DNA from: Lachnospiraceae bacterium
GTDB taxonomy: Bacteria > Bacillota > Clostridia > Lachnospirales > Lachnospiraceae
Length of the DNA: 52,324 nucleotides
Direction of reading: 5' to 3'
Assembly (NCBI GenBank): GCA_017938145.1
Contig: JAGBCB010000035.1
Span: 1-52,324, forward strand
Position numbers and translations under genes: made by a program. Positions 1-52,324 of this stretch are shown piece by piece. The notes under the pieces were generated by a model. That model worked only from the letters and a program-made list of their open reading frames with translations, did no database searches and was not told the origin of the DNA. The first letter of the stretch is position 1; every line of letters begins with the position of its first letter.

Positions 1-25
1 AATCGCCCATAACATCACAAAAATG

Positions 26-62
26 GCACTGGAAGGATAGAAATCCAGTGCTGCTTTATTTT
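26..62 (+). terminator. Intrinsic terminator of an upstream gene
   Basis: A perfect 8-bp inverted repeat (GCACTGGA at 26-33, TCCAGTGC at 44-51) is followed by a T-rich stretch. It probably ends a gene lying left of the window. Confidence 0.6.
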
Positions 63-90
63 GAAAATACGTATTTCAAGAATAAAAAAC

Positions 91-146
91 GAGGATGTCC
101 CTCGCTACGATTTAAAAATCATAGTTTTGGGACACCCTCTTCTTTT
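91..146 (+). terminator. Second hairpin/terminator before rubrerythrin
   Basis: GAGGATGTCCC (91-101) pairs with GGGACACCCTC (129-139) with one G-U pair. The interior (around CTACGAT / ATCATAG) can extend the stem, and TTCTTTT follows. It lies just upstream of the rubrerythrin promoter and probably insulates it. Confidence 0.55.
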
Positions 147-155
147 GAAAAAAGG

Positions 156-185
156 TAGACAGTTGCAGGGGAAAAATGCTATAAT
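156..185 (+). promoter_or_regulatory. Promoter of rubrerythrin-mscL
   Basis: TAGACA (156-161), an 18-nt spacer and a perfect TATAAT (180-185) form a sigma-A type promoter about 58 nt before the start codon at 243. Confidence 0.6.
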
Positions 186-242
186 ATCTGCATTGGCAGA
201 GTGGAAAATCTGCCGAAAGCACAGATAAAGGAGAAAGAGATT

Positions 243-782
243 ATGACAAATAAGTACGCAGGAACAAAAACCGAAAAGAATTTATGGGAAGCATTTGCAG
301 GCGAGTCCCAGGCAAGAAACAAGTATACCTATTTTGCTTCCGTAGCTAAGAAGGCCGGTTATGAGCAGATTGCAGCATTATTCCTTAAGACAGCAGAAAA
401 CGAAAAGGAACACGCAAAGCTTTGGTTCAAAGCATTAGGTGAGCTTGGCACAACAGCAGAAAATTTATTACACGCTGCAGAGGGTGAGAATGCAGAGTGG
501 ACCGATATGTATGAGCGTATGGCAAAGGATGCGGAAGAAGAAGGCTTTACAGATCTTGCTGCACAGTTCCGTGGCGTTGCAGCCATCGAAAAGACGCATG
601 AAGAAAGATACCGCGCACTGCTTCATAACGTTGAGGCAATGGAAGTATTCAAAAAGAGCGGTGTAACTATGTGGGAGTGCCGTAACTGCGGTCATGTAGT
701 GGTTGGTTTAGAAGCTCCGACCGTTTGCCCGGTATGTAATCATCCACAGGCTTTTTTTGAAGTTAGAAAAGAAAATTACTAA
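243..782 (+). CDS. rbr: Rubrerythrin
   Basis: Rubrerythrin of 179 residues, a cytoplasmic non-haem iron peroxidase that reduces hydrogen peroxide in anaerobes. The N-terminal two thirds is a ferritin-like four-helix domain with di-iron ligand motifs (GESQAR near residue 21, EKEHA near 55, and EKTHEER later). The C-terminal 35 residues form a rubredoxin-like FeCys4 site with CRNCG and CPVC. The ATG at 243 is chosen over an upstream GTG at 201 because AAAGGAG lies at proper spacing before it and the upstream extension has no family similarity. mscL follows after 22 nt, probably in the same transcript. The assignment is secure. Confidence 0.95.
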
Positions 783-804
783 TTGATAAAGGGGAAATCC
801 ACCA

Positions 805-1269
805 ATGAAAAAGATGTTAAATGAATTTAAGCAGTTTGCAATTAAGGGCAACATGATTGACCTGGCAGTAGGTATGATTATCGGTACTTCTTTCAATAAG
901 ATTGTATCTTCCTTAGTAAACGATATGATTATGCCGTTACTTGGTATTTTCACCGGTAAAATTGACTTTGCAAAGTTATTTATTGCCTTAGATGGTAAGA
1001 CTTATGAAACTTTGGCAGCAGCAGAAGAAGCAGGTGCAGCATGCTTTAAGTATGGAGCGTTTTTAGCAGGTTTGCTTGACTTCATCATTATGGCATTTAT
1101 CGTGTTCCTGTTTGTACGCGGCATCAACAAGCTTCGTGAAGCAAACAAGGAGCCTGAAGCACCAGCGACACCTGCAGAACCTACCACAAAGATTTGTCCG
1201 TTCTGTAAGTCTGAAATCAGCATCGAAGCAACCAGATGTCCTCACTGTACTTCTGAGCTTGAGAAGTAA
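805..1269 (+). CDS. mscL: Large-conductance mechanosensitive channel MscL with C-terminal zinc ribbon
   Basis: MscL forms a pentameric membrane pore that opens on membrane tension and releases solutes on hypo-osmotic shock. The N-terminal amphipathic helix and first membrane helix (FKQFAIKGNMIDLAVGMIIG) match the family, and a second membrane helix lies near residues 88-108. After the usual cytoplasmic helix and a Pro/Ala linker, this 154-residue protein ends in a CPFC...CPHC zinc ribbon not found in the Escherichia coli channel. It follows rubrerythrin by 22 nt with AAAGGGG upstream, and a strong terminator comes after it. Confidence 0.93.
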   Translation: MKKMLNEFKQFAIKGNMIDLAVGMIIGTSFNKIVSSLVNDMIMPLLGIFTGKIDFAKLFIALDGKTYETLAAAEEAGAACFKYGAFLAGLLDFIIMAFIVFLFVRGINKLREANKEPEAPATPAEPTTKICPFCKSEISIEATRCPHCTSELEK

Positions 1270-1302
1270 TTGCTTTTCGAAGAATAAAATATTTGAAAAC
1301 AC

Positions 1303-1349
1303 AAACCTCCCGTTGAGTTAAAATTGAGCAACGGGAGGTTTAATATTTT
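1303..1349 (+). terminator. Terminator after mscL
   Basis: A perfect 13-bp inverted repeat (AAACCTCCCGTTG at 1303-1315, CAACGGGAGGTTT at 1329-1341) is followed by AATATTTT. Confidence 0.85.
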
Positions 1350-1369
1350 AGATACAATTCGAAAACAAT

Positions 1370-1398
1370 TTGCAAACATGGGCAAGCTATATTATAAT
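1370..1398 (+). promoter_or_regulatory. Promoter of the first degV gene
   Basis: TTGCAA (1370-1375), a 17-nt spacer and TATAAT (1393-1398) lie 41 nt before the start codon at 1439. Confidence 0.7.
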
Positions 1399-1438
1399 AC
1401 AAATAATATGCAACCCATATTTTAGGAGAGGAACAATC

Positions 1439-2317
1439 ATGAAATCAGTTGGTATTGCAACAGACAGCCATAGCGGAATTCTTCCGGCACGTGCCAAGGA
1501 GATAGGAGTTATGGTTCTTCCAATGCCTTTTTTCTTTGGAGAAGAGTGCTTCTATGAGGAGGTTTCCATTACAAGAAAGCAGTTTTTTGAGCGCCTGAAT
1601 GCAGGAGAAACCGTGTCCACTTCCCAGCCATCTCCGGAAGCGGTAATGGAGTTTTGGAGAGAAGGCTTAAAGGAATACGAAAGCATTGTTTATATTCCAA
1701 TGAGCAGCGGTCTTTCCGGCTCCTGTCATACGGCAATGATGCTGGCAAATGAAGAAGAATTCGAAGGTAAAGTGTTTGTGGTGGATAACGGACGTGTTGC
1801 TACACCTTTGCACCGTTCGATTTTAGATGCTCTGGAGTTAGTGGAAGAAGGGTATTCCGCAGAAAAAATCAAAGAAATTCTGGAAGCTGACAAAGAAAAC
1901 ATGACCATTTATATTGCGGTGGAAACACTGGAGTATTTAAAGAAGGGTGGCAGAATTACAGCAACTACCGCAGCTCTTGGTACCTTGCTTAATATTAAGC
2001 CGGTGCTTCGTCTGGGTGTGGGTGTGTTAGATACTTACAAAAAATGCCGTGGTATGAAAAAAGCAAAAGCAGAAATGCTTGCAACCATGAAGCAGGAAAT
2101 GGAAACCACGTATAAGGAAGCCATCGAAAAGGGCGAGTTTTTCCTGATGGCAGCAACCAGTGCCGATGAAGAAACTACCAAGGCATGGGTAGAAGAAATT
2201 AAGGCATATTTTCCGGGAATGGAGATAATGTGCAATTATCTTACCATGGGAATTTCCTGCCATACCGGTGAAGGTGCTTTAGGAATCGGTTGTTCCTGTA
2301 AACCAAAGAGAATATAG
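1439..2317 (+). CDS. DegV family fatty-acid-binding protein
   Basis: DegV proteins bind a fatty acid in a cleft between two alpha/beta domains. Some act as FakB, presenting fatty acid to the kinase FakA for phospholipid synthesis. This protein of 292 residues has the family start (VGIATDSHSG), the TSQPSPE segment, the MSSGLSGS lipid-head loop and the RI/TATTAALGT-LNIKPVL region. The ATG at 1439 is preceded by TAGGAGAGG, and a longer reading from 1370 would overlap the promoter. The next gene, a glycerolipid acyltransferase, starts 28 nt downstream and fits a phospholipid role. A second DegV is encoded at 11950. Which fatty acid it binds is unknown. Confidence 0.9.
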   Translation: MKSVGIATDSHSGILPARAKEIGVMVLPMPFFFGEECFYEEVSITRKQFFERLNAGETVSTSQPSPEAVMEFWREGLKEYESIVYIPMSSGLSGSCHTAMMLANEEEFEGKVFVVDNGRVATPLHRSILDALELVEEGYSAEKIKEILEADKENMTIYIAVETLEYLKKGGRITATTAALGTLLNIKPVLRLGVGVLDTYKKCRGMKKAKAEMLATMKQEMETTYKEAIEKGEFFLMAATSADEETTKAWVEEIKAYFPGMEIMCNYLTMGISCHTGEGALGIGCSCKPKRI

Positions 2318-2345
2318 AGATTACTGATTAGGAGAGAATTGTTTC

Positions 2346-3065
2346 ATGCATCGAATTGTTATGATGTGCCTTCGGAATTTGTTTCTGGTTCCGCCGGCCT
2401 ATATTAAGCTGTGTCATTACGCAAAACATACGGACAAATATCCGGAGCTTACAAAATACCGCCATATCCAGTATATTTTCAAGAGGGCCGTAAAGTCCGG
2501 CAACGTGGACTTACAGGTATTTGGAACAGAAAACATTCCGACGGAGGGTGGTTTTACCATGTACTCCAATCATCAGGGAATGTTTGATGTTCTTGCGATT
2601 CCAGCCACATGCGACCAGCCTTTGGGAGCTGTGTTAAAAAAGGAATTAAAGGATATCCCGTTTTTAAAGCAGGTCATTGCCTGCACGAAGTCATTCCCTA
2701 TGGACAGAGAAGATGTACGCGGTTCCATGGAAGTCATTCTGGCAGCAACGAAAGAAGTGGCAAACGGCCGGAATTACCTGATTTTCCCGGAAGGAACCCG
2801 TAGTAAAAACGGTAACCAGATGAGAGAATTCCATGCCGGAAGCTTTAAAATTGCCAGCAAAGCCAAGGCTCCGATTGTGCCGGTGGCACTTATTGACTGC
2901 TATAAGGTTTTTGATGAAAAGGGCTGTAAGCCGGTGAGCATGCAGATTCATTATCTTCCGGTAATTCCGTATGAGGAATATAAAGACATGAAAACGCCGG
3001 AATTGGCACAGATGGTGCATGACCGAATTGAGGCTTGTGTAAAAGCAAATAGTAAAGGTGAATAA
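2346..3065 (+). CDS. plsC: 1-acyl-sn-glycerol-3-phosphate acyltransferase (PlsC family)
   Basis: Membrane-associated acyltransferase that would add an acyl chain to lysophosphatidic acid to make phosphatidic acid. The NHQGMFD box carries the catalytic His76 and Asp81 (HX4D), and the FPEGTRS substrate-binding motif follows near residue 150. The N-terminal 25 residues are hydrophobic and could anchor the protein. The length of 239 residues is normal for the family. The ATG at 2346 has AGGAGAG upstream, and the gene is probably co-transcribed with degV. Other lysophospholipid acyltransferases share the same motifs, so substrate is inferred. Confidence 0.88.
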   Translation: MHRIVMMCLRNLFLVPPAYIKLCHYAKHTDKYPELTKYRHIQYIFKRAVKSGNVDLQVFGTENIPTEGGFTMYSNHQGMFDVLAIPATCDQPLGAVLKKELKDIPFLKQVIACTKSFPMDREDVRGSMEVILAATKEVANGRNYLIFPEGTRSKNGNQMREFHAGSFKIASKAKAPIVPVALIDCYKVFDEKGCKPVSMQIHYLPVIPYEEYKDMKTPELAQMVHDRIEACVKANSKGE

Positions 3066-3074
3066 TTTTTGAGA

Positions 3075-3100
3075 GAGGATGTCTGAAATATGACATCCTC
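3075..3100 (+). terminator. Possible weak terminator after plsC
   Basis: GAGGATGTC (3075-3083) and GACATCCTC (3092-3100) form a perfect 9-bp stem, but only a short T run follows. The right arm overlaps the operator at 3086-3111, so the hairpin may be partly a by-product of that site. Confidence 0.4.
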
Positions 3101-3111
3101 TTGTCATATTT
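3086..3111. promoter_or_regulatory. Perfect 10+6+10 inverted repeat, probable operator of the WYL regulator
   Basis: AAATATGACA (3086-3095), a 6-nt spacer and TGTCATATTT (3102-3111) form a perfect palindrome that covers the whole -35 box of the following promoter. The core TGACA-N6-TGTCA recurs at 4166-4181 before the zinc-ribbon gene. Its placement over the -35 suggests repression, probably autoregulation. Confidence 0.65.
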
Positions 3112-3129
3112 GTCGTGATAGGATATAGT
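3101..3129 (+). promoter_or_regulatory. Promoter of the WYL regulator
   Basis: TTGTCA (3101-3106), a 17-nt spacer and TATAGT (3124-3129). The -35 box lies inside the palindrome at 3086-3111. Confidence 0.65.
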
Positions 3130-3187
3130 AGAAGTTAGAGGAAGAAGGGATTTTCGGTATTGATTGACACATGGAGGAGGCTTACGT

Positions 3188-3226
3188 ATGTTGGAACGCT
3201 TAATCAGCATCATATATATATATTGA
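3188..3226 (+). other. Out-of-frame 5' end of the WYL regulator: 12-codon ORF ending in a TGATG stop-start overlap
   Basis: The best translation start is ATG 3188, with GGAGGAGG 8 nt upstream. It encodes MLERLISIIYIY and then meets TGA at 3224-3226. This peptide matches the usual start of WYL/YafY-type regulators, but the rest of the protein continues in another frame. The stop overlaps ATG 3226 as TGATG, so ribosomes ending here could restart on the shortened regulator. Confidence 0.65.
3212..3223 (+). repeat. (AT)6 dinucleotide tract, candidate phase-variation site
   Basis: Six AT units lie 24 nt after ATG 3188. With five units the reading frame from ATG 3188 would run straight into the regulator, giving the join ISIIYIL-MNKETVTAGEL. 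With the six units seen here it is out of frame. Confidence 0.6.
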
Positions 3227-4155
3227 TGAACAAGGAAACTGTAACAGCCGGAGAACTTGCAGAACGATTTGAGGTGTCTACACGTACCATTTACCGGGAT
3301 ATTGAAGCGCTAAGCATTGCGGGAATTCCGGTATACTGCAGGAAAGGAAAAAACGGTGGCATCAGTCTGACGGAAGAATTTGTGCTAAATAAAATGCTGA
3401 TTACGAAAGAGGAGCAGCAGGAAATTCTGGCGGCGTTGGTAGGGCTTAAAGAGACGGAAGTATCCGACGGAAACAGGGAGCAGGAAACCTTAAAAAAACT
3501 GGGCGAGTTCTTTCAGACAGAACCGGTGCCTTGGGTAAACATTGATTTGTCTGATTGGAGTGGTTTGCGCAAGCAAATGTATGAGGACATAAAGCGGGCT
3601 ATTTTAACCCGTCATGTGATAGAGTTTGATTATTATGGGCAGAACCGGCCTATGAGTCATCGGGTGGTGGAACCGGTACAACTCCAATTTAAGGAGTATA
3701 CCTGGTATCTGCGGGCTTATTGCAGGGAACGGCAGGATTTCAGGACTTTTAAATTATTCCGGATGCAGCGGTTATGCGTGCAGGCGGAAACCTTTGTACC
3801 GAAGAGGGAACCTTGGGAGAATGAGTGGGCGGAAGATGTGAGAGGTGCAGAAAGTACGGGAATAGACGGTTCTACTGCAGTAGAACTACAAGCGCCAGAA
3901 CCGGAATTTCCGGTTACTCCCTTGACTATCTGGATTGATAAGAAGGAGGCTTACCGCATTTATGACCGTTTCGATGAATCGGAACTGGAGCAGTTGCCGG
4001 ATGGCAATTTCCTGGCCCATTGTGCTTATCCCTTGGATGAGTGGGTATATAGCCTTATTTTGTGGTTTGGCCCGTCTGCCAAGGTACTGGAGCCGGAATT
4101 TATCAGAGAAGAGGTGCAGGACCGTATCAAAAAAATGATGGAAAATTATAATTAG
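3226..4155 (+). CDS. WYL-domain transcriptional regulator (YafY/DeoR-type HTH), 5' end out of frame
   Basis: DNA-binding regulator with an N-terminal winged helix (TAGELAERFEVSTRTIYRDIEAL), a central WYL ligand-sensing domain (EFDYYGQNRPMSHRVVEPVQLQFKEYTWYLRAYC) and a C-terminal WCX region. As given, it can start at ATG 3226, making 309 residues and losing about 18 residues of the normal N-terminus. The strong Shine-Dalgarno and ATG at 3188 are in another frame because of the (AT)6 tract at 3212-3223. A TTG at 3160 gives an open frame but the extension does not resemble the family and no ribosome site precedes it. A palindrome over its promoter and a similar one before the next gene suggest autoregulation and control of the zinc-ribbon gene. 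Confidence 0.8.
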   Translation: MNKETVTAGELAERFEVSTRTIYRDIEALSIAGIPVYCRKGKNGGISLTEEFVLNKMLITKEEQQEILAALVGLKETEVSDGNREQETLKKLGEFFQTEPVPWVNIDLSDWSGLRKQMYEDIKRAILTRHVIEFDYYGQNRPMSHRVVEPVQLQFKEYTWYLRAYCRERQDFRTFKLFRMQRLCVQAETFVPKREPWENEWAEDVRGAESTGIDGSTAVELQAPEPEFPVTPLTIWIDKKEAYRIYDRFDESELEQLPDGNFLAHCAYPLDEWVYSLILWFGPSAKVLEPEFIREEVQDRIKKMMENYN

Positions 4156-4165
4156 TTTTTGAATA

Positions 4166-4199
4166 TGACAGGCAGATGTCAGGTTTTCTCTGGTAGAAT
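4166..4199 (+). promoter_or_regulatory. Operator-like repeat and extended -10 promoter of the zinc-ribbon gene
   Basis: TGACA (4166-4170), a 6-nt spacer and TGTCA (4177-4181) repeat the core of the palindrome at 3086-3111, including the preceding AATA. An extended -10 TGG-TAGAAT ends at 4199 with no good -35, so the operator occupies the -35 region. Confidence 0.5.
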
Positions 4200-4250
4200 T
4201 GTGGCAGATAACATAAGTTGTCGACATTATTTTATTGGGAGGAAATACGT

Positions 4251-4538
4251 ATGAGTACAAACACACAAAACATCGATTGGTCCAAGGTGAAAATTTGCCA
4301 GAGCTGCGGTATGCCGCTGATTCAAGAGAAACATTTTGCAAAGAATGCAGACGGCACAAAGAATGATAAATGGTGCTGTTATTGTTTTCACGACGGAGAG
4401 CTTGGCGAATGTACATTGGAAGAGATGATTGATATCTGTGCACCAATCGAAGTGAGGGACGGACGTTGCAAGACGTTGGAAGAAGCGAAGGAGCAGTTAA
4501 GACAGTTCTTACCGACATTGGAGAGGTGGAAAAAATAA
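4251..4538 (+). CDS. Small zinc-ribbon protein
   Basis: Protein of 95 residues with CQSCGMPL near the N-terminus and a CCYCFHDGELGEC cluster about 35 residues later. It resembles the putative zinc-ribbon family often found in Clostridia beside regulators and enzymes. The cysteines probably bind one zinc ion. No enzymatic motif is visible. The ATG at 4251 has GGGAGGAAA upstream. It follows the WYL regulator, carries the same operator core in its promoter, and lies 13 nt before an Fpg-like gene. Its role may be a small adaptor or metal-binding protein under WYL control, which is inference. Confidence 0.75.
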   Translation: MSTNTQNIDWSKVKICQSCGMPLIQEKHFAKNADGTKNDKWCCYCFHDGELGECTLEEMIDICAPIEVRDGRCKTLEEAKEQLRQFLPTLERWKK

Positions 4539-4551
4539 TGGAGGCTTGCGC

Positions 4552-5376
4552 ATGTTAGAGTTACCGGAAAGCTATACTATTGCAAAACAAATCAATGAGC
4601 ACTTACAGGGAAAGATTATCAGTTACGTAGAACTTTTACATACGCCCCACAAGTTTGCCTGGATAAACAGCGAGCAGGGAAGTGTGGAAGAACATTTGGA
4701 GGGTCAGACCGTAGAGGGTGCTGCATTTCACGGAGGTATGCTGGAAATTACCACAGAGGACAGTATGCTGTTACTCTCGGATGGCGCCTATCCAAAGTAT
4801 TATGAGAATAAAAAGAAGTTTCCGAAGAACCATCAGCTGGCCCTTTATTTTGATGATGATACAGCGCTGTTTGTGTCGGTGCAGATGTACGGATTAATTA
4901 CCGCATGTCCGAAGGGGGAATGTACTCACGGGTACTATCTTTCCTCAAGTACAAAACCGAATCCGCTGAGTGATGGGTTTACTTATGAGTATTTCAGAAG
5001 CTTATATTCGGCAGGAGGGAAGAAGCTTTCCGCTAAGGCATTTCTCGCCACGGAACAGCGTATTCCGGGGCTGGGAAACGGCGTATTGCAGGATATTTTG
5101 TGGGATGCCGGCATCGATCCACGGTATGATATGACGGTGGCTTCCGAGGAGGATTTTGAGGCTTTGTACGCATCTGTTCGTAAGATATTGTGGGAAATGT
5201 GTGATGCCGGAGGAAGAAACACGGAGAAAACCTTGTTTGGCGAGAAGGGCGGTTATGTATGCCAGCTTAGCAAAAACTCTTTGCATCAGCCTTGCATGCG
5301 GTGCGGTTATGAAATTCATAAGGCGGCATATATGGGCGGAAATGTGTATTTTTGCGAGAAGTGTCAAAAACGATAG
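4552..5376 (+). CDS. Fpg/Nei (formamidopyrimidine-DNA glycosylase) family protein with Leu in place of catalytic Pro
   Basis: Member of the Fpg/endonuclease VIII fold, which removes oxidised bases from DNA. The 274 residues run from MLELPES, through the helix-two-turn-helix region (AFLATEQRIPGLGNGVLQDILWDAGIDP), to a four-cysteine zinc finger (CMRCG...CEKC) at the C-terminus. Glu3 is kept, but the residue after Met1 is Leu, not the Pro whose amino group is the nucleophile in classical Fpg and Nei. A clostridial subgroup with MIELPE-type starts exists to my recollection, so this is probably a subfamily trait and activity is uncertain. The start at 4552 follows GGAGG. It probably forms an operon with the zinc-ribbon gene. 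Confidence 0.82.
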   Translation: MLELPESYTIAKQINEHLQGKIISYVELLHTPHKFAWINSEQGSVEEHLEGQTVEGAAFHGGMLEITTEDSMLLLSDGAYPKYYENKKKFPKNHQLALYFDDDTALFVSVQMYGLITACPKGECTHGYYLSSSTKPNPLSDGFTYEYFRSLYSAGGKKLSAKAFLATEQRIPGLGNGVLQDILWDAGIDPRYDMTVASEEDFEALYASVRKILWEMCDAGGRNTEKTLFGEKGGYVCQLSKNSLHQPCMRCGYEIHKAAYMGGNVYFCEKCQKR

Positions 5377-5409
5377 AGACTGGTAATTAAATGGAGCGTG
5401 TAATAGTAT

Positions 5410-6501
5410 ATGATGATAAGTAAATGGGCATTGGTCCGCCGGAATGAACTGGTGGATTTGCCGGAGCAAATTACAATACATAAAGACTTTCTGGGAGAAC
5501 TGTCGGCGGAAGAGTTTGAGGCTTCCTTCCGGCAGCTTCATGAGTTATTTTACAAAATGTATACAGATATGGCGGAACATCCGGAGGAATTTTGTTTTCC
5601 TACGTATACGGAAGAAGAATATGGTTACTTTTCTAAGGAAGCAAGAGAAATCAGAACTGCACCGTGGAAGCCGTTTTATCTTCTTTTAGAATTGTTTGCC
5701 TGGGGCGAATGGCAAAACGGTGCAGTAGTTGTAGATATGGCAACCTTCCGAAAACTAAATCAGGTAAAAAAGACCAATGCATTAATTCATGCACTGGAGA
5801 ACTACGGATTTATTTTTGTGGGTCTGAAGAATGGAAAGCTTCCGACTGCGGGCAGCGTGTTGGAGATAGATTATCCGGATAACCGAAATATTTTACAAGT
5901 GTTGTCGATAGTGGCAAAAAAGGTAATGGCTACACAGCTGAAGGGTGTGAATAATTATTTTTCCAATAAGGTGGCTTTTGAAAATGGGTTTATCAGCTGG
6001 AATTATAAACTGCTCGAGGAAGGTTTAGAAAACTGTACTTTGGCAGAAGGGTGTGCTTATGTGGCAGATAAAATGCACGATGAGGCGGATCGGGCTGTGG
6101 TTGCAAAAATCGATAATATGTTGCGGGAGGAAGGATTTTTAGTCAGTAAGGGCGATGCAAATGAAGGTCCGGGACTGCGTTATAGCAAAGGAAAGGTTCC
6201 TCATGATTTTGCACTGGTTTCGCTGGAAGGTAAGTTGTTATTGGAACTTCGTATCCGCAATGCAGAAAAGTGCATGGAGTACTTGAAGGAGTGTCCGGAA
6301 CCTATTCTTGAAATGTTCCGTCATACAGATGTGGGATGTCATAATAGGGTAAACGGTACTTGCAACTATGGTGTGAAGTATATTTTTGAAGGGGAAGAAA
6401 AGTGGCACTGCGGCTGCTGCGGTGCACCATTCAAACTGCATCCGGTGCAGGAGGAGATAGAGCACTATATGAGGCTTATGGAGTTGGGAAAGAAGAGGTA
6501 G
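5410..6501 (+). CDS. Conserved protein of unknown function with Cys-rich C-terminus
   Basis: I do not recognise a named family. The 363-residue protein appears soluble, with no signal peptide or membrane segment. It is mostly mixed alpha/beta, with acidic N-terminal helices. The last 65 residues hold clustered cysteines and histidines (VGCHNRVNGTCNYGV, then WHCGCCGAPF), which look like a zinc site. It follows the Fpg-like gene by 33 nt on the same strand. The ATG at 5410 is the first of two Met codons and has GGAG about 12 nt before it. It may be co-expressed with the upstream repair-like gene, but no function can be assigned. Confidence 0.7.
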   Translation: MMISKWALVRRNELVDLPEQITIHKDFLGELSAEEFEASFRQLHELFYKMYTDMAEHPEEFCFPTYTEEEYGYFSKEAREIRTAPWKPFYLLLELFAWGEWQNGAVVVDMATFRKLNQVKKTNALIHALENYGFIFVGLKNGKLPTAGSVLEIDYPDNRNILQVLSIVAKKVMATQLKGVNNYFSNKVAFENGFISWNYKLLEEGLENCTLAEGCAYVADKMHDEADRAVVAKIDNMLREEGFLVSKGDANEGPGLRYSKGKVPHDFALVSLEGKLLLELRIRNAEKCMEYLKECPEPILEMFRHTDVGCHNRVNGTCNYGVKYIFEGEEKWHCGCCGAPFKLHPVQEEIEHYMRLMELGKKR

Positions 6502-6564
6502 TGGTAAAATGTATGAATGAATGTTGCAGATAGATTTTAAAAAATTTAATGTAAGGTGTAAGGA

Positions 6565-7341
6565 ATGACAGAACGAGAAATTATTAAACACATCAATGAC
6601 GGTGCAAAACACTACATTCGCATGTTTGCCAATGCGGAACATATGGAAAGCTATGAGAAAGAATTTTATAGTTACATAAAACCAAAAGAAGGCGAGCATG
6701 GAATTAGCTTTGTTTATAATATAAAAACAGAAAGGCTTCCAAGAGAAAAGCAACAGGAGCTTGTGGATGAAATAAAAGCACTTCGCATGCCAATTTGGCT
6801 GAATATAGATGCATCGGATGAAGTGTTTTGGATGTTTTTTGGCAGAGAAAAGGTGCATGGACAGAGCAAATTTGCAGAAGAGGATGAAATATACATGGCA
6901 GTTTTGGCAGAGGAATGGAAGGAGATGGCAAAAATCGATAAAACCGGTGATGCAAAAGTCGTTAAAGTAAGGTCTGCTAAAGAGTTTGCCGTTTGGGCCA
7001 AAATCAACAACGATGTATTGGCCGGCGGCTTCGCTGATATGCATCCGGAGTATCATTATCCGCTGTGTGAAAAGGGATTGTTGGATTGCTATATTGCCTA
7101 TGATGGTGATATGCCGGCGGCAGTTGCCAGCATCATGAACAACGAGGGTGTGGCTTCCTTGGAGTTTGTAGCAACGGTGCCGGAAGCCCGCCGAAAAGGT
7201 TTTGCGCGGGCTGCATGTGAGCAGGCCGTGTCAGATACGTTTGCTAACGGAGCAAAAATTATAACGGTGAGGGCTGCGAATCTGGCAGCAGGAAGGCTGT
7301 ATGAGAAGGTTGGGTTTAAAGCGTATAACTATGCGCTGTAA
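6565..7341 (+). CDS. GNAT family N-acetyltransferase
   Basis: Protein of 258 residues. The C-terminal part is a GNAT domain, which transfers acetyl from acetyl-CoA to an amine; the VATVPEARRKGFARAACEQA segment is the acetyl-CoA pyrophosphate loop (R/Q-x-x-G-x-A/G) and YEKVGFKAYN is the closing strand. The N-terminal 130 residues form a separate domain of unknown role, possibly a degenerate acetyltransferase half. AAGGTGTAAGGA precedes the ATG. The substrate cannot be told from sequence. Confidence 0.85.
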   Translation: MTEREIIKHINDGAKHYIRMFANAEHMESYEKEFYSYIKPKEGEHGISFVYNIKTERLPREKQQELVDEIKALRMPIWLNIDASDEVFWMFFGREKVHGQSKFAEEDEIYMAVLAEEWKEMAKIDKTGDAKVVKVRSAKEFAVWAKINNDVLAGGFADMHPEYHYPLCEKGLLDCYIAYDGDMPAAVASIMNNEGVASLEFVATVPEARRKGFARAACEQAVSDTFANGAKIITVRAANLAAGRLYEKVGFKAYNYAL

Positions 7342-7356
7342 AAGGAGAAAAAGATA

Positions 7357-7449
7357 ATGACAACATTAGAAAAAATCAGTCATGACACTATGGCATTTAT
7401 GCGAGGAAATTACTTGGGGAATATTGCCGTATGTACCGATGAAGTATGA
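7357..7449 (+). CDS. Possible 30-residue peptide or truncated gene remnant
   Basis: An ATG at 7357 with AAAGGAG 8 nt upstream opens a 30-codon frame (starting MTTLEKISHDTMAF) that stops at 7449. Its last bases overlap an ATG at 7446. The start looks genuine, but the sequence ends abruptly, as a gene start left after a deletion would. It could instead be a small coupling peptide for the next gene. No family is recognised. Confidence 0.35.
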   Translation: MTTLEKISHDTMAFMRGNYLGNIAVCTDEV

Positions 7450-7466
7450 AAACAGGAGGGTTGGGA

Positions 7467-8009
7467 ATGCAAAAGAATGATAACGCACACTCCCTGCGTT
7501 TGGCGGAGAGTTTAAAGAACAATCATTGCCCTGCATTGGCGGAACAATTGGAAAATCAATATCCTCTTTCTAAAAGTGCAACAATCGAAAAGAAATTTGA
7601 ATGGGCAAGGCAGGCTAGCGCGCTTCTTGAAGCGAACTTGGCAGAAGAGGAGATTATAAAAGTAAGAAAAGAATGTCGGTGTAATGATGGAAAATCTATA
7701 GCGAAGAAACTGTTGAAGTATCTGAACAGGGCAGAAAGCATAGAAAGCTTTGTAAAAGAATTTAATCAGAATGAGAGCTTTGCATCATTGGAATACATAT
7801 CAAATCACAAGCTTATATTCTGCTATCCGGAGTGCTACTGTCCTTGTGTGAAACGAGTGCCGGGAACTGTGTCACGAACCTGGTGCTATTGCACATTGGG
7901 AAATGCGGAAGGTATTTTTAGGGAAGTGTTTCAAAAGGATGTAAGAGTGACGCTGGAAGAAAGCATTAAAACCGGTGCAAAACGATGTGCAATGGTTGTG
8001 GAGTGGTAA
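7467..8009 (+). CDS. DUF6144-like cysteine-rich protein
   Basis: Protein of 180 residues, probably cytoplasmic. The C-terminal half has FCYPECYCPCVKRV, then TWCYCTLG and a VFQKDVRVTLEESIKTGAKRC tail. This pattern resembles DUF6144, a clostridial family related in shape to 4-vinyl-reductase/V4R-type small-molecule domains; the family name is from memory. The six or more cysteines suggest metal or redox chemistry. ATG 7467 is chosen because CAGGAGGGTTGGG precedes it; an upstream ATG at 7446 contains the ribosome site within its first codons. A GNAT gene follows closely. Confidence 0.65.
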   Translation: MQKNDNAHSLRLAESLKNNHCPALAEQLENQYPLSKSATIEKKFEWARQASALLEANLAEEEIIKVRKECRCNDGKSIAKKLLKYLNRAESIESFVKEFNQNESFASLEYISNHKLIFCYPECYCPCVKRVPGTVSRTWCYCTLGNAEGIFREVFQKDVRVTLEESIKTGAKRCAMVVEW

Positions 8010-8050
8010 TATGCTGCACACGGAAAACTGAAATAGAAAAGGACAAAACC

Positions 8051-8800
8051 ATGTTACATAGTTACAGAGAAAAACTTTATGAATTGTTATCAAAGGAATT
8101 TAACTGTACTCCTGCTGATTTCACCAAACAGGAAAACATACTGACAGTATCTGCATTACAAGACGGCCGCCGTATGTATAGTAAAGAAAAATATTTCTTT
8201 CACATGGTCACTTTGGGTGGCAATGCAGTGCTGACGGCAGAGGAATGCCTGCATCCCTTTTTAAAAGATTTCATGAAAGACCGCGCCGGTCATTGGCTGT
8301 TTGAACTGCCGAATCTTTTACCGCTTCAGCAGGAATTGAACCGCTTTGGATATACTCTGACTCAGACCTACCACATGTTTCTTCCGGCGGAGCAGACGGA
8401 ACCCAAAAAGAACTATGCTGTGAAATGGTTTTTCGGCAAGGAAGAGATTTCACAATTTTACGGGGATGAACGTTTCCACAATGCTATCTGTTCCGAATAT
8501 CTGCCGCACCGGCCGGATAAAATGGTGGTGTGTGCCTATGATGGTGAGAATATTATGGGCATGGCAGGCTGCTCCGAGGATGCACCGGGCTGGTTGCAGA
8601 TTGGCATTGATGTACTGCCGGAATACCGTTCCAAGGGTGTGGCTACTTATCTGGTAACTTTGTTAAAAAATAAAATTCTGGAAGAGGGTAATATTCCGTT
8701 TTACGGCACCAGCCTGTCGAATTATCATTCCTGGAATATTGCGCTGAATTGTGGGTTTCGTCCGGCATGGGTGGAAATCGGAACAGAGAAGAGAAAATAA
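8051..8800 (+). CDS. GNAT family N-acetyltransferase
   Basis: Protein of 249 residues of a type common in Lachnospiraceae. It starts MLHSYREKLYELLSKEFNCTP, with an N-terminal domain of about 120 residues and a C-terminal GNAT fold. The acetyl-CoA loop is DVLPEYRSKGVATYLVT and the final strand region is NIALNCGFRPAWVE. ATG 8051 follows AAAAGGACAAAACC. The open frame extends upstream to 7985 inside the DUF6144-like gene, but those residues do not match the family. The substrate is unknown. A leader-regulated argS transcript begins directly after it from its own promoter. Confidence 0.85.
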   Translation: MLHSYREKLYELLSKEFNCTPADFTKQENILTVSALQDGRRMYSKEKYFFHMVTLGGNAVLTAEECLHPFLKDFMKDRAGHWLFELPNLLPLQQELNRFGYTLTQTYHMFLPAEQTEPKKNYAVKWFFGKEEISQFYGDERFHNAICSEYLPHRPDKMVVCAYDGENIMGMAGCSEDAPGWLQIGIDVLPEYRSKGVATYLVTLLKNKILEEGNIPFYGTSLSNYHSWNIALNCGFRPAWVEIGTEKRK

Positions 8801-8803
8801 CAC

Positions 8804-8832
8804 TTGCAATTTTATTCTATCTATGTTACAGT
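8804..8832 (+). promoter_or_regulatory. Promoter of the argS leader transcript
   Basis: TTGCAA (8804-8809), a 17-nt spacer and TACAGT (8827-8832) with an extended TGT before the -10. Transcription would start near 8839, about 30 nt before the leader peptide. Confidence 0.65.
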
Positions 8833-8869
8833 ACATTCAACATTCCGCAAGGAAAAGGAGTAACTAAAA

Positions 8870-8932
8870 ATGAACAACCTTTATGTAAACAGCTTAAGAT
8901 TAAGACGCAGATGCAGACGTAAGTTCCTGTAG
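8870..8932 (+). CDS. Arginine-rich leader peptide of argS
   Basis: A 20-codon ORF preceded by AAAAGGAG (8853-8860). It begins MNNLYVNSLR and continues LRRRCRRKFL, with six Arg codons (R10, R12, R13, R14, R16, R17) in the last eleven positions. Its stop codon is part of the first attenuator stem. It lies directly upstream of arginyl-tRNA synthetase. Ribosome stalling on the Arg codons would report charged tRNA-Arg shortage. There is no peptide function to infer beyond this. Confidence 0.75.
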   Translation: MNNLYVNSLRLRRRCRRKFL

Positions 8933-9063
8933 CTCATGCAAAATTACCGCATGACTACAAGGTGTACGTCTTGTTTTCGTGCGGTGCTGTTGTTTATATA
9001 AAATAATGCAGAACCGCAATCAATTTGGCTTTCAGTCATTTTGAGGGCGGTTCTTTCTTTTTC
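8928..9063 (+). promoter_or_regulatory. argS transcription attenuator (mutually exclusive hairpins)
   Basis: Segment 0 is TGTAG-C-TCATGC (8928-8939). It overlaps the leader stop codon and pairs with GCATGACTACA (8949-8959) with one bulged C. Segment 1, ACCGCATGA (8946-8954), alternatively pairs with segment 2, TCGTGCGGT (8977-8985), with one G-U. Segment 2 (TGCGGT and GCTG) can instead pair with segment 3 (CAGA-ACCGCA, up to 9018). Segment 3, AGAACCGC (9010-9017), pairs with segment 4, GCGGTTCT (9047-9054), followed by TTCTTTTTC, the terminator. A ribosome at the stop codon blocks 0:1, so 1:2 and 3:4 form and transcription stops. A ribosome stalled on Arg codons leaves 0:1 and 2:3 to form and argS is read. 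Confidence 0.7.
9010..9063 (+). terminator. Attenuator terminator upstream of argS
   Basis: AGAACCGC (9010-9017) pairs with GCGGTTCT (9047-9054), with an inner TCAA/TTGA stem, followed by TTCTTTTTC. It sits between the leader peptide and argS, 21 nt before the argS start. Confidence 0.6.
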
Positions 9064-9083
9064 AAAAAATAAGGAGGAAAATT

Positions 9084-10820
9084 ATGAAAAATCAAATCTG
9101 TAACTATTTAACCACATTACTTCCGGAAACCACACCGGAACAGTTTCTTTCCCTATTGGAAACTCCGCCGGAGGCTTCCATGGGAGATTTTGCCCTGCCT
9201 TGCTTTTCTTTTGCAAAGGTGCTTCGGAAGAATCCAAAGCTGATTGCGGAGGAACTGGCAGCAGGACTTACAGAGCAGGCAGACAAACTGGGAATCGAAA
9301 AGGTGGAAGCAGTAAACGGGTACTGTAACATTTTTCTTGACCGTGCTGCTTATGTGAAGCAGTGTCTGGCGACTGCAAACGGAGAGAATCACGGGGTACA
9401 GCAGCCGGGTTCCGGTAAAACCGTTTGTATGGATTATTCTTCTCCGAATATTGCGAAGAACTTCCATGTAGGACATCTGCGGACCACGGTTATCGGTAAT
9501 TCCTTATATAAGATTTACGAGAAACTGGGATATAACGTGGTGCGTATCAATCATCTGGGGGACTGGGGCACCCAGTTTGGCAAGCTGATTGTGGCATATA
9601 AGAAGTGGAGCAGCAAGGAGGAAATTGAAGAAAAGGGAATCGAAGAACTGATGCGGATTTATGTAAAGTTCAATCAGGAAAAGGAAGGGGATGCTTCTAT
9701 GATGGAAGAAGCCCGGAACTGGTTTGTAAAGATGGAACAAAACGACGAAGAGGCTCTTGCTATTTGGAACTGGTTTAAGGATATTAGTCTTGTGGAATTT
9801 GAACGGGTGTACAAGCTACTGGGTATTTCCTTTGATTCTTACATCGGGGAGAGCTTTTACCGGGAAAAGGTGCCGGCGCTGGTGGAGGAATTGAAGGAAA
9901 AGAATCTTTTGACCGAAAGCCAGGGTGCCAACGTGATTGACCTTTCCGCATATGATATGCCACCTTGTCTGATTACCAAGAGCGACGGCGGTTCTATTTA
10001 CCATTCCCGGGATATTGCGGCGGTGCTGTACCGGAAACAGACCTATGGGTTTGAAAAATGTCTGTATGTGACGGGCCTGGAGCAGTCGCTGCACTTTAAA
10101 CAGGTATTCACAGCGGTAAAACTCATGGGAAATGATTGGGCGGAGGATGCCCTGGTGCATGTGCCGTACGGTCTGGTCAGCATGGCAGGAGCAAAGCTTT
10201 CCTCCCGGACCGGAAATATTGTGTATGCAGAGGATATTTTAAAAGAGGCCATGGAGCGGGCAATGACAGCCATTCAGGCGAAGAATCCTGATCTGCAGAA
10301 CAAGGAAGAAACCGCAAAGCAGGTAGGCGTCGGTGCCGTAATTTTCCATGACCTGTTCAACCAGCGGATTAAGAACGTGGAATTTAACTGGGAGGATGTG
10401 CTGAGCTTTGAAGGAGCCACCGGACCGTATGTGCAGTACACCTACGCCCGGGCAAAGAGCATTTTGCGGAAGGCGGGATTTAAGAAAAACACAGGAAACA
10501 AGGCAGATGCTTCTGATACGACGGGAACCTATGACATAAACTATAAGCATCTCACCGATGAAACAAGCTACGCTCTGGTGAAAACACTGTCCGGTTATGA
10601 AGCAGCAGTACAAGGTGCAGCAGAATGCTATGAACCGTCGGTGGTGGCACGGTACATTATTTCCGTGGCAAGTGCTTTTAATAAGTTCTATCATGAGTGC
10701 CCGATTTTAAATGCTTCCGAGGAAGAAAAGCAGGCACGTCTGGCTTTGGTGGATGCGGTGCAGAAGGTACTTAAGGATGCCTGCGGATTGCTTGGTATGG
10801 AGTGCCCGGAGAAAATGTAA
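9084..10820 (+). CDS. argS: Arginyl-tRNA synthetase
   Basis: Class I aminoacyl-tRNA synthetase that charges tRNA-Arg in the cytoplasm. Visible parts are the N-terminal tRNA D-loop-binding domain (about 1-110), the HIGH-type motif in NIAKNFHVGHLRTT (HVGH at 128-131), the KMSKS-equivalent GAKLSSRTGN, and the C-terminal all-helical anticodon-binding domain ending CGLLGMECPEKM. The length of 578 residues is normal. AAGGAGG lies 7 nt before ATG 9084. It is the only gene after the Arg-rich leader peptide and attenuator, so its expression probably rises when charged tRNA-Arg is scarce. Confidence 0.96.
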   Translation: MKNQICNYLTTLLPETTPEQFLSLLETPPEASMGDFALPCFSFAKVLRKNPKLIAEELAAGLTEQADKLGIEKVEAVNGYCNIFLDRAAYVKQCLATANGENHGVQQPGSGKTVCMDYSSPNIAKNFHVGHLRTTVIGNSLYKIYEKLGYNVVRINHLGDWGTQFGKLIVAYKKWSSKEEIEEKGIEELMRIYVKFNQEKEGDASMMEEARNWFVKMEQNDEEALAIWNWFKDISLVEFERVYKLLGISFDSYIGESFYREKVPALVEELKEKNLLTESQGANVIDLSAYDMPPCLITKSDGGSIYHSRDIAAVLYRKQTYGFEKCLYVTGLEQSLHFKQVFTAVKLMGNDWAEDALVHVPYGLVSMAGAKLSSRTGNIVYAEDILKEAMERAMTAIQAKNPDLQNKEETAKQVGVGAVIFHDLFNQRIKNVEFNWEDVLSFEGATGPYVQYTYARAKSILRKAGFKKNTGNKADASDTTGTYDINYKHLTDETSYALVKTLSGYEAAVQGAAECYEPSVVARYIISVASAFNKFYHECPILNASEEEKQARLALVDAVQKVLKDACGLLGMECPEKM

Positions 10821-10862
10821 CGGTGAAAAGTACAGTGCGGTAGGAATTTACCAGGGAGTTTG

Positions 10863-10891
10863 TTGCTAAATAAACATCTATGTGGTAAAAT
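10863..10891 (+). promoter_or_regulatory. Promoter of the small membrane protein pair
   Basis: TTGCTA (10863-10868), a 17-nt spacer and extended -10 TGG-TAAAAT (TAAAAT at 10886-10891). Confidence 0.6.
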
Positions 10892-10924
10892 GTTCATAAA
10901 GAATAACGAAACGGAGGGCTTCCC

Positions 10925-11572
10925 ATGGCAGATAAAAACTTCATTTTCTCCATGAAACCATATGAGACAGAAGACCTGGTTCCGCAGATGGCCCGGATGT
11001 TGCAAAAGCGGGTGGAGCTTGCCTCCAGAAAAAGACTTCCGGGTCTTTGGAAACTGACGGATAAATTAAATGCTGTACCCCGTGCTCCGGAAGCAGAGCT
11101 AAAGCGTCGCAAAGAGCGCCAAAGACGCTGGGGCGGATTACTTCTTGTGATGGGAATCTTCCTGTTTGTGCCGGGAGTCATGAAACCGCAGGAACTGCCG
11201 GTGCCGTTGGTGGCAGGTTTCTTTGTCATTGTGATGGGAATGCTGTATCTTCGTAAAGGGGACAGAAAGAAAAAATCTCTTGAAAAAAAGGCGAAGCAAT
11301 TATTGGAGAAAATGAATGCCTCCATGGAAGGTCAGAAGCTTCGCCTGGTGTTTGGAGACACAGAATTTGTTATAAGCGGTGCCGGAGAAGATAAAAAGGT
11401 TTCCTATGCAGACATGGAATGCGCTTTGGAAACGAAAGATTTATTTGGACTAATTTATGATAATCAAATCATTATAGTACAAAAACAGAAACTGCTGCTC
11501 GGTAATGCGGAAGATTTGATAAAGGCGCTGAAGGAGAAAACAACATATGAAAAAATTCAACTGGGAATATGA
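10925..11572 (+). CDS. Membrane protein of unknown function (YcxB-like C-terminus)
   Basis: Protein of 215 residues. The first 70 residues are basic and cytoplasmic. Two membrane segments follow (GGLLLVMGIFLFVPGVM and PVPLVAGFFVIVMGMLYL), then a cytoplasmic domain of about 95 residues containing SYADMECALETKDLFGLIYDNQIIIVQK. That last part resembles the PH-like YcxB domain, in which a strand pair ends with a remark-like DNQ loop; this is a weak call. CGGAGGG precedes the ATG. The next gene overlaps its end by 26 nt. Confidence 0.65.
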   Translation: MADKNFIFSMKPYETEDLVPQMARMLQKRVELASRKRLPGLWKLTDKLNAVPRAPEAELKRRKERQRRWGGLLLVMGIFLFVPGVMKPQELPVPLVAGFFVIVMGMLYLRKGDRKKKSLEKKAKQLLEKMNASMEGQKLRLVFGDTEFVISGAGEDKKVSYADMECALETKDLFGLIYDNQIIIVQKQKLLLGNAEDLIKALKEKTTYEKIQLGI

Positions 11573-11810
11573 TATTCCGAAACTGAGAAATGTTTTAACG
11601 GTGATTGTGATTATTTTAGGTGTGGCTATGATTGCATTTCACTGGACAGCGGCAGAATTCGCATTTAGAATATTGTTTGGGGTAATCATTGGATTGAGTG
11701 CGGTTCAGGCTTGGATGGAGAAACATCGGGTGAGTGCAGTTTTGAGTTTATGTTTGACTGTAATCTGGTTTGTTCTTGCAGGTTTTTCTTACTTCAAATA
11801 TAATGTGTAA
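11547..11810 (+). CDS. Small three-helix membrane protein
   Basis: Protein of 87 residues with three hydrophobic stretches (about 17-34, 38-53 and 63-83) and a short charged N-terminus. It overlaps the preceding gene by 26 nt, which suggests translational coupling and a shared function. AAGGAGAAA within the end of the upstream gene serves as ribosome site. A strong terminator follows. I do not recognise the family. Confidence 0.65.
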   Translation: MKKFNWEYDIPKLRNVLTVIVIILGVAMIAFHWTAAEFAFRILFGVIIGLSAVQAWMEKHRVSAVLSLCLTVIWFVLAGFSYFKYNV

Positions 11811-11827
11811 AAGCAGATGAAATATGG

Positions 11828-11858
11828 AACCTCCGGTTTGGGTCCGGAGGTTTTCTTT
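11828..11858 (+). terminator. Terminator
   Basis: AACCTCCGG (11828-11836) and CCGGAGGTT (11844-11852) form a perfect 9-bp stem followed by TTCTTTT. Confidence 0.85.
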
Positions 11859-11949
11859 TGTTAATAAATCTTGAGAATTAGTTGAAGTTTGGTTGAGGTT
11901 CCCTTTTTACAATAGAATCAACATTGTATTGAAAAAGGGGAATCATACT

Positions 11950-12816
11950 ATGAAAGATTATGTTATTGTTACCGACACAGCCTGTGATATTTCTCAGGAA
12001 ATTTTGCAACAGTGGGGCGTGCAGGAAATTGACCTTACATTTCGGTTTGAAAAGGACAACGTGGAACGGAAAGGTCGTGAAATGCCAATTAAAGAATTTT
12101 ACGATTGTATGAGGGAAGGCGGCGTGGCAAAAACGGCTGCCATTAACCCGGATGTGTTTATCGAATCATTTGAAAATATTCTGGCAGAAGGAAAAGATAT
12201 TCTTTACATAGGCTTCTCCTCCGGATTAAGCAGCACCTTTAATTCATCGCAGATTGCGGCAAATGAGTTACAGGAAAAGTATTCTGACAGAAAAATTGTG
12301 GTTATCGATTCTTTATGTGCTTCTGCGGGACAGGGGTTATGTGTATATCTTGCAGTACAAAAGCGTGATTCCGGTGCAAGCTTCGAGGAACTGGCAGAAT
12401 ATCTGGAAGATATTAAACTCAACATATGTCATTGGTTTACAGTAGATGATTTGGTATACCTGAAGAGAGGCGGACGTGTCAGTGCCACTACGGCATTTGT
12501 CGGTACAGTGCTATCCATAAAGCCGGTAATGCATGTGGACAATGAAGGTAAGCTGATACCGATTTCTAAATGCAGGGGACGTAAGGCGTCACTGTCTGCA
12601 CTTGCAGATAGATATGGGGAGCTTCGTGATAAAAGCAAATCCGGCACGGTATTTATTTCCCATTCCGATGCTTTGGAGGATGCGGAATATTTGCGGGATT
12701 TACTAAAGAGCCGGTATGGCACGGAGGTTGAAATCATCACAGATATCGGCCCGATTATCGGAGCACATTCCGGCCCGGGCACCATGGCGTTGTTTTTTGT
12801 GGGAACAGAAAGATAA
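11950..12816 (+). CDS. DegV family fatty-acid-binding protein (second copy)
   Basis: Protein of 288 residues with the DegV fold: YVIVTDTACDIS start, KTAAINPDVF segment, GFSSGLSSTFNSS lipid-head loop and RGGRVSATTAFVGTVLSIKPVMHVD. It is only moderately similar to the copy at 1439. Lachnospiraceae often carry several DegV paralogs with different fatty-acid preference. The ATG at 11950 follows AAAAAGGGG. It stands alone between two terminators, so it is probably a single-gene unit. Confidence 0.9.
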   Translation: MKDYVIVTDTACDISQEILQQWGVQEIDLTFRFEKDNVERKGREMPIKEFYDCMREGGVAKTAAINPDVFIESFENILAEGKDILYIGFSSGLSSTFNSSQIAANELQEKYSDRKIVVIDSLCASAGQGLCVYLAVQKRDSGASFEELAEYLEDIKLNICHWFTVDDLVYLKRGGRVSATTAFVGTVLSIKPVMHVDNEGKLIPISKCRGRKASLSALADRYGELRDKSKSGTVFISHSDALEDAEYLRDLLKSRYGTEVEIITDIGPIIGAHSGPGTMALFFVGTER

Positions 12817-12833
12817 AATGGAAAATTAAGAAG

Positions 12834-12884
12834 GATCAACCGAAGGGAGCTGGTCAAAGCGCCTTATTGGTTGGTCTTTTTTTT
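12834..12884 (+). terminator. Terminator after the second degV
   Basis: GATCAACC (12834-12841) pairs with GGTTGGTC (12869-12876) with one G-U pair, followed by eight T. Confidence 0.75.
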
Positions 12885-12914
12885 GCGATTTTTGAAAAAA
12901 TTTCAGAATACCTA

Positions 12915-12998
12915 TTGACATTTGTGATTAAACTGTGTATATGTAATATATACAGTTGATGAACAGTTCATATACAGTTGGGAGAAAACAAACATAGT
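12915..12998 (+). promoter_or_regulatory. Promoter and repeat-rich operator of the ABC/GntR operon
   Basis: TTGACA (12915-12920), a 17-nt spacer and TATATG (12938-12943). The -10 lies in an imperfect palindrome, ACTGTGTATAT-GTA-ATATATACAGT in shape (about 12932-12956). The motif ACAGTT then recurs three times at 11-bp spacing, roughly one helical turn. These are likely binding sites for the GntR regulator encoded at 14712. Confidence 0.6.
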
Positions 12999-13032
12999 AA
13001 CAAGTAGTAATAGGTTTCAGACGGAGGTTTGT

Positions 13033-13926
13033 ATGGGAGTAAAAGTAGAACAGTTTACAAAAAAGCGTAATAATTTTACACTGGGAGAAATCGACTTTGA
13101 GTTACCGGAAGGCTACATACTCGGTGTGGTTGGCCGCAACGGTTCCGGTAAGTCCACCCTGTTTCAGTCCATGTTGTTTGGTGACTGCAAGGATGGCGGG
13201 GCGATTACCATAAGCGGCAGAAAGGGTGGCACAGATGGTGAGGAACGGATAGATTACCGCAGACAATGTGCTTTTGTATTGGAAGCGTTTCCGTTTACCG
13301 ATACCGTAACCGCAAAGGATATTGGTGATATTTACGGTCCGTTTTATAAGGACTTTGATAAAGAAAAATACCGGGAATTACTGGAAAAACTGGAAATACC
13401 ATTAAAAAAGAGAATGAAGAAATTATCCACCGGTATGAAGCTGAAAGTGCAGATGGCCTTTGCCTTCAGCTATGACTCCAAGGTGCTGTTCTTAGATGAG
13501 CCCACCGCATCCTTAGACAGTTTTGCAAGAAAGGATTTATATCATCTTATTGGTGAATACATGGAGTCCGGTAACCGTAACATCATCTGGACCACCCACT
13601 TAACCGAGGAGTTAGACCGCATGGCAGATTATCTGCTCATATTGGAAAAGGGCAAGCAGGTGGTGTTTGAAGAAAAGGAAGCACTGATGAGTCAGTACCG
13701 GATGGTAAAGGGTAGCAAACATCAGTTGGACTGCATGAAGAGCCGCCTGATTGGCAGACTTGACCGTGAGACCTACAGTGAGGGACTGGTAAAAACAGAG
13801 GATGGACCGTTCCCGTTTGCAGACACGGTGGAAGCACCAACCATTGAAGATTTGCTCTGTTACTTATACGGACAGAAAAAGAGTATTGCAGAATATGCGA
13901 ATATTCAGAGCGGTATGGGCGCATAA
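13033..13926 (+). CDS. ABC transporter ATP-binding protein
   Basis: Nucleotide-binding subunit of 297 residues. Walker A is GRNGSGKST near residues 37-45, Walker B is VLFLDEPTAS, and the signature loop is the variant LSTGMKLKVQMAF. The domain order and the KGKQVVFEEKEAL C-terminal tail match the family found with YtrA-type GntR regulators (ytr-like exporters, often induced by cell-wall antibiotics). CGGAGG precedes the start. It probably pairs with the membrane protein that begins 17 nt downstream. The transported substrate is unknown. Confidence 0.88.
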   Translation: MGVKVEQFTKKRNNFTLGEIDFELPEGYILGVVGRNGSGKSTLFQSMLFGDCKDGGAITISGRKGGTDGEERIDYRRQCAFVLEAFPFTDTVTAKDIGDIYGPFYKDFDKEKYRELLEKLEIPLKKRMKKLSTGMKLKVQMAFAFSYDSKVLFLDEPTASLDSFARKDLYHLIGEYMESGNRNIIWTTHLTEELDRMADYLLILEKGKQVVFEEKEALMSQYRMVKGSKHQLDCMKSRLIGRLDRETYSEGLVKTEDGPFPFADTVEAPTIEDLLCYLYGQKKSIAEYANIQSGMGA

Positions 13927-13943
13927 GAGGGAGGATAAATTGT

Positions 13944-14687
13944 ATGGATTGGACTGAAAAAATGGAACAAAAAAAGAAAATCAGAAAAATGGCATATCGC
14001 ATGCTGTGGGCAGATTTTAAGGATTTGGTACTGGGTTGGAAGGTAATTTTGATACTGCTCATGTATTTAGGATTTTTTATTTTGCCGTATATAAATGAAC
14101 CGGATGACTATAATGCGGCCGGTATGTATTATTTTGTAATTTGGGTGTTTATGTCATTGAGTGCTCTGGCAGAAGGTTCGTTTAATTATTTACCGCTTTC
14201 TACAAAGGACATTGTGTATTACCTGAAGGTACGTACGAATCATCAAGTGGCATGGATGGTACTGGTTTCCGGAGTGTCTGCGATTATCCTGGATGCTTTC
14301 GGTGTTGAGATATTTTGGGAACGTGGTGTGATTATTCTGCTGTTCCTTTTAGTTACGGTGGAGTGGTATTCTTTCACGGCACTGTACGGCTACAGTAAAC
14401 CGGAGGGAACAAATTTTTTGGATGACTGTATTCCAAAGGGAAGAAAAGTGCGGATTGTTATTTACAATGTTTATAGTTTAGCTTTACTGTTTGCCGGCAT
14501 GATGATAGGAATGTTTATGGACTGCAATGAACAGGCAAAAACAAAGGCTTTGGTGATTCTGTGCCTGTATCTGGTAATGTATATTTTTCGTGCGGATGCG
14601 GCACATTGGGTGCGCTTTAATGAATTTAGTAAAACACCACGCAGAAGTATGTGGGCCAATGCGGAACAGTTGAAGCAGCAGGTATAA
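13944..14687 (+). CDS. ABC transporter permease-like membrane protein
   Basis: Protein of 247 residues with about six hydrophobic segments, beginning near residues 33-50 (VILILLMYLGFFILPYI) and ending near 205-215. No named motif is visible. It lies directly after an ABC ATPase and before a GntR regulator, in the place where the membrane half of such exporters is encoded. GAGGGAGGA precedes the start. Confidence 0.72.
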   Translation: MDWTEKMEQKKKIRKMAYRMLWADFKDLVLGWKVILILLMYLGFFILPYINEPDDYNAAGMYYFVIWVFMSLSALAEGSFNYLPLSTKDIVYYLKVRTNHQVAWMVLVSGVSAIILDAFGVEIFWERGVIILLFLLVTVEWYSFTALYGYSKPEGTNFLDDCIPKGRKVRIVIYNVYSLALLFAGMMIGMFMDCNEQAKTKALVILCLYLVMYIFRADAAHWVRFNEFSKTPRRSMWANAEQLKQQV

Positions 14688-14711
14688 TGCAGTTAGAAGT
14701 GAGGAAAATTT

Positions 14712-15089
14712 ATGAAGATATTTATATCGGAGCATAGCAATGCGGCGATTTATGAGCAGATCGAGCAGCAAATCAAGGATGCAATTCTTAGGCAGGAATT
14801 AAAGGCTGAGGAGCCCCTGCCGTCTATCCGTGGGCTTGCCAAGGATTTGCAGATTAGTGTGATTACGACGAAGCGCGCTTACGAAGAACTGGAAGAGCAG
14901 GGATTGATTTATTCGGTACCCGGCAGAGGCTTCTTTGTAAGCTCCAGAAAGCTGGAAATGCTAAAAGAAAAGAAAATCCAGGACATCGAAAAGCATATGA
15001 CAGAGCTGATTAAAGAGTGTAAGTCGGCGGAGCTTTCCAAGCAGAATATGATGGATATGCTGGACTTACTTTATGACGAAGAACAGTAA
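14712..15089 (+). CDS. GntR family regulator, YtrA type
   Basis: Short GntR regulator of 125 residues. The N-terminal winged helix (IYEQIEQQIKDAIL, PLPSIRGLAKDLQISVITTKRAYEELEEQGLIYSVPGRGFFV) is complete, and only a short helical tail follows, as in the YtrA subfamily, which lacks a ligand-binding domain. It sits between two ABC cassettes and probably represses the whole operon from the sites near 12932-12998. AAGTGAGGA precedes ATG 14712. Confidence 0.9.
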   Translation: MKIFISEHSNAAIYEQIEQQIKDAILRQELKAEEPLPSIRGLAKDLQISVITTKRAYEELEEQGLIYSVPGRGFFVSSRKLEMLKEKKIQDIEKHMTELIKECKSAELSKQNMMDMLDLLYDEEQ

Positions 15090-15126
15090 AAGTTTTGTGC
15101 CGGGTATCCGGCAGAAATGAGGGAAT

Positions 15127-15906
15127 ATGGAGAATATATTAGAAGTAAAAGGCTTAACGAAAAAGTATTTCGCTTTTACCTTAAAGGAAGTATCTTTTTC
15201 GCTGGAGCCCGGGTATATCCTTGGGCTTACCGGAAGAAACGGTGCCGGCAAAACCACACTGATTAAGCAGCTGATTCATCCGGAAACCGCCAGCGGTGGA
15301 AGTGTTATCATTAACGGAATGGATGCCAAGGCGGACCCGATTGCGGCAAAACAGGAAATCGGTGTGTTAATGGAAGAACAGCCTTTTTTAACCGATGTGA
15401 CATTGGAAATGAACGGTATCTTACTTGGAGCATTCTATGAGCGGTTTGATATGGAGAAATTCCATGAGTATTTGAAACGGTTTGAACTGAGCAGGGATAC
15501 TACTTACCGGAATTTATCCCGTGGTATGCGGATGAAATTCCAGCTGGCTTTTGCCCTTGCCCATTCTCCAAAGCTTCTTCTGATGGATGAGGCTACCGGA
15601 GGCTTGGATGTGGTATTCCGCAGGGAGTTTTATTATCTGCTTCAGGAAGCGGTGGAAAAGGAAATGGTATCTGTGATTATTTCCACCCATGTAACGGAAG
15701 ATTTGGATAAAGTGGCCGACTATGTGGCATTTATCGAGGGTGGCTGTATGAAGTTCTACGAAAGCAAGGAAGAACTTTGTGAGTTATACCGTGATTATAT
15801 GAGGAACTTGCACGGGGAAGCGGCAGGCCGTGGCACCGTAAAACTGGAAGATGTAATTTACAATTATGATAAGATGATGGATAGAAAGGGGGCGGCAAAG
15901 GAATGA
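15127..15906 (+). CDS. ABC transporter ATP-binding protein (second cassette)
   Basis: ATPase subunit of 259 residues with Walker A GRNGAGKTT, signature-like LSRGMRMKFQLAFAL and Walker B LLLMDEATGG. The Asp-Glu-Ala triad replaces the common DEPT. It is clearly related to the ATPase at 13033 and probably arose by duplication. It overlaps the next membrane protein by 4 nt (ATGA), so the two are likely made in equal amounts. Confidence 0.88.
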   Translation: MENILEVKGLTKKYFAFTLKEVSFSLEPGYILGLTGRNGAGKTTLIKQLIHPETASGGSVIINGMDAKADPIAAKQEIGVLMEEQPFLTDVTLEMNGILLGAFYERFDMEKFHEYLKRFELSRDTTYRNLSRGMRMKFQLAFALAHSPKLLLMDEATGGLDVVFRREFYYLLQEAVEKEMVSVIISTHVTEDLDKVADYVAFIEGGCMKFYESKEELCELYRDYMRNLHGEAAGRGTVKLEDVIYNYDKMMDRKGAAKE

Positions 15907-16409
15907 TAAGTAATAAAAGCAGTATGGCGGATTTTTCCAAGGGCGCAAAAACGCCGGAGGAGGCCTTTGACCGTCAGATTCTTTCCGGTAACTATATGTT
16001 ATTTTTAATTGTGGGATTATTCCTGGTGGTTGGCATTGTGGGCTTTGTGGGCTTAATGCCGGTACCGGCAGTGATTGCCGTAGCAGTTTTGATCGGCTGT
16101 TTGTCCGCCGGTGTTTTGGCAGGCCCGTTGTTTTGGGAGGTAGACAGTGCAAACCGTACCATCCGAAGACTTCGCCGGGCGGCGTATTTCCCAATAAGAA
16201 CCTGGCCTTTTATTTTAAGTAAGTGGAAGCTGCTGGCTATGTACGGTGGCGTGCTCTGGTTGTTTTGCCTGGTTATTCAGCTGATATTCGGGGTAATATT
16301 CGGCTTTGGAAACATTTTGATGTTTCAGGGCGCACTGGCAGCAGTGTTTGTGGCAAATGTGATATTTTATACGGTACTTGGTACCTTGGGAGCTAAATCG
16401 GGAGAATAA
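15903..16409 (+). CDS. Membrane protein, likely ABC permease partner
   Basis: Protein of 168 residues with about four hydrophobic segments (near 33-50, 55-75, 110-130 and 138-158) and a cytoplasmic basic stretch, RTIRRLRRAAYFP. Its start overlaps the end of the upstream ATPase gene by 4 nt. Position and topology suggest it is the membrane subunit of the second cassette. No family name is certain. Confidence 0.7.
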   Translation: MISNKSSMADFSKGAKTPEEAFDRQILSGNYMLFLIVGLFLVVGIVGFVGLMPVPAVIAVAVLIGCLSAGVLAGPLFWEVDSANRTIRRLRRAAYFPIRTWPFILSKWKLLAMYGGVLWLFCLVIQLIFGVIFGFGNILMFQGALAAVFVANVIFYTVLGTLGAKSGE

Positions 16410-16439
16410 GGGACACTTTAAAAGTGAGGAGAATAACAA

Positions 16440-16511
16440 ATGGTATATTTTATTTTAATGGTGGCTGCGGGCATTGTGACTGTGATAACGGGTTTTGCGT
16501 CTAATGGGTAG
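16440..16511 (+). CDS. Putative 23-residue membrane peptide
   Basis: ATG 16440 follows GTGAGGAG at proper spacing and encodes a hydrophobic peptide starting MVYFILMVAAGIVTV, long enough to span the membrane once. It lies 30 nt after the last ABC gene and 30 nt before the serpin. It may be an accessory subunit of the exporter. Evidence is limited to the ribosome site and composition. Confidence 0.45.
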   Translation: MVYFILMVAAGIVTVITGFASNG

Positions 16512-16541
16512 AAAGTTAATTCATTAAAGGAGGAGGCAACC

Positions 16542-17867
16542 ATGAAAAAAAGATTTTTAGCAGCAACTCTTTGTGTTACCATGATACTTGGTCTTACCGC
16601 ATGCGGCAAAACCACCACAGACCCGCAAATCCAGAGCAAAAACCTCATGGTAGATTTGAACACACCAACGTCGGGGGTAGAAAATCCGGAGGGCAAAACC
16701 GAACCGGTTCCAACAAAAGCGGTTGAAGATTCTAAACCGGTTGATACTCCGGTAGATTACGAAAACCAGCATCCGATTTCCGGATTCGGAGTGAAACTGC
16801 TGCAGCAGACGTTAGAGTCTGCGGAGGCGGATGAAAACGTGCTGGTTTCTCCGCTGTCGGTATTGCTTGCACTTTACATGACTGCAAACGGTGCCGATGG
16901 TAACACCAAGGCGCAGATGATGGATGTGTTGGGTGACAACCTGAATGATTATTTAAAAACATATCAGGAGTCTTTACCTCAGGGCGAGGACTACAAGCTG
17001 CATATTGCCAACGGCATTTGGTTTCGGGATGCGGAATTTCTTACGGTGCAGGAGGAGTTCCTGCGGGCAAATCAGCAGTATTTTAATGCGGGGCTTTACA
17101 AAGCACCGTTTAATGATACCACCTGCAAGGAAATCAACAACTGGGTAAAAGAAAATACCGACGGCATGATAGACAGTATTCTGGACGAAATTTCCCCGGA
17201 TGCGGTGCTGTATTTAATCAATGCATTGAGCTTTGATGCCAAGTGGCAGAAACCATACAATGAATACAGTGTTCAAGAAGATCGGACCTTTACCAAAGAG
17301 GACGGTACCAAGCAGAAAGCAACTCTGATGTATTCCGAGGAATCCACCTATCTGGAGGATGAAAAAGCAACCGGTTTTATAAAATACTATAAAGACAAAA
17401 AGTATGCTTTTGCAGGACTTCTTCCGAAGGAAGGTGTAACCGTGGCAGAGTACGTGGCGTGGTTGAACGAAGAACGTCTGCAGGAGTTGTTTGCAGGCGC
17501 AAAGAAGACGGTGGTAAATGCGGCGCTTCCGAAGTTTGAAACGGAATACGACATTTTGTTAAACGATGTATTGATTTCCATGGGCATGCCGGATGCATTT
17601 TGTTCATCGGCGGATTTTTCCAAAATGGCGACCAGTGAAAGAGGCGATATTTTCATTAACAGAGTGCTTCATAAAACCTTTATTTCCGTAGACGAGCTGG
17701 GTACCAAGGCAGGTGCGGTAACCGCAGTGGAAATGACGGATGAGAGTGCTATGATTCCGGCGGAGTATTACAACGTATTTTTGGATCGCCCGTTTGTTTA
17801 TATGTTGATTGATTGCGAGACTAACCAGCCGTTCTTTATCGGAACCATGATGGATGTGGAAAAATAA
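16542..17867 (+). CDS. Serpin family lipoprotein (serine protease inhibitor)
   Basis: Serpin of 441 residues, exported and lipid-anchored. The signal peptide ends in a lipobox with Cys21 (LGLTAC), followed by a linker of about 60 residues. The serpin core shows ENVLVSPLSVLLALYMTANGADGNT, NALSFDAKWQKP and, at the end, QPFFIGTMMD. The reactive-centre loop runs from the hinge DELGTKAGAVTAV (Glu385 as P17) to the IPAEYYNVFLDRPF strand. Counting as in alpha-1-antitrypsin gives P1-P1' as Glu401-Ser402. The hinge has small residues, so it could be inhibitory. Gut Firmicutes serpins are known to inhibit host or bacterial serine proteases. AAAGGAGGAGG precedes the start. Confidence 0.92.
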   Translation: MKKRFLAATLCVTMILGLTACGKTTTDPQIQSKNLMVDLNTPTSGVENPEGKTEPVPTKAVEDSKPVDTPVDYENQHPISGFGVKLLQQTLESAEADENVLVSPLSVLLALYMTANGADGNTKAQMMDVLGDNLNDYLKTYQESLPQGEDYKLHIANGIWFRDAEFLTVQEEFLRANQQYFNAGLYKAPFNDTTCKEINNWVKENTDGMIDSILDEISPDAVLYLINALSFDAKWQKPYNEYSVQEDRTFTKEDGTKQKATLMYSEESTYLEDEKATGFIKYYKDKKYAFAGLLPKEGVTVAEYVAWLNEERLQELFAGAKKTVVNAALPKFETEYDILLNDVLISMGMPDAFCSSADFSKMATSERGDIFINRVLHKTFISVDELGTKAGAVTAVEMTDESAMIPAEYYNVFLDRPFVYMLIDCETNQPFFIGTMMDVEK

Positions 17868-17888
17868 TTGTGACGGAAAGAAATGGTG

Positions 17889-17917
17889 TTGCTTTTGCCG
17901 GTGGAAAGTACTACAAT
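17889..17917 (+). promoter_or_regulatory. Promoter of the 2-hydroxyacid dehydrogenase gene
   Basis: TTGCTT (17889-17894), a 17-nt spacer and TACAAT (17912-17917), 43 nt before the start codon. Confidence 0.55.
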
Positions 17918-17960
17918 AGATACGGATTATGAACAAATTTGAAATAAACGGAGATTAAGC

Positions 17961-18923
17961 ATGAATATCGTATCCTTGGAGCGTAACACTGCCGGTACCG
18001 ACATTTCTGTAGACTGTTGGAACGAGCTTGGCAATGTAACCATTTATGGCAACACCGTAACGGAAGAAGAAATCAGAGAGCGTGTCAAAGACGCTGATAT
18101 CATTATCATAAATAAATCCCCGATGAACGAGCGCACCTTAAAGGATGCTCCAAATGTGAAGTTAATATGTGAGTTGGCCACCGGTTACGATAATTGTGAC
18201 TTGGCTTACTGTAATTTACGAGGCATTAAGGTGTGTAACGTGCGGGACTATTCCACCGACATGGTGGCGCAGCATACCTTTACTTTAGCATTGGCTCTTA
18301 GTCAAAAGCTGATGCATTATGACAACTATGTGAAGTCAGGGGAATACAGTGCACAGAGCGGGTTCTCCAGCTTTTATCCTGCATTTTACGAACTGACAGG
18401 TAAAACCTGGGGTATTGTCGGAATGGGCAACATTGGAAAAAAGGTGGCAAAGATTGCCACAGCCTTTGGGTGCAAGGTAATCTTTCATTCTATTACAGGA
18501 AACAGCAATTGTACCGAATATCCGCAGGTGGATTTTGAAACTTTGCTCGCAGAAAGCGATGTGTTATCCCTGCACTGTCCACTCAGCGATTTATCGCGGA
18601 ATTTGATTGACAAAAAGGCACTAAAGAAGATGAAAAAAAGTGCTATATTGATTAATGTGGCCCGTGGTCCGGTAGTTAACAATACCGACTTGTACGAGGC
18701 TTTAATAAACGGGGAGATTCAGGCAGCCGGACTGGATGTACTGGAAAAAGAACCGTTGGAACTGAGTAATCCGCTCAGTAAGTTAAAAGACAGCAATAAA
18801 CTGATTATTACACCGCATCTTGCCTGGGCAAGTGTAGAGGCAAGGACCCGCTGCGTGCAGGGTGTGTACGAAAATATTAAGGCGTTTCTTGCGGGAGAAC
18901 CAAGGAACGTGGTGAATCCATAA
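17961..18923 (+). CDS. D-2-hydroxyacid dehydrogenase (glycerate dehydrogenase-like)
   Basis: NAD(P)H-dependent oxidoreductase of 320 residues that interconverts a D-2-hydroxy acid and the 2-keto acid. The nucleotide-binding motif is TWGIVGMGNIGKKVA near residues 153-164. Catalytic residues are in NVARGPVVN (Arg), DVLEKEP (Glu) and TPHLAWAS (His). The PHLAWAS segment resembles glycerate dehydrogenase (HprA), so hydroxypyruvate is a likely substrate, though phenyllactate- or lactate-type enzymes look similar. AACGGAG precedes ATG 17961. Confidence 0.88.
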   Translation: MNIVSLERNTAGTDISVDCWNELGNVTIYGNTVTEEEIRERVKDADIIIINKSPMNERTLKDAPNVKLICELATGYDNCDLAYCNLRGIKVCNVRDYSTDMVAQHTFTLALALSQKLMHYDNYVKSGEYSAQSGFSSFYPAFYELTGKTWGIVGMGNIGKKVAKIATAFGCKVIFHSITGNSNCTEYPQVDFETLLAESDVLSLHCPLSDLSRNLIDKKALKKMKKSAILINVARGPVVNNTDLYEALINGEIQAAGLDVLEKEPLELSNPLSKLKDSNKLIITPHLAWASVEARTRCVQGVYENIKAFLAGEPRNVVNP

Positions 18924-18977
18924 ATCAGGTACAACCAAGACATAAGAAGAATAAGAGAAATCGAGGAAAGAAGAAAT

Positions 18978-20018
18978 ATGGGGTTTTGGCAGATTGCCGG
19001 TATAGTAATGGTTGCGGTAGTATTAGTTTTTGTTTTAATGTTTTTGGTAGTTAAAAAAATTATCGATAATATTTTCAAGCGGGTGGAACGTCCAAATTAT
19101 TCTTCCCTGCTTCAGTTTAAGGATGTTAAGAGGGAATACCCTCAGGAACTGCTGCGCTTCAAGTCAGGAAAAAACATGCTGCAGGGGTATATTCTAGGTA
19201 AGGAGAATACCAAGGGGCTGGTGGTTGTGGTACATGGCCTTGGCGGTGGGGCCGAAGGCTATCTGACGCCAATCCTGTATTTTTTGAATCAGGGGTATCA
19301 GGTGTTTGCATACGATAATACCGGATATCATTTGAGCGAAGGAAAAAACTGTGTCGGTCTTCCGCAGGCGGTGGAGGATTTGGATGCGGCACTTTTTTTT
19401 GTGGAGCAGGAGCCACGGTTTGCAGGGCTTCCGGTGTATTTGTTCGGACACAGTTGGGGCGGCTATGCGGTAGGTGCGGTTTTGAACTTTAACCATAAAG
19501 TTAAGGCCGTGGTGAGTGTTTCCGGCTTCAGTAATCCAAACAAGATGATTGTGGAATGGGCAAAGCGTATGGCCGGAGTATGGGCGTATTTGGCGATTCC
19601 GTTTCTGGTACTGCATCAGCGACTGTCCTTTGGTAAGAAAATGGATATTATGGCGGTGAACGGAATTAATAAAGCCGACGTTCCGGTTCTTTTGGTGCAT
19701 GGCAGTAAGGATACCACCGTCCGTTTGGACGGCTCTGCGACTTTTTCGCTCAAAGAGGAAATTACCAATCCCAATGTGCAGTACATTTTGTGGGATAAGG
19801 AACAGCAGGACGGCCATTTGGACGTACTGTATCAGGCAGGAGCCAAGGCCTACGGACGGCAAATCAGCAAAGAGTATAGTGAACTGCTGAAGAAAACGAA
19901 AAATAAGCTTACAGAAGAGGATAAAGCAGAATTTTTTGCTAATGTGGACAAAGAAACAAGCAGTGCACCAAATTCAGAGTTAATGGATAAAATCGTAAAT
20001 TTTTTTGAAAAAGCATAA
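18978..20018 (+). CDS. Membrane-anchored alpha/beta hydrolase
   Basis: Protein of 346 residues with an N-terminal membrane helix (about 5-28) and an alpha/beta hydrolase domain. The oxyanion region is VVVHGLGGGAEGY, the nucleophile elbow is GHSWGGYAV with the catalytic Ser, VPVLLVHGSKDTTV carries the acid, and the His is probably in QDGHLDV. The substrate may be a lipid or ester near the membrane. GAGGAAAGAAG precedes the start. A terminator that also holds the next promoter follows. Confidence 0.85.
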   Translation: MGFWQIAGIVMVAVVLVFVLMFLVVKKIIDNIFKRVERPNYSSLLQFKDVKREYPQELLRFKSGKNMLQGYILGKENTKGLVVVVHGLGGGAEGYLTPILYFLNQGYQVFAYDNTGYHLSEGKNCVGLPQAVEDLDAALFFVEQEPRFAGLPVYLFGHSWGGYAVGAVLNFNHKVKAVVSVSGFSNPNKMIVEWAKRMAGVWAYLAIPFLVLHQRLSFGKKMDIMAVNGINKADVPVLLVHGSKDTTVRLDGSATFSLKEEITNPNVQYILWDKEQQDGHLDVLYQAGAKAYGRQISKEYSELLKKTKNKLTEEDKAEFFANVDKETSSAPNSELMDKIVNFFEKA

Positions 20019-20042
20019 AATGTTCATAAAACTTATAAATAT

Positions 20043-20080
20043 AAGCGGAGTATGGTTGACATATTCCGCTTGTTCTTTTA
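20043..20080 (+). terminator. Terminator whose loop carries the next -35 box
   Basis: AAGCGGAGTATG (20043-20054) pairs with CATATTCCGCTT (20060-20071) with one G-U pair, followed by GTTCTTTT. The loop and right arm contain TTGACA of the next promoter. Confidence 0.8.
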
Positions 20081-20101
20081 TAATGAATTAGAACTCTAAT
20101 T
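20056..20101 (+). promoter_or_regulatory. Consensus promoter with a MarR-type palindromic operator
   Basis: TTGACA (20056-20061), a 17-nt spacer and TATAAT (20079-20084) match the consensus at all twelve positions. Immediately downstream is a perfect palindrome, AATTAGA-AC-TCTAATT (20086-20101), over the likely transcription start. The MarR protein encoded at 21790 in the same operon probably binds it. Confidence 0.75.
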
Positions 20102-20127
20102 AGATAATGAATCAAGGAGACGGAATT

Positions 20128-20886
20128 ATGTACGAAATTGAAATTAAGGGTGTAAAAGTACTGTATAAGCAGTGGGAAACCGATGGGATTTTGTATCTTC
20201 CAAAGAAAGGGGGCAAGGTCCCTGTAGTTGTGTTCAGCCATGGCTACAACGGTTTTAAAATGGATTTTGATGATACCGCGAAATATCTTGCAGAACGTGG
20301 CATTGCTTCTTTCTGTTATACCTTCTGCGGAGGCTCTACCAGAGATACCAGCGGTATGCCAACCACGGATATGACCATTTTTTCAGAGGTGGAAAATCTG
20401 GAGACAGTACTTGCCTGTGTAAAGGAACTTCCTCAAATTGATGCAGGTAATATTTTCACCTTTGGCGGTAGTCAGGGCGGTCTGGTTACTGCATTAACCT
20501 GTGATGAAAGAAGTGAAGAAATCAGAGGCATGATGTTATTGTTCCCAGCATTTTGTATTCCGGAGAACTGGACAGAACGATATGCAGATAAAGCGGATAT
20601 TCCGGAGGAATTGGAATTTTGGGGAATGAAACTGGGCCATGATTTCTTTGAAAGTATTCATGGTTATGATGTTTTCTCTAAGGTTGGAAAATACGAAAAC
20701 AACGTGCTTATTATGCACGGTGACAAAGACCCGATTGTGGCAATGGGATACAGTGAACGAATGGTAGAAAGTTATAAGAAGGTCCGTTTAGAAGTATTTG
20801 AGGGCGAAGGCCACGGCTTTTCTCCGGAGGGCAACCGGGTTATGACAGAAATGGTATATGAGTTTGTTAAAAATAACGTAGCATGA
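20128..20886 (+). CDS. Alpha/beta hydrolase (acyl esterase-like)
   Basis: Hydrolase of 252 residues without a signal peptide. The core motifs are VVVFSHGYNGFKMDFDD (oxyanion region), FGGSQGG (nucleophile Ser), LIMHGDKDPIV (acid) and GEGHGFSPEG (His). The shape matches cytoplasmic acyl or cinnamoyl esterases found with xylan and arabinan genes. ATG 20128 is preferred over 20107 because AAGGAGACGG precedes it. It is the first gene of the MarR-controlled unit with the esterase and GH43 genes. Confidence 0.85.
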   Translation: MYEIEIKGVKVLYKQWETDGILYLPKKGGKVPVVVFSHGYNGFKMDFDDTAKYLAERGIASFCYTFCGGSTRDTSGMPTTDMTIFSEVENLETVLACVKELPQIDAGNIFTFGGSQGGLVTALTCDERSEEIRGMMLLFPAFCIPENWTERYADKADIPEELEFWGMKLGHDFFESIHGYDVFSKVGKYENNVLIMHGDKDPIVAMGYSERMVESYKKVRLEVFEGEGHGFSPEGNRVMTEMVYEFVKNNVA

Positions 20887-20905
20887 GTTAATGAGGAAAT
20901 TTGAT

Positions 20906-21778
20906 ATGCAAAAAGAATTTGTAAAAACTCCAAATGATTATTATCAGCCGGCGGCAAAACAAGGTACTTTACAACGCATTTTTTACTTCTCCAAAACATA
21001 TAACGAAGCCGCCGGCACTATTGAAAAAGATGCGTTGGTCTATTTGCCGTACGGTTACGACAGAGGAGACAGGGAATATAATGTTTTATATTTGATGCAC
21101 GGCGGCGGTGGCAACTCCGACGAGATATTCGGTGGCTTGGAGGCAAAGACCGACTTAAAAAATATTTTGGACAATATGATAGCGAATCTGGACATGGAAC
21201 CATTGGTAATTGTAGCTCCGTCCTTTTACTATAAAGGAACGGAAGATGCGTATATCAACAGAAAATCAGCAGGTGAATTAACCCAGAACTTCCATCATGA
21301 GCTGGTTAAGGATTTAATTCCTGCAGTTGAAAACAATTTCCGTGTAAAACACGGTAGAAAGCACCGTGCCTTTGGCGGGTATTCCATGGGAGCGGAAGCT
21401 ACCTGGAATGTATTTGCTAAGTGCTTAAATGAGTTCCAGTACTTCATTCCGATGAGCGGGGATTGCTGGGCAGTGCGGATGCAGGGTGGTCTGTCCTGCC
21501 CAAAAGAAACGGTGGAATACTTGGAACAGTCTGTGCGGAAATTCGGTTCTCATGGTCAGGACTATCGTCTGTTTGTCTGCGTGGGAGATGAAGGAGTGGC
21601 CTATGATCCGTTAAATACCATGATGCAGGAAATGAAAAAGCATACGGATTATTTTGTTTTCGGAAAGTCTTTTTCCTCTGCAAATGTAATCTATTGTGTG
21701 GCTGAGGGCGGAACTCATTCTTATGAGTATTGCTACCACTATCTTTATAATGCGTTGCCGTATATCTTTGAAAACTAA
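20906..21778 (+). CDS. Esterase of the esterase D / feruloyl esterase-like family
   Basis: Protein of 290 residues with the Fes/esterase-D fold: VYLPYGYDRGDREYNVLYLMHGGGGN (oxyanion region), AFGGYSMGAEAT (nucleophile Ser in GYSMG) and GGTHSYEYCYHYLYNALPYIF (His). The fold is shared by bacterial feruloyl esterases, such as those in xylanosomes, but no secretion signal or carbohydrate-binding module is seen. ATG 20906 is preferred because TGAGG lies before it; ATG 20891 is in frame. Action on imported feruloylated oligosaccharides is an inference from the GH43 gene in the same operon. Confidence 0.85.
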   Translation: MQKEFVKTPNDYYQPAAKQGTLQRIFYFSKTYNEAAGTIEKDALVYLPYGYDRGDREYNVLYLMHGGGGNSDEIFGGLEAKTDLKNILDNMIANLDMEPLVIVAPSFYYKGTEDAYINRKSAGELTQNFHHELVKDLIPAVENNFRVKHGRKHRAFGGYSMGAEATWNVFAKCLNEFQYFIPMSGDCWAVRMQGGLSCPKETVEYLEQSVRKFGSHGQDYRLFVCVGDEGVAYDPLNTMMQEMKKHTDYFVFGKSFSSANVIYCVAEGGTHSYEYCYHYLYNALPYIFEN

Positions 21779-21789
21779 GGAGTAATGTT

Positions 21790-22224
21790 ATGCGGGAAAT
21801 TTTATTTTTATCCTTAATGGATACGCAGAAGTCTCACTGGAACCGCAGTAGAAAAGGGTTCCAGGAGTTGGATTTATCTGACGGACAGCCAAAAGTATTA
21901 TATATGCTCCGATTCATCGACGGTTGTGTACAAAAGGATTTGGCAAAGTCCTGTGATATTAAACCATCGTCTATGACAGTTATGTTGGACGGACTTGAAA
22001 AAAAAGGTTATATCCGGCGGGAAGAAACCAAGGTATCCGGAGGCAAGCGTGCGTTTAAGGTATGTCTCACCGAATCCGGAAAAGATATGGCAGAAAAGGT
22101 GTTTTGGCTGATGGAAACCATCGAAGACGAAACCTTTGAAGGAATAGCGGAAGAAGAAAGACTGCAGTTATTTGACCTGCTCCGGCGGGTAAGAGAGAAT
22201 CTGGACAGGCATTGTGCAGAATAA
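21790..22224 (+). CDS. MarR family transcriptional regulator
   Basis: Regulator of 144 residues with a winged helix (QKDLAKSCDIKPSSMTVMLDGLEKKGYIRREETKVSGGKRAFKVCLTESG). It is likely a dimer. Encoded third in its operon, it probably represses its own unit by binding the AATTAGA palindrome at 20086-20101. The inducer might be a phenolic acid such as ferulate, as for other MarR proteins near such esterases, which is inference. AAGGAG precedes the start. Confidence 0.9.
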   Translation: MREILFLSLMDTQKSHWNRSRKGFQELDLSDGQPKVLYMLRFIDGCVQKDLAKSCDIKPSSMTVMLDGLEKKGYIRREETKVSGGKRAFKVCLTESGKDMAEKVFWLMETIEDETFEGIAEEERLQLFDLLRRVRENLDRHCAE

Positions 22225-22240
22225 ATGGAGGAAATGAGCA

Positions 22241-23923
22241 ATGAAGAGAAATTGGAGGAAAGGATTTGTTACCCTGGCGCTGCTTGGCACAGTGTTAGGT
22301 GCGGTGGGGTGCAACAAAGAACAGAAACCGGAAAAAGAAGAAATAGTAGTTCCGGGGTTGGTAACAGGGCAGGCGGAATGGAAGGAATTAAAAGAAAGCA
22401 GATTGTCCCGTGTATCCGTACATGACCCATCTATTTTCAGGGAAGAGGATGAAAACGGCAAGGTAACCTACTATGTGTACGGTACCCACATTACCTCTGC
22501 TAAATCCGATAACCTGGCCGATTGGAAGACCTTTACCAACGGTTACAAAAAAACAAACAATACGCTGTACGGGAATTTATCGGAAAACCTGGCAGAATCC
22601 TTTGCCTGGGCCGGTGAGAATGACGCAGACTGCAAGGGCGGTTTTGCGGTATGGGCGCCGGACCTTGTGTACAATGAAAACTATGTTAACGACGACGGCA
22701 GTAAGGGAGCTTATCTTCTGTATTATTCGGTGTCCTCTACTTATTGCCGGTCTGCTATCGGTTACGCCGTGGCAGATACGGTGGAAGGTCCGTTTACTTA
22801 TAAGGGTACCATTGTGTATTCCGGCTTTACCCAGGTAAGCGCCAAGGATTCCAAAAGTAAAATTGATAAAATCTGGACCAATACCAATCTTGACGAGTTG
22901 ATGGCAGCAGGCCGTATTGAGGGTGAATACAACACCACCTGGGGTGTTGCCAACTACAATACAAGCTATGCACCGAATGCCATTGACCCAACTGTTTTTA
23001 CCGATACGGAAGGACGCATGTGGATGTGCTACGGTTCCTGGTCCGGCGGTATTTATCTGTTGGAAATTGACCCGGCCACTGGCGACGCTATTTATCCGGG
23101 CAAGGACGGCACCACGGAGGATGGCAGAGTCATTGACAAATACTTCGGTACAAGACTTGCCGGCGGTTTTGGTATTTCCGGTGAAGGTCCGTACATCTTG
23201 TATGATGAAGCAACCAAGTATTATTACTTATACACCACCTATAACTACTTAGATTCCGTCAGTGGTTACAACATGCGTCTGTTCCGTTCCGAAAAGCCGG
23301 AAGGACCATATCTGGATGCGGCAGGCAACAATGCGGCATTTGAAAACAGATTCACGAACCAGTTCCAGATTGGTATCAAGGTGATGGGCAACTATAAGTT
23401 TTCCAATAACAGTCAAGGCTACCGTTCTCCGGGTCATAACTCCGCATTCATTGACGAAGACGGTCAGAGATACCTTTTATATCATACCCGCTTTGAAAAC
23501 AACGGAGAGCGTTTTGAACTCAGGGTGCATCAGCAGTTTATCAATGAAGACGGCTGGCCGGTAACTGCAGTATTTGAAAACCGCAACGATTTGATATCCG
23601 CTACCGGTTACGAAAAGAGCGACATTGCGGGTGTCTATGAATTTATCAATCACGGCATCAGCTCCGACGGCGCCGGCGTAAAATATCCGGATATCATTGT
23701 GCTTCATGAGGACGGAACCATCAGTGGTGACCATACCGGTACCTGGGAGGAAAAAGAAGGTACCTATCTGGCAACCTTTGTCATTGGCAATGTGACCTAT
23801 AAGGGCGTATTTTTCAAGCAGCATGACGAAAAGTTAAAGAGTGGTCTGGTAATGACATTTACCGCCATCGGTAACAACAATGAAACCATCTGGGGCGTAA
23901 AGAGTGCGGAAGGTACTGAGTAA
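22241..23923 (+). CDS. GH43 family glycoside hydrolase lipoprotein (endo-arabinanase-like)
   Basis: Secreted glycosidase of 560 residues that probably cuts alpha-1,5-arabinan or arabinosyl side chains. A signal peptide ends with lipobox AVGC (Cys24). The GH43 five-blade propeller follows, with catalytic base Asp62 in VHDPSIF, the middle Asp249 in NAIDPTVF and the general acid Glu315 in SGEGPYIL. The DHNSAFIDEDGQRYLLYHTR-type segment (here GHNSAF) closes the propeller. The last 90 residues form a beta-rich domain as in larger bacterial arabinanases. It lies 16 nt after the MarR gene and appears to belong to that operon. Confidence 0.92.
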   Translation: MKRNWRKGFVTLALLGTVLGAVGCNKEQKPEKEEIVVPGLVTGQAEWKELKESRLSRVSVHDPSIFREEDENGKVTYYVYGTHITSAKSDNLADWKTFTNGYKKTNNTLYGNLSENLAESFAWAGENDADCKGGFAVWAPDLVYNENYVNDDGSKGAYLLYYSVSSTYCRSAIGYAVADTVEGPFTYKGTIVYSGFTQVSAKDSKSKIDKIWTNTNLDELMAAGRIEGEYNTTWGVANYNTSYAPNAIDPTVFTDTEGRMWMCYGSWSGGIYLLEIDPATGDAIYPGKDGTTEDGRVIDKYFGTRLAGGFGISGEGPYILYDEATKYYYLYTTYNYLDSVSGYNMRLFRSEKPEGPYLDAAGNNAAFENRFTNQFQIGIKVMGNYKFSNNSQGYRSPGHNSAFIDEDGQRYLLYHTRFENNGERFELRVHQQFINEDGWPVTAVFENRNDLISATGYEKSDIAGVYEFINHGISSDGAGVKYPDIIVLHEDGTISGDHTGTWEEKEGTYLATFVIGNVTYKGVFFKQHDEKLKSGLVMTFTAIGNNNETIWGVKSAEGTE

Positions 23924-23958
23924 AAGCATTAGCAGGAAAATAACGGTATATAGAGAAA

Positions 23959-23997
23959 ACGGCAGGTTTTGCGATATGCAGGCCTGCTGTTTTTTTG
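23959..23997 (+). terminator. Terminator after the GH43 gene
   Basis: ACGGCAGG (23959-23966) pairs with CCTGCTGT (23983-23990) with one G-U pair, followed by seven T. Confidence 0.75.
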
Positions 23998-24102
23998 TGA
24001 GAAATTTTTTATAATGCGGGTATTTATTTTTGGGGAAGTGTGGTAAGATAGTTGCGGATGATAGCTGCATTTAAGAAAATAATTCAGTAAAGGGAAAGTA
24101 AG

Positions 24103-24954
24103 ATGAAAGATAATAAAGATGTAATTGCAAGAATTCAGCAAATGGAACAGTATATGGACGAAGTTTCTGAGGCATGGAGAACCAAGCCGAATAAAATAAA
24201 AGATGATAGCGTTCTTTGCAAAAAAATAAGGATACTGACAGATTACATGGACAGCGGCCAGTGGCTTGCTGATTATGAAGCAGACGAACGCGGAGAACTG
24301 CCGAAAGACTTGAAACGAGGCGTATTGTCTCAGGACGGACTTTATAATCTGATATGTGAGATTGAGGAGTTGCAAAGGAAAACGATTACTTTCAAAGAAG
24401 TAGACAAATCCTGTTTTGAAATCTATGACAACATTCCAATGAAAGTGGATGTGCATTCTGAATACAAAATAAAACGAGTGGATAATGGTCTTGGCGGGCT
24501 TGCTTTTGAAGAAGTTCCGGTGGAGCCTTATATCAAGGATTTTGGAAAATATGACTGCGCTACCACCTACGAGGAGCGGTTTGATATTTCTACCTGGCGG
24601 TTTTATATGGCCTTTGATGGAGAACGGGCTATTGGTGCGGCGACGGTTGCTGGACCAACCAAGGGTATGAATATGCTGTACGGAAGAGAAGATGCCTGCG
24701 TGTTATGGGATATTCGTGTGGCTGATGGTTATAAGTATCAAGGAATCGGACAGACCTTGCTTGATATGGGAATTGCCGGAGCAAGGGAGTGTGGCTATCA
24801 ACAGATGATTATTGAATGTCAGAACAACAATGTGCCCGCCTGCAACTTTTATCATAAACAGGGTGCGGTACTTTGCAAGGTAGATATGCATGCGTACTAC
24901 ATGGAACCGGAAGTCCGGAACGAGGTACAGTTTGTATGGTATTTGGATATTTAA
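24103..24954 (+). CDS. GNAT family N-acetyltransferase with N-terminal extension
   Basis: Protein of 283 residues. The first 110 residues are helical and include a DUF4298-like segment (IQQMEQYMDEVSEAW, YMDSGQWLADYEADERGELPKDLKRGVLSQDGLYNLI), which is known as a short stand-alone family. The rest is a GNAT domain with the acetyl-CoA loop VADGYKYQGIGQTLLD and the ending NNVPACNFYHKQGAVL. It appears to be a natural fusion. AAAGGGAAAG precedes the start. The MATE gene follows after 16 nt. Confidence 0.82.
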   Translation: MKDNKDVIARIQQMEQYMDEVSEAWRTKPNKIKDDSVLCKKIRILTDYMDSGQWLADYEADERGELPKDLKRGVLSQDGLYNLICEIEELQRKTITFKEVDKSCFEIYDNIPMKVDVHSEYKIKRVDNGLGGLAFEEVPVEPYIKDFGKYDCATTYEERFDISTWRFYMAFDGERAIGAATVAGPTKGMNMLYGREDACVLWDIRVADGYKYQGIGQTLLDMGIAGARECGYQQMIIECQNNNVPACNFYHKQGAVLCKVDMHAYYMEPEVRNEVQFVWYLDI

Positions 24955-24970
24955 GAGAAGGAGCAACTTC

Positions 24971-26302
24971 ATGAACGACTTTTCTAAGGGTTCCGTTAAA
25001 AAAAGAATTATTGAACAGGCCATCCCGTTAACCCTGGCCCAGGTGGTGCAGATGCTTTATAACCTGGTGGACCGTATTTACATAGGCCATCTGCCGGACA
25101 TCGGGGAGCTGGCGTTAACCGGCGTGGGGATTACCTTTCCGATTACGGTGTTAATCATGGCATTCACCGGACTTTTCGGTATCGGTGCGGTGCCGCTCTT
25201 TTCCATTGCCAGAGGCAAAGGCGAAGAGAAGGAAGCGGAATATATTATGGGAAATGCCTTCAGCCTCCTGATGATTTCCGCAGTGATTTTAACGGTGGCG
25301 TGTTATGTCTTCCGCCGGCCGGTTATCTTTTTGTTTGGTGCCAGTGAAGCATCTTATGTGTATGCCAACGAATATTTAAAGATATCCCTGCTTGGTACGG
25401 CATTTTCCATGCTGGTAACCGGCATGAACGGATTCATCAATGCCCAGGGCTTTCCGAAGTTTGGTATGGTGACCACAATTCTTGGTGCGGTTATCAATAT
25501 TATTTTGGATCCTGTCTTTATTTTTGCCTTTGATATGGGTGTGGCCGGTGCAGCACTGGCTACAGTGCTTAGTCAGTTGGTAGCAGCAATTTGGGTGTTG
25601 AATTTTTTGACCGGAAAGAAGGCAATATTGCGGTTGCAAAGAAAATGTATGAAGCTTTCGGCAAAAAGAGTCACCTCGATTATGGGGCTTGGCGTTACCA
25701 ATTTTGTAATGCAGGGGTCCAACTGTCTGGTGCAGGTGGTGTGTAACAATTCCCTGCAGATTTACGGTGGCGACCTGTACGTGGGAATCATGACGATTCT
25801 CAATTCGGTAAGGGAGCTCGTTATGCTGCCGGTTATGGGTATCAGTATCGGTTCCCAGCCGGTGCTCGGTTTTAATTACGGTGCAGGAAAAAATGACCGT
25901 GTCAAAGAGGGAATCCGGTTTATGACCTTGATTGGCAGTGTGTATACGGTATTGGCGTGGCTGATTGTTCTTTTATTTCCAAAGCAGTTGATTCAGATTT
26001 TTTCCAACGATGAACAAACGATTATGGAAGGTGCAAGGGCACTTTATATTTATTTCTTTGGTTTTGTGTTTATGGCATTTCAGTTTGCGGGACAGTCTAC
26101 CTTCCAGGGGCTTGGCAAGAAAAAGCAGGCGGTGTTTTTTTCCATGCTCCGTAAAGTGGTTATTGTAACGCCGCTGACTCTGCTTCTTCCTGTACTTGGG
26201 TTTGGCGTGGATGGTGTCTTTCTGGCAGAACCGATATCCAATATTATCGGTGGTTTGGCGTGTTTTTTGACCATGTGGTTTACTTTGTATAAAAAGCTTT
26301 AA
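24971..26302 (+). CDS. MATE family multidrug/cation efflux transporter
   Basis: Integral membrane antiporter of 443 residues with about twelve helices, exporting drugs or cationic compounds in exchange for Na+ or H+. It starts MNDFSKGSVKKRIIEQAIPLTLAQVVQMLYNLVDRIYIGH, the standard N-terminal MatE block, and a second MatE block starts near residue 235 (GLGVTNFVMQGSNC). ATG 24971 has AGAAGGAGC upstream. It probably shares a transcript with the GNAT gene. Another MATE is at 30560. Confidence 0.9.
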   Translation: MNDFSKGSVKKRIIEQAIPLTLAQVVQMLYNLVDRIYIGHLPDIGELALTGVGITFPITVLIMAFTGLFGIGAVPLFSIARGKGEEKEAEYIMGNAFSLLMISAVILTVACYVFRRPVIFLFGASEASYVYANEYLKISLLGTAFSMLVTGMNGFINAQGFPKFGMVTTILGAVINIILDPVFIFAFDMGVAGAALATVLSQLVAAIWVLNFLTGKKAILRLQRKCMKLSAKRVTSIMGLGVTNFVMQGSNCLVQVVCNNSLQIYGGDLYVGIMTILNSVRELVMLPVMGISIGSQPVLGFNYGAGKNDRVKEGIRFMTLIGSVYTVLAWLIVLLFPKQLIQIFSNDEQTIMEGARALYIYFFGFVFMAFQFAGQSTFQGLGKKKQAVFFSMLRKVVIVTPLTLLLPVLGFGVDGVFLAEPISNIIGGLACFLTMWFTLYKKL

Positions 26303-26320
26303 AGTTTTCGGAAATTTTTG

Positions 26321-26349
26321 TTGGAAAACAACTTCATAAATGGTATAAT
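26321..26349 (+). promoter_or_regulatory. Promoter of the GGDEF gene
   Basis: TTGGAA (26321-26326), a 17-nt spacer and extended -10 TGG-TATAAT (TATAAT at 26344-26349). Confidence 0.65.
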
Positions 26350-26392
26350 TGTTCATAATACATGATTATTTTCTATGTGAGGAAGAATGCAT

Positions 26393-28126
26393 ATGATTAA
26401 TTCCAAAAAACACAAAATAATAATCAATAAAAAGCGCCTGGATGTAATTTCCGCAGATACGGACTTTTATGAATTTTTAGATGATACCAGATTCTATTAT
26501 TCCTTTGACCGGTTGGTTATGGAAGAAGACAGACAACGGTTTGTTCAAAATGTGGAGCAGGGCTGTCGGGAATGGTTTGTAGTTCATATTCTGGATGCCA
26601 ATAATCATCCGGTTCCGTGTTATGTCAGCCTGCAGGAAATATCTGCTTCTGATAATATGGAAGTTGTTTTACTGGATATAGAAAAGCTTCGGGAATCGGA
26701 GTCACTGTTAGATAAGCGTTGCCGTGTGAACGAGGCAATTCACGGATTATACGGAGATGATGCATTTGTATATTATCCGGACAGAGATGAAGTAGAAATC
26801 ATTACCGGTACCGGAGCCCATATGTCCTGCATGCGTATGTCATTGGAACAATTGCAGAAAAACTTAGAACTTTTGACGGAAGACGGTAATTCTGTAAATG
26901 AGTTCATCACCGGATTGCGCAACGGTAGCCGGTATTTGTTTATCAAAGTGGACGGCAGCCTGCACAATATAAACAGTGGCAACGGTCACAGCATTATTAA
27001 GTGTGCCGGCATTTACGAGAATGGTGTTTATAACATGTCAGTTGGTTATATCCATGAATACATGGAACGCACCTATAACGACACCAGAAAAATTGAAATA
27101 GATTCGCTTACCGGACTTCTTGCCAAGGCGGAAATTACCAATATGGTAATCCGTACGGTAGATTTGGAAAAGAGACAGAATGTTACTCTTGCTATTGTGG
27201 ATATCGACCACTTTAAGAAGGTAAATGATGAATTTGGTCATATGACAGGTGATAACATCATCCGCCAGGTGGCAGCAATTCTTGCCGATGAGGTTGGTGA
27301 CAATGGTCTTGTGGGCCGTATCGGTGGCGATGAATTTATGATTCTGTTTTACGATGCTTTTGATATGGAAGCGGCCCGTCCGAGACTGCGCAGTATCAAA
27401 AATACGGTATGCGGTGTGTTCCCTCCGGATGTTCCGGGTCAGCCTACGGTAACCTTATCCATTGGTTGTGCGGCATTTCCGAAGGATGCGTCCAATTATG
27501 AGGAATTGTTTACGCTGGCAGATTTTGCTTTGTACCGTGCAAAAGAAAAAGGCCGGAACAGATATATTATTTACAGCAGGGAATTACACGGAGATATTAC
27601 TGCAGTTAAAAACGCAACCATTTCCAAAACCAGAATTAATAACCGTGGCGATATGAGCAAAGCGGATATCCTCTGTGTAATTATGGATAAGGTAGTCTGC
27701 CGGGAGGATTATCCGGTAGAGCGTCTGTTAGATGACTATTTGGAAAACTTTGAAATACCTCGTATTACGGTGTATGATGCAGAAGCCGGTAAGGTGCTTC
27801 ATATGGCCGGACAAAAGGTTCCGTCTAAAGAAGTAATTGCTGAAACAGAAAATTATATTCTCAAGGAATACTGGCAGTCTTTGTTTCAGGGAACAGAAGT
27901 AGTAATTAACGATGTTTCTTCCATTGCGCCGGTAAACGATGAAGTATATCAGCTGCTGATAAAGCAGGGAATGACAGCCTGCTTACAGGTTCCGTTTAAA
28001 GACCGCAAGGGCCATAAGTGTATTGTCAGTTTTGAGGCGGTAAACAAGCGGTATGTATGGAATACAGAACGGTTGCATTATTACCGTCTGATGGCAAAGG
28101 TATTGGCAGAATATATTTTAGTGTAA
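26393..28126 (+). CDS. Diguanylate cyclase (GGDEF domain) with PAS-like and GAF-like parts
   Basis: Signalling protein of 577 residues that probably makes cyclic di-GMP. There is no membrane segment. The first 100 residues are PAS-like, a second sensor-like region covers about 105-225, and the GGDEF domain is about 235-395, with the intact active site RIGGDEF at 311-315. No RxxD inhibitory site is visible just before it. The C-terminal 170 residues resemble a GAF domain (CLQVPFKDRKGHKCIVSFEA). ATG 26393 is preferred over ATG 26387 because GAGGA is only 3 nt from the latter. Confidence 0.88.
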   Translation: MINSKKHKIIINKKRLDVISADTDFYEFLDDTRFYYSFDRLVMEEDRQRFVQNVEQGCREWFVVHILDANNHPVPCYVSLQEISASDNMEVVLLDIEKLRESESLLDKRCRVNEAIHGLYGDDAFVYYPDRDEVEIITGTGAHMSCMRMSLEQLQKNLELLTEDGNSVNEFITGLRNGSRYLFIKVDGSLHNINSGNGHSIIKCAGIYENGVYNMSVGYIHEYMERTYNDTRKIEIDSLTGLLAKAEITNMVIRTVDLEKRQNVTLAIVDIDHFKKVNDEFGHMTGDNIIRQVAAILADEVGDNGLVGRIGGDEFMILFYDAFDMEAARPRLRSIKNTVCGVFPPDVPGQPTVTLSIGCAAFPKDASNYEELFTLADFALYRAKEKGRNRYIIYSRELHGDITAVKNATISKTRINNRGDMSKADILCVIMDKVVCREDYPVERLLDDYLENFEIPRITVYDAEAGKVLHMAGQKVPSKEVIAETENYILKEYWQSLFQGTEVVINDVSSIAPVNDEVYQLLIKQGMTACLQVPFKDRKGHKCIVSFEAVNKRYVWNTERLHYYRLMAKVLAEYILV

Positions 28127-28133
28127 AAAATAT

Positions 28134-28162
28134 TTGACAAATGGGAATTTAAGTGATAAACT
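28134..28162 (+). promoter_or_regulatory. Promoter of the aspS leader transcript
   Basis: TTGACA (28134-28139), a 17-nt spacer and TAAACT (28157-28162) with TGA before the -10. The layout matches that of the argS promoter at 8804. Confidence 0.65.
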
Positions 28163-28193
28163 CGGTTTCAAATTAAGAAACGAGGCTGCTATC

Positions 28194-28250
28194 ATGAAAA
28201 ATCTTCAGTTTGTAAACTTGCACAGGGACGACGATAGACAGCGCATGTAG
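28194..28250 (+). CDS. Aspartate-containing leader peptide of aspS
   Basis: An 18-codon ORF starting MKNLQFVNLHR and continuing DDDRQRM, with an ACGAGG ribosome site at 28180-28184. Three consecutive Asp codons (GAC GAC GAT, 28227-28235) occur just before the first attenuator stem. Its N-terminus resembles that of the argS leader (M-x-N-L, then V-N and L). The stop codon is within the first hairpin arm. It lies directly upstream of aspartyl-tRNA synthetase and is probably a sensor of charged tRNA-Asp. Three Arg codons are also present, so Asp specificity is inferred from context. Confidence 0.72.
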   Translation: MKNLQFVNLHRDDDRQRM

Positions 28251-28357
28251 CTTTGGAATAATATCCACAGGTACATGCGCTATTTGTGTTGTACCTGTGT
28301 GGCATAGGAAGTTTAGGACCACACCGGGAATAAGGAAACGGGTGTGGTCTTTCTTTA
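28241..28357 (+). promoter_or_regulatory. aspS transcription attenuator (mutually exclusive hairpins)
   Basis: Segment 0, GCGCATGTA (28241-28249, including most of the leader stop codon), pairs perfectly with TACATGCGC (28272-28280). Segment 1, CACAGGTAC (28266-28274), pairs perfectly with segment 2, GTACCTGTG (28291-28299), and shares bases with the first stem, so the two exclude each other. Segment 2 (GTGTGG, 28297-28302) can also pair with segment 3 (CCACAC, 28319-28324). Segment 3 (GGACCACACC) pairs with segment 4 (GGTGTGGTC, 28341-28349), the terminator, followed by TTTCTTT. The logic is the same as upstream of argS. Confidence 0.72.
28315..28357 (+). terminator. Attenuator terminator upstream of aspS
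   Basis: GACCACACC (28317-28325) pairs with GGTGTGGTC (28341-28349), a strong 9-bp stem with a 15-nt loop, followed by TTTCTTTA. It ends about 95 nt before the aspS start. Confidence 0.75.
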
Positions 28358-28449
28358 TGTGTTTTTGTTCAGGGCCCGGGCAAAGGCACAATCATATCCT
28401 GTTTCTTTATCATATAAAATTTAAGTTAAGAAACATGGAGGAAAATAAT

Positions 28450-29784
28450 ATGAAGTATATCAGTGAAGAAAACAAAAACAATCTGTTACAGGTTGTGGAA
28501 GCAGAGCAGTTACAGCTGTACATTGGCAGTAAAGTGCAGTTACACGGCATGGTTTACAAAATCCGTAAAATGAGTGACTTTGCATTTGTACTCATCCGTA
28601 CCAAGCAGGCAGTGGTACAGTGTGTGTACAGCAGTGAGTTCAGTGAATTCCCGTTGGAACTTTTGCAGGAAGAAAGTGCAGTACGCATTACGGCGAATGT
28701 AGTTGCCGAAGAACGCTCCAAAGTGGGATATGAGCTTCAGCTGCTTGCCGTAGAAGTATTATCCCGGCCGGAAGAACTGTCTCCGATTGTAATTAATAAC
28801 AAGAGGGTGGACACTTCCCTGGAAAATTTACTAAATTATCGTCCGATTACATTGCGAAATGAAAAGGAACGTGCTATTTTTAAAATACAGGAAGGCATTT
28901 GCCGGGCAATTAGGGAATTTATGTACCGGGAGCGGTTTACGGAAATCCATTCTCCGAAAATTGTATCGGAAGGAGCCGAAGGCGGTGCCAATATTTTTAA
29001 GCTTGACTATTTTGGAAAGCAGGCGTATCTTGCCCAGAGTCCTCAGTTTTACAAGCAGATGATGGTGGGTGTGTTTGAGCGTGTGTTTGAAATAGCACCG
29101 GTATTCCGGGCAGAAAAGCACGACACGGCAAGACATTTAAATGAGTACACCGGCGTTGACTTCGAAATGGGATTTATCGAAAGCTTTGAAGAAATTATGC
29201 AGATGGAAACCGCAATGCTGAAGTATATCATGGCATTTTTACAGGAACAATACGGACAGGAACTGTCCCTTCTTAAGGTGCAGCTGCCGGAAATAAAGGA
29301 AATTCCTGCAATAAAGTTTTCGGAAGCTAAGGAAATGGTAGCAAAGGCTTATCACCGGGAGTTTAAAGAAAGCCACGACTTTGAGCCGGAGGAAGAAAAG
29401 CTGCTGTGTGAGCTTGTCAAGAAGCAGACCGGTAGTGAATTCGTATTTGTAACCCATTATCCGAGTGCAAAGCGTCCGTTCTATGCCATGGACAGCAAAG
29501 AAAATCCGGAAGAGACTTTAAGCTTTGACCTGTTGTTCCGTGGCTTGGAAATTACCACGGGCGGACAGCGTATCCACAATTACCGGGAGCAGGTGGCTAA
29601 GATGGAAGCCCGGGGTATGAATCCGGCTGCTTTTGAAAGCTACCTGATGATGCATAAAGCCGGTATGCCGCCTCATGGTGGGCTGGGTATCGGATTGGAG
29701 CGTTTAACCGCAAAGCTTTTGAACCAGGAGAATGTACGTCTTTCCTCGCTATTCCCAAGAGACATTAACCGGATAACACCGTAG
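28450..29784 (+). CDS. aspS: Aspartyl-tRNA synthetase, archaeal type (AspS2)
   Basis: Class II synthetase of 444 residues, shorter than bacterial AspRS because the GAD insertion domain is absent. The OB-fold anticodon domain is about 20-110. Motif 2 is FRAEKHDTARHLNEYTGVDFEMGF and motif 3 is HGGLGIGLERL. Archaeal-type AspRS occurs in some Clostridia, where it can be non-discriminating and also make Asp-tRNA-Asn for the GatCAB amidotransferase; that cannot be decided here. AsnRS is a related alternative, but the EKHDTARH form is AspRS-like. ATG 28450 follows ATGGAGG; no similarity supports an earlier start. It is preceded by its own leader attenuator. Confidence 0.88.
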   Translation: MKYISEENKNNLLQVVEAEQLQLYIGSKVQLHGMVYKIRKMSDFAFVLIRTKQAVVQCVYSSEFSEFPLELLQEESAVRITANVVAEERSKVGYELQLLAVEVLSRPEELSPIVINNKRVDTSLENLLNYRPITLRNEKERAIFKIQEGICRAIREFMYRERFTEIHSPKIVSEGAEGGANIFKLDYFGKQAYLAQSPQFYKQMMVGVFERVFEIAPVFRAEKHDTARHLNEYTGVDFEMGFIESFEEIMQMETAMLKYIMAFLQEQYGQELSLLKVQLPEIKEIPAIKFSEAKEMVAKAYHREFKESHDFEPEEEKLLCELVKKQTGSEFVFVTHYPSAKRPFYAMDSKENPEETLSFDLLFRGLEITTGGQRIHNYREQVAKMEARGMNPAAFESYLMMHKAGMPPHGGLGIGLERLTAKLLNQENVRLSSLFPRDINRITP

Positions 29785-29802
29785 AAAGGAAAATAAATTA
29801 TT

Positions 29803-30531
29803 ATGACAGAGCAGTTTTCGCGAATAGAAGCCCTGATTGGCGGCGACGCCATGGAAATCTTACAAAATGCCAAAGTGGCAGTGTTCGGTGTCGGCGGCGT
29901 AGGCGGCTATGCCGTAGAGGCACTGGCAAGAAGCGGCGTCGGCAAGTTTGATTTAATTGATAATGATACTGTTTCTGTATCCAATTTAAACCGCCAGATT
30001 ATTGCCACGGTGGATACCATCGGCAAACCAAAGGTGGAAGTGATGCGGGACCGTATTCTTTCCATTAACCCGAAGGCAGAGGTTACCGTACGACAGGAGT
30101 TTTTTCTTCCGGAAAAGAAGGAAGAATATAATTTTTCAGAATATGCCTATGTGGTGGATGCAGTGGATACGGTAACGGCGAAAATTGCTATCATTCAGTT
30201 TTCCAAGGAAGCGGGTGTTCCTGTTATCAGCAGCATGGGCACCGGAAACAAATTGAATCCGATGGAACTGGAGGTTACGGACATTTCCAAAACCTCGGTG
30301 TGTCCGCTTGCCAAGGTCATGAGAAAAGAATTAAAGGACCGGGGAATTAAGGGCGTGAAGGTTATTTATTCCAAGGAGCAGCCGATTGTGCCGAAGGTGG
30401 CATTGGAGGAAGTAGACCCGGTGGCAAAGCGCCGGGGAACTCCTGGCAGTACCGCTTTTGTGCCGTCGGTGGCAGGACTCATTATTGCTTCGGAAGTAAT
30501 TAAGGATTTGACAAAAGAAGTTAGAGCATAA
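29803..30531 (+). CDS. tcdA: tRNA threonylcarbamoyladenosine dehydratase (TcdA/CsdL, ThiF family)
   Basis: E1-like enzyme of 242 residues that uses ATP to turn t6A at position 37 of ANN-decoding tRNAs into cyclic t6A. The nucleotide-binding loop is VFGVGGVGGYAVEALARSGVG, followed by the DNDTVSVSNLNRQI motif of the ThiF/MoeB/HesA superfamily. The SVCPLAKVMRKELKDRGI segment and the RRGTPGSTAFVPS ending are typical of TcdA rather than MoeB. It lies 18 nt after aspS, so both tRNA-related genes are probably under the same attenuator. Confidence 0.9.
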   Translation: MTEQFSRIEALIGGDAMEILQNAKVAVFGVGGVGGYAVEALARSGVGKFDLIDNDTVSVSNLNRQIIATVDTIGKPKVEVMRDRILSINPKAEVTVRQEFFLPEKKEEYNFSEYAYVVDAVDTVTAKIAIIQFSKEAGVPVISSMGTGNKLNPMELEVTDISKTSVCPLAKVMRKELKDRGIKGVKVIYSKEQPIVPKVALEEVDPVAKRRGTPGSTAFVPSVAGLIIASEVIKDLTKEVRA

Positions 30532-30559
30532 ATCGCAAGGAGAGACATAAGAAAGTATC

Positions 30560-31900
30560 ATGAAAGACCTGACAAAAGGACCATTATTTAAAACCTTAGT
30601 ATTGTTTGCCATACCAATTTTCTTCGGTAATCTGTTCCAGTTGTTTTATTCCCTGGCAGATACCCGTATTGTGGGCACCTATCTGGGAGAAGAAGCGTTG
30701 GCAGCTGTTGGCGGAACCAGCGTACTTTCTAATTTGTTGATTGGTTTTATGAACGGCATGACGCTGGGATTTGCAGTGCCGATGGCGAGATTCTACGGCG
30801 GTAGAAAGATGGAGAAATTGAAAAAAGCTTTTGCTCTTGCGGTGGGCATGGGGCTTTTGCTTTGTGTGGTTTTAGTGACACTGTGCCTGCTTTGCATGGA
30901 CAGCCTGATGGCATTTATGCAGATAGAGCCTCATTTGCTGGCTGATGCAAAAAGCTATTGTACGGTACTCATTTGCGGACTGTTTTTTACCTTTGCCTAC
31001 AACTTAGGTGCTGCAACCCTGCGGGCGCTCGGAAATTCTGTAACACCGCTTGTTTTACTTATTTGTTCCAGCTTTTTAAATGTAGTGATGGACATTTACT
31101 TTATCAACAGCCTGCATCTTGGAGTATTTGGTGCAGGACTTGCTACAGTTATCGCTCAGGGAATTTCAGCAATACTTTGTATTGGCTATATGCTAAAGAA
31201 ATACGACATCCTACATTTTGCAATCAAAGATATGAAACCGGATGGTTCATTGATGAAGGAGCTTCTGGCGGCAGGTTGTTCTATGGCATTTATGAGCTCT
31301 CTGGTGCAGTTTGGTACCGTAATGCTGCAGACTGCCATCAACGGTCTCGGACAAAATATTATTGTAGCACATACCGCAGCAAGAAAAGTCACGGAAATTT
31401 TTATGATGGCCTTCAGTATTACCGGAGCAGCCATGTGTACCTTTACCGGACAAAATCTTGGTGCGGGAAAATATGACCGTATCCGCAGAGGTTTATTTGG
31501 AGCACTCATCTTTCTGGCCTGCTGGGTGCTGATGGTTATTCTGCTTGCAAATACGGTAGCAGAACATCTGATACATATGATTACCGGAAGTGACAACACA
31601 GAAGTGCTGAAAACCGGAGCTGCCTATTTGAAATTTGATACTATATTTTATATGGTGGCAGCCTGCGTGACTCTCTTTAGAAATGTACTGCAGGGCCTCG
31701 GCAACCACATTACCCCGATTGTGTCCAGCTTTGTGGAACTTGTGGGCAAGGTGGTGTTCGCCAAGCTCATGGTGCCACGCCTTGGCTACTGGGGGGTTAT
31801 ACTTGCAGAACCTGTGGTGTGGATACTGATGGTAATACCGCTGGTGGTGATGTTACTTAGAAGCCCATATTTAAAGAAAAACAAACTTGCTAATCCGTAA
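30560..31900 (+). CDS. MATE family efflux transporter
   Basis: Membrane antiporter of 446 residues with about twelve helices. It starts MKDLTKGPLFKTLVLFAIPIFFGNLFQLFYSLADTRIVG, the MatE entry block, and a second block begins near residue 235 (LLAAGCSMAFMSSLVQFG). The FLYNL-type residues and the NLGAAKYDRIRRG segment fit the DinF/NorM-like group. AAGGAGAGA precedes ATG 30560, 28 nt after tcdA. It converges on the minus-strand SDR gene across a shared terminator. Confidence 0.9.
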   Translation: MKDLTKGPLFKTLVLFAIPIFFGNLFQLFYSLADTRIVGTYLGEEALAAVGGTSVLSNLLIGFMNGMTLGFAVPMARFYGGRKMEKLKKAFALAVGMGLLLCVVLVTLCLLCMDSLMAFMQIEPHLLADAKSYCTVLICGLFFTFAYNLGAATLRALGNSVTPLVLLICSSFLNVVMDIYFINSLHLGVFGAGLATVIAQGISAILCIGYMLKKYDILHFAIKDMKPDGSLMKELLAAGCSMAFMSSLVQFGTVMLQTAINGLGQNIIVAHTAARKVTEIFMMAFSITGAAMCTFTGQNLGAGKYDRIRRGLFGALIFLACWVLMVILLANTVAEHLIHMITGSDNTEVLKTGAAYLKFDTIFYMVAACVTLFRNVLQGLGNHITPIVSSFVELVGKVVFAKLMVPRLGYWGVILAEPVVWILMVIPLVVMLLRSPYLKKNKLANP

Positions 31901-31903
31901 TAA

Positions 31904-31967
31904 AAAACACATATCTCTGCGCGAACCGTTAGCGATAGCGGGTTCGAAGGAGATATGTGTTTTGTTT
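31904..31967. terminator. Bidirectional terminator between MATE and SDR genes
   Basis: AAAACACATATCTC-type arm (31904-31917) pairs with GAGATATGTGTTT (31950-31962). An inner stem CGAACC/GGTTCG lies in the loop. A-runs on the left and T-runs on the right allow termination from both sides. Confidence 0.8.
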
Positions 31968-32699
31968 TTAAAGATACCCGCCGTCCAGATGAATTATCTG
32001 GCCGGTCAGGTATGCATTTCCTTTTGCAATCTGGAGCGCGAAGTCTGCAACTTCCTCCGGTGCGCCAAAGCGTCCGATTGGAATCTCTACCGCCATGGCT
32101 TCCAGTTCTTCATCGGAGAAGCAGTGGTTCATTTCGGTGTCGATGATTCCGCAGGCAATGGCGTTTACGGTAATGCCGCTTGGCGCCAGTTCCTTGGCAA
32201 GCGCTTTGGTGAAGGCATCCATGCCGCCTTTGGAAGCGGAGTAGGCAACCTCGCAGGAAGCACCGCAGGTGCCCCACATGGAGGAAATATTGATGATACG
32301 GCCGCTCTTTTTTTGCAGCATCATCGGAATTGCTTTGGAACAGCAGTAAAATACAGAGGAAAGGTTGGTGTCCATTACCATTTTCCAGTCGGAAGGAGTC
32401 ATGTCGGTAAGAAGACCGATGTAAGAAATGCCGGCGTTATTGACAAGTACATCTAACGTGCCGAATTCTTTTTCGATGGAGCGGAACATCAGCTCTACAA
32501 AGGAAGGGCTGCCTACATCACCCACAAAAGATTTACAGCGCACGCCCAGGGATAAAATCTGTTTTTCCAGACCGGCGAGAGCCTCGGCGCTCTTTAAGCA
32601 GTTGATAATGACATCATAGCCGTTTTTGGCAAAGGTCAGGGCGATGGCCCGGCCGATTCCCCGGGAGGCACCGGTAACAAGCACAACTTTTCGTTCCAT
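31968..32699 (-). CDS. SDR family oxidoreductase (FabG/YmfI-like)
   Basis: Short-chain dehydrogenase of 243 residues. The cofactor motif is TGASRGIGRAIA near residues 10-21, NNAG follows at about 87, and the catalytic set is Ser in NISSMWGTCGASCEVAYSASKGG with Y-x-x-x-K. The SSMWGTCGASCEVAYSASKGG form resembles Bacillus YmfI/EfpI, which reduces the 5-aminopentanone on elongation factor P; 3-oxoacyl-ACP reductase is the alternative. The ribosome site AAAGGAG is far (28 nt) from the ATG, but a hairpin between them shortens the effective distance to about 10 nt. It is probably the last gene of the sigma-factor operon. Confidence 0.85.
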   Translation of the reverse strand: MERKVVLVTGASRGIGRAIALTFAKNGYDVIINCLKSAEALAGLEKQILSLGVRCKSFVGDVGSPSFVELMFRSIEKEFGTLDVLVNNAGISYIGLLTDMTPSDWKMVMDTNLSSVFYCCSKAIPMMLQKKSGRIINISSMWGTCGASCEVAYSASKGGMDAFTKALAKELAPSGITVNAIACGIIDTEMNHCFSDEELEAMAVEIPIGRFGAPEEVADFALQIAKGNAYLTGQIIHLDGGYL

Positions 32700-32708
32700 A
32701 AATATTGT

Positions 32709-32733
32709 GGCAGCAGAAATTGCTGCGCTCCTT
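32709..32733 (-). promoter_or_regulatory. Ribosome site with spacer hairpin before the SDR gene
   Basis: On the minus strand AAAGGAG (32733-32727) is followed by GCAGCA-ATTTC-TGCTGC (32725-32709) and then 9 nt to the ATG. Folding of the 6-bp hairpin would bring the site to about 10 nt from the start; no other ribosome site or in-frame upstream start exists. Confidence 0.5.
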
Positions 32734-32761
32734 TCCTCATAGTGTATGGGAAGGCTTCCGT

Positions 32762-33661
32762 TTACCAGTTGGCTGCATCCTGGGCCGGAGAGAATAATTC
32801 GTGGGCCATGGTCAGCAGGGCTTCTTCGGAAGCATTGGTTTCCATACTTAAACTATAAAGTAAACCGGGCACAATGTCAAACCAGATTATTTTTCCTTCG
32901 CCGTTTTCGTTAAAATAAAGCTTTGCCGGACACCAGCCGACTTCGGAGGCGGTTTGCATGTCATATTCGGTTCCGGTACCGGAAATGTCGGCAAAATCTT
33001 CCGCAATTTCAGAGGTTGCTGCCATACGGAAACTATAACGGATGTCTTCAATAACAAAAGAGGTTTCTGCAACGGTCAGACCGTTTAATAAAAATGCATT
33101 GTAGGTTATATTTACAGCATCAGCCGGAGCAACGTTTACATTATAACCAAGGTCTTGCACTATATCCATGGCAGTAGTAAGCAGGGAAAGGGTAGAAGTG
33201 TTGGCTTTTAAGCACCACTGGGTACCTTGATTGGCATCATACCAGCTGGCCCATGCCATGTCGTTCGTACTGCAAAGCTTAATTTCCAAGCCATCCACAA
33301 CCCATACCAGTGGTTCTGCATCCGCAGCTTCCATGCCGGAAAGGTCGGCTGGTTCTGCAACGATATGAGAGAGTATGGTATATTCAATGTCCTCATTTTT
33401 TATTTCATCATATTTTGTAAACTGTTTGGTGATAAGTTCGCAGGTGTCCGGTTCACCTGAAATTTCCGGAGGCTCATTTGGGGATTGTGTGTCCGGTAAA
33501 AGACCCTGACGGAGTAAAAGACCGGTAGCGGCAAGTACAAGACAGGCAGCGGCTGCCATGGCAAAATAGCGGTAGTTTTTCTTTTTCATAGGAACAGCCG
33601 CTTCTTCTAAATAGGTATCATCGATGGAATTCATCCAATGTTCGAACTTCTTTTTGTTCAT
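32762..33661 (-). CDS. Membrane-anchored protein, likely anti-sigma factor
   Basis: Protein of 299 residues. The first 28 residues are cytoplasmic, a single membrane helix follows (YFAMAAAACLVLAATGLLL, about 31-50), and the rest would lie outside, with DUF4367-like beta structure near the C-terminus (GWCPAKLYFNENGEGKIIWFDIVPGLLYSLSME). It overlaps the ECF sigma gene by 4 nt (ATGA), the usual arrangement for a sigma/anti-sigma pair. No zinc-binding anti-sigma motif is visible, so the short N-terminus would be the sigma-binding part. The assignment rests mainly on context. Confidence 0.7.
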   Translation of the reverse strand: MNKKKFEHWMNSIDDTYLEEAAVPMKKKNYRYFAMAAAACLVLAATGLLLRQGLLPDTQSPNEPPEISGEPDTCELITKQFTKYDEIKNEDIEYTILSHIVAEPADLSGMEAADAEPLVWVVDGLEIKLCSTNDMAWASWYDANQGTQWCLKANTSTLSLLTTAMDIVQDLGYNVNVAPADAVNITYNAFLLNGLTVAETSFVIEDIRYSFRMAATSEIAEDFADISGTGTEYDMQTASEVGWCPAKLYFNENGEGKIIWFDIVPGLLYSLSMETNASEEALLTMAHELFSPAQDAANW

Positions 33662-34215
33662 AGTGACACTCCTTCCTTTTCTAAGGCGGTTTTTAATTTG
33701 TTCCGCGTACGGAACAGGGACGATTTTACTTTTTCTTCACTGATATGGAAAGCAGAAGCAATTTCGGCAATGCTGCTTCCGTACCAGTAGCGTTGTACAA
33801 AATAGATGCGGTTTTCCTTGGACTGGTTAGCCAGAAAACTATTAATAAATTGCCGGAAGTCTTTTTCCTGCATGAGATGCTCCACGTTGAAGGAAGAGGC
33901 CAGGCAAAGTTCCAATTCTTCAAAGGCATCGGTTAATGCAGTGGAGCGCTTTTCTGCATGATGATAGGAAGAGCGGTCCAGTGCAAGATTTCGCGTGATG
34001 CGGGAAAGGTAAGCAGCCAGAGAGTCCGGACGCTCCGGCGGGATAGCGTTCCACACTTTGAGGCAGGCATCATTAAAGCATTCCTCCACATCACGCTCAT
34101 CCGGTAGAATCCGGCGGGCAATGGAGAGACACAACCCATGGTATTTTTCTTTTAACTGTGTAATTGCCTGTTCGGAACGACAAAAGAACAGGTCGATAAT
34201 CTGCTTATCTTCCAT
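33658..34215 (-). CDS. ECF-type RNA polymerase sigma factor
   Basis: Sigma-70 family protein of 185 residues. Region 2 (ITQLKEKYHGLCLSIARRILPDERDVEECFNDACLKVWNAIPP) and region 4 (RIYFVQRYWYGSSIAEIASAFHISEEKVKSSLFRTRNKLKTAL) are clear, with no region 3, as in ECF factors. It would direct RNA polymerase to stress or envelope genes on release by the anti-sigma protein encoded next. GAGGTG precedes the ATG on the minus strand. Confidence 0.92.
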   Translation of the reverse strand: MEDKQIIDLFFCRSEQAITQLKEKYHGLCLSIARRILPDERDVEECFNDACLKVWNAIPPERPDSLAAYLSRITRNLALDRSSYHHAEKRSTALTDAFEELELCLASSFNVEHLMQEKDFRQFINSFLANQSKENRIYFVQRYWYGSSIAEIASAFHISEEKVKSSLFRTRNKLKTALEKEGVSL

Positions 34216-34252
34216 GGAGACACCTCATTTCGTAAATAGGATAGATGATTTT

Positions 34253-34281
34253 ATTGTACCCTTTTTGGAAGTATTTGTATA
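34253..34281 (-). promoter_or_regulatory. Promoter of the sigma factor operon
   Basis: On the minus strand TATACA (34281-34276), a 17-nt spacer and TACAAT (34258-34253). It lies between the lipoprotein gene and the sigma gene. Confidence 0.45.
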
Positions 34282-34285
34282 GAAA

Positions 34286-34768
34286 TTATTCCAACTCAAA
34301 CACGTTTTCCGGAATGATATAGCCTTCAGGAAGAACAATCATGCAGACATAATTACCATAGGTATGTACCTGACCGTTGTTTGCCCAATGGATGGCTGTT
34401 TCCGGGTAGGTAGTATCGGAGGCCCCACGTTCAATTCGGGATTCAAAAATTTCTTTCATGGCTTTTACATCATCCTTGTTGGTAACTTCCACCAGGAGGA
34501 TTTCGGTGGCAAAGCCGGTAACGGGTGCCATGTAGGCAACGGTCTGGGTGCGAGGAATGGAAGAAAAACCGGGATAAAACATTTCCAGATATTCTTCGTT
34601 GGATTCCGGGAACATAATCAGCGCTTCTTTGCCGGATTCTTCCTGTAATGTTAGAACAGACTGATAAACCTCCTCCATGTTTAATATCTTGGTTTCTTTT
34701 TCTTTAGCACAACCGGTAAGTACAAGGAGTGTTATTGCAATAATCGCAAAAAATAAGTTCTTTTTCAT
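34286..34768 (-). CDS. DUF4358-like lipoprotein
   Basis: Protein of 160 residues with a lipoprotein signal peptide ending in Cys20 (LVLTGC). The mature part has LLVEVTNKDDVKAMKEIFESRIERG and NGQVHTYGNYVCMIVLPE, which resemble DUF4358, a clostridial family of unknown role. ATG 34768 is chosen because AAAGGAG lies before it; an upstream TTG at 34786 overlaps that site. It is encoded upstream of the sigma/anti-sigma pair on the same strand. Confidence 0.75.
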   Translation of the reverse strand: MKKNLFFAIIAITLLVLTGCAKEKETKILNMEEVYQSVLTLQEESGKEALIMFPESNEEYLEMFYPGFSSIPRTQTVAYMAPVTGFATEILLVEVTNKDDVKAMKEIFESRIERGASDTTYPETAIHWANNGQVHTYGNYVCMIVLPEGYIIPENVFELE

Positions 34769-34900
34769 AGGTAAATCTCCTTTCAAATGAATTGATACAG
34801 TTCGCGTATCTATTAATTATGACGGCACCGCTGCGGCTTTCGTTGCATTTTTTTTAAGAATCGTTTAAAATAATGGTATTGTAACAAAAGAGGTGCGGTT

Positions 34901-35659
34901 ATGGAACAAAAAACTTCCTTGAAAACAATATTGATTACTTTGGGAACGTTGTTCTTTCTTTTTTTGATAATAATTACGCTGGTTCCTGCTTTAAATGATT
35001 TATTTGCGGTAGAAGTTACGCAGGAAAACGGAGCTCCGGCGGTTACGCAGGCACCAATGCCCGGCAAACCGGAGGAGGTAACAGTTACTGCGTATTATCA
35101 GATGGAAGATAATTCAAAAAAGATTTCTAAAATTTATATAGAAGTATATCATACCGGAGGTAACAAAGTGGTTTATCTGGAAATTCCGGCAGATACCAAA
35201 GCAAATCTTTCGGAGGAGTTATATAAAAGTCTGCAGACCTATGCTCCGGAATTGCCCCAGTACTTAAAGCTTTCCAATATGGCGGAGGGTTTTTCGGAAA
35301 GCTATGCCCTCACGGGCTGCAACCGGATTCTTTCCGAACAGTTGGGCGTTTCCGTAACAGATTATGTCCGTGCCGATAAGGAAGCCATTGAAGCATGGTT
35401 TTTGGCGCAGCAGGAGGAAACGGAAAAACGGGATTTTTTCATGTTCTATACCGAATGGATGGAAAATTCTTCTTCCAACAAGTCGTTGGAAGAACGTTGG
35501 ATTTATTATGAAAGTAAAAACAAGATTCAGGAGGTGCAGATAGAACTGGCGCCGGGTAACCGGGAAAAGGATGGTTATGTGCTTTCGGGAAAACGGACCG
35601 GTGAGCGGTTGAAGGAATTACTGCTTCGGGCAGAGACAGAAAACCTACAGGAACCATAA
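34901..35659 (+). CDS. Membrane-anchored LCP-like protein of unknown function
   Basis: Protein of 252 residues with an N-terminal membrane helix (about 9-28) and an extracellular domain. The segment KVVYLEIPADTKANLSEELYKSL...TGCNRILSEQLGVSVTDYVRADKEAIEAWF follows the LytR-CpsA-Psr pattern, in which such an IPRDT strand and a G-I-x-x-D-Y-Y-V-x-V-D element occur. The arginines that bind phosphate in true LCP transferases are not obvious, so this may be an inactive relative. AAAAGAGGTGCGG precedes the ATG. It is divergent from the lipoprotein gene. Confidence 0.6.
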   Translation: MEQKTSLKTILITLGTLFFLFLIIITLVPALNDLFAVEVTQENGAPAVTQAPMPGKPEEVTVTAYYQMEDNSKKISKIYIEVYHTGGNKVVYLEIPADTKANLSEELYKSLQTYAPELPQYLKLSNMAEGFSESYALTGCNRILSEQLGVSVTDYVRADKEAIEAWFLAQQEETEKRDFFMFYTEWMENSSSNKSLEERWIYYESKNKIQEVQIELAPGNREKDGYVLSGKRTGERLKELLLRAETENLQEP

Positions 35660-35687
35660 AAGTTTACATACAGAGGGAAGAAAAAAG

Positions 35688-36098
35688 ATGAAAACGAAGA
35701 AAAATAAATTTTTACTAATAGGTGCGGCTGTATTGACGGGAACCCTGTTGTTTTGTTCCGGGATGCAGGTTGGTGCCGCAACCAATGAGCCCGGTTCCGC
35801 AGGGGATCCCCTGATTACCCTGAGCTATTTGGAACAGCGTTTGGAGCAAACCGGTAACGGTTACCAATGTCTTACATTAAAGAAGGGAGAAAATCTGTCC
35901 GTTAGCCAGGGCTCCCAAATTATTTTGTATACGGGAACGGCATCTGTACTGGAAAATCTGATTGATACCACTGTGGGAAGCTTGGTTTCCGGAGGTACAA
36001 AAGCAGAAAAATATCATTCCTACCTGGCTCCGGCAGACGGAAGTGGCTTTACAGCCGAAACAACTTGTGTTATCTTTTTATCCGGGGAAACCTATTAG
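35688..36098 (+). CDS. Small exported protein of unknown function
   Basis: Protein of 136 residues with a signal peptide (KKNKFLLIGAAVLTGTLLF..., cleavage likely after the GAA near residue 31). The mature part begins TNEPGSAGDPLITLSYLEQRLE and then has a beta-rich GENLSVSQGSQIILYTGTA region. The EPGSAGDPLVTKSYV-type start recurs in uncharacterised Lachnospiraceae exported proteins by my recollection. It follows the LCP-like gene by 28 nt and is probably co-transcribed. AGAGGGAAG precedes the ATG. Confidence 0.65.
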   Translation: MKTKKNKFLLIGAAVLTGTLLFCSGMQVGAATNEPGSAGDPLITLSYLEQRLEQTGNGYQCLTLKKGENLSVSQGSQIILYTGTASVLENLIDTTVGSLVSGGTKAEKYHSYLAPADGSGFTAETTCVIFLSGETY

Positions 36099-36126
36099 AG
36101 AGTATTAGAAAGAGAGTAAATGAAAC

Positions 36127-36993
36127 ATGAGAAAACAGGATCTTGGAATCTGGAGGGATATTGCGTATATCTTTGCAGGTACCTTTTTGATGGCTTTAGG
36201 CATCAATTTGGCTTTTGACCCGATGGGACTGGTATGCGGCGGCGTAACAGGTCTTGCCATTGTAGTAAAATATCTGACCGGTTTTATTTTGGATGGCGGA
36301 ATTCCGGTTTGGCTGAGCAATCTGTTATTTAACGGCCCGTTGTTCGTTGTAGCATTGATTAAGAAAGGAAAAAAATACATCGCCAAAACAATGTTTGCAA
36401 CGGTAATGCTTTCGGTGTGGATTTATCTGGTCCCGATTTATCAGCTGTTTGATGACTATGTACTGGCTACTTTGTTTGGCGGAGTCATGACCGGTGCGGG
36501 AATCGGCATGGTTTTAGCCCGAATGGCAACTACCGGCGGTACCGACCTGCTCAGTGCCCTGATTCATGACAAATTGAAACATATTACCATTCCGCAGCTG
36601 CTGGCCATAACGGACGGTGCCATTGTATTGCTGGGTGCGGTGGTGTTCGGAGTGGAAAATGCCATGTACGCTATTTGTGTGGTGTATATTTGTGCTAAAA
36701 TTTCCGACGGTATGCTGGAGGGCTTAAAGTTTGCCAAAATGGCCCACATCATATCAGACAAAGCAGAAGAAATTGCCGAAATCATTCTAACGGATGTGGA
36801 CAGGGGGGCCACCGGTGTAAAGGTACAGGGAATGTACTCCAAGGAAGAAAAAAAGATGCTGATTTGTGTTGTAACAAAGAAGGAAATTGTAGAGCTTATA
36901 GATATTGTGCACAAAATCGATCCTTCCGCTTTTGTCATTGTGAATGATGTCCATGAGGTAAGGGGCGAAGGATTTATAGAAATTACACAATAA
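36127..36993 (+). CDS. YitT family membrane protein (DUF161 + DUF2179)
   Basis: Protein of 288 residues. About five membrane helices (DUF161) occupy residues 10-205, starting IAYIFAGTFLMALGINLAFDPMGLVCGGVTGLAI. The C-terminal DUF2179 domain (DVDRGATGVKVQGMYSKEEKKMLICVVTKKEIVELIDIVHKIDPSAFVIVNDVHEVRGEGF) is cytoplasmic and resembles a ligand-binding ACT/PII-like module. Role is unknown; a transporter-like function is often suggested. GAAAGAGAG precedes the start. Confidence 0.9.
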   Translation: MRKQDLGIWRDIAYIFAGTFLMALGINLAFDPMGLVCGGVTGLAIVVKYLTGFILDGGIPVWLSNLLFNGPLFVVALIKKGKKYIAKTMFATVMLSVWIYLVPIYQLFDDYVLATLFGGVMTGAGIGMVLARMATTGGTDLLSALIHDKLKHITIPQLLAITDGAIVLLGAVVFGVENAMYAICVVYICAKISDGMLEGLKFAKMAHIISDKAEEIAEIILTDVDRGATGVKVQGMYSKEEKKMLICVVTKKEIVELIDIVHKIDPSAFVIVNDVHEVRGEGFIEITQ

Positions 36994-37140
36994 ATACGCA
37001 GGATTCGACAAAAAAATAAGCAAAACAACCAGAAAACAAACGTTTTATACAAATTGAACAAATAATGAAAACACTTTTTGGTTATTTAAGATATGGTTTT
37101 TTTTTCAGAAATGTTGTATTATGTATACATGTTAAAAAAT

Positions 37141-37157
37141 CCGCAGAGTTTCTGCGG
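37141..37157 (+). other. Short hairpin in the leader of the sugar-ABC ATPase gene
   Basis: CCGCAGA-GTT-TCTGCGG is a perfect 7-bp stem with a 3-nt loop, 55 nt before the start codon. No T run follows, so it is more likely an RNA-stabilising 5' hairpin or operator than a terminator. Confidence 0.5.
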
Positions 37158-37211
37158 TCAAAAATGAAACCAATACAAAATTAAAATGATATCAAATTAG
37201 GAGGATTCAAA

Positions 37212-38327
37212 ATGGCTAGTTTATCTTTAAAGCATATTAACAAGACATATCCAAACGGATTTGTTGCTGTTAAGGACTTCAATCTTGAAATTGCAGACAA
37301 GGAATTCATCATCTTCGTAGGTCCATCCGGTTGTGGTAAGTCCACCACACTTCGTATGATTGCAGGTCTTGAAGAAATCACAGAAGGCGAACTTTACATT
37401 GGCGATAAGTTAATGAACGACGTAGAACCAAAGGACAGAGATATTGCGATGGTATTCCAGAACTACGCTCTGTATCCTCATATGTCCGTATATGATAACA
37501 TGGCATTCGGTCTTAAGTTAAGAAAGACTCCAAAGGATGAAATCGACAAGCTCGTTCACGAAGCAGCTAAGATTCTTGATATTGAACATCTCTTAGACCG
37601 TAAGCCAAAGGCTCTTTCCGGTGGTCAGAGACAGCGTGTTGCCATGGGTCGTGCTATCGTTCGTAACCCTAAGGTATTCTTAATGGACGAACCTCTCTCC
37701 AACCTGGATGCTAAGCTCAGAGTACAGATGAGAATCGAAATCTCCAAGTTACATCAGAAGTTACAGACAACCATCATCTACGTAACACATGACCAGACCG
37801 AGGCTATGACACTTGGTACCAGAATCATCGTTATGAAGGATGGTGTTATCCAGCAGGTAGATACACCTCAGAACTTATACGACAGACCAGACAACCTCTT
37901 CGTAGCAGGTTTCATGGGTTCCCCACAGATGAACTTCATCAACTGTCAGGTAGAGCAGGCAGGCAGCGACGTAACACTCCACTTCGCAGAGCGTTCCATC
38001 AAGCTTCCTGAAGCACGTGCTAAGAAGTTAATCGAAGGCGGTTATGTTGGTAAGGAAGTTATCCTTGGTATCCGTCCAGAAGATATTAAGGATGAGCAGG
38101 TATTCATCGAAACTTCTAAGGACAGCGCATTTGACGCTACCGTAAGAGTTTATGAATTACTTGGTGCAGAAGTATTCTTATACTTCACAATCGCTGATAC
38201 AGTAGATATCACAGCAAGAGTAAATCCTCGTACAACAGCAAGACCTGGTGATACCATCCAGATTGCACTTGACCTTTCCAAGATTCACATCTTCGACAAG
38301 GAAACAGAGCAGATTATCACTCACTAA
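37212..38327 (+). CDS. msmK: ABC transporter ATP-binding protein of the MsmK/UgpC (CUT1 sugar) type
   Basis: ATPase of 371 residues that energises carbohydrate uptake. Walker A is GPSGCGKST (about 39-47), the signature is LSGGQRQRVAMGRA, Walker B is VFLMDEPLS, and the C-terminal TOBE domain begins near residue 240. Stand-alone copies of this kind often serve several sugar transporters, as MsmX does in Bacillus. No permease or binding protein is next to it. Its codon choice (frequent CTT/CTC, CGT, AAG, ATC) differs from neighbours and suggests high expression. TAGGAGGATT precedes ATG 37212. Confidence 0.92.
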   Translation: MASLSLKHINKTYPNGFVAVKDFNLEIADKEFIIFVGPSGCGKSTTLRMIAGLEEITEGELYIGDKLMNDVEPKDRDIAMVFQNYALYPHMSVYDNMAFGLKLRKTPKDEIDKLVHEAAKILDIEHLLDRKPKALSGGQRQRVAMGRAIVRNPKVFLMDEPLSNLDAKLRVQMRIEISKLHQKLQTTIIYVTHDQTEAMTLGTRIIVMKDGVIQQVDTPQNLYDRPDNLFVAGFMGSPQMNFINCQVEQAGSDVTLHFAERSIKLPEARAKKLIEGGYVGKEVILGIRPEDIKDEQVFIETSKDSAFDATVRVYELLGAEVFLYFTIADTVDITARVNPRTTARPGDTIQIALDLSKIHIFDKETEQIITH

Positions 38328-38337
38328 TAAGAATTTT

Positions 38338-38369
38338 AAACCGGGTACCCGTCGGGTGCCCGGTTTTTT
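38338..38369 (+). terminator. Terminator after the sugar-ABC ATPase
   Basis: AAACCGGGTACCC and GGGTGCCCGGTTT (38338-38366) form a 13-bp stem with one G-U pair and a 3-nt loop, followed by a T run. Confidence 0.9.
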
Positions 38370-38434
38370 ATGTGAAAACAGCCTGTTTTTACGTGTGTTT
38401 ACAAATTATTAATAAAATATTTTATTCGTATCGG

Positions 38435-38462
38435 TTGAATTTTCCTCAAAATGGTATATACT
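38435..38462 (+). promoter_or_regulatory. Possible promoter of the ABC fusion gene
   Basis: TTGAAT (38435-38440), a 16-nt spacer and TATACT (38457-38462), 48 nt before the start codon. Confidence 0.45.
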
Positions 38463-38509
38463 TAGAAAACGTAAATGTAAAATGTTCAGAACAGAAATGG
38501 AGAAGATGA

Positions 38510-41134
38510 ATGCTTCAATTAAAAGATATCGTAAAAACATACAAGACAGGAGATACCGAGGTCGAAGCGTTAAAGGGTGTTTCCCTGTGCTTCAGAAACA
38601 GTGAATTTGTTTCTATTTTAGGACCTTCCGGTTGTGGTAAAACTACGTTGTTAAATATTATCGGCGGATTAGACCAGTATACCAGAGGCGACCTGATTAT
38701 TAACGGAAAATCTACCAAAAAGTTTAAAGACAGAGATTGGGATACTTACCGCAATCATTCCATCGGTTTTGTGTTCCAGAGTTACAATTTGATTCCGCAT
38801 CAATCCGTGCTTTCCAATGTAGAACTGGCTCTTACTTTATCCGGTGTATCCAAGAGTGAAAGAAGAAAGCGTGCTGTCGAAGTACTTACCAAAGTAGGCC
38901 TGGCAGACCAGATTCACAAAAAGCCGAACCAGATGTCCGGTGGCCAGATGCAGCGTGTGGCAATTGCCCGTGCTTTAATTAATGACCCGGAAATTCTTTT
39001 AGCGGATGAACCAACCGGTGCCTTGGATTCCACCACCAGTGTCCAGATTATGGAACTGTTAAAGGAGATTTCCAGAGACCGTTTAATTATTATGGTTACC
39101 CATAATCCGGAATTAGCAGAGCAGTATTCCTCCAGAATCATTAAGCTTTTGGACGGTAATGTAATTGACGATTCCAGACCATTTAAAAATACGGAAGAGA
39201 AAGTGCTTCCTGCGGTAACGAAGGAAAAGGGAAAAATGAAGTCCATGTCCTTTAAAACAGCATTGGGACTGAGCTTAAACAACCTGATGACAAAGAAGGG
39301 CAGAACCTTTATGACTGCCTTTGCCGGCAGTATCGGTATTATCGGCATTGCCCTGATTCTCTCCCTGTCCAGCGGCTTCCAGGCTTATATTGATAAGGTG
39401 CAGGAGGATACGTTATCCAACTATCCGATTAATCTGCAGGATGAAACCATGGATATGAGTGCCATGATAGGTTCCATGTCCGGTGAATTCGAAGAAGAGG
39501 CAGAAACCTACGAAGATGACGTGGTGCGTCCGATGGTGATTATGACCGAGATGTACAATGCCATGGTTGCTGAAAAGCAGGCAAATAATCTGGGTGAATT
39601 CCGCAACTATATTTTAGACGAAAATAATGGTTTCGGTGAGCTGACCAGTGCTATCCAGTTTGGCTATGATGCAAACCTGCGCATTTACGGTACGGACTTG
39701 TACGGAAAAACCATGCAGGTAAATCCGAGTACGGTAATGTCTACCATGGGCATGGACAGTATGATGTCCATGTACAATACCATGACTTCTATGAGTGCCA
39801 TGGGCGCTATGGGCGGTACCGATATGGATGCTTTCTGCGAACTGCTGGATAACCGGGAATTGTTAGAATCCCAGTATGAGGTTGTGGCGGGTAAGTGGCC
39901 GGAATCCAAGGAAGAAATTATTTTTGTGGTTTCCGAAAAGAATTACATTACGGATACCGCATTATTCACCCTCGGTTTAAAAGACCAGGCATTGCTTAAA
40001 AACTTTACCGAATCTAAAGAAATTGCGGATGACGGCAGAACCTTTACGTACGATGACTTAATGAATCAAACCTATAAGGTAGTATTAAGCACCGATTTTT
40101 ATTCCTATAATGAGGAGCTTGGCTATTGGGAAGATTTCTCCGAAAGTGACACATATCTGGAGAAAATTCTGGAAGATGCCCTGGAGCTTAAGGTGGTTGG
40201 TATTGTGCGTCCAAAGCCGGATGCGGTAGCAACCTCTATCACCGGTACTGTAGGTTATACCAAGGAGTTAACCGAATATATCATTGAAGAAACCGCAAAG
40301 CAGGAAATTGTAAAGGCCCAGCAGGCAGATCCGGAAACCGATGTGCTTACCGGCAAACCGTTTTCCGATTCTGCGGCAGCAGAAGATGCCCAGAATACTG
40401 CCTTTGATATGAGCACCCTGACACCGGAACAGCAGGCATATTTTGCAACTTTAACACCGGAAGAAATTAAGATGCTGCAGGAACAGTATGCGGCAGCGGC
40501 GGTTTCCCAGGCAACCTATGACGGAAATCTGGCACTGTTTGGTGTGGCAGATTTAGAAAAGCCAAGTTCCATCAATATTTATCCGATTGACTTTGCGTCC
40601 AAAGACCTGATTGAAGAAAAAATCCAGGAATACAATGATGCCATGGAGGCAAAGGGAGAAGAGGCAAATAAAATCACTTATACCGATTACATCGGAATTA
40701 TGATGTCCTCCATCAGTACAATTATCAATGTAATTTCCTATGTACTGATTGCCTTTGTGTCCATTTCCCTGGTGGTATCCTCTATTATGATTGGTATTAT
40801 TACCTATATTTCCGTATTGGAAAGAACCAAAGAAATCGGTATTCTCCGAAGCATTGGTGCATCCAAGAAGGATATTTCCAGAGTGTTTAACGCAGAAACC
40901 ATGATTGTAGGTCTTGTGTCCGGTCTCCTTGGTGTTGGAGTAACTGTACTGCTTTGTATTCCGATTAATGCAGTGATTTACTACTTTGCAGAGATTCCGG
41001 ATGTGGCAGAGCTTCCGGCAGTCGGCGGAACCATTTTGGTTGTCATCAGCGTGACTCTGACCCTGATTGCAGGTTTAATTCCATCCAGGGTAGCAGCAAA
41101 GAAAGATCCGGTAGAAGCATTAAGAACCGAATAA
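38510..41134 (+). CDS. ABC transporter ATPase-permease fusion (MacB/FtsX type)
   Basis: Protein of 874 residues. Residues 1-230 are an ABC ATPase (Walker A GPSGCGKTT, signature MSGGQMQRVAIARAL, Walker B ILLADEPTGA). A membrane helix near 270-290 (FMTAFAGSIGIIGIALILSLSSGF) and three near the C-terminus (from about 735) form an FtsX-like permease; the motif ERTKEIGILRSIGASKKDI is typical. The extracellular part of about 440 residues includes a Met-rich segment near residues 401-440 with about twelve Met. Such mechanotransmission ABC proteins export peptides or lipoproteins or signal to the envelope. Unlike MacB, no separate adaptor gene is adjacent. AATGGAGAAG precedes the start. Confidence 0.88.
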   Translation: MLQLKDIVKTYKTGDTEVEALKGVSLCFRNSEFVSILGPSGCGKTTLLNIIGGLDQYTRGDLIINGKSTKKFKDRDWDTYRNHSIGFVFQSYNLIPHQSVLSNVELALTLSGVSKSERRKRAVEVLTKVGLADQIHKKPNQMSGGQMQRVAIARALINDPEILLADEPTGALDSTTSVQIMELLKEISRDRLIIMVTHNPELAEQYSSRIIKLLDGNVIDDSRPFKNTEEKVLPAVTKEKGKMKSMSFKTALGLSLNNLMTKKGRTFMTAFAGSIGIIGIALILSLSSGFQAYIDKVQEDTLSNYPINLQDETMDMSAMIGSMSGEFEEEAETYEDDVVRPMVIMTEMYNAMVAEKQANNLGEFRNYILDENNGFGELTSAIQFGYDANLRIYGTDLYGKTMQVNPSTVMSTMGMDSMMSMYNTMTSMSAMGAMGGTDMDAFCELLDNRELLESQYEVVAGKWPESKEEIIFVVSEKNYITDTALFTLGLKDQALLKNFTESKEIADDGRTFTYDDLMNQTYKVVLSTDFYSYNEELGYWEDFSESDTYLEKILEDALELKVVGIVRPKPDAVATSITGTVGYTKELTEYIIEETAKQEIVKAQQADPETDVLTGKPFSDSAAAEDAQNTAFDMSTLTPEQQAYFATLTPEEIKMLQEQYAAAAVSQATYDGNLALFGVADLEKPSSINIYPIDFASKDLIEEKIQEYNDAMEAKGEEANKITYTDYIGIMMSSISTIINVISYVLIAFVSISLVVSSIMIGIITYISVLERTKEIGILRSIGASKKDISRVFNAETMIVGLVSGLLGVGVTVLLCIPINAVIYYFAEIPDVAELPAVGGTILVVISVTLTLIAGLIPSRVAAKKDPVEALRTE

Positions 41135-41233
41135 GAATTCTTGAAATTTCGTGTTTTTTGTGATATACTATGCTAAAGTGCAAAATTATGTACAAGTGAT
41201 ACTTTTTGGGGTACAGAATGTGAGGTAAGCGGT

Positions 41234-42319
41234 ATGATTTCCAACCAGATTTTACAAAGTACAATTGAGGGTTTAAAAACAATTACAAGAATTGATATTT
41301 GTGTATTAGACACAGAAGGCAAGGTGCTTGCGGCAACTATTCCAAATGCAGAGGTTTATGAAAACGCGGTGCTTGCGTTTGTAGACTCTCCGGCCGACAG
41401 CCAGGTGCTGCAGGGCTTCCAGTTTTTCAAGGTATTTGACGAGCATCAGTTGGAGTATGTTCTTTTGGCAAGAGGCGACAGCGATGACGTTTATATGGTT
41501 GGTAAGCTGGCTGCATTCCAAATCCAGAATCTGCTGGTGGCATATAAAGAGCGTTACGATAAAGATAACTTTATCAAGAACCTGTTGTTAGATAATCTTT
41601 TGCTGGTTGATATTTACAACCGTGCAAAGAAGCTTCATATCGAAACCGAAGCAAGACGTGTTGTTTTCCTTATCGAAACTAAAAACGACAAAGACAGCAA
41701 CGCTTTAGAAACCGTACGCAGTCTCTTTGCCGGCAAAACCAAAGACTTCATCACTGCCGTAGATGAAAAGAACATTATTCTTGTAAAAGAATTAAAGGCA
41801 AATGAAACCTACGAAGACTTAAACAAAACCGCAAAGGTTATTCTCGATATGTTAAATACGGAGGCAATGACCAAGGTAAACGTGGCATACGGTACCATCG
41901 TTAACGAAATCCGTGATGTATCCCGTTCCTTCAAAGAAGCTAAGATGGCATTGGATGTGGGCAAGATTTTCTACAGCGATAGAAACGTGGTAGCATACTC
42001 CAACTTAGGTATCGGTCGTCTTATTTACCAGCTTCCTATGTCTCTTTGCAAAATGTTTATTAAAGAAATTTTCGACGGCAAGTCCTTAGATGAGTTCGAC
42101 GAAGAAACTTTGGTAACCATTAACAAGTTTTTCGAGAACAGCCTGAACGTTTCCGAAACCTCCAGACAGCTGTACATCCACAGAAATACATTGGTTTACC
42201 GTCTGGATAAGCTGCAGAAGACCACAAATCTTGACCTGCGTGTATTTGAAGATGCTATCACCTTTAAGATTGCACTTATGGTAGTTAAGTACATGACATA
42301 CATGGAGAATGCAGAATAA
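41234..42319 (+). CDS. CdaR/PucR-type transcriptional regulator
   Basis: Protein of 361 residues. The N-terminal 130 residues resemble the putative sugar-diacid recognition domain (ICVLDTEGKVLAATIP), a GGDEF-like CdaR middle domain follows (VNVAYGTIVNEIRDVSRSFKEAKMALDVGK), and the C-terminal PucR helix-turn-helix is ENSLNVSETSRQLYIHRNTLVYRLDKLQKTT-N-LDLRVFEDAITFKIAL. It might respond to a carboxylate or polyol, but no target gene is obvious. The following genes are ftsEX, from which it is separated by a terminator-like hairpin. A GAGGTAAG site precedes ATG 41234. Confidence 0.88.
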   Translation: MISNQILQSTIEGLKTITRIDICVLDTEGKVLAATIPNAEVYENAVLAFVDSPADSQVLQGFQFFKVFDEHQLEYVLLARGDSDDVYMVGKLAAFQIQNLLVAYKERYDKDNFIKNLLLDNLLLVDIYNRAKKLHIETEARRVVFLIETKNDKDSNALETVRSLFAGKTKDFITAVDEKNIILVKELKANETYEDLNKTAKVILDMLNTEAMTKVNVAYGTIVNEIRDVSRSFKEAKMALDVGKIFYSDRNVVAYSNLGIGRLIYQLPMSLCKMFIKEIFDGKSLDEFDEETLVTINKFFENSLNVSETSRQLYIHRNTLVYRLDKLQKTTNLDLRVFEDAITFKIALMVVKYMTYMENAE

Positions 42320-42323
42320 ATCA

Positions 42324-42352
42324 AAAGGCTGCCCGGTGGCAGCCTTTGCTTA
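42324..42352 (+). terminator. Terminator after the CdaR-like gene
   Basis: AAAGGCTGCC and GGCAGCCTTT (42324-42347) form a perfect 10-bp stem with a 4-nt loop, followed by a short T-rich run. Confidence 0.65.
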
Positions 42353-42379
42353 TATATAAAATTTTCAGAAGGAGAATAT

Positions 42380-43120
42380 ATGGCGGCGGATTTTGATATT
42401 AATAGAGAGATGAGTAAAATAGAAGCCCCGGTAATTTCTTTTGAGCACGTATCAAAGGAATATCAAAAGGGCATTGCGGCAATTGAAGACATCAATATCC
42501 GCATTTACAAAGGGGAATTTGTGTTCATCGTGGGTAACAGCGGCTCCGGTAAATCTACATTGATTCGGCTTATGTTAAAAGAAATTCTTCCTTCCAAGGG
42601 TAAAGTGTTTGTGGCAGGCCGTGAAATCGGCAGACTCCGCAAATTCCAGGTAGGTAAATACCGTCGCAGTATCGGCGTTGTATTTCAGGATTTCCGTCTG
42701 TTAAAGGACAGAAACGTTTATGATAATGTTGCTTTTGCACAGCAGGTGGTCGAGGCTCCGGCACGTTTAATAAAGCGTCAGGTTCCGAAGATGTTGTCTT
42801 TGGTGGGTTTAATCGATAAGGCAAAATCCTTTCCTAATGAATTATCCGGCGGCCAGCAACAGAGAGTTGCCCTGGCAAGAGCCTTGGTAAACAATCCGGT
42901 AATTCTTCTGGCCGATGAGCCTACCGGTAACTTAGATCCAAAAAATTCCTGGGAAATTATGAGCTTGCTTGAGGATATTAATAAACGCGGAACTACCGTG
43001 GTTGTAGTAACCCACAATCAGGAAATTGTAGACAGAATGCAAAAGCGTGTGATTACCCTGAAAAATGGCAGGGTAATCAGTGATGAAGAAAAGGGAAGGT
43101 ACCGTTATGCGAAAAATTAG
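42380..43120 (+). CDS. ftsE: Cell division ATP-binding protein FtsE
   Basis: ATPase partner of FtsX, of 246 residues. With FtsX it transmits ATP hydrolysis across the membrane to activate cell-wall hydrolases at division. Walker A is GNSGSGKST, the signature is LSGGQQQRVALARAL, Walker B is VILLADEPTGNLDP. About 16 residues precede the usual start (VISFEHVSKEY), which is a slight N-terminal extension. AGAAGGAG lies before ATG 42380. It overlaps ftsX by 14 nt. Confidence 0.93.
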   Translation: MAADFDINREMSKIEAPVISFEHVSKEYQKGIAAIEDINIRIYKGEFVFIVGNSGSGKSTLIRLMLKEILPSKGKVFVAGREIGRLRKFQVGKYRRSIGVVFQDFRLLKDRNVYDNVAFAQQVVEAPARLIKRQVPKMLSLVGLIDKAKSFPNELSGGQQQRVALARALVNNPVILLADEPTGNLDPKNSWEIMSLLEDINKRGTTVVVVTHNQEIVDRMQKRVITLKNGRVISDEEKGRYRYAKN

Positions 43121-44027
43121 AACCTTGTTTTATTGTTTAAAGCAGGGATTCCGCGGTACTTGGAAAAACCGTGTGTATTCCCTGGCTTCTGCCGGAACCA
43201 TAACAGCATGTCTGTTGTTGCTCGGCATCTTTTATTTTGTAATAGCAAACTTCAACCATGCAGTGGAACGTGCAGAATCCCTGGTTGGTTTTACTGTGTT
43301 TTTTGATGAAAATACTACAGAAGAGCGCATTTTAGAAATTCAGGAAGAAATCAGGCTCCGTTCCGATGTGGCGGAAGTGATTTATATTTCAGCGGAGGAA
43401 GCCTGGGAGAATTATAAAACAGACAGCCTCAACGAAGAATTATCCGCAACCTTCGGCTCGGATAATCCGCTGATTGATTCGGCATCCCTGGAGGTGTCTT
43501 TGAACGATGTGTCAAGACAGAAAGCGGTGGTGGGCTTTGTGGAGTCCATTCCGGACGTGCGCAAGGTGAACCATTCCGACTCTATTGCTGAGAGCTTTGA
43601 AGGCATAAAAACACTGCTTTGGGTTATTTCCATAGGTTTGATTGTAATACTGATGGCAGTAGCTATCTTCTTAATCCGGACTACGATTTCCACCGGTATT
43701 AATGTAAGAAAAGAAGAAATTTCCATTATGAGTATTATCGGCGCCACGGACTTTTTTATCCGGGCACCCTTTGTGGTGGAGGGAGCGATTATCGGTATTC
43801 TGGGCTCCATTCTTCCGATGGGAATATTATATGTGATGTACGGAGAAATTGTCCGTACGATAAAGGAACAGTTTGAGTCCGTGTTTACTTCCATGAATTT
43901 TATAGACAGAACAGAAATTATGCATCAATTTGTTCCGTTGGCGCTGGTGTTCAGCCTGGGACTTGGCATTATTGCAAGTCACATGACAGCCAAGCGGCAA
44001 ATCAGAAAAATTGAATTACAGCATTAG
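43107..44027 (+). CDS. ftsX: Cell division protein FtsX
   Basis: Permease-like partner of FtsE, of 306 residues. One helix near 21-45 (LASAGTITACLLLLGIFYFVI) precedes an extracellular domain of about 110 residues (ERAESLVGFTVFFDENTTEERI...), then three C-terminal helices. The domain is the place where FtsX contacts peptidoglycan hydrolases. ATG 43107 is preferred over 43080 because GGGAAGG precedes it and it matches the family's start (MRKIRTLFYCLKQGFRG). It overlaps the end of ftsE. The next gene encodes an S41 peptidase. Confidence 0.93.
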   Translation: MRKIRTLFYCLKQGFRGTWKNRVYSLASAGTITACLLLLGIFYFVIANFNHAVERAESLVGFTVFFDENTTEERILEIQEEIRLRSDVAEVIYISAEEAWENYKTDSLNEELSATFGSDNPLIDSASLEVSLNDVSRQKAVVGFVESIPDVRKVNHSDSIAESFEGIKTLLWVISIGLIVILMAVAIFLIRTTISTGINVRKEEISIMSIIGATDFFIRAPFVVEGAIIGILGSILPMGILYVMYGEIVRTIKEQFESVFTSMNFIDRTEIMHQFVPLALVFSLGLGIIASHMTAKRQIRKIELQH

Positions 44028-44045
44028 GGATAAGGAGGATGGACA

Positions 44046-45431
44046 ATGAAAAAGTATAGGAAAGTATGGTGTCTTGTGTTTATGGCAGCCATGCTGATGG
44101 GAACAAGCGGTTGTGCCCTGTTGCTTCAGAATTTGGCACCAAAGCATGAGGAGGTAGAACCGGGCCTTGAAGTGGGCTGGCCGGATGATTCCAAAACAGA
44201 GCAGGATAATAATGCATCCGAAACAAAAGAACCGGAACAGAATCCGGAAGGCAGTAAAGATGTTGCAGATAGTAAAAAGGATGAGGATGTCAAGGATACA
44301 AAGCCTACTGCAACTCCAAAGCCTTCTGCTGCAGATGAAGAATTGATGTCCGATTACTTTGTCAGCAAAATGGAACTGTTAATGCAGCTGATTGACCAAT
44401 ATTACATGTATGACATTTCCGTGGATGATATGCGTACCGGCGCATATAAGGGTCTTTTGGAGGGCTTAGGTGATCCATATACCTGTTTCTATACGAAGGA
44501 AGAGTTTGATGCGCTGATGGAATCCACCACCGGCACTTATTACGGTATCGGCGCAGTGGTACAACAGGATTTAAGGACCATGTATATTACTATTGTAAAG
44601 CCATATGTGGACGGTCCGGCTTATAATGCAGGCATGTTACCGGGCGACATTATTTATATGGTAGATGATGTGGACATTACCGGCATGGATATTAATAACG
44701 TTGTGGCCATGATGAAGGGACCGGAGGGCACGAAGGTAAAGGTTACCGTAGTCCGTGACGGAGAGCCTGACCCGGTAGAACTGTTCATTACAAGAGCAAA
44801 AATTGAAATTGAAACCATTGAATATGAAATGCTGGAAAATGATATCGGTTATATTCTTATTTCCGGCTTTGAAGAACCGACACCTAAGCAGTTTAAGGAA
44901 GCAATTGAGGATTTAAAAAAGCAGGGAATGAAGGGTCTTGTACTTGACCTGAGAGACAACGGCGGCGGTTTGCTGGATGCAGTTGTTGAAATGTTAGATT
45001 ACATTCTTCCTAAGGGAATGATTGTTTATACTGAAGATAAGTACGGCAACAGAGATGAGTACAAGGGTACCGATAAGGATGTACTGGAACTTCCGATGAC
45101 AGTTTTGATTAACGGAAACAGTGCCAGCGCTGCAGAAATTTTTGCTGCAGCTATGCAGGATTATAAGGCGGCCACTCTGGTTGGTACTACCAGCTTTGGT
45201 AAGGGTATCGTGCAGACAATTTTACCGTTAACCGACGGTACCGCTGTAAAGATTACAATTTCCCGCTACTTCACGCCAAACGGTGTATGTATCCACGGAG
45301 AGGGTGTTACACCGGATATTGAAGTTGAACTGAAAGACGAATTACGGCAGTTGGTTGTGATTCCGAAGGACCAGGACAATCAGCTGGCAGTTGCAATCAG
45401 TCTGTTATTAGATGAATTGTATAGAAATTAG
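44046..45431 (+). CDS. ctpA: S41 family C-terminal processing peptidase lipoprotein
   Basis: Extracellular serine protease of 461 residues, anchored by a lipid at Cys23 (MGTSGC). An acidic, charged linker (about 28-95) is followed by the S41 N-terminal helix bundle, a PDZ domain near 165-245 (GIGAVVQQDLRTMYITIV...) and the catalytic domain. The nucleophile lies in NGNSASAAEIF (Ser about 359-361) and the general base in TSFGKGIVQ (Lys386). It follows ftsX by 18 nt. Such CtpA proteins process exported proteins, and in this position may control the wall hydrolase that FtsEX activates. A terminator follows. Confidence 0.92.
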   Translation: MKKYRKVWCLVFMAAMLMGTSGCALLLQNLAPKHEEVEPGLEVGWPDDSKTEQDNNASETKEPEQNPEGSKDVADSKKDEDVKDTKPTATPKPSAADEELMSDYFVSKMELLMQLIDQYYMYDISVDDMRTGAYKGLLEGLGDPYTCFYTKEEFDALMESTTGTYYGIGAVVQQDLRTMYITIVKPYVDGPAYNAGMLPGDIIYMVDDVDITGMDINNVVAMMKGPEGTKVKVTVVRDGEPDPVELFITRAKIEIETIEYEMLENDIGYILISGFEEPTPKQFKEAIEDLKKQGMKGLVLDLRDNGGGLLDAVVEMLDYILPKGMIVYTEDKYGNRDEYKGTDKDVLELPMTVLINGNSASAAEIFAAAMQDYKAATLVGTTSFGKGIVQTILPLTDGTAVKITISRYFTPNGVCIHGEGVTPDIEVELKDELRQLVVIPKDQDNQLAVAISLLLDELYRN

Positions 45432-45445
45432 GATATTTTCGCAGG

Positions 45446-45481
45446 AATGCCCCGTATTTTTGTGGGGCATTTCTTTTTTTT
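45446..45481 (+). terminator. Terminator after ctpA
   Basis: AATGCCCC (45446-45453) and GGGGCATT (45464-45471) form a perfect 8-bp stem followed by TCTTTTTTTT. Confidence 0.85.
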
Positions 45482-45501
45482 GAATTTTTTTGCTTTTAGC
45501 C

Positions 45502-45530
45502 TTGAAATCGTCTTTGGAATGTGGTAAGAT
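45502..45530 (+). promoter_or_regulatory. Promoter of the ACT-hom-apgM operon
   Basis: TTGAAA (45502-45507), a 17-nt spacer and extended -10 TGG-TAAGAT (TAAGAT at 45525-45530). Confidence 0.65.
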
Positions 45531-45604
45531 AGTCCGCATACGGACAAGTGTATTTGTTGTACGAACACTTTAAGACTGTAAATAAGCGAAAGGATGTCAG
45601 AAAA

Positions 45605-46045
45605 ATGGATGACGATAGCTTTTTTATTGTTAAGAAACGGGCAGTGCCGGAAGTACTGTTAAAGGTGGTTGAAGCAAAACGTCTATTGGATTCCGAACGG
45701 GCCATGACGGTGCAGGAAGCTACAGAGCAGGTGGATATCAGCCGGAGTTCTTTTTATAAATATAAAGATGATATTTTCCCGTTCCATGATAATACCAGAG
45801 GACGGACACTTACCTTCATGCTTCAGTTGGACGACAAGCCGGGGCTCTTATCCAATGTTCTTGGGATTCTTGCCAATGCAAAGGCTAATGTGTTAACCAT
45901 TCATCAGGCGATTCCTACCGGCGGCATAGCTTCCATCACACTCAGTGTGGAAATCCAGCCGGAAACAGAAGATACGGAAACCATGATGCGGCATCTGGAA
46001 GCGGTGGAGGGTATCCACTATTTAAAGATTTTGGGATTTGAATAA
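45605..46045 (+). CDS. pheB: ACT domain-containing protein (PheB/UPF0735 type)
   Basis: Protein of 146 residues. A short N-terminal helix-turn-helix-like region (MTVQEATEQVDISRSSFYKYKDDIFPF) is followed by an ACT domain (LDDKPGLLSNVLGILANAKANVLTIHQAIP), which binds amino acids such as phenylalanine or threonine. It is the first gene of an operon with homoserine dehydrogenase, where ACT proteins act as amino-acid sensors. ATG 45605 is chosen because AAAGGATG precedes it; the longer reading from 45548 has no ribosome site. Confidence 0.88.
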   Translation: MDDDSFFIVKKRAVPEVLLKVVEAKRLLDSERAMTVQEATEQVDISRSSFYKYKDDIFPFHDNTRGRTLTFMLQLDDKPGLLSNVLGILANAKANVLTIHQAIPTGGIASITLSVEIQPETEDTETMMRHLEAVEGIHYLKILGFE

Positions 46046-46065
46046 AACAACTCTGGGAGGATAAT

Positions 46066-47271
46066 ATGAAAATAGCAGTTTTAGGTTATGGCACCATTGG
46101 TTCCGGTGTAGTAGAAGTACTGGAAACCAACAAAGAGAGTATCAGCAAACGAGCCGGAGAAGAAATTTCCGTAAAGTACGTACTGGATTTGAGAGATTTT
46201 CCGGGTAATCCGATTGAAGATATTTTAGTACACGATTTTGCAACCATCGCAGAAGATGAAGAAGTTGGCTGCGTGGTTGAAACTATGGGCGGTACAGAGC
46301 CTGCGTATTCTTATGTAAAGGAATGCCTCCTTCGCGGTAAGAGCGTCTGTACCTCCAACAAGGCGCTGGTGGCAAAGCACGGCGCAGAGCTCCTTGAAAT
46401 TGCACGTCAGAAGAAGATTAACTTCTTGTTTGAAGCAAGCGTAGGCGGCGGTATTCCAATCATCCGTCCGTTAAATGAAAGTCTGACTTCAGAACAGATT
46501 TTAGAAATCAACGGTATTGTAAACGGCACCACAAACTATATTTTAACAAAGATGAGCCGGGAAGGTGCAACCTTTGAGGCTGCTTTAAAGGAAGCCCAGA
46601 ATTTGGGCTATGCAGAGCGTAATCCGGAAGCTGACGTGGAAGGCCACGACGCAGGCCGTAAGCTTGCTATTTTAGCATCCTTGTCCTACGGTAAGCAGGT
46701 GGACTTTGAAGATATCTATATGGAAGGTATCACTAAGATTACCGATACCGATTTCAAGTATGCGGAGGTTCTTGGCGCGGAAATTAAACTTCTTGCCCAG
46801 GGTAAGATGGTAGATGGCAATTTCTATGCTATGGTTGCTCCGAAGATGATTAAAGAAGAAAATCCTCTTTACAGTGTCAGAGGCGTGTTTAACAGTATTT
46901 TAGTTAAGGGTAACACTCTTGGAGAGGTTATGTTTTACGGTAGCGGCGCCGGCAAGCTTCCGACAGCAAGTGCGGTTGTGGCAGATGTTATTGAGGCAAC
47001 AAAGCATCAGGGTCAGAATATTGTTACCATTTGGAGCAACAAGAAGCTGGAACCTGCAAACCATGACGAAATGGAAAATTCCTTCTTCGTACGTGTACCT
47101 GCGGCAGATGCGGCAAAGGCAAAGGAAGTATTCGGCGATATCGCAGAGGTTTCTGCAAATGTAGCCGGAGAATTTGCATTTGTAACGAAGAAGATGACAG
47201 AAAAAGCGTTTGAAGAAAAAGCAGCCTGCATGACTGTACTTAATAGAATTCGCACCGAGTGGGAGGCATAA
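46066..47271 (+). CDS. hom: Homoserine dehydrogenase
   Basis: Reduces aspartate semialdehyde to homoserine with NAD(P)H, the branch step to threonine and methionine. The length of 401 residues is that of a short Hom. The nucleotide-binding motif is VLGYGTIGSGVVEVL, the substrate region is GGGIPIIRPLNESL and NGIVNGTTNYIL, followed by DVEGHDAGRKLAILASL. The C-terminal 80 residues include an ACT-like fold (NSFFVRVPAADAAKAKEVFGDIAEV). CTGGGAGG precedes ATG 46066. It lies between the ACT-domain gene and an ApgM-like gene. Confidence 0.94.
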   Translation: MKIAVLGYGTIGSGVVEVLETNKESISKRAGEEISVKYVLDLRDFPGNPIEDILVHDFATIAEDEEVGCVVETMGGTEPAYSYVKECLLRGKSVCTSNKALVAKHGAELLEIARQKKINFLFEASVGGGIPIIRPLNESLTSEQILEINGIVNGTTNYILTKMSREGATFEAALKEAQNLGYAERNPEADVEGHDAGRKLAILASLSYGKQVDFEDIYMEGITKITDTDFKYAEVLGAEIKLLAQGKMVDGNFYAMVAPKMIKEENPLYSVRGVFNSILVKGNTLGEVMFYGSGAGKLPTASAVVADVIEATKHQGQNIVTIWSNKKLEPANHDEMENSFFVRVPAADAAKAKEVFGDIAEVSANVAGEFAFVTKKMTEKAFEEKAACMTVLNRIRTEWEA

Positions 47272-47275
47272 TAAG

Positions 47276-48478
47276 ATGAAGTATATTGTAGTTCTTGGCG
47301 ACGGTATGGCTGACCGTCCGATGGAAGAGTTAAACGGAAAAACACCTTTAGAGGCAGCAAATACTCCTGTAATGGATGATATGGCAGGAAAAGGTATTGT
47401 GGGTCTTGCACATACCATTCCGGAGGGAATGAGCCCGGGCAGCGATACGGCAAACCTGGCAGTGCTCGGTTATAATCCAAGACTTTATTACACCGGCCGT
47501 TCTCCGTTAGAAGCGCTTAGCATCGGCGTAGATATGAAGGAAACAGATGTAGCCCTGCGCTGCAATATTGTTACTGTCTCCGATGACGATTTGCCATACG
47601 AAGAAAAGACCATCCTTGACCACAGCTCCTCTGAAATCAGTACCGAGGATGCGGCAGTGTTAATTGAAGCGGTTCGTAAAGAACTGGAAAGTGATATTTA
47701 CAAGTTTTATGTGGGTACCAGCTATCGCCATTTAACCATTTGGGATGATGGTTCTGTTGTGCCGTTAACACCGCCTCATGACATTTTAGGCAAGGTGATT
47801 GGTGAATATCTTCCAAAGGAAGAAGCTCTTTATGAAATGATGAAGAAGAGCTATGATATCTTAAACAACCATCCGTTAAATGTTGCCCGTGCCGAGAAGG
47901 GCTTAAACAAGGCAAACTCCCTTTGGTTCTGGGGCGCAGGTACCAAGCCATGCCTCACTTCTTTCTATGAGAAGACCGGCAAGAAGGGCGTTATGATTTC
48001 TGCAGTAGACTTACTTAAGGGCATTGCAGTCGGTGCAGAAATGAAGGTTATTGAAGTAGAGGGTGCTGACGGCACATTACATACCAACTACGAGGGCAAG
48101 GCGCAGGCGGCCGTAGACGCTCTGTTAAAGGACGATTACGACTTTGCTTACATTCATGTGGAGGCACCGGATGAAATGGGCCATCAGGGCAGCTTAGAGC
48201 GTAAATTAAAGGCTATCGAGTTTTTAGATGAGCGCGTGATTAAGGTTGTGAAGGAGCAGATGGATGCTTCCGGCGTAGAGTACCGTATGCTGGTAACTCC
48301 GGATCACCCAACTCCAATTGAAATCCGCACCCATTCTTCCGACCCGATTCCGTTCCTTCTGTATGACAGCACAAGACAGCGCAGAAGAATCGGCTTCTAC
48401 AACGAGAAGGAAGCCATGATGAGTGGCATTGTGGTGGAAGATGGCTACGAAATGATTGAGAAGCTTCTGGAGGATTAA
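47276..48478 (+). CDS. ApgM-like protein (cofactor-independent phosphoglycerate mutase family; proposed homoserine kinase)
   Basis: Alkaline-phosphatase superfamily protein of 400 residues, starting MKYIVVLGDGMADRPMEELNGKTPLEAA. Metal-binding residues are in GDGMAD, the nucleophile Ser in GMSPGSDTANLAVLGYNP, and further ligands in EAPDEMGHQGS and VTPDHPTPI. The family includes archaeal-type phosphoglycerate mutase. A subgroup next to hom is proposed to be an alternative homoserine kinase, and this position, 4 nt after hom, supports that role. Threonine synthase is not in the window. Direct biochemical proof is limited, so the function stays open. Confidence 0.88.
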   Translation: MKYIVVLGDGMADRPMEELNGKTPLEAANTPVMDDMAGKGIVGLAHTIPEGMSPGSDTANLAVLGYNPRLYYTGRSPLEALSIGVDMKETDVALRCNIVTVSDDDLPYEEKTILDHSSSEISTEDAAVLIEAVRKELESDIYKFYVGTSYRHLTIWDDGSVVPLTPPHDILGKVIGEYLPKEEALYEMMKKSYDILNNHPLNVARAEKGLNKANSLWFWGAGTKPCLTSFYEKTGKKGVMISAVDLLKGIAVGAEMKVIEVEGADGTLHTNYEGKAQAAVDALLKDDYDFAYIHVEAPDEMGHQGSLERKLKAIEFLDERVIKVVKEQMDASGVEYRMLVTPDHPTPIEIRTHSSDPIPFLLYDSTRQRRRIGFYNEKEAMMSGIVVEDGYEMIEKLLED

Positions 48479-48480
48479 CA

Positions 48481-48916
48481 CCCCGCCGGGGGGGCTTTCC
48501 CTAAACTTTCTTCTGACTCAGCCGCATTCCGCGAAGGCTTGCCAAGGCCGGCATTCCTTCCCCTGACGCGATGGCTGTTCCTCACCGGTTTACCATAACT
48601 CGCCGGTGGCAGGAGAAAGAAAGCATAAAATCTAGATTTTGTTTGTTAAACGTCCGATGGACGTTCTTCGAAAAAGGCATACAGGCACTCCTTGGAAACA
48701 TTGGTTTCCGGAGTTGCCTGATATGCCTTTTTCATTCGCGCTAACGCGCTTTTTAACAAACAAAATCGTGGAAGTAGTGCCTTCCTGCCATCGGCTCAGA
48801 CAGATGGCTAAACCGGTGGGAACATCCATCAGGGAAAGGAATACCACCCTTGGAGCCTTCGGGAACGTGCTGAACGTCAGGGCGAAAGTTTAGGGAAAAG
48901 CATTAGGACGGCGGGG
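48481..48916. repeat. Large fold-back element with branched tip, likely repetitive
   Basis: A gene-free block that folds on itself over about 430 nt. The ends CCCCGCCG (48481-48488) and CGGCGGGG (48909-48916) pair, then TTTCCCTAAACTTTC (48496-48510) pairs perfectly with GAAAGTTTAGGGAAA (48884-48898). The flanks match imperfectly over most of the length, for example CACCGGTTTA with TAAACCGGTG. The tip has a stem ATTTTGTTTGTTAAA / TTTAACAAACAAAAT closing three smaller hairpins: AACGTCC-GAT-GGACGTT, a long one at 48671-48732, and CGCGCTAACGCG. It may be an MITE-like repeat or a structured RNA. The short ORFs in it are chance readings. Confidence 0.65.
48671..48732 (+). repeat. Central hairpin of the fold-back element
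   Basis: AAAAAGGCATA (48671-48681) pairs with TATGCCTTTTT (48722-48732), then CAGGCA (48682-48687) with TGCCTG (48715-48720), and GGAAAC (48694-48699) with GTTTCC (48704-48709), with small bulges. The stem of more than 25 pairs is the main branch of the tip. Confidence 0.7.
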
Positions 48917-48942
48917 AGCGAACTTGACGAAGCGAGTATGGG

Positions 48943-48972
48943 TTTACGGGAGCCGTGAGAGTATGGTATAAT
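48943..48972 (+). promoter_or_regulatory. Promoter of the RdgB-like gene
   Basis: TTTACG (48943-48948), an 18-nt spacer and extended -10 TGG-TATAAT (TATAAT at 48967-48972), just right of the fold-back element. The stretch 48917-48942 has no other feature I can name. Confidence 0.5.
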
Positions 48973-49037
48973 TGCAGGCAAAGGGAAATGATTTTACGGC
49001 GTACATGCGTGTAGACATTTAAGGAGAAACAAAAGAA

Positions 49038-49640
49038 ATGAAGATATTATACGGTACCACCAATCAGGGGAAGCTTCTGGCAATGAAAAAGTCGGTAGAA
49101 GGGTTGGACATTGAACTCATTGGTTTGTGTGATGTGGAAGGTGAACTTCCTAAAGTTAATGAAAACGGCAAGACTCCGTTAGAAAACGCAGAAATAAAAG
49201 CGCGGGCTTATTTTGAGACATTTCATATGCCGGTATTTTCCTGCGACAGTGGGCTATATTTCGATGAGTTAGCAGAGGAGGAGCAACCGGGCATTCATGT
49301 GCGTAGAGTCGGTGGCAAAGAACTCACGGACGAGGAAATGACGGAGTATTATGCAGCTTTGGCAGCAAAGCATGGCGGCAGAATCACCGGGCGCTACCGG
49401 AATGCCATTTACTTTATTCTGGATGAGAATCACCACTATTCCAGCATGGATATGTCCATTGCCACGGAGCCTTTTATTCTGGTAACCAAGCCTCATACAA
49501 AGCGGGTTCCGGGATTTCCGCTGGATTCTTTGTCTGTTGATATTGCAACGGGAAAATACTATTACGATTTAGAAACAAAGGATGTAAGCACATCGGTGGA
49601 TGACGGTGTACGGGCATTTTTTGGAAAGATATTCGGTTAG
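49038..49640 (+). CDS. rdgB: Non-canonical purine NTP pyrophosphatase (RdgB/HAM1 family)
   Basis: House-cleaning enzyme of 200 residues that hydrolyses dITP, XTP and related nucleotides to prevent their use in DNA. Motifs are ILYGTTNQGKL at the N-terminus, PLENAEIKARAYFE and FSCDSGLYFDEL. The usual SxxxxF and H-R-x-K endings are not standard (PGFPLDSLSVD), so it is a divergent member. AAGGAGAAAC precedes ATG 49038. It is the first gene after the fold-back element. Confidence 0.8.
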   Translation: MKILYGTTNQGKLLAMKKSVEGLDIELIGLCDVEGELPKVNENGKTPLENAEIKARAYFETFHMPVFSCDSGLYFDELAEEEQPGIHVRRVGGKELTDEEMTEYYAALAAKHGGRITGRYRNAIYFILDENHHYSSMDMSIATEPFILVTKPHTKRVPGFPLDSLSVDIATGKYYYDLETKDVSTSVDDGVRAFFGKIFG

Positions 49641-49651
49641 GGTGAGCAAAG

Positions 49652-50398
49652 TTGAAGTACGTAGAATACGGAAAAGAAAATAAAGAGGTTGTGATTTTGC
49701 TCCATGGGGGAGGAATGTCCTGGTGGAATTTTCGGGAGGTGGCGGAACGGTTACAGCTTAAATACCGTGTGATTCTTCCCATATTAGACGGACATGCGGA
49801 CAGTGACCGGAATTTTACTACAATCGAAGCAAATGCGGAGGAAATTATTGCATTTATAGAAGAACAGTTTGGTGGTGAAGTATTTTTGCTGGGTGGTTTG
49901 TCCCTGGGCGGTCAAATACTTTTGGAAATTCTGTCAAAGAGGGAAGCAATCTGCCGTTACGCACTTATCGAGAGTGCCCTGGTTATTCCTTCAAAATTTA
50001 CCCATGCAATGATTGCACCGGCTTTTGGCAGCTGTTACGGTCTGATAAAGTACCGTTGGTTTTCTAAGCTGCAGTTTAAGTCTTTGCGGATAAAACCGGA
50101 ATTGTTTGAGGAGTATTACCGGGATACCTGCGGTATTACAAAGCAGAATATGATTGCGTTTCTGAAGGAAAACTCCCTATATTCCATGAAGAAATCCCTT
50201 GGCAGATGTAAGGCAAAGGTTCATGTTGTGGTGGGAGAAAAAGAAAGCGTTGTGATGAAAAAATCAGCAAGACTGATTCAGGAGAGAATACCGGGAAGCA
50301 CGATTCAGGTACTTCCAAAGTTATATCATGGGGAATTTTCTATCAATCATGCGAGAGAGTATGTGAACTTGGTTCTTGACAATATTGTTACCATATAG
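49652..50398 (+). CDS. Alpha/beta hydrolase
   Basis: Protein of 248 residues starting at TTG 49652 (MKYVEYGKENKEVVILLHGGGMSWWNFREVAERL), with AGGGTGAG before it. The nucleophile Ser is in LLGGLSLGGQILLEIL (GLSLGG), the acid in VHVVVGEKESVV and the His in LYHGEFSINHA. It resembles small peptidase- or lactonase-type hydrolases with no signal peptide. A MarR gene begins 30 nt downstream. The substrate is unknown. Confidence 0.82.
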   Translation: MKYVEYGKENKEVVILLHGGGMSWWNFREVAERLQLKYRVILPILDGHADSDRNFTTIEANAEEIIAFIEEQFGGEVFLLGGLSLGGQILLEILSKREAICRYALIESALVIPSKFTHAMIAPAFGSCYGLIKYRWFSKLQFKSLRIKPELFEEYYRDTCGITKQNMIAFLKENSLYSMKKSLGRCKAKVHVVVGEKESVVMKKSARLIQERIPGSTIQVLPKLYHGEFSINHAREYVNLVLDNIVTI

Positions 50399-50428
50399 TA
50401 ATATCTTATATAGAAAGGATGTGCAGAA

Positions 50429-50857
50429 TTGGAAACAAAAGGCGGATTTTTAATTTCCCGTATTAAGCAGACAGGAACCAGAATTTTTGACCGTATGCTG
50501 GCGGAATCCGGAATTGATGCGTTTAATGGGGCACAGGGGCGGATTTTATACGTGCTTTGGCAGAAAGATGAAATCAGTATCAGTAGTTTGGCTGCCCAGA
50601 CAAGTCTTGCAAATACAACGCTTACGGCGATGCTGGACCGGATGGAGGCTACTGGTCTGATAGTCAGAAAATCTGATCCGAAGGATCGCAGAAATCGGTT
50701 AATTGCCCTGACGGAAAAAGCAAGGTCCTTACAGGAAGATTATACAAAGATTTCGGAGCAAATGAATGAAATATATTACATCGGCTTTTCGGAAGAGGAA
50801 ATCATGCAGTTTGAATCGTACCTGCTTCGTATCCTGACTAATTTGGAGAAGGAATAA
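50429..50857 (+). CDS. MarR family transcriptional regulator
   Basis: Regulator of 142 residues with a winged helix (DEISISSLAAQTSLANTTLTAMLDRMEATGLIVRKSDPKDRRNRLIALTEKA). The DPKDRRNRLIAL wing is typical of MarR. The start is TTG 50429, with AGAAAGGATGTG before it. It probably controls the flavin reductase-like gene that follows, and possibly itself. Confidence 0.9.
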   Translation: METKGGFLISRIKQTGTRIFDRMLAESGIDAFNGAQGRILYVLWQKDEISISSLAAQTSLANTTLTAMLDRMEATGLIVRKSDPKDRRNRLIALTEKARSLQEDYTKISEQMNEIYYIGFSEEEIMQFESYLLRILTNLEKE

Positions 50858-50876
50858 GGAAACAAGGAGGATTACT

Positions 50877-51494
50877 ATGAAAAAAGTATCAGTACCTGTA
50901 ACTAATGATGTATGCCCACAGACGTTGTTTGTCTACGGCACGAAAAATGAAGATGGAACACCTGATTTTGGATTGTTTTGCTGGTTCAGCTATTGCTGGT
51001 TTGATGAACTTGGTGTAATCTGCGCTATTGGCGGAAGTAAGAGAACCTTGGAAAATATCAGAAGAACGAAAGTTTTCTCTGCAAATCTTGTGGTGGAAGA
51101 CAATTTGCCTCTGGCAGATTATTTTGGTACCGCAGATGGCAGAGACGGCGATAAAATGGATGTAGAGGTAGCATGGGAGCAGGGTGCAGTGCTGGATGTA
51201 CCGGTGCTGTGTAGCAGTCCGTTCTGCTTCGAACTGGAAATAGATAAAGAAATTGCAACAGGGGAGCAGAACGAGGTTGTGCTTCTATGCCGCATCAGAA
51301 ATGTTTTAAAGGACGAAAGGTTTGTGGATTCCTCCATGACACCGGAAGAACTTTATAAGGCTATAGCAGCGGTACAGACCTGCGTGGATTGCGACTACTG
51401 GTCCTGGGATGGCCGTCATCTTGGCAAGTGGCATGAAAGAGCAAAGGAAATTAAGGCAGATGTGGAAATTGGTGCAGCTGCAAGAGGAAATTAA
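50877..51494 (+). CDS. Flavin reductase-like protein
   Basis: Flavoprotein of 205 residues of the DIM6/NTAB type, which binds FMN in a split beta-barrel. The parts KRTLENIRRTKVFSANLVVED and DYFGTADGRDGDKMDVEV, with NEVVLLCRIRNVLKDERFV, match the family. Typical reactions are NAD(P)H-dependent reduction of flavin or of small substrates. AACAAGGAGG precedes the ATG. The upstream MarR gene is 19 nt away and may regulate it. Confidence 0.85.
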   Translation: MKKVSVPVTNDVCPQTLFVYGTKNEDGTPDFGLFCWFSYCWFDELGVICAIGGSKRTLENIRRTKVFSANLVVEDNLPLADYFGTADGRDGDKMDVEVAWEQGAVLDVPVLCSSPFCFELEIDKEIATGEQNEVVLLCRIRNVLKDERFVDSSMTPEELYKAIAAVQTCVDCDYWSWDGRHLGKWHERAKEIKADVEIGAAARGN

Positions 51495-51528
51495 AATGGT
51501 GGAGAAATTCATTTTGGGAGTGTAGAAG

Positions 51529-52002
51529 ATGGAAGTACGATTGGCAAGAGAGCAGGATTACTTACAATTAGCCGAACTAAAGTGGTTACATGGCGAAGAA
51601 GATGACATGGACTACGGCGAGAAAAATTTGGCTGGAGCGGACAAAAAAATATTTACGGAAGAGTTTGTACGTTTTTTACAGGAACACAAAGAATACCTGA
51701 TTTTTGTTGCTGCCGATGGTAATACCGTTGCTTCTGCTATGTTTGTTTATATGATTCCTAAGGTGCCAAAGCCAAACGGTAAGGCTAAGTGCATTGCTTA
51801 CTTAACCAATGTTTACACTCGGAAAGAATATCGCAATCAAGGAATTGGGACAGAGGTGTTAACGTACATAAAGGGATATTTGGCTGAACAAAAATGTGAG
51901 TTGCTTTTCGTATGGCCAAGCGAAAAGTCCATGAACTGGTACGAAAGAAATGGTTTTAGTCCGGAAAATGAGATTTTTGAGTGTGGACTGGGCGAGGAGT
52001 GA
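51529..52002 (+). CDS. GNAT family N-acetyltransferase
   Basis: Compact acetyltransferase of 157 residues. The N-terminal strand is VRLAREQDYLQLAELKW, the acetyl-CoA loop is YTRKEYRNQGIGTEVLTYI and the last motif is WPSEKSMNWYERNGFSP. Such single-domain GNATs act on amines of antibiotics, proteins or small molecules; the substrate is unknown. TGGGAGTGTAGAAG precedes the start. Confidence 0.87.
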   Translation: MEVRLAREQDYLQLAELKWLHGEEDDMDYGEKNLAGADKKIFTEEFVRFLQEHKEYLIFVAADGNTVASAMFVYMIPKVPKPNGKAKCIAYLTNVYTRKEYRNQGIGTEVLTYIKGYLAEQKCELLFVWPSEKSMNWYERNGFSPENEIFECGLGEE

Positions 52003-52008
52003 AAAGTA

Positions 52009-52183
52009 ATGCAGGAAATATCTATTGAAGAATATATTGACAAATTTGAAGTTGTCGGACTGGTAAGTCAAATAAGGTGATTTTGGGTTCGTTTGGGTAT
52101 ACAGATAGAAATCTGGTATATATTACCCAAGAAAATGTTTTTCTTGAGCTTTATAATCAAAAAATGGGCATAGAGAATAAAAA
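52009..52183 (+). pseudogene. Decayed gene, frameshifted and cut by an IS element
   Basis: ATG 52009 opens MQEISIEEYIDKFEVVGLVSQIR and stops at 52080. In another frame the same stretch continues as GSFGYTDRNLVYITQENVFLELYNQKMG up to the IS end near 52184. The two parts look like one gene with a frameshift, interrupted by the insertion. No family is recognised. Confidence 0.45.
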
Positions 52184-52324
52184 TGCACTAGTCAACAAAA
52201 AGTAGACACTTTTAGTAGTTTCTTATACAGTCATTAAAGGGCATAATACTCCCTATACTGTTTTGGAGTCAGATAGTTTAAAGAATACGCAGGTCGTTCT
52301 TCGTTAAAGAACATGATGTAATCC
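52184..52324 (-). mobile_element. IS3-type insertion sequence, right end truncated by the window
   Basis: The element begins near 52184 with a terminus TGCACTAGTC then AACAAAAAGTAGACAC, similar in layout to IS3-family ends, and runs off the window. Its transposase is read from the minus strand. Only about 140 nt are visible, so group and copy number are unknown. Confidence 0.65.
52234..52324 (-). CDS. IS3 family transposase OrfB, C-terminal fragment
   Basis: The last 29 residues of a transposase are visible on the minus strand, DYIMFFNEERPAYSLNY and LTPKQYREYYAL, ending at TAA (52236-52234). The N-E-E-R-P-x-x-S-L-x-Y-L-T-P motif is the conserved end of the IS3/IS150 rve integrase domain. It is incomplete because the window ends here. 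Confidence 0.8.
   Translation of the reverse strand, partial: DYIMFFNEERPAYSLNYLTPKQYREYYAL

Follow-up and report, generated by a model that had tools for sequence, protein, structure and literature searches.

Control of synthetase genes by leader peptides is already known from several bacteria. In Escherichia coli, the synthetase operon pheST is under leader-peptide attenuation and encodes the only PheRS of that bacterium. The arginyl-tRNA synthetase (ArgRS) gene described here, argS2, is similar to pheST in its leader-peptide attenuation; pheST differs in its amino acid (Phe) and in belonging to Proteobacteria. The preliminary description of this locus had named E. coli pheST as the main instance of such control. 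This was too narrow, as predictions have been published for a hisS paralog (Naville and Gautheret, 2010; PMC2965389) and for cysS (PMC8632094). In bacilli, according to the former report, a His leader peptide is predicted to attenuate hisS* and hisZ, and hisS itself has a T-box. Similar to argS2, hisS* is an extra synthetase paralog of Firmicutes preceded by an amino-acid-specific leader peptide. Different from the Arg leader of Lachnospiraceae, however, the leader of hisS* is for histidine, occurs in bacilli and has a second target in hisZ, whose product is no synthetase (PMC2965389). The uORFC-8-2 motif of the Rhodobacterales cysS genes is described as a predicted ribosome-mediated attenuator that lies before a synthetase gene and, as at argS2, contains cognate codons in tandem as well as an intrinsic terminator. 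It differs from the argS2 leader in its amino acid (cysteine), its hosts (alphaproteobacteria) and its RNA, which has two prominent stems and a rare third one without covariation (PMC8632094).

Arginine is also sensed through short upstream ORFs elsewhere. Ribosome pausing at the Arg codons of such an ORF senses arginine in the orf34-speF system of Salmonella (PMC6386406) and in the rbfL system of S. aureus (PMC13009471). The outputs described in these reports differ from that proposed for argS2, being Rho termination and RNase G-dependent stability for speF and a blocked translation start for rbfL, and neither target is a synthetase. In B. cereus ATCC 10987, another report places one of three argS genes under a T-box (PMC2494555). 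Similar to what is proposed for argS2, this is one of several ArgRS copies under tRNA-charging control, but the T-box senses uncharged tRNA directly, whereas argS2 has a leader peptide. No leader peptide of argS was found in the freely available literature searched. With the locus described here, arginine would join the amino acids whose synthetase gene is preceded by a leader-peptide attenuator. It would do so in a Firmicute family, in which one would rather expect T-boxes. The target is the notable part, as it is apparently an inducible second ArgRS that looks dispensable.

The window, i.e., the whole stretch of DNA that was analyzed, comprises 52,324 nucleotides of a Lachnospiraceae bacterium (contig JAGBCB010000035.1). 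All features of the window given below are on its + strand. The region upstream of argS2 is very probably a ribosome-mediated transcription attenuator that would raise an auxiliary ArgRS when charged tRNA-Arg is scarce. This reading draws on a conserved ORF kept in frame, competing helices, their geometry, and a tie to one ArgRS clade whose members are nearly always the second ArgRS of their genome. Comparison supports the attenuator well, and it is judged to be real and conserved.

The leader peptide ORF (8870–8932) encodes MNNLYVNSLRLRRRCRRKFL followed by a stop codon. Its 20 codons include six for Arg, as the preliminary description had reported, and it is preceded by the Shine-Dalgarno sequence AAAGGAG (8854–8860). 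Codons 12–14, AGA CGC AGA (8903–8911), look like the sensing cluster. Richness in Arg was rejected as stand-alone evidence, as the window has 35 short ORFs that start with ATG and have a ribosome site, and four of these contain at least five Arg residues; Arg-Arg-Arg occurs in the leader ORF only. The leader ORF is more than a chance ORF because it is conserved, at 34 loci and together with covarying helices. Further upstream lies a putative promoter (8804–8832) with a −35 element TTGCAA (8804–8809), a 17-nt spacer and an extended −10 element TG-T-TACAGT (8827–8832), the extended element reading TGTTACAGT. A consensus scan returned 2 sites, and this TTGCAA-17-TACAGT site was not among them. 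The best promoter scores of 26 loci (including the window; L041 was too short) averaged 9.3 vs. 8.4 (sd 0.8) in shuffled sequences, and many relatives have promoter-like sites at comparable positions that score just modestly above shuffles. A promoter before the leader ORF is plausible, and the statistics point to it weakly.

The leader RNA (8839–9083) has a predicted folding energy of −74.8 kcal/mol, compared with a mean of −50.5 kcal/mol (sd 4.0) for shuffled sequences (z = −6.0), and none of the 200 shuffles was as low. Helix A joins 8915–8921, which is the second Arg pair AGA CGT plus one A, to 8965–8971; the two arms form an inverted repeat and pair across 34 sequences. Hairpin B (1:2; 8928–8959) pairs 8928–8939 with 8949–8959 in the fold as well as in the alignment, and its 5′ arm overlaps the stop codon of the leader together with the codon before it. 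Helix C (2:3; 8947–8984) pairs 8947–8961 with 8970–8984 and is indicated by an inverted repeat, pairing in 34 sequences and ribosome placement in silico. The antiterminator D (3:4; 8981–9017), indicated by an inverted repeat, the alignment and ribosome placement, pairs 8981–8989 with 9009–9017. The intrinsic terminator (9010–9062), recognized from an inverted repeat, a pattern scan and the sequence itself, consists of the arms 9010–9030 and 9034–9054 and a U-rich tract (9055–9062); its hairpin is followed by TTCTTTTT. In the pattern scan, the inner part of the terminator (9028–9048) was one of 3 terminator-like sites in 8500–9300, where 0.8 were expected. In addition, an outer helix F (8880–9002), indicated by the fold and a duplex permutation test, pairs the leader codons around Asn-Ser (8880–8893) with the tail of segment 3 (8989–9002); in the register of the relatives, it corresponds to 8888–8893 with 8986–8991 of the window. 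In the predicted fold, helix E (8906–8909 with 8980–8983) and helix F together mask segment 3 of untranslated RNA.

T-boxes are common on the synthetase genes of Firmicutes, which would favor a T-box or another ligand-binding riboswitch at this locus, with the ORF being incidental. The T-box on one of the three argS genes of B. cereus ATCC 10987 (PMC2494555) adds to this. However, the window has no Rfam match at gathering score, the four matches in 8750–9150 were all far below threshold and did not include a T-box, and the ORF is conserved in frame. A T-box was also missing at Rfam gathering score from the 20 argS loci searched. A T-box or known RNA family was rejected on these grounds, and this explanation is very improbable.

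ArgRS searches followed by a scan of the upstream regions yielded 27 distinct loci, the window included, with a homologous leader ORF in each and the consensus NSLRRRx(x)RRKLL. In total, 34 copies of the element were found in 33 genomes. In the 27 aligned loci, all length differences within the ORF are multiples of 3. The distance from the start codon to the first cluster is 27 or 33 nt, that between the clusters 3 or 6 nt and that from the second cluster to the stop codon always 15 nt; the spacers 3′ of the stop codon vary freely (15–21 and 21–23 nt). The first cluster encodes Arg-Arg-Arg at all 27 loci, as AGA, CGC/CGT/CGA and AGA. The 27 leaders use AGA 88 times, CGC and CGT 24 times each, CGA twice, AGG once and CGG never; CGG accounts for 21% of the Arg codons in 43 long ORFs of the window, a set that may include spurious ORFs. 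Translation of the leader ORF is hence likely from its pattern of conservation.

Alternatively, the locus could carry a constitutive partial terminator, and the Arg codons of the leader would exist only as the sequence of a helix arm. The second Arg pair (AGACGT) behaves in this way. It forms an arm of helix A, a G-C pair there is replaced by A-U in 5 of the 34 sequences, and in L049 and L010 the position reads CAT (His), with the helix partner changed to match. Pairing outweighs the amino acid in these two sequences, because the A-U change turns Arg into His. The first cluster behaves differently, as it remains Arg at 27 of 27 loci while changing synonymously among CGC, CGT and CGA, and its invariant AGA bases, on our reading, need no partner in helices A to D. 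This alternative is therefore very improbable, and an attenuator that reads the first cluster remains the preferred explanation.

In a MAFFT alignment of the 27 sequences, 91.0% of the cells of B and D, 92.0% of those of C and the terminator, and 97.5% of those of A were paired, compared with 19–59% in slid controls. Their covariation scores were reached by 1, 2, and 0 of 500 shuffles, respectively. The double-change counts on this alignment were not decisive. B and D had 6 double-change pairs, a count matched or passed by 227 of 500 shuffles as well as two slid versions; C and the terminator also had 6, which 27 of 500 shuffles reached, as did one slid version; and double changes in antiterminator D were found at only 1 pair. 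Double changes are few because the helices are so conserved. The alignment of 34 sequences was made to a covariance model and is hence fitted to A and B, which are 94.8% paired in it, with double changes in 9 pairs and 22 cells; none of 500 shuffles reached any of these measures, and no slid version reached 9 pairs or 22 cells. Their pair-type count was reached by 75 of 500 shuffles. In the same alignment, helix A alone was 98.3% paired, with both sides changed in 3 pairs. Helix C, which is not part of the model, was 98.4% paired, as high as none of 500 shuffles; its double changes fell in 2 pairs (reached by 24 of 500 shuffles) and 3 cells (1 of 500). One of the slid versions exceeded both counts, with 4 pairs and 8 cells. 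The lower 10 pairs of the terminator were 97.8% paired in the 27 sequences and the upper 5 only 61.2%. For helix F, the duplexes of each leader with its own tail averaged −10.3 kcal/mol and those with permuted partners −7.8 kcal/mol (0 of 20000 permutations), although this test is inflated because the sequences are related; the helix was unsupported in three Lacrimispora-like sequences (L046–L048). The preliminary description had proposed searching relatives for conserved Arg codons and stems, and both are kept, with compensatory changes.

The effect of the ribosome was modeled by limiting the folding to the RNA ahead of it, cut after the 5′ arm of the terminator, at equilibrium rather than kinetically. 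With a footprint of +12, the mean probability of the D core over 27 sequences was 0.18 without a ribosome and 0.22 with the ribosome at the stop codon. It was 0.90, 0.87, and 0.77 with the ribosome at the three codons of the first cluster and 0.47 and 0.26 at those of the second pair. With the ribosome on the first codon of the first cluster, the probability exceeded 0.5 in 24 of the 27 sequences, the exceptions being L039, L040, and L041 (0.499 in L041). The mean probability of helix C was 0.00 without a ribosome and 0.93 with the ribosome at the stop codon. In the window, the D core had a probability of 0.05 when the RNA was free, 1.00 with the ribosome at the first cluster codon and 0.00 with it at the stop codon. 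Both the ON and the OFF state, at a criterion of 0.5 and a footprint of +12, were predicted for 18 of the 27 sequences, including the window, vs. 61 of 810 shuffles that kept the D arms. The contrast between the two positions is weaker with a larger footprint, as D was retained at the stop codon in 6 of 27 sequences with +12 and in 16 of 27 with +15. The untranslated RNA was predicted to be ON in 5 of 27. The positions first proposed, in which a ribosome at codons 12–14 leaves free an arm that one at the stop codon covers, are supported by the 24 of 27 sequences that favor the antiterminator with the ribosome at the first Arg. The model supports the classical logic of attenuation, in which the first cluster would be the sensor and the second pair mainly a helix arm.

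The proposed mechanism would run as follows. A ribosome stalled on AGA-CGC-AGA would let hairpin B form, stabilized by helix A; segment 3 would remain free, and antiterminator D would pair with the 5′ arm of the terminator, so that argS2 would be transcribed. A ribosome at the stop codon would cover the 5′ arm of A as well as that of B; segment 3 would be taken by helix C and the terminator would form. If the leader were untranslated, the outer helices F and E would hide segment 3, and the terminator would form in most sequences. The locus thus combines a short ORF with clustered cognate codons, exclusive 1:2, 2:3, and 3:4 helices, a terminator and folds that are opposite for the two ribosome positions. 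The downstream gene also concerns the amino acid that would be sensed, as an intact argS follows 28 of the 34 copies, in 28 genomes (the 27 aligned loci and L098), an argS relic follows 4 (L094, L082, L091, and L104, of which L104 is only probable) and another gene follows 2 (L101 and L102).

The gene argS2 (9084–10820) is intact, as judged from its ORF, NCBIfam and Pfam, and encodes an ArgRS of 578 amino acid residues. Its product scored 503 bits against NCBIfam TIGR00456 (cut-off 262) and possesses the N-terminal, catalytic and DALR domains of Pfam. All 27 leader-bearing ArgRSs carry the signature KLS[ST]R, and 26 of them the pattern H[VI]GH. In a tree of 72 ArgRSs, the 27 leader-bearing ones group in a single clade (SH-aLRT 100 in a quick search), and none of 500 label shuffles was as clustered. 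Its neighbors are 21 leaderless ArgRSs from the same family, a group with a support of 80; the two groups together have a support of 100. When the housekeeping ArgRS of the congener G001 was used as a query against the 33 leader-bearing genomes, a housekeeping ArgRS was found in 32 of them with identities of 57–100%, the 100% being G001 itself; in G1044 and G1058 it was divided between two contigs, and it was not found in the MAG of the window, which is 78% complete. The identities between leader-controlled and housekeeping ArgRSs were 30–33%. An intact leader-controlled argS occurs in 28 genomes, of which all but the MAG of the window have two ArgRSs (27 of 28), whereas 20 sampled genomes of the same family with the leaderless sister type had one ArgRS match each and, by ORF scan and covariance model, no leader. 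Thus, the enzyme under this switch is most likely an auxiliary ArgRS. The attenuator reading of argS is supported; the preliminary description had missed that this gene falls into a single clade made up of second ArgRSs.

A covariance model of the core matched 10 of 397 genomes of the family, 3 of 295 of the order and 1 of 391 of the class, with the genome of the window in each; the draws overlap, only 10–14 candidates were scored per genome, and the strict filters may lose weak matches. A wider arginine regulon was rejected, as all model matches were at argS or its relics, except L101 and L102. Of 51 other loci searched with the model, 49 gave no match, and the two that did (L082 and L091) were argS relics. 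In L082 (2174–2926) and L091 (2325–2728), the leader is kept and argS is reduced to C-terminal pieces; in L094 (1275–1595, − strand), it is reduced to a C-terminal remnant. The least certain relic is L104 (1474–1784), in which the leader is followed by an ORF of 29 codons. The ArgRS of the window as a query gave no match there, and the first 14 residues of the ORF are 64% identical to the start of the L010 ArgRS (E = 0.007 in a small search). Relics behind a leader suggest repeated decay of the second ArgRS, only probably so for L104. Such loci, together with the second ArgRS in most genomes, point to the leader-controlled ArgRS being auxiliary and dispensable.

More tentatively, the element and argS could form a self-contained back-up module that is silent in normal growth and lost when unneeded, a possibility that we consider rather unlikely as it stands. 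An inhibitor of the housekeeping ArgRS (e.g., an arginine analogue present in the gut or rumen) or the exhaustion of arginine would then switch on an ArgRS of a different lineage. If true, the module would be a system of resistance to ArgRS inhibitors that is read out by arginyl-tRNA. The locus raises the question of which condition makes these gut bacteria need an inducible second ArgRS.

One copy of the element, L101 (1477–2499), lies directly before a methyltransferase gene; its first Arg codon is changed to Glu, and no argS remnant was seen at this locus. A methyltransferase gene in this position would fit an alternative in which the leader is an antibiotic-arrest peptide, and a macrolide-like drug would stall the ribosome at Arg-X-Arg and induce the downstream gene. 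R-X-R motifs do recur in the leaders (RRR, and RLR in the window), and a stall at the third Arg would likewise free the antiterminator in silico. According to PMC8632094, Arg-Leu-Arg is a mark of antibiotic leaders and also of uORFC-6-1, the motif upstream of hflX. Against drug-induced arrest, the gene in the window is argS and not a resistance gene, intact or relic argS genes account for the downstream genes given above, save two, and it is the methyltransferase copy that lacks the first Arg codon. To our knowledge, ArgRS confers no ribosome protection. Arrest by a drug is therefore improbable, and attenuation in response to charged tRNA-Arg is preferred.

L102 (1477–2256), an orphan leader whose helix A has a compensatory change, is the second copy in genome G347 and lies about 0.2 kb before a gene of the penicillinase-repressor type. 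Fragments of the ArgRS C-terminus, about 80–90 residues long, were found in L085 (2426–2740), L088 (2510–2752), and L089 (2492–2776), loci at which no leader element was found; they may be relics or small stand-alone ORFs. Visual inspection of L043 (2329–2470) revealed an inverted repeat that lies between the terminator of the attenuator and argS and is possibly a small mobile element. Finally, a Clostridiales-1 RNA (RF01699) is located just 3′ of the leaderless argS in L021 (3194–3345).
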